In this document: positions 1 to 9,396 of the stretch, piece after piece
Layout: each line of letters starts with the position of its first letter
Position numbering within the stretch: the first letter of the stretch is position 1
Origin: Thermoplasmata archaeon
GTDB taxonomy: Archaea; Thermoplasmatota; Thermoplasmata; Thermoplasmatales; Thermoplasmataceae
Direction: 5' to 3'
Assembly: GCA_021801305.1 (NCBI GenBank)
Contig: JAJYYD010000029.1
Coordinates: 1-9,396 of the forward strand
Length of the DNA: 9,396 nt
Program-made: the position numbers and the translations under genes
Notes under the pieces: model-generated
Databases searched by the model: none
The model's input: the letters and a program-made list of their open reading frames with translations, nothing else
What the model was told of the DNA's origin: nothing

Positions 1-143
1 TAAATGCCCGGCAATGGCAAAACCTTTTCGAATAAGCAACAGAGAAGCCTCTGCATTTTATCAAACAGGATACATCAGGCGATGATCATTTTGAAATAGG
101 ATAATAATAGGGTGCTGGATAAATTGTCAGACAAATAGATATG

Positions 144-151
144 TTTTTATA
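144..151 (+). promoter_or_regulatory. TATA box of a leaderless transcript
   Basis: The sequence TTTTTATA is centred about 27 nt before the ATG at 175. That is the usual archaeal TATA-to-start-site distance, so transcription should begin at or next to the A of the start codon and the mRNA should be leaderless. No Shine-Dalgarno sequence precedes the ATG, which fits. Confidence 0.6.
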
Positions 152-174
152 GTACATCTTAATAATTACATATA

Positions 175-480
175 ATGGATGTTAATGGTGTAGTTGTCAT
201 AATCCTGGCTTTCGTAGATGGGCTGTTTTTCGGGCTAGCGATTAAGAAAGGAGTCGTTTCATTCGTCTTGCTTTTCGTTGCTTTCTTCCTTGCCGCTTAT
301 ATGGGATTCTCATTTGTTCCAAAGATATCTTTTTCAGGAATAATCTCAAAAATAATATCTTCAATTGTCAGCCACATCTCAATAATCACAAGTGCATTGG
401 CCATAGGAACTGCGGGGTCTTTTTCGCTGCTAATTGTGTTGTTCGTAGTCGGCCTTGCGATTGGACTCTGGAAGGGATAA
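175..480 (+). CDS. small three-helix integral membrane protein, function unknown
   Basis: I do not recognise this 101-aa protein. Hydrophobic stretches at about residues 5-23, 27-48 and 79-98 look like three membrane helices. Between the second and third lies a segment (about 50-78) rich in Ile, Ser and Lys with the look of an amphipathic helix lying on the membrane. The two lysines at 24-25 form a short turn between helices 1 and 2, and the protein ends in a short W-K-G tail. There is no signal peptide, no cysteine and no catalytic motif. The start is fixed by a TATA box 27 nt upstream. It is a separate transcription unit from the ESCRT-like genes beyond it, though on the same strand, so membership in that module is possible but unproven. 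Confidence 0.75.
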   Translation: MDVNGVVVIILAFVDGLFFGLAIKKGVVSFVLLFVAFFLAAYMGFSFVPKISFSGIISKIISSIVSHISIITSALAIGTAGSFSLLIVLFVVGLAIGLWKG

Positions 481-548
481 ACCAGTTTTCTGTTTTCAGG
501 TTTAAGATAATTCCCATCTCCCGGTCCGACGGATATTTTTATAATTAA

Positions 549-556
549 TTTATAAA
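549..556 (+). promoter_or_regulatory. TATA box of the unknown protein-Vps4 operon
   Basis: TTTATAAA is centred 27-28 nt before an ATG at 580, the spacing seen at the leaderless genes at 175 and 3029. The open frame of the downstream gene, however, begins only at 599 (GTG) or 614 (ATG), one frame away from that ATG. A second A/T-rich element lies at about 534-546 and a weak one at 567-575; the latter would instead put a start site near 599. Confidence 0.5.
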
Positions 557-598
557 GAAAAAGAAGAATAATAAGATTTATGAGCGATCCCCACTTAT

Positions 599-1033
599 GT
601 GGTTCAATACCACATGACTTTAATTGTGGATGGAGTGATCCATCATCTGGATTCAGATATCAGCCATAAACTGGCGTCTAAGACCTATCTGTCAATATCA
701 AAGAAGGTTATAGGCTACACCTACAATGCTGTATCAGGGTCCATAGCCAGCGGACGTGTTGCCGACATATCTCCGAGCATGGATCGAGACAGGGTAACTG
801 AAACAGCTGTTCCGAAACTTGATAATCTCATAGGAATGAAGATCGATACTATTTTCTTCCCGGGGAAAGAGGACATGGATTTTCTTTTCATATCTGCAAA
901 GAACTGGCTTGTTTTGAAAGAATATGCCCTGTTTCCTGAAGAATATAGCATGAGGATCGAGCTGAACACGCTGGTGGTCAAGCATAAGAAATACAAGTTA
1001 TACTCCAAAGGAACAGTTGTATACAAGGCATAA
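599..1033 (+). CDS. beta-rich protein of unknown function, first gene of the Vps4 operon (start uncertain, possible frameshift at 589-592)
   Basis: The uninterrupted frame starts at GTG 599 (144 aa) or ATG 614 (139 aa), but neither has a ribosome-binding site. The well-placed leaderless ATG at 580 reads M-S-D-P and then leaves frame at a run of four C. Removing one C joins it seamlessly (M-S-D-P-T-Y-V-V-Q-Y) to this frame and gives about 150 aa. The protein alternates hydrophobic and polar residues, suggesting beta structure, with a serine/alanine-rich stretch around residues 40-60 and a basic K-H-K-K-Y-K-L-Y segment near the C-terminus. It has no cysteine, no membrane helix and no motif I recognise. 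The stop lies 27 nt before the Vps4-like ATPase, so the two are probably co-transcribed. This makes it a candidate adaptor, membrane-binding partner or regulator of the ESCRT-type machinery, by context only. Confidence 0.72.
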   Translation: MVQYHMTLIVDGVIHHLDSDISHKLASKTYLSISKKVIGYTYNAVSGSIASGRVADISPSMDRDRVTETAVPKLDNLIGMKIDTIFFPGKEDMDFLFISAKNWLVLKEYALFPEEYSMRIELNTLVVKHKKYKLYSKGTVVYKA

Positions 1034-1048
1034 GAGTCAGATCCAGAA

Positions 1049-1054
1049 TGAGGT
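1049..1054 (+). promoter_or_regulatory. Shine-Dalgarno site of the Vps4-like ATPase
   Basis: TGAGGT ends 6 nt before ATG 1061 and matches the archaeal anti-SD complement (GGAGGTGAT core). A ribosome site here, with no TATA box in the 27-nt gap, indicates that the ATPase is an internal cistron translated from the transcript that starts near 580. Confidence 0.7.
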
Positions 1055-1060
1055 ATAGAA

Positions 1061-2173
1061 ATGGAAAAATCTGAAGGAAACCGTGAACTCGAAGAGGCCA
1101 CAAAAATACTGGAGGCTGCTATCAAGTACGAGGCCAGCGGCGACAGGGACAAGTCACAGATATACTATTTAAAGGCATACAACGCAATGCTGAGGGTCAT
1201 TGAGACATCGGAAGGAGAAACAAGGGAGAAGCGAATCCGGCAGAGCGAAGCGATTATGAACGCCTACAGGAATGTCAAGGAGAAGGCTGAGCCTGCAAAA
1301 GAAAACACAAGCCAGAGCGTTGGTGAAAAAATTCTGGAGGAGATAGGCCTCGAACGCCCCACTATACCAAATATCACATTTAATGATGTAGCCGGTCTCG
1401 AAGATGTAAAGAATGAGATAATGGCCAAGATCATATACCCCATGAGGAACAAGGAGCTCTCAGAGGAATATAACGTGCAGTTCGGGGGCGGAATGCTTCT
1501 TTACGGGCCACCCGGTACAGGGAAGACACACATTGTGAAAGCCATTGCGAATGAAGTCAAGGCCATGTTCATAAATGTAAATCCATCGTCTCTTTACAGT
1601 GAATGGTTCGGGAAGTTCGAGAAGAATATTACTGCTCTTTTCAAGGCAGCCTATGAACTTTCCCCATCCATCATATTCTTTGATGAAATTGATACTCTAG
1701 TGCCAAAGAGGGAGGGTACCAAGACAGATGTGGTCAGGAGAGGTGTTTCACAACTCCTTACAGAGGTTGGGGGCATAAATGCACAGAAAGGAAAGAACAT
1801 ATTTATCATTGCAGCAACAAACAATCCGTGGGAGATAGACGACGCAATATTGAGGCCCGGAAGATTCGATGTAAAGATCTACGTTCCGCCACCGGACGAA
1901 ACGGGGAGGAAGAAAATATTTCAGTTGAATCTTTCAAAGGTGAAACAGGTAGGAAAAATCGACTATGATCAACTGGCCAGGATCAGCAACGGCTACAGTG
2001 GAGCAGATATTGAATTTGTCTGCAAGAAAGCGACCCAGAATGTCTTCATGGATGCCGTAAAAAGTGGAAATAAGCGTCAGGTGGCGACAGATGACATAAT
2101 AGCGGTACTTATGCAGGTAAAGCCCTCTATTGACCCTAAAATCATCATGAGATACGAGGAATACAAATCCTGA
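1061..2173 (+). CDS. cdvC: Vps4/CdvC-like MIT-domain AAA ATPase (ESCRT disassembly)
   Basis: This 370-aa protein has the layout of Vps4/CdvC. An N-terminal three-helix MIT-like region (about 8-78) should grip the tail of ESCRT-III subunits. A linker follows, then one AAA module (about 105-340): Walker A GPPGTGKT at 149-156, pore-loop segment SEWFGK around 180-185 with the expected aromatic W182, Walker B IIFFDEID at 204-211, sensor-1 Asn in AATNNP (about 254), and arginine fingers in LRPGRFD (265 and 268). The C-terminus (KPSI through RYEEYKS, 354-370) matches the closing helix typical of the Vps4/katanin group rather than proteasomal or Cdc48 ATPases, and there is no second AAA domain. In the known system this hexamer threads and removes ESCRT-III from membranes during division or vesicle release. 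The ESCRT-III-like gene follows immediately, which supports the call. Confidence 0.92.
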   Translation: MEKSEGNRELEEATKILEAAIKYEASGDRDKSQIYYLKAYNAMLRVIETSEGETREKRIRQSEAIMNAYRNVKEKAEPAKENTSQSVGEKILEEIGLERPTIPNITFNDVAGLEDVKNEIMAKIIYPMRNKELSEEYNVQFGGGMLLYGPPGTGKTHIVKAIANEVKAMFINVNPSSLYSEWFGKFEKNITALFKAAYELSPSIIFFDEIDTLVPKREGTKTDVVRRGVSQLLTEVGGINAQKGKNIFIIAATNNPWEIDDAILRPGRFDVKIYVPPPDETGRKKIFQLNLSKVKQVGKIDYDQLARISNGYSGADIEFVCKKATQNVFMDAVKSGNKRQVATDDIIAVLMQVKPSIDPKIIMRYEEYKS

Positions 2174-2255
2174 CTGCCTGAAGATTGGCCAGGAATATGG
2201 GGTTGCAAGGCCGTCTTTAACCTTTTCGAAAATCTTAACCACGCAAAAGAAAACA

Positions 2256-2262
2256 TTTAAAA
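2256..2262 (+). promoter_or_regulatory. TATA box of the ESCRT-III-like gene
   Basis: TTTAAAA is centred about 32 nt before ATG 2291, so transcription should start within a few bases of that ATG. This argues for ATG 2291 as the start rather than the in-frame TTG at 2270, which would lie upstream of the expected start site. The gene can therefore be expressed independently of the ATPase. Confidence 0.55.
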
Positions 2263-2290
2263 GTCAGGTTTGTATGTTAATTTAGTTCTT

Positions 2291-2899
2291 ATGGTCTCAA
2301 TAAAATTTGGAAAGAGTGAAGAGGAAAAGCTTATAGAAAGAAGGTCAAGAATCAGCAAATGGAAATCTGATATCGACAGGGCTATAAGGCAGTACGAGAG
2401 GAACAGGGATTCTAACATGCAGAATGCCAGGATTGCCATCAAGGACAATAATTTACCAAAAGCCAAGTTATTCGGATCCAATATACTGGCTCTTGAGAGT
2501 GCCATCAAGGGACTAAAGGACTATAAGCTGTTCCTGGAAAACATCGACCTGAACCTCCAGTTCTCCAAAACAACCAAGGATATCTGGGCATCCCTTAAAC
2601 AGGGTTCAGAAGATCTGGTGAAAAGCCAGCTTTCTGAAAAACAGATGGCACAGATGCAGACAAGCATTGACAGGATCGTTACGGCATCGGACCAGATACA
2701 GGAAAGGCTCAGCGGTCAACTGGACCAGATCACCACTGCTGTATACCAGAGGGGAGACATGAACCCGGAAAGTGTTGACAATATACTTGACAAGCTCTCA
2801 GAGGAATCCGGGGGGCAGAAAACAGATAAAGCGAAGGAAGCAGCAAATCCGGAGGATCAGAAGATTGATGATCTCCTGAAGGGCCTTCTGAAAGAATAA
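2291..2899 (+). CDS. cdvB: ESCRT-III/Snf7 family protein (CdvB-like), short form without winged helix
   Basis: The 202-aa protein is almost wholly helical with a charge pattern typical of ESCRT-III. The N-terminal half is basic (about 8-60), with a long helical hairpin predicted at roughly 10-105; the C-terminal third is acidic and flexible (from about 155). The last residues, D-Q-K-I-D-D-L-L-K-G-L-L-K (189-201), resemble the MIM1 tail (D/E-x-x-L-x-x-R-L-x-x-L-K/R) that binds the MIT domain of Vps4; the usual central Arg is Leu here. There is no C-terminal winged-helix domain, the part of crenarchaeal CdvB that docks on CdvA. It follows the MIT-AAA ATPase by 117 nt with its own promoter. The expected role is polymerisation on membranes and constriction. 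Family assignment rests on pattern and context; another coiled-coil protein is possible but less likely. Confidence 0.8.
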   Translation: MVSIKFGKSEEEKLIERRSRISKWKSDIDRAIRQYERNRDSNMQNARIAIKDNNLPKAKLFGSNILALESAIKGLKDYKLFLENIDLNLQFSKTTKDIWASLKQGSEDLVKSQLSEKQMAQMQTSIDRIVTASDQIQERLSGQLDQITTAVYQRGDMNPESVDNILDKLSEESGGQKTDKAKEAANPEDQKIDDLLKGLLKE

Positions 2900-2927
2900 G
2901 TAAATATCTTCCCCTGAAAAATTTATA

Positions 2928-2948
2928 AGATCATGCTCCTTCTGATCT
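2928..2948. repeat. short inverted repeat between the ESCRT-III and coiled-coil genes
   Basis: AGATCA and TGATCT are perfect 6-nt arms separated by 9 nt, followed by an A/T-rich run (TTTATATATTT). This could be the 3' end signal of the ESCRT-III mRNA or a dimeric regulator site upstream of the next promoter. Six-base arms can occur by chance in A/T-rich DNA. Confidence 0.3.
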
Positions 2949-2994
2949 ATTTATATATTTAATAAGCTGGTTGGGTAAATAAACAAAATAGAAG

Positions 2995-3004
2995 TTTTTA
3001 AATA
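2995..3004 (+). promoter_or_regulatory. TATA box of the coiled-coil gene (leaderless)
   Basis: TTTTTAAATA is centred about 28 nt before ATG 3029, with no Shine-Dalgarno sequence in between. This predicts a leaderless mRNA and confirms the start codon. Confidence 0.6.
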
Positions 3005-3028
3005 AATAGACCTGCTAAGTATTACCAT

Positions 3029-3760
3029 ATGAAAACAGATGACGGGAGGAACGTTTCCAAAAATGATTATTTTCAGGAACTCAAGACTGAGATAGACAAG
3101 CTAAGGAGTGCCAACCTGTCCTACGACAACCAGGTGAGGATGCTTAAGGCGGAAAACGACACACTGAAGAAAAAAAATATGGAGAGGGTAAATGAGATAA
3201 GCATCCTTAAAGAGAAACTCGATTCATTTGAATCCTCAAGGGAAGTTGAAAGGAACGAAAGCAAAACTCTTATTGAAAAACTCAGGTCAGCGGTACAGAA
3301 AAACGGGGAACTTGAAAGACAGCTTGAATCAATGGGAGAAATGCTGCCTCAGTTTGAAAACGTGAAACAGGAAAACGCTGCCCTTCTTGAAAGAATTGAA
3401 AAACAGGATGCCGTCATGAAGCAGATGTCAGACCGGAACTCAGTGCTGGAGAGGGAGGTATCAGGGTCCATGGAAATCGAGGATGAGAACAAAATCCTGA
3501 AGAACCAGGTTAAGGACATGGAAGAAAAAATTGCATTTCTCCAGCAGGAAGAGAAAGAACTTGAACTTTGCAACCTCTCAGTTAAGAAAAAGGATTTTGA
3601 GATCGATCTCCTGAAAGGACAGGTTGAAGATGTGAAACTCGCACTTAATTTGTGCAAGGAAACACTTGATTTTTTCAAAGGAATCCCCATGGTGATAGAT
3701 CGGGCTGAAACAAAACTGGTAAACGTTTCCAAGCCCAGGAGCATAACAAGGAAGAGTTGA
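3029..3760 (+). CDS. coiled-coil protein next to the ESCRT-III/Vps4 genes
   Basis: The 243-aa protein is almost continuous coiled coil from about residue 12 to 210: leucine-rich heptads with dense Glu/Lys/Gln/Asn, no proline through most of that span and repeated K-A-E-N-D and Q-E-N-A type segments. A short C-terminal part (about 212-243) leaves the coil with F-F-K-G-I-P-M and ends in a basic S-K-P-R-S-I-T-R-K-S tail that could touch membrane lipid, DNA or an acidic partner. There is no ATPase head, so it is not an SMC or Rad50 protein. I do not recognise a named family. Placement after the ESCRT-III gene, on the same strand and with a similar promoter, suggests a structural or recruiting role in the same process, in place of the coiled-coil part of the missing CdvA. 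That is inference. Confidence 0.8.
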   Translation: MKTDDGRNVSKNDYFQELKTEIDKLRSANLSYDNQVRMLKAENDTLKKKNMERVNEISILKEKLDSFESSREVERNESKTLIEKLRSAVQKNGELERQLESMGEMLPQFENVKQENAALLERIEKQDAVMKQMSDRNSVLEREVSGSMEIEDENKILKNQVKDMEEKIAFLQQEEKELELCNLSVKKKDFEIDLLKGQVEDVKLALNLCKETLDFFKGIPMVIDRAETKLVNVSKPRSITRKS

Positions 3761-3855
3761 GGGATTCAACCGTAGGACAGGGCTTCAGGGGAAGACCTGA
3801 TCACTGGTGCTGCAATTGATCTTGATATGTACCCTGTATCATTGATCCATATGCC

Positions 3856-3862
3856 TTTAAAT
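3856..3862 (+). promoter_or_regulatory. probable TATA box of the secreted Cys-rich protein gene
   Basis: TTTAAAT is centred 59 nt before ATG 3918, so the start site should be near 3886 and leave a leader of about 32 nt containing an AGGA ribosome site at 3905-3908. A second A/T-rich element at about 3891-3900 is too close to the ATG to serve as the TATA box. Confidence 0.45.
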
Positions 3863-3904
3863 CCATTCTTATTATTATTCAAGGTAAGGATAAAACTTAA
3901 AGAA

Positions 3905-3909
3905 AGGAT
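3905..3909 (+). promoter_or_regulatory. Shine-Dalgarno-like site before the secreted protein
   Basis: AGGAT lies 8-9 nt before ATG 3918 and matches the core of the anti-SD complement, supporting a leadered mRNA and this start codon. Confidence 0.45.
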
Positions 3910-3917
3910 ATGAGAAC

Positions 3918-4472
3918 ATGAAGGGTCTGATCCGCGTGCTCGTGGCTGTATTTCTCTTTGCGGCACTTATTTCGCTGCCATTGGCCAGTGCCGACGTCAT
4001 GGTTCAATCCTCAATTGCGGCATCAACAACTGTAGATCATAAATATATTGACATATGCCAGACTACGGAGAACAACTGCAACAGACAGGAAAATTACAAG
4101 CCAAATGACAATGCGACTCTGGGATATACCGGATTATTGACTGTGTGCCCTACTTTTGATTCCCAGTACTGCAACAACAATTATTACCAGTATAATGATT
4201 TTCTTGGCATCTGCAACCCATTCAACCTGACAGGAAACTTCACAATATACTTCATATCTGATTGCAGCCTGGAAATTACCCTGACACATGAGACCGGCAA
4301 ATGCAGCCAGTCCCAGACCTATACAATAACAAACGGGCAGGAGATCTCACTGCAACTTTACCATTCTAATGAAGTTTCATACTACATTTCTGCAAGCTTT
4401 GAAGGAGGCCAGCCCCAGTGCTATAATAACTGCTGCTCAGCCGAAATCTTCCTGGGCTTTGTATCATCATGA
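3918..4472 (+). CDS. secreted cysteine-rich protein of unknown function
   Basis: The 184-aa protein begins with a classical Sec signal peptide: a short K/R head, a hydrophobic core at about 4-20, and an A-S-A cleavage site at 23-25, so the mature chain should start at D26. The mature part (159 aa) carries ten cysteines (47, 54, 77, 85, 99, 116, 129, 168, 172, 173), an even number that suggests extracellular disulfides, including a C-x3-C-C cluster near the end. It is rich in Asn, Tyr, Ser and Thr and has three N-glycosylation sequons (N65, N103, N107), which fits the cell surface of an archaeon. There is no C-terminal anchor, so it is released or held by partners. Its stop lies 2 nt from the stop of the convergent gene. 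I know no named family for it. Confidence 0.82.
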   Translation: MKGLIRVLVAVFLFAALISLPLASADVMVQSSIAASTTVDHKYIDICQTTENNCNRQENYKPNDNATLGYTGLLTVCPTFDSQYCNNNYYQYNDFLGICNPFNLTGNFTIYFISDCSLEITLTHETGKCSQSQTYTITNGQEISLQLYHSNEVSYYISASFEGGQPQCYNNCCSAEIFLGFVSS

Positions 4473-4474
4473 AA

Positions 4475-5521
4475 TTAGTCTTCTGTGATGACAAATGTCT
4501 TGAAAAGTTCCCTGTTTATCCCGTTGCTTTCTGAAAACCCGCTTATAACTGAATCTGCAAAATCCTCTTTTCCTGGTATGGCATTCGCAGGCTGAACAAA
4601 ACTGAACAATGATCTCCAGGTCATGTATGCGCGGAGCGTTTCAATAAGTTCGGAAAGATCCTCATGCGTCATTGAGGCAACGTGCTTCATATATTCGCTG
4701 CTGTAATTCTCGGACCCTGCAGAAGGTCCACCATCCAGCCCGGTGTCAGATCTTATCATCTTGAGGAGCCTCATCTTTTCAACTGCCACAATTAAAGACA
4801 GAACCTCATTATTCTTCATTCCAACAACTGTTCTTCCAATCGCCCTGTACCTTTCTTTCCTGGTTATCTCAGGGACAATGCCCAGAAGTTCACTGTGGCC
4901 GAAAACAACGTTAGGATCGCTTTCGCTTTCTTCCAGTGCCTCGGCTTCAGACCAAGACTTCAGGACATAACCGGTAACCAGGAGAACAGAGTTCTTTTCA
5001 AAATCTGAGATCATGGTCCTGAGTTTATCAGCTGAGACGTCCATTCCCAACTCCATACTTATGCTGTGAAGTTTCTCCCTGTCCAGAGCCTGGAAAAGTT
5101 CCTCAACACTATATGATTGTCCGCTATTCTTCCTGCCGGTTCTTATTATTCTCTCCAGTTCATTTTCTATTATCCTCTTAACTTCGTAATTGAAATAGTC
5201 ATAAGCCACATTCTCCGATCCTGGTACGCTGCACTGGAAATTGCATACAGGAATTACACAGTCTGTTGAAAGCCTGCACCATTGCATAATATCGAAAACG
5301 CTGTTGCCTTCCTTTATCTTTGCGAGAATCTTTTCAGAGGTTGCATTTTTTGCTTTTTCAAGAAAGCTTTCTATTTCATCCTCTGTCAGTACTTCATCTA
5401 TTCCTGCTTTCTCCATATCGGAAATTATCTGTTTATTACTATATTCAACTGGTATGTACCCGGTAATATAACTCATTTTTTTGTATCTGTCTATTATGAA
5501 AAAAGAACTCATTTCACGCAT
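4475..5521 (-). CDS. protein of unknown function with a four-cysteine cluster
   Basis: I do not recognise this 348-aa cytoplasmic protein. It is mainly helical and acidic, with no signal peptide or membrane helix. Its only cysteines are C82, C88, C93 and C97 (C-x5-C-x4-C-x3-C), so they probably bind a metal such as zinc or an Fe-S cluster. Around the cluster lie a helical, Lys/Glu-rich region (30-75) and a helix-rich stretch (105-300); the region 188-205 is very acidic. I chose ATG 5521 because GGAAG lies 8 nt upstream and a TATA box sits 54 nt upstream; GTG 5527 (350 aa) and ATG 5512 (345 aa) are alternatives. It has its own promoter, 95 nt or more after the preceding minus-strand gene, and converges on the secreted protein with a 2-nt gap. 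Possible roles include a regulator or nucleic-acid-binding protein, without direct evidence. Confidence 0.8.
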   Translation of the reverse strand: MREMSSFFIIDRYKKMSYITGYIPVEYSNKQIISDMEKAGIDEVLTEDEIESFLEKAKNATSEKILAKIKEGNSVFDIMQWCRLSTDCVIPVCNFQCSVPGSENVAYDYFNYEVKRIIENELERIIRTGRKNSGQSYSVEELFQALDREKLHSISMELGMDVSADKLRTMISDFEKNSVLLVTGYVLKSWSEAEALEESESDPNVVFGHSELLGIVPEITRKERYRAIGRTVVGMKNNEVLSLIVAVEKMRLLKMIRSDTGLDGGPSAGSENYSSEYMKHVASMTHEDLSELIETLRAYMTWRSLFSFVQPANAIPGKEDFADSVISGFSESNGINRELFKTFVITED

Positions 5522-5570
5522 CTGCACTACTTCCGGTATTCTGGCAACGAAACTAACATCAATGTCCCGG

Positions 5571-5579
5571 TATTTAAAA
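5571..5579 (-). promoter_or_regulatory. TATA box of the four-cysteine protein gene
   Basis: On the minus strand TTTTAAATA is centred at about 5575, which predicts a start site near 5548 and a leader of about 27 nt holding the GGAAG ribosome site at 5530-5534. A second A/T-rich element lies just upstream (5585-5597). Confidence 0.5.
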
Positions 5580-5621
5580 CGTATGAATTAAAAATACACT
5601 GCCGGGAGAGAAGTTCAGGCA

Positions 5622-6515
5622 TCAACTCTCAAAAGCAGCTTCACCGATGCTGTCCAGTGTCATGCCCCATTGGGGTGATTTTCCTGACACATTGAATACC
5701 TTCTTCATGTACTCTTTGGAGTATATGGCAGGAATCAGTGCTTCAAACCTGTATATGCCGTCTCTTCGTGTGAAATAGACCCCAAAATTGGGGAATGCTA
5801 CATGCTCGCTTAAAAATATTATCTGGTTTAACAGATCATTCTGGAAAGACACTTCTGTTATTTCATCCTGAGTCTTTTGACCTGTTTCGTTCGGAGGGAT
5901 AACTTTTGCCGTGGGCTTCGTGTAAATATTAAAAGGTATTTTCTTGTTCTCGCTAATATATCTTACTTCGCCCGCATAGTCTCCACTGATATCGGGAAAA
6001 GTGCGGTCCGTCCCCCGTCCACCTGGCAGCTCAAACCTGAACGAGACACGCATTACCTTGAAAAATCTGAAGAACAGCTTTGCGTTCTCAACACTTTTCC
6101 TGTTCTCACCCAGGTAACGGACTGAGTTAATTGCAGGAAATGCGTCTGAAGAGATTAGATCTGAAAATTCTTTAAGGTATTTTCTGTGGAACCTGACATG
6201 GAAATAATGGCTTCCCTCCTTTACGTACTGGAAATCCACAACCAGTGTGGGAATAGCAATAAGATTCCTGAATAAGCTGTATTCCATGTGGTGGGTGCTG
6301 TTTGAGTAAAGAGTCAGGACATTGCCGTTCTTTCTGGCATTGTTAACCTTTAAAAACATTGCAGTATCCCTGTCCTGTTCTTCTATATCCTCAAAATAGT
6401 ACAGAAAACTTTCGCGGTTTTCCCCAATAGTAAGAACAGCTGGAATTATTATGCCCTTTTCCCTGGCAAATCTTTCGATCGGGAAATCACCTGTTGCGGT
6501 TATTATTGCTTCCAT
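5622..6515 (-). CDS. protein of unknown function; C-terminus related to the gene at the right edge
   Basis: The 297-aa protein is soluble-looking and mixed alpha/beta, with no signal peptide, membrane helix or cysteine. Visible segments are an N-terminal block (1-60), an aromatic/His-rich block Y-F-H-V-R-F-H-R-K-Y-L at about 104-114, a beta-rich block from 151 (F-F-K-V-M-R-V-S-F-R-F), and a final domain (about 220-297) containing K-K-V-F-N-V and Q-W-G. The last block matches the end of the truncated gene at 9263-9396 (R-R-V-F-N-V, then D-W-G), so at least two family members occur here. ATG 6515 gives a natural N-terminus (M-E-A-I-I-T) but no ribosome site; a leaderless TTG start at 6551 (309 aa) fits the TATA position better. 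I found no helix-turn-helix or enzyme motif that would decide its function. Confidence 0.75.
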   Translation of the reverse strand: MEAIITATGDFPIERFAREKGIIIPAVLTIGENRESFLYYFEDIEEQDRDTAMFLKVNNARKNGNVLTLYSNSTHHMEYSLFRNLIAIPTLVVDFQYVKEGSHYFHVRFHRKYLKEFSDLISSDAFPAINSVRYLGENRKSVENAKLFFRFFKVMRVSFRFELPGGRGTDRTFPDISGDYAGEVRYISENKKIPFNIYTKPTAKVIPPNETGQKTQDEITEVSFQNDLLNQIIFLSEHVAFPNFGVYFTRRDGIYRFEALIPAIYSKEYMKKVFNVSGKSPQWGMTLDSIGEAAFES

Positions 6516-6568
6516 GTCAAGTCTGGAATTATAATTACTGTCAAGAATCAATATCAGGTAATACAGAG

Positions 6569-6582
6569 GGTTAATAAAAATT
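6569..6582 (-). promoter_or_regulatory. candidate TATA box of the 297/309-aa protein
   Basis: Minus-strand TAATTTTTATTAAC is centred about 25-27 nt before the in-frame TTG at 6551 and about 60 nt before ATG 6515. If used, it yields either a leaderless mRNA starting with UUG or a 33-nt leader without a Shine-Dalgarno sequence. Confidence 0.4.
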
Positions 6583-6612
6583 AACTAGCTTGTTTGCATG
6601 AAAATTCATTCT

Positions 6613-7134
6613 TCAGTTGGCCTTCTCCTGCCCCTGTCTTCTTATAACCATTGGTTCCGGACTCCAGGAAATTGCCATTATTCCGCCAAGGAAAACAAGA
6701 ACGAAGCCAAAGAAAAGACCTCCTGAGGTGCCTGCCCAGCTGAGTATGGAACAGACAAAAATAATGATCCCCCAGATCACATGTCTTTTCCTGTTGAAAT
6801 AAAGCAGGGAGCTGGAAACAAGGATCAGCATCCCTGAAACAGTTCCGGTTATCTCCAGCAGCATATCAAATGAGGTGTGTGCTGTATGAAACAGAACTAA
6901 TAAACCAAATATTCCGACATACAAAATTATAATGCCACCTATTGCAGATACAATTGCAGCATCATATGGCCAGCCTTTACGGGATACCATGATGCTGTAT
7001 CGCCCATTGCTATTTAACGTATATGAGGGGGCAATCCCGATCTCAAGAGAAAGGAAAGAAGGCCATACCTTACTGTTTCCTGCAACGTATTGATCGACCC
7101 ACGTGTAAATAAAAGTGAAAGTTCCGGATTGCAT
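6613..7134 (-). CDS. four-helix membrane protein with a polar N-terminal region
   Basis: The 173-aa protein has hydrophobic helices at about 59-82, 89-112, 117-135 and 138-157, and a short basic tail (V-I-R-R-Q-G-Q-E-K). Gly- and Ala-rich helices with small loops recall the compact four-helix membrane domains common in Thermoplasmata, but I cannot name a family. The first 55 residues are polar, aromatic and beta-like (T-F-T-F-I-Y-T-W, then Y-T-L-N-S-N-G-R-Y-S-I) and look like an exported loop. Yet there is no signal peptide or membrane helix before them, so the original N-terminus may be missing. In-frame stops close the frame about 30 nt upstream, and no good TATA box or ribosome site precedes ATG 7134. 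It is either a complete protein inserted by its first helix, or a 5'-truncated one. Confidence 0.72.
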   Translation of the reverse strand: MQSGTFTFIYTWVDQYVAGNSKVWPSFLSLEIGIAPSYTLNSNGRYSIMVSRKGWPYDAAIVSAIGGIIILYVGIFGLLVLFHTAHTSFDMLLEITGTVSGMLILVSSSLLYFNRKRHVIWGIIIFVCSILSWAGTSGGLFFGFVLVFLGGIMAISWSPEPMVIRRQGQEKAN

Positions 7135-7416
7135 TATGTTTATTGCACTTATGCATCCGCGTAATCAGTTGGATTTCTTCAATGAAAAAGTACTATGGAG
7201 CGGACGAAAACAGTATTATTGTGATCCAGCCAGCAAGCTGTGAATTGGCCAGATCCCTGTGTAAAATGGAAAAGCATGTTACACGAAGCCCGTATTTCAG
7301 AATGAAAATTGAAAGAAATGTGACGCGGGTTCAATGTAAATCTTCTCTCCCCCGGAAGCCGGGATGTTTGCGGACAACCGGCAACCGGGTTCAGAGCAAG
7401 ATTGAGGCGTCTATGT
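7135..7416. other. 282-nt stretch without a convincing gene
   Basis: This gap separates the four-helix membrane protein from the archaellin. Overlapping frames are open on both strands (forward 7143-7430, reverse 7179-7436), but neither has a start signal or sensible composition. A 30-codon forward ORF (7151-7243, beginning M-H-P-R-N-Q) lies behind a TATA-like TAAATAAAAG at 7106-7115. Around 7350-7392 the DNA is more G+C-rich with CCGG-containing short repeats and two copies of CGGGTTCA (7326 and 7386). I tested the GGTTCA motifs as tRNA T-arms and found no matching stems. It may contain an undetected RNA, gene debris or the archaellin 3' UTR. Confidence 0.4.
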
Positions 7417-8142
7417 TTATTGCAGCGTGACTTCATTGGTTACAAAGGCATTTGGGGCAGTAAACTGAATTATTGCCTGGGCACCGACTTCCGGTGTTAC
7501 CTGCCCTGAAACCTGCATGTTCTGTGTTATTTCAGCACCGAACGTGTTTGACACATTAAGTATAATTGCAGCTGTGTCTCCCGGTGATATTACCGGGTAC
7601 TGGCTGTCAACCGAGTTTGTAGGGTCCTGCACCACGATCACACCGAAGTCTGTAGCGTCATGGTGTGATGCGCTCAGGTAGTTCCACTGTTTCTCGCTGA
7701 AGAGATTCTGTGTCCCGTTTGTTGCTGTATTGTTGTATATGGTATCATTGTAGACCAGGATGGCAGTCACCCCGTTCACTGTAAGTGTTACACTGGCATT
7801 CCCAAGGTTTATGGCAGATCCGCCAGCATTATTGGTGACGAATATCGCCATGAGCGAAACGCCTCCCGTTTCAGCCGGATGAGAAGGATCATACCCCATG
7901 ATCTGGGTTATGGTTATCCCGCTGGAAACCTGGTTTATGGTGGTTGTTCCAGTGGATGTGGCTTTCTGCTGCAGTATGCCCGCAGTATGAATGAGGACAG
8001 ATGCCGCAACAGCTGCCACAAGAACCATGGCTATAAAGACTATAAGTACGCCTATTCCCGTCTCCGCCTTGTCATCAGGGTCCCTGCTGAATTGCCTCGA
8101 AATGGCTTTTCTAACATGCCTGAAATATGTATTAACTTTCAT
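7417..8142 (-). CDS. flaB: archaellin (archaeal flagellin) precursor, FlaB/ArlB family
   Basis: The 241-aa precursor has a type III (prepilin-like) leader: 26 mostly basic and polar residues ending in D-D-K-A, cleaved before E27 by the prearchaellin peptidase FlaK/PibD. Next comes the highly conserved hydrophobic assembly helix (about 29-52, with G-I-G-V-L-I-V-F-I-A-M-V-L-V-A-A-V-A-A) and the typical H-T-A-G-I-L-Q-Q-K-A-T-S-T-G continuation. The outer domain is beta-rich with five N-glycosylation sequons (N115, N132, N137, N142, N196), and the end carries the archaellin signature V-T-P-E-V-G-A-Q-A. The protein is the filament subunit of the swimming archaellum. The start is supported by GAGG 7 nt upstream and a TATA box. 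Its 26-residue leader is longer than the common 6-12. None of the archaellum motor or assembly genes (FlaC-FlaJ) is adjacent. Confidence 0.95.
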   Translation of the reverse strand: MKVNTYFRHVRKAISRQFSRDPDDKAETGIGVLIVFIAMVLVAAVAASVLIHTAGILQQKATSTGTTTINQVSSGITITQIMGYDPSHPAETGGVSLMAIFVTNNAGGSAINLGNASVTLTVNGVTAILVYNDTIYNNTATNGTQNLFSEKQWNYLSASHHDATDFGVIVVQDPTNSVDSQYPVISPGDTAAIILNVSNTFGAEITQNMQVSGQVTPEVGAQAIIQFTAPNAFVTNEVTLQ

Positions 8143-8149
8143 CTATACG

Positions 8150-8156
8150 CCTCTTT
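8150..8156 (-). promoter_or_regulatory. Shine-Dalgarno site of the archaellin gene
   Basis: Minus-strand AAAGAGG ends 7 nt before ATG 8142. It is one of the better ribosome sites in the window, as expected for a highly translated filament subunit. Confidence 0.6.
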
Positions 8157-8193
8157 CTATTGTGGTACGCTGTTATGTATATTATTATGTCAG

Positions 8194-8201
8194 TATATAA
8201 A
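8194..8201 (-). promoter_or_regulatory. strong TATA box of the archaellin gene
   Basis: Minus-strand TTTATATA is a near-consensus archaeal TATA box centred at about 8197. It predicts a start site near 8170 and a 28-nt leader that holds the GAGG site. The gene is thus an independent transcription unit. Confidence 0.65.
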
Positions 8202-8301
8202 CTGCCTAACGTAAGGAACGAGAAAAATTTCGCTTTTTCCATATACTGGGGCTCAGGACATGCCATAAAACAGCACTCCATTTGCTACCTACAGATATGC
8301 A

Positions 8302-8310
8302 GGTATAAGA
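8302..8310 (+). promoter_or_regulatory. candidate TATA box of the transposase-like gene
   Basis: GGTATAAGA is centred about 55 nt before ATG 8361, placing a start site near 8333. GGTATAA recurs at 8343, too close to the ATG to serve as its TATA box. No clear ribosome site precedes the ATG, so the assignment is tentative. Confidence 0.35.
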
Positions 8311-8360
8311 TTGTGCAAAAAAAGGTTATGACCACATGATGGGTATAATCATTTGGTAAC

Positions 8361-9233
8361 ATGCTAAGCACAGATGATAAGAGGTTTATAATTCAGAGTG
8401 TGGAGAACGGATACAAGGTCAGCGATCTTGCAAGGATGTTCAACGTGACGCCCAGGAGGGTGCAGCAGATATTGAAAGAGGATATAGATGAAGAACACAC
8501 AAAGAAGCGTTATTCATCATTAACCGAGCAGGATGTAAGTGAGATAGAGAATCTCTGGAACAACTATAAGGTCGGGTCCAGGACAATTTTCTACCTGCTG
8601 AAGAGCCGCGGCAGATCAATATCCTACTACCAGATCTACAACTACATGAGGGGAAAGAAGATGATAAGAACCAAGTATTCCAAGGAGGGTGAGATATCCA
8701 AGTCCGAAATTGATCCTCCATTGACCACAATATTCATGGACTATCACCAGACTGGAATGGACTATCCATACGCTGTTGTATGCGTAGATATGTCAACCAA
8801 GAAAATACTTTCAATGGTTGAAACCAGGAAAATAACCAAGGAGGTAATGGAGAAGAATATCGATGCACTTTCGGAATTCAGGAAAAGCAGCAACCTGGAC
8901 ATACAGAAGGTGTACCTGAGAAGTGGCATACTAAGCATACTTTATGGTGCAACCGACGTCAAATTCTACTTTTCCAAAATGGGAGTGGAGAACGTTGAAA
9001 GCGACAAACATGGAAACAGGGTGCATCTTGCACTATCGAGACTGTGGCAGAACTATGACCGGTTCAGGTGGACATTCAACTCTCCGGAGAATTTCATCTA
9101 CTGGTACAATAACAGGCCAATAATAAGCAAGTCACAGAACAAGGTCACCACTCCCAATGAAATAATGGAACAGTATCTTGAAGAGCAGAACCTGTTCTCT
9201 TCACAGGGAAAGAATCTTCCTAAAATTTCTTAA
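8361..9233 (+). CDS. IS481-like integrase-core protein with degenerate catalytic triad (inactive or domesticated transposase)
   Basis: This 290-aa protein has the transposase layout: an N-terminal helix-turn-helix (about 5-40, with Y-K-V-S-D-L-A-R-M-F-N-V-T and P-R-R-V-Q-Q-I-L), a second HTH-like region (51-100), and an rve/RNase H-like core from about 120. The first catalytic Asp is present (I-F-M-D-Y-H-Q, D127), as is the C-terminal W-Y-N-N-R-P with T-P-N-E-I. The second acid, normally in a D-x-G-S/T-x-F motif, is replaced in L-R-S-G-I-L-S (186-192). The Glu normally in N-G-K-x-E-R-F appears as His in G-N-R-V-H-L-A (218-224). With two of three acids gone it should not cut DNA, yet the frame is full-length with no internal stops. 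I see no terminal inverted repeats or target duplication. It may be a domesticated DNA-binding protein or a recently dead element copy. Confidence 0.85.
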   Translation: MLSTDDKRFIIQSVENGYKVSDLARMFNVTPRRVQQILKEDIDEEHTKKRYSSLTEQDVSEIENLWNNYKVGSRTIFYLLKSRGRSISYYQIYNYMRGKKMIRTKYSKEGEISKSEIDPPLTTIFMDYHQTGMDYPYAVVCVDMSTKKILSMVETRKITKEVMEKNIDALSEFRKSSNLDIQKVYLRSGILSILYGATDVKFYFSKMGVENVESDKHGNRVHLALSRLWQNYDRFRWTFNSPENFIYWYNNRPIISKSQNKVTTPNEIMEQYLEEQNLFSSQGKNLPKIS

Positions 9234-9252
9234 TTTTCTATTTATTTTTTTT
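9234..9252 (+). terminator. T-rich transcription terminator
   Basis: Directly after the stop codon the plus strand reads a series of T runs ending in eight consecutive T (9245-9252), with no hairpin needed. That is a typical archaeal oligo-T terminator. It separates this gene from the convergent gene at the right edge. Confidence 0.6.
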
Positions 9253-9262
9253 AATAACAGGT

Positions 9263-9396
9263 TCATTCCGTCTCTTTTTCCGGGACCAGTTGCGTGGAAA
9301 AGTTCACTCCCCAGTCAGTTTCATAGGTCCTGAACGGAACGTTGAAAACTCTCCTGAGATTTTCCACAGTCAGTGTTCCGGCCGTGGGACCCTGAT
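9263..9396 (-). CDS. 3' end of a gene whose protein resembles the C-terminus of the 297-aa protein
   Basis: One minus-strand frame is open from the window edge to TGA at 9263-9265 and gives the last 43 residues of a protein, too short for standard ORF listing. It contains E-N-L-R-R-V-F-N-V and, 8 residues later, D-W-G-V-N-F, before an acidic P-E-K-E-T-E end. This parallels E-Y-M-K-K-V-F-N-V and Q-W-G-M-T-L at the end of the protein encoded at 5622-6515, suggesting paralogues. It converges on the transposase-like gene with a 29-nt gap. The function is unknown and most of the gene lies outside the window. Confidence 0.65.
   Translation of the reverse strand, partial: QGPTAGTLTVENLRRVFNVPFRTYETDWGVNFSTQLVPEKETE

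Follow-up and report, generated by a model that had tools for sequence, protein, structure and literature searches.

The locus described here is very likely the published minimal ESCRT of Thermoplasmata. We read it together with a small conserved hydrophobic protein, TM101, which would stand in for CdvA by tethering ESCRT-III polymers to the membrane, and we give this combined reading an even chance of being right. The DNA analysed, a stretch of 9,396 nucleotides hereafter called the window, comes from a member of the Thermoplasmatales. In the main text of Makarova et al. 2024 (PMC10936438), the minimal ESCRT of Thermoplasmata consists of Vps4, ESCRT-III and a beta-barrel protein, arCOG07400; the window encodes the same three protein kinds, the barrel being a predicted one, and no CdvA was found above cut-off. 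An ESCRT-type module without CdvA, as proposed in a preliminary description of this DNA, is supported and already published for Thermoplasmata in that article. The four-gene module is mostly known already; the main-text passages of the article that we compared name no small hydrophobic protein for the clade, and the words MIM1 and MIM2 are absent from them. In the literature searched, arCOG07400, Cuniculiplasma in connection with ESCRT, and Thermoplasma in connection with ESCRT-III were each found only in Makarova et al. 2024, and no mention of TVG0374366, the T. volcanium TM101, was found.

The Thermoplasmatales, like other CdvA-less ESCRT archaea, raise the question of what brings ESCRT-III to the membrane. 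TM101, which stays associated with ESCRT genes through rearrangements, offers one specific and cheap experiment.

Gene layout and core ESCRT proteins

The open reading frames bear out four consecutive genes on the forward strand (Table 1). The span first assigned to them, 580..3760, was right as to the genes themselves, and not as to its outer boundary or the start of gene 1 at 580. This gene most likely starts at ATG 614 rather than at 580 or 599, because a 10-row alignment shows M[TS]L in nine rows and MTV in one, and the product of 144-150 residues initially reported is corrected to 139. Similarly, the ESCRT-III gene most likely starts at 2291 (202 residues) and not at 2270. The TM101 gene is a fifth gene of the locus, outside the coordinates first reported.

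Table 1. Genes of the ESCRT locus and their positions in the window
Feature	Position	Strand	Remark
TM101, 101-aa hydrophobic protein	175..480	+	putative anchor tying the ESCRT machinery to the membrane
Barrel protein, 139 aa	614..1033	+	fits the arCOG07400 description
Vps4/CdvC-type AAA ATPase, N-terminal MIT-like region, 370 aa	1061..2173	+	
ESCRT-III (Snf7 domain), 202 aa, without winged helix, C-terminal MIM1-like helix	2291..2899	+	
Coiled-coil protein, 243 aa	3029..3760	+	adjoins the module; genus-restricted as far as searched

The Vps4-type ATPase is confirmed by a PF00004 AAA match (1.9e-40). The CdvC model NF041006 aligns with residues 11-368 (9.9e-67, 225 bits for a cut-off of 650), and a CDC48 model, confined to the ATPase part, reaches a similar score (1.2e-66). 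When the family profile was compared with PDB sequences, Cdc48/p97 chains scored highest, matching twice, and CdvC 4lcb was, among the chains listed, the one aligned at full length (profile 14-371, E 8.9e-76). As this alignment runs over the whole length, the N-terminal MIT region is included in it; the Pfam MIT model gave no match to the window ATPase. Of the MIT-AAA architecture originally described, the MIT part is carried by the 4lcb alignment.

The ESCRT-III protein matches the Snf7 family PF03357 above cut-off (1.2e-8). With the match spanning residues 18-184 and the protein only 202 residues long, a winged helix does not fit in, in agreement with its description as wingless. PF03357 is matched at E <= 0.01 by all 11 members of the ESCRT-III alignment (A3), and among PDB sequences the family profile matches CHMP3, Vps24 and CdvB (9s9j). 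The C-terminus carries a MIM1-like helix, DQKIDDLLKGLLKE, in which the Arg of the eukaryotic MIM1 consensus, (D/E)xxLxxRLxxL(K/R), is replaced by Leu. The tail pattern, written after viewing the sequences, occurs in the 14 best-scoring rows of 52 and in 22 of the 52 in all; among shuffled tails, in a control made on these 14 best rows, it occurs in 0.1-1.3%. Judged by sequence, the tail is likely to be the contact for Vps4.

The locus shares with crenarchaeal Cdv a CdvC-type ATPase, aligned with 4lcb at full length, and a Snf7 ESCRT-III that matches CdvB 9s9j. However, crenarchaeal Cdv has CdvA and a winged helix on CdvB, whereas for the window system no CdvA was found above cut-off and ESCRT-III has no winged helix; it possesses instead the barrel protein and TM101, with an FtsZ-family gene and SepF in the same genome. 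With eukaryotic ESCRT-III/Vps4 it has in common the acidic-leucine stretch at the ESCRT-III C-terminus and the MIT-like N-terminus of Vps4, in addition to the profile matches with CHMP3 and Vps24. No ESCRT-0/I/II or ubiquitin genes were recognised within the window.

TM101 and its linkage to ESCRT genes

TM101, examined by hydropathy and by an AF2 model, has three predicted membrane helices and an amphipathic stretch, the helices of the model spanning residues 3-43, 53-75 and 80-100 (pLDDT 71, pTM 0.46). In an 8-row alignment, the invariant residues include G16, L17, G20, L21, A22, K24, K25 and G26. The window protein matches no Pfam family at E <= 1. Assignment to the colicin V production proteins (PF02674) was considered and rejected, as two of eight members match, below cut-off and with a best E of only 0.11.

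Among the 41 ESCRT-bearing genomes, 24, from eight genera, have a TM101 family member no more than 7 kb from an ESCRT gene, where about 1.1 would be expected by chance (1.06 of 41, a figure for which genome sizes were rounded and each genome was given two targets of 19 kb, with kinship ignored). In one genome (G014), it is within this distance only of Vps4-like ATPases. Only the three core families accompany ESCRT-III or barrel genes more often than TM101, which is found within 5 kb of them in 22 genomes of seven genera; the next-commonest neighbour families reach 15 genomes of four genera. The arrangement varies between genera. In the window's genus (g1), TM101 precedes the barrel gene on the same strand, in g18 it is divergent from the barrel gene, and in g7 and g5, the latter presumably Thermoplasma, it is convergent with ESCRT-III. 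Furthermore, in four of the five g5 genomes, a block of four genes stands between the barrel-Vps4 and TM101-ESCRT-III pairs, each of which is intact. The linkage therefore survives gene rearrangement, including changes of partner and strand.

A second ESCRT-type run, TM101-x-AAA-x-Snf7-AAA, all on the same strand with TM101 first, was found in nine g12 genomes and one g3 genome, and its last AAA gene in eight of these ten. Of the alignments of its helical genes, A6 gave three weak matches (E 0.09-0.45) and A7 none. On the TM101 tree, whose 63 rows are the copies in fetched loci and hence fewer than all copies matched by the profile, the ESCRT-linked label needs six changes, at least three of them forced by well-supported branches.

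It is possible, if less probable, that the machine comprises the three published genes only, that the N-terminus of ESCRT-III binds the membrane alone, and that TM101 is a neighbour retained from an ancestor and does something unrelated in the membrane. Vps4, ESCRT-III and the barrel indeed form a published set (PMC10936438, main text), the family profile of TM101 (A2) has matches in 76 of the 117 genomes of the order, many of them genomes without an ESCRT-III match, and close relatives have an ESCRT-III whose N-terminus is a short segment of hydrophobic and basic character (e.g., MVFFKFGKS). The proximity of TM101 to ESCRT genes in eight genera, despite the changes of partner and strand, and its place at the head of a second kind of ESCRT gene run argue against such a bystander. 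In our view, TM101 probably provides the membrane anchor seemingly missing from CdvA-less ESCRT systems, and is the best candidate for this function, ahead of the barrel and coiled-coil proteins that the preliminary description had proposed.

CdvA, FtsZ and the proposed mechanism

The claim that CdvA is missing agrees with searches beyond the window. The CdvA model PF18822 has no match in the organism's own genome (64% complete) and is above cut-off in none of the 117 genomes of the order; two sub-threshold matches occur in g11. The own genome carries an FtsZ-family gene and SepF, so that a role as sole divisome, which we also considered, is weakened and unlikely in this organism. More likely here is that the set assists in severing membranes, as an accessory or at a late step, or that it releases vesicles. 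In the FtsZ-less genus g18, TM101, barrel, Vps4 and ESCRT-III occupy one locus in all three genomes, and SepF is missing. Where relatives that lack FtsZ carry the set, as in g18 and partly in g9, a role in division is likely, and the g18 relatives with the full set are natural test cases for division by the set alone.

We propose, from the observed genes, families and recurrent gene order, that TM101 would be embedded in the membrane so that the invariant GLAIKKG loop and the WKG tail face the cytoplasm, as predicted by the positive-inside rule. The ESCRT-III polymer would form at TM101, possibly aided by its own hydrophobic and basic N-terminus. The MIT region of Vps4 would then take the MIM1-like helix and extract subunits, by analogy with CdvB/CdvC and eukaryotic ESCRT, and the membrane would be remodelled. 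The barrel protein, whose gene immediately precedes that of Vps4, is probably a partner of this ATPase, a separately made adaptor or regulator. A bolder version, which we rate as rather unlikely, makes TM101 an integral membrane receptor that replaces CdvA in the Thermoplasmatales and nucleates ESCRT-III for two ESCRT types, and the barrel a Vps4 substrate domain provided in trans, the whole being a two-pair machine (TM101 with ESCRT-III, barrel with Vps4) able to divide FtsZ-less cells.

The barrel and coiled-coil proteins

Judging from its description, structure model and gene place, the barrel protein very probably corresponds to arCOG07400, the beta-barrel listed for the minimal ESCRT of Thermoplasmata. 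Its conserved residues include K31, Y37 and D89. It shares 86% identity with a protein of the cultured Oxyplasma meridianum, and the same family is found upstream of Vps4 in the T. volcanium locus (G023) and in G108, which we take to be T. acidophilum. The window protein has no match in Pfam or NCBIfam (relatives give scattered weak ones only), none among PDB sequences at E <= 1, and its model none with Foldseek at E <= 0.001. The predicted structure is mostly beta, and tentative fold comparisons, based on moderate VIA-align scores, are with PHS018 (2glw), PG0164 (2d9r) and riboflavin kinase, beta-barrels of the RIFT/cradle-loop type. PRC-barrel chains, the type of the CdvA N-terminus, are not among the VIA-align matches listed, which does not count against that type.

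The role in recruiting ESCRT-III that was initially suggested for this operon partner is weakly supported; gene order points to Vps4 as its partner. It seems improbable to us that recruitment, by way of the membrane or a scaffold, falls to the barrel instead of TM101, with the barrel as a functional substitute for CdvA that resembles the beta-rich N-terminal domain of CdvA. CdvA does have an N-terminal PRC barrel (PMC10936438, main text), and the barrel protein, mostly beta in its model, is conserved in the set and kept in all 13 FtsZ-less g9 and g18 genomes. However, no membrane segment or coiled coil was seen in its sequence or model, and in each of the 24 genomes with a barrel gene, this gene is immediately upstream of Vps4, at a spacing of -38 to +77 bp. 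This pair is kept where ESCRT-III is kilobases away or was not found, the latter being the case in G009, G025 and G096. Anchoring by TM101 remains our preferred reading.

The coiled-coil protein has only weak or coiled-coil-type profile matches. Its gene was searched in 61 genomes (the other genes in 117), and it was rejected as a conserved module member, being found in two, both of the window's genus, and represented in a whole-database search at E <= 1e-5 by five proteins of 74-100% identity. It is most improbable that it recruits ESCRT-III in this lineage. In the two genomes of the genus its gene does come after that of ESCRT-III, on the same strand, but the search yielded no match in the other 59 genomes, the outcome that the preliminary description had named as refuting; the database proteins are all at least 74% identical, and in other genera that carry the ESCRT set no copy was detected. 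An A+T-rich gap of 129 bp lies upstream of the coiled-coil gene.

Organisation of the locus

The ESCRT locus first recognised in this contig (C16 of a 1.09-Mb genome, 64% complete) is real, and the module has mostly been published already. The mechanistic steps that we infer for it should be read as putative. With regard to the recruitment of ESCRT-III, for which the preliminary description had put forward the coiled-coil protein and the operon partner here called barrel, the coiled-coil candidate was rejected, and a better candidate membrane anchor, the hydrophobic TM101, is encoded just outside the interval originally delimited.

Genes of the locus and other features of the window
Feature	Position	Strand	Remarks
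TM101	175-480	+	first of five locus genes
Barrel	614-1033	+	second
Vps4	1061-2173	+	third
ESCRT-III	2291-2899	+	fourth
Coiled coil	3029-3760	+	fifth
Cys-rich protein	3918-4472	+	184 aa, signal-peptide-like start, likely secreted; no family above cut-off
Ta1207-family protein	5622-6551	-	PF19020, 3.7e-34
Archaellin	7417-8142	-	Arch_flagellin, 1.7e-37
Transposase-like	8361-9233	+	N-terminal HTH; only weak Pfam matches

The successive intergenic gaps of the five genes measure 133, 27, 117 and 129 bases. As those preceding barrel, ESCRT-III and coiled coil contain A+T-rich stretches that could be promoters, only barrel and Vps4 look tightly co-transcribed. The genus (g1; genera are numbered) is represented by one further genome, G001, in the comparison set. 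The barrel protein shares 86% identity with OXIME_000980 of Oxyplasma meridianum, an acidophile in culture described in 2024 (PMC11349054); the words division, ESCRT, Cdv and FtsZ are absent from the searched text of that description.

TM101 and its linkage to ESCRT genes

TM101 has 101 residues, with three stretches of hydrophobic sequence; a further segment, at about 52-75, is amphipathic, its hydrophobic moment peaking at 0.40-0.46 in the proteins of the window and of T. volcanium. A low-confidence AF2 model places helices at 3-43, 53-75 and 80-100. Conservation is highest in the motif G-L-x-x-G-L-A-x-K-K-G, which separates the first hydrophobic stretch from the second. Because this segment and the WKG tail both carry lysines, the positive-inside rule suggests that both are cytoplasmic.

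A profile built from eight sequences detected the family in 76 of the 117 genomes of the order, ESCRT-III (35) and barrel (24) being rarer. In a sample of 400 genomes of the class it detected the family in 69, of which one does not belong to the order; database homologues include some labelled Nitrososphaeria or Conexivisphaera. Taking every ESCRT-III match and the best barrel match per genome gave 52 loci with either gene, from 41 genomes and 11 genera. An ESCRT gene lies within 7 kb of TM101 in 24 of these genomes (8 genera), against about one expected from random placement; in 22, ESCRT-III or barrel is less than 5 kb away, the others being G016 (6.5 kb) and G014, counted via Vps4-like neighbours only. 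After the three core families, TM101 is the most frequent neighbour of ESCRT-III or barrel (7 genera, 22 genomes; runners-up, 4 genera). It adjoins ESCRT-III in g5 (Thermoplasma) and g7, and barrel in g1 and g18 (with two ORFs between in G077); in g16 (G032) and g14 (G014) its neighbour is an ATPase of the Vps4 type.

On a TM101 tree (63 rows, 101 columns, many weak forks), the ESCRT-linked label requires 6 changes, compared with 19.5 in shuffles, at least three changes being forced by well-supported branches, and linked copies fall separately (g12/g3/g14, g1, g5/g7, g18 and two g16 copies). Counting against linkage, however, TM101 is unlinked in 17 of the 41 genomes and occupies different gene contexts in ESCRT-less genomes; the family is therefore not ESCRT-only. 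We read it as a general membrane protein that ESCRT systems have taken up, perhaps repeatedly.

The barrel-Vps4 pair and the ESCRT-III tail

Gene order splits the locus into two pairs. Since Vps4 directly follows one barrel copy on the same strand in all 24 barrel-bearing genomes (gap -38 to +77 bp), the barrel protein, the other proposed recruiter, is retained as a locus member but reassigned to Vps4. The adjacency is kept where ESCRT-III lies kilobases away (four of five g5 genomes, G092) and in G009, G025 and G096, where the ESCRT-III search found none. In G007, this Vps4 is split over two reading frames (L029:5485-6510), and TM101 has an apparent frameshift close to its end, reflecting either assembly error or decay. 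A further barrel copy is present in each of G077, G091, G096, G009 and G025; Vps4 was not adjacent in the three examined with flanks. Vps4-free barrel paralogues are found in FtsZ-less g18 and g9 (L184:16453-16821, L200:7265-7657, L201:7611-8003).

A 2022 domain survey (PMC8970359) reported finding no interaction domain in the Cdv proteins of euryarchaea. Near the ESCRT-III C-terminus, the pattern D/E-x(2,3)-L/I/V/M-xx-L/I-L/I/K/R-xx-L/I/M is present in all 14 best-scoring rows (22 of 52 overall), and in 0.1-1.3% of shuffles of those 14 tails.

Cell division context and a second ESCRT type

FtsZ/tubulin-family genes were detected in 101 of the 117 genomes, including that of the window (one match), which also encodes SepF; in this organism, a supporting role for ESCRT alongside FtsZ is thus more likely. 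Among the 117, no such gene was found in g18 (3/3), g9 (10/10), g19 (2/2) and one half-complete genome, nor was SepF found in these three genera. Barrel and Vps4 are retained in all 13 FtsZ-less g18 and g9 genomes. ESCRT cannot be the sole answer for FtsZ-less relatives, because barrel and ESCRT-III searches gave no match in g19; G019 of this genus, 99% complete and without detected FtsZ, SepF, ESCRT-III or barrel, has two TM101 copies. In g6, g11 and g16 (L137, L138, L156, L157, L158), a TM101 copy without ESCRT linkage belongs to a conserved block that also contains urocanase and a nucleotidyl transferase, at a distance of 4-7 kb from ftsZ.

A second ESCRT type is present at L124-L134 and L141 (g12, g3, g14, g16), as a one-strand run of TM101, a helical-looking protein of about 200 residues, AAA, another of about 220, Snf7 and AAA, complete including TM101 in g12 and g3. 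Its g12 tails (e.g. EKRLRERLKDI) are closer to the MIM1 consensus. At L134 (G014), it stands beside a GTPase module: the large genes adjoining it include a Double-GTPase (PF19993, 3.2e-11, 5566-7287) and one that matches GAP1-N2 below threshold.
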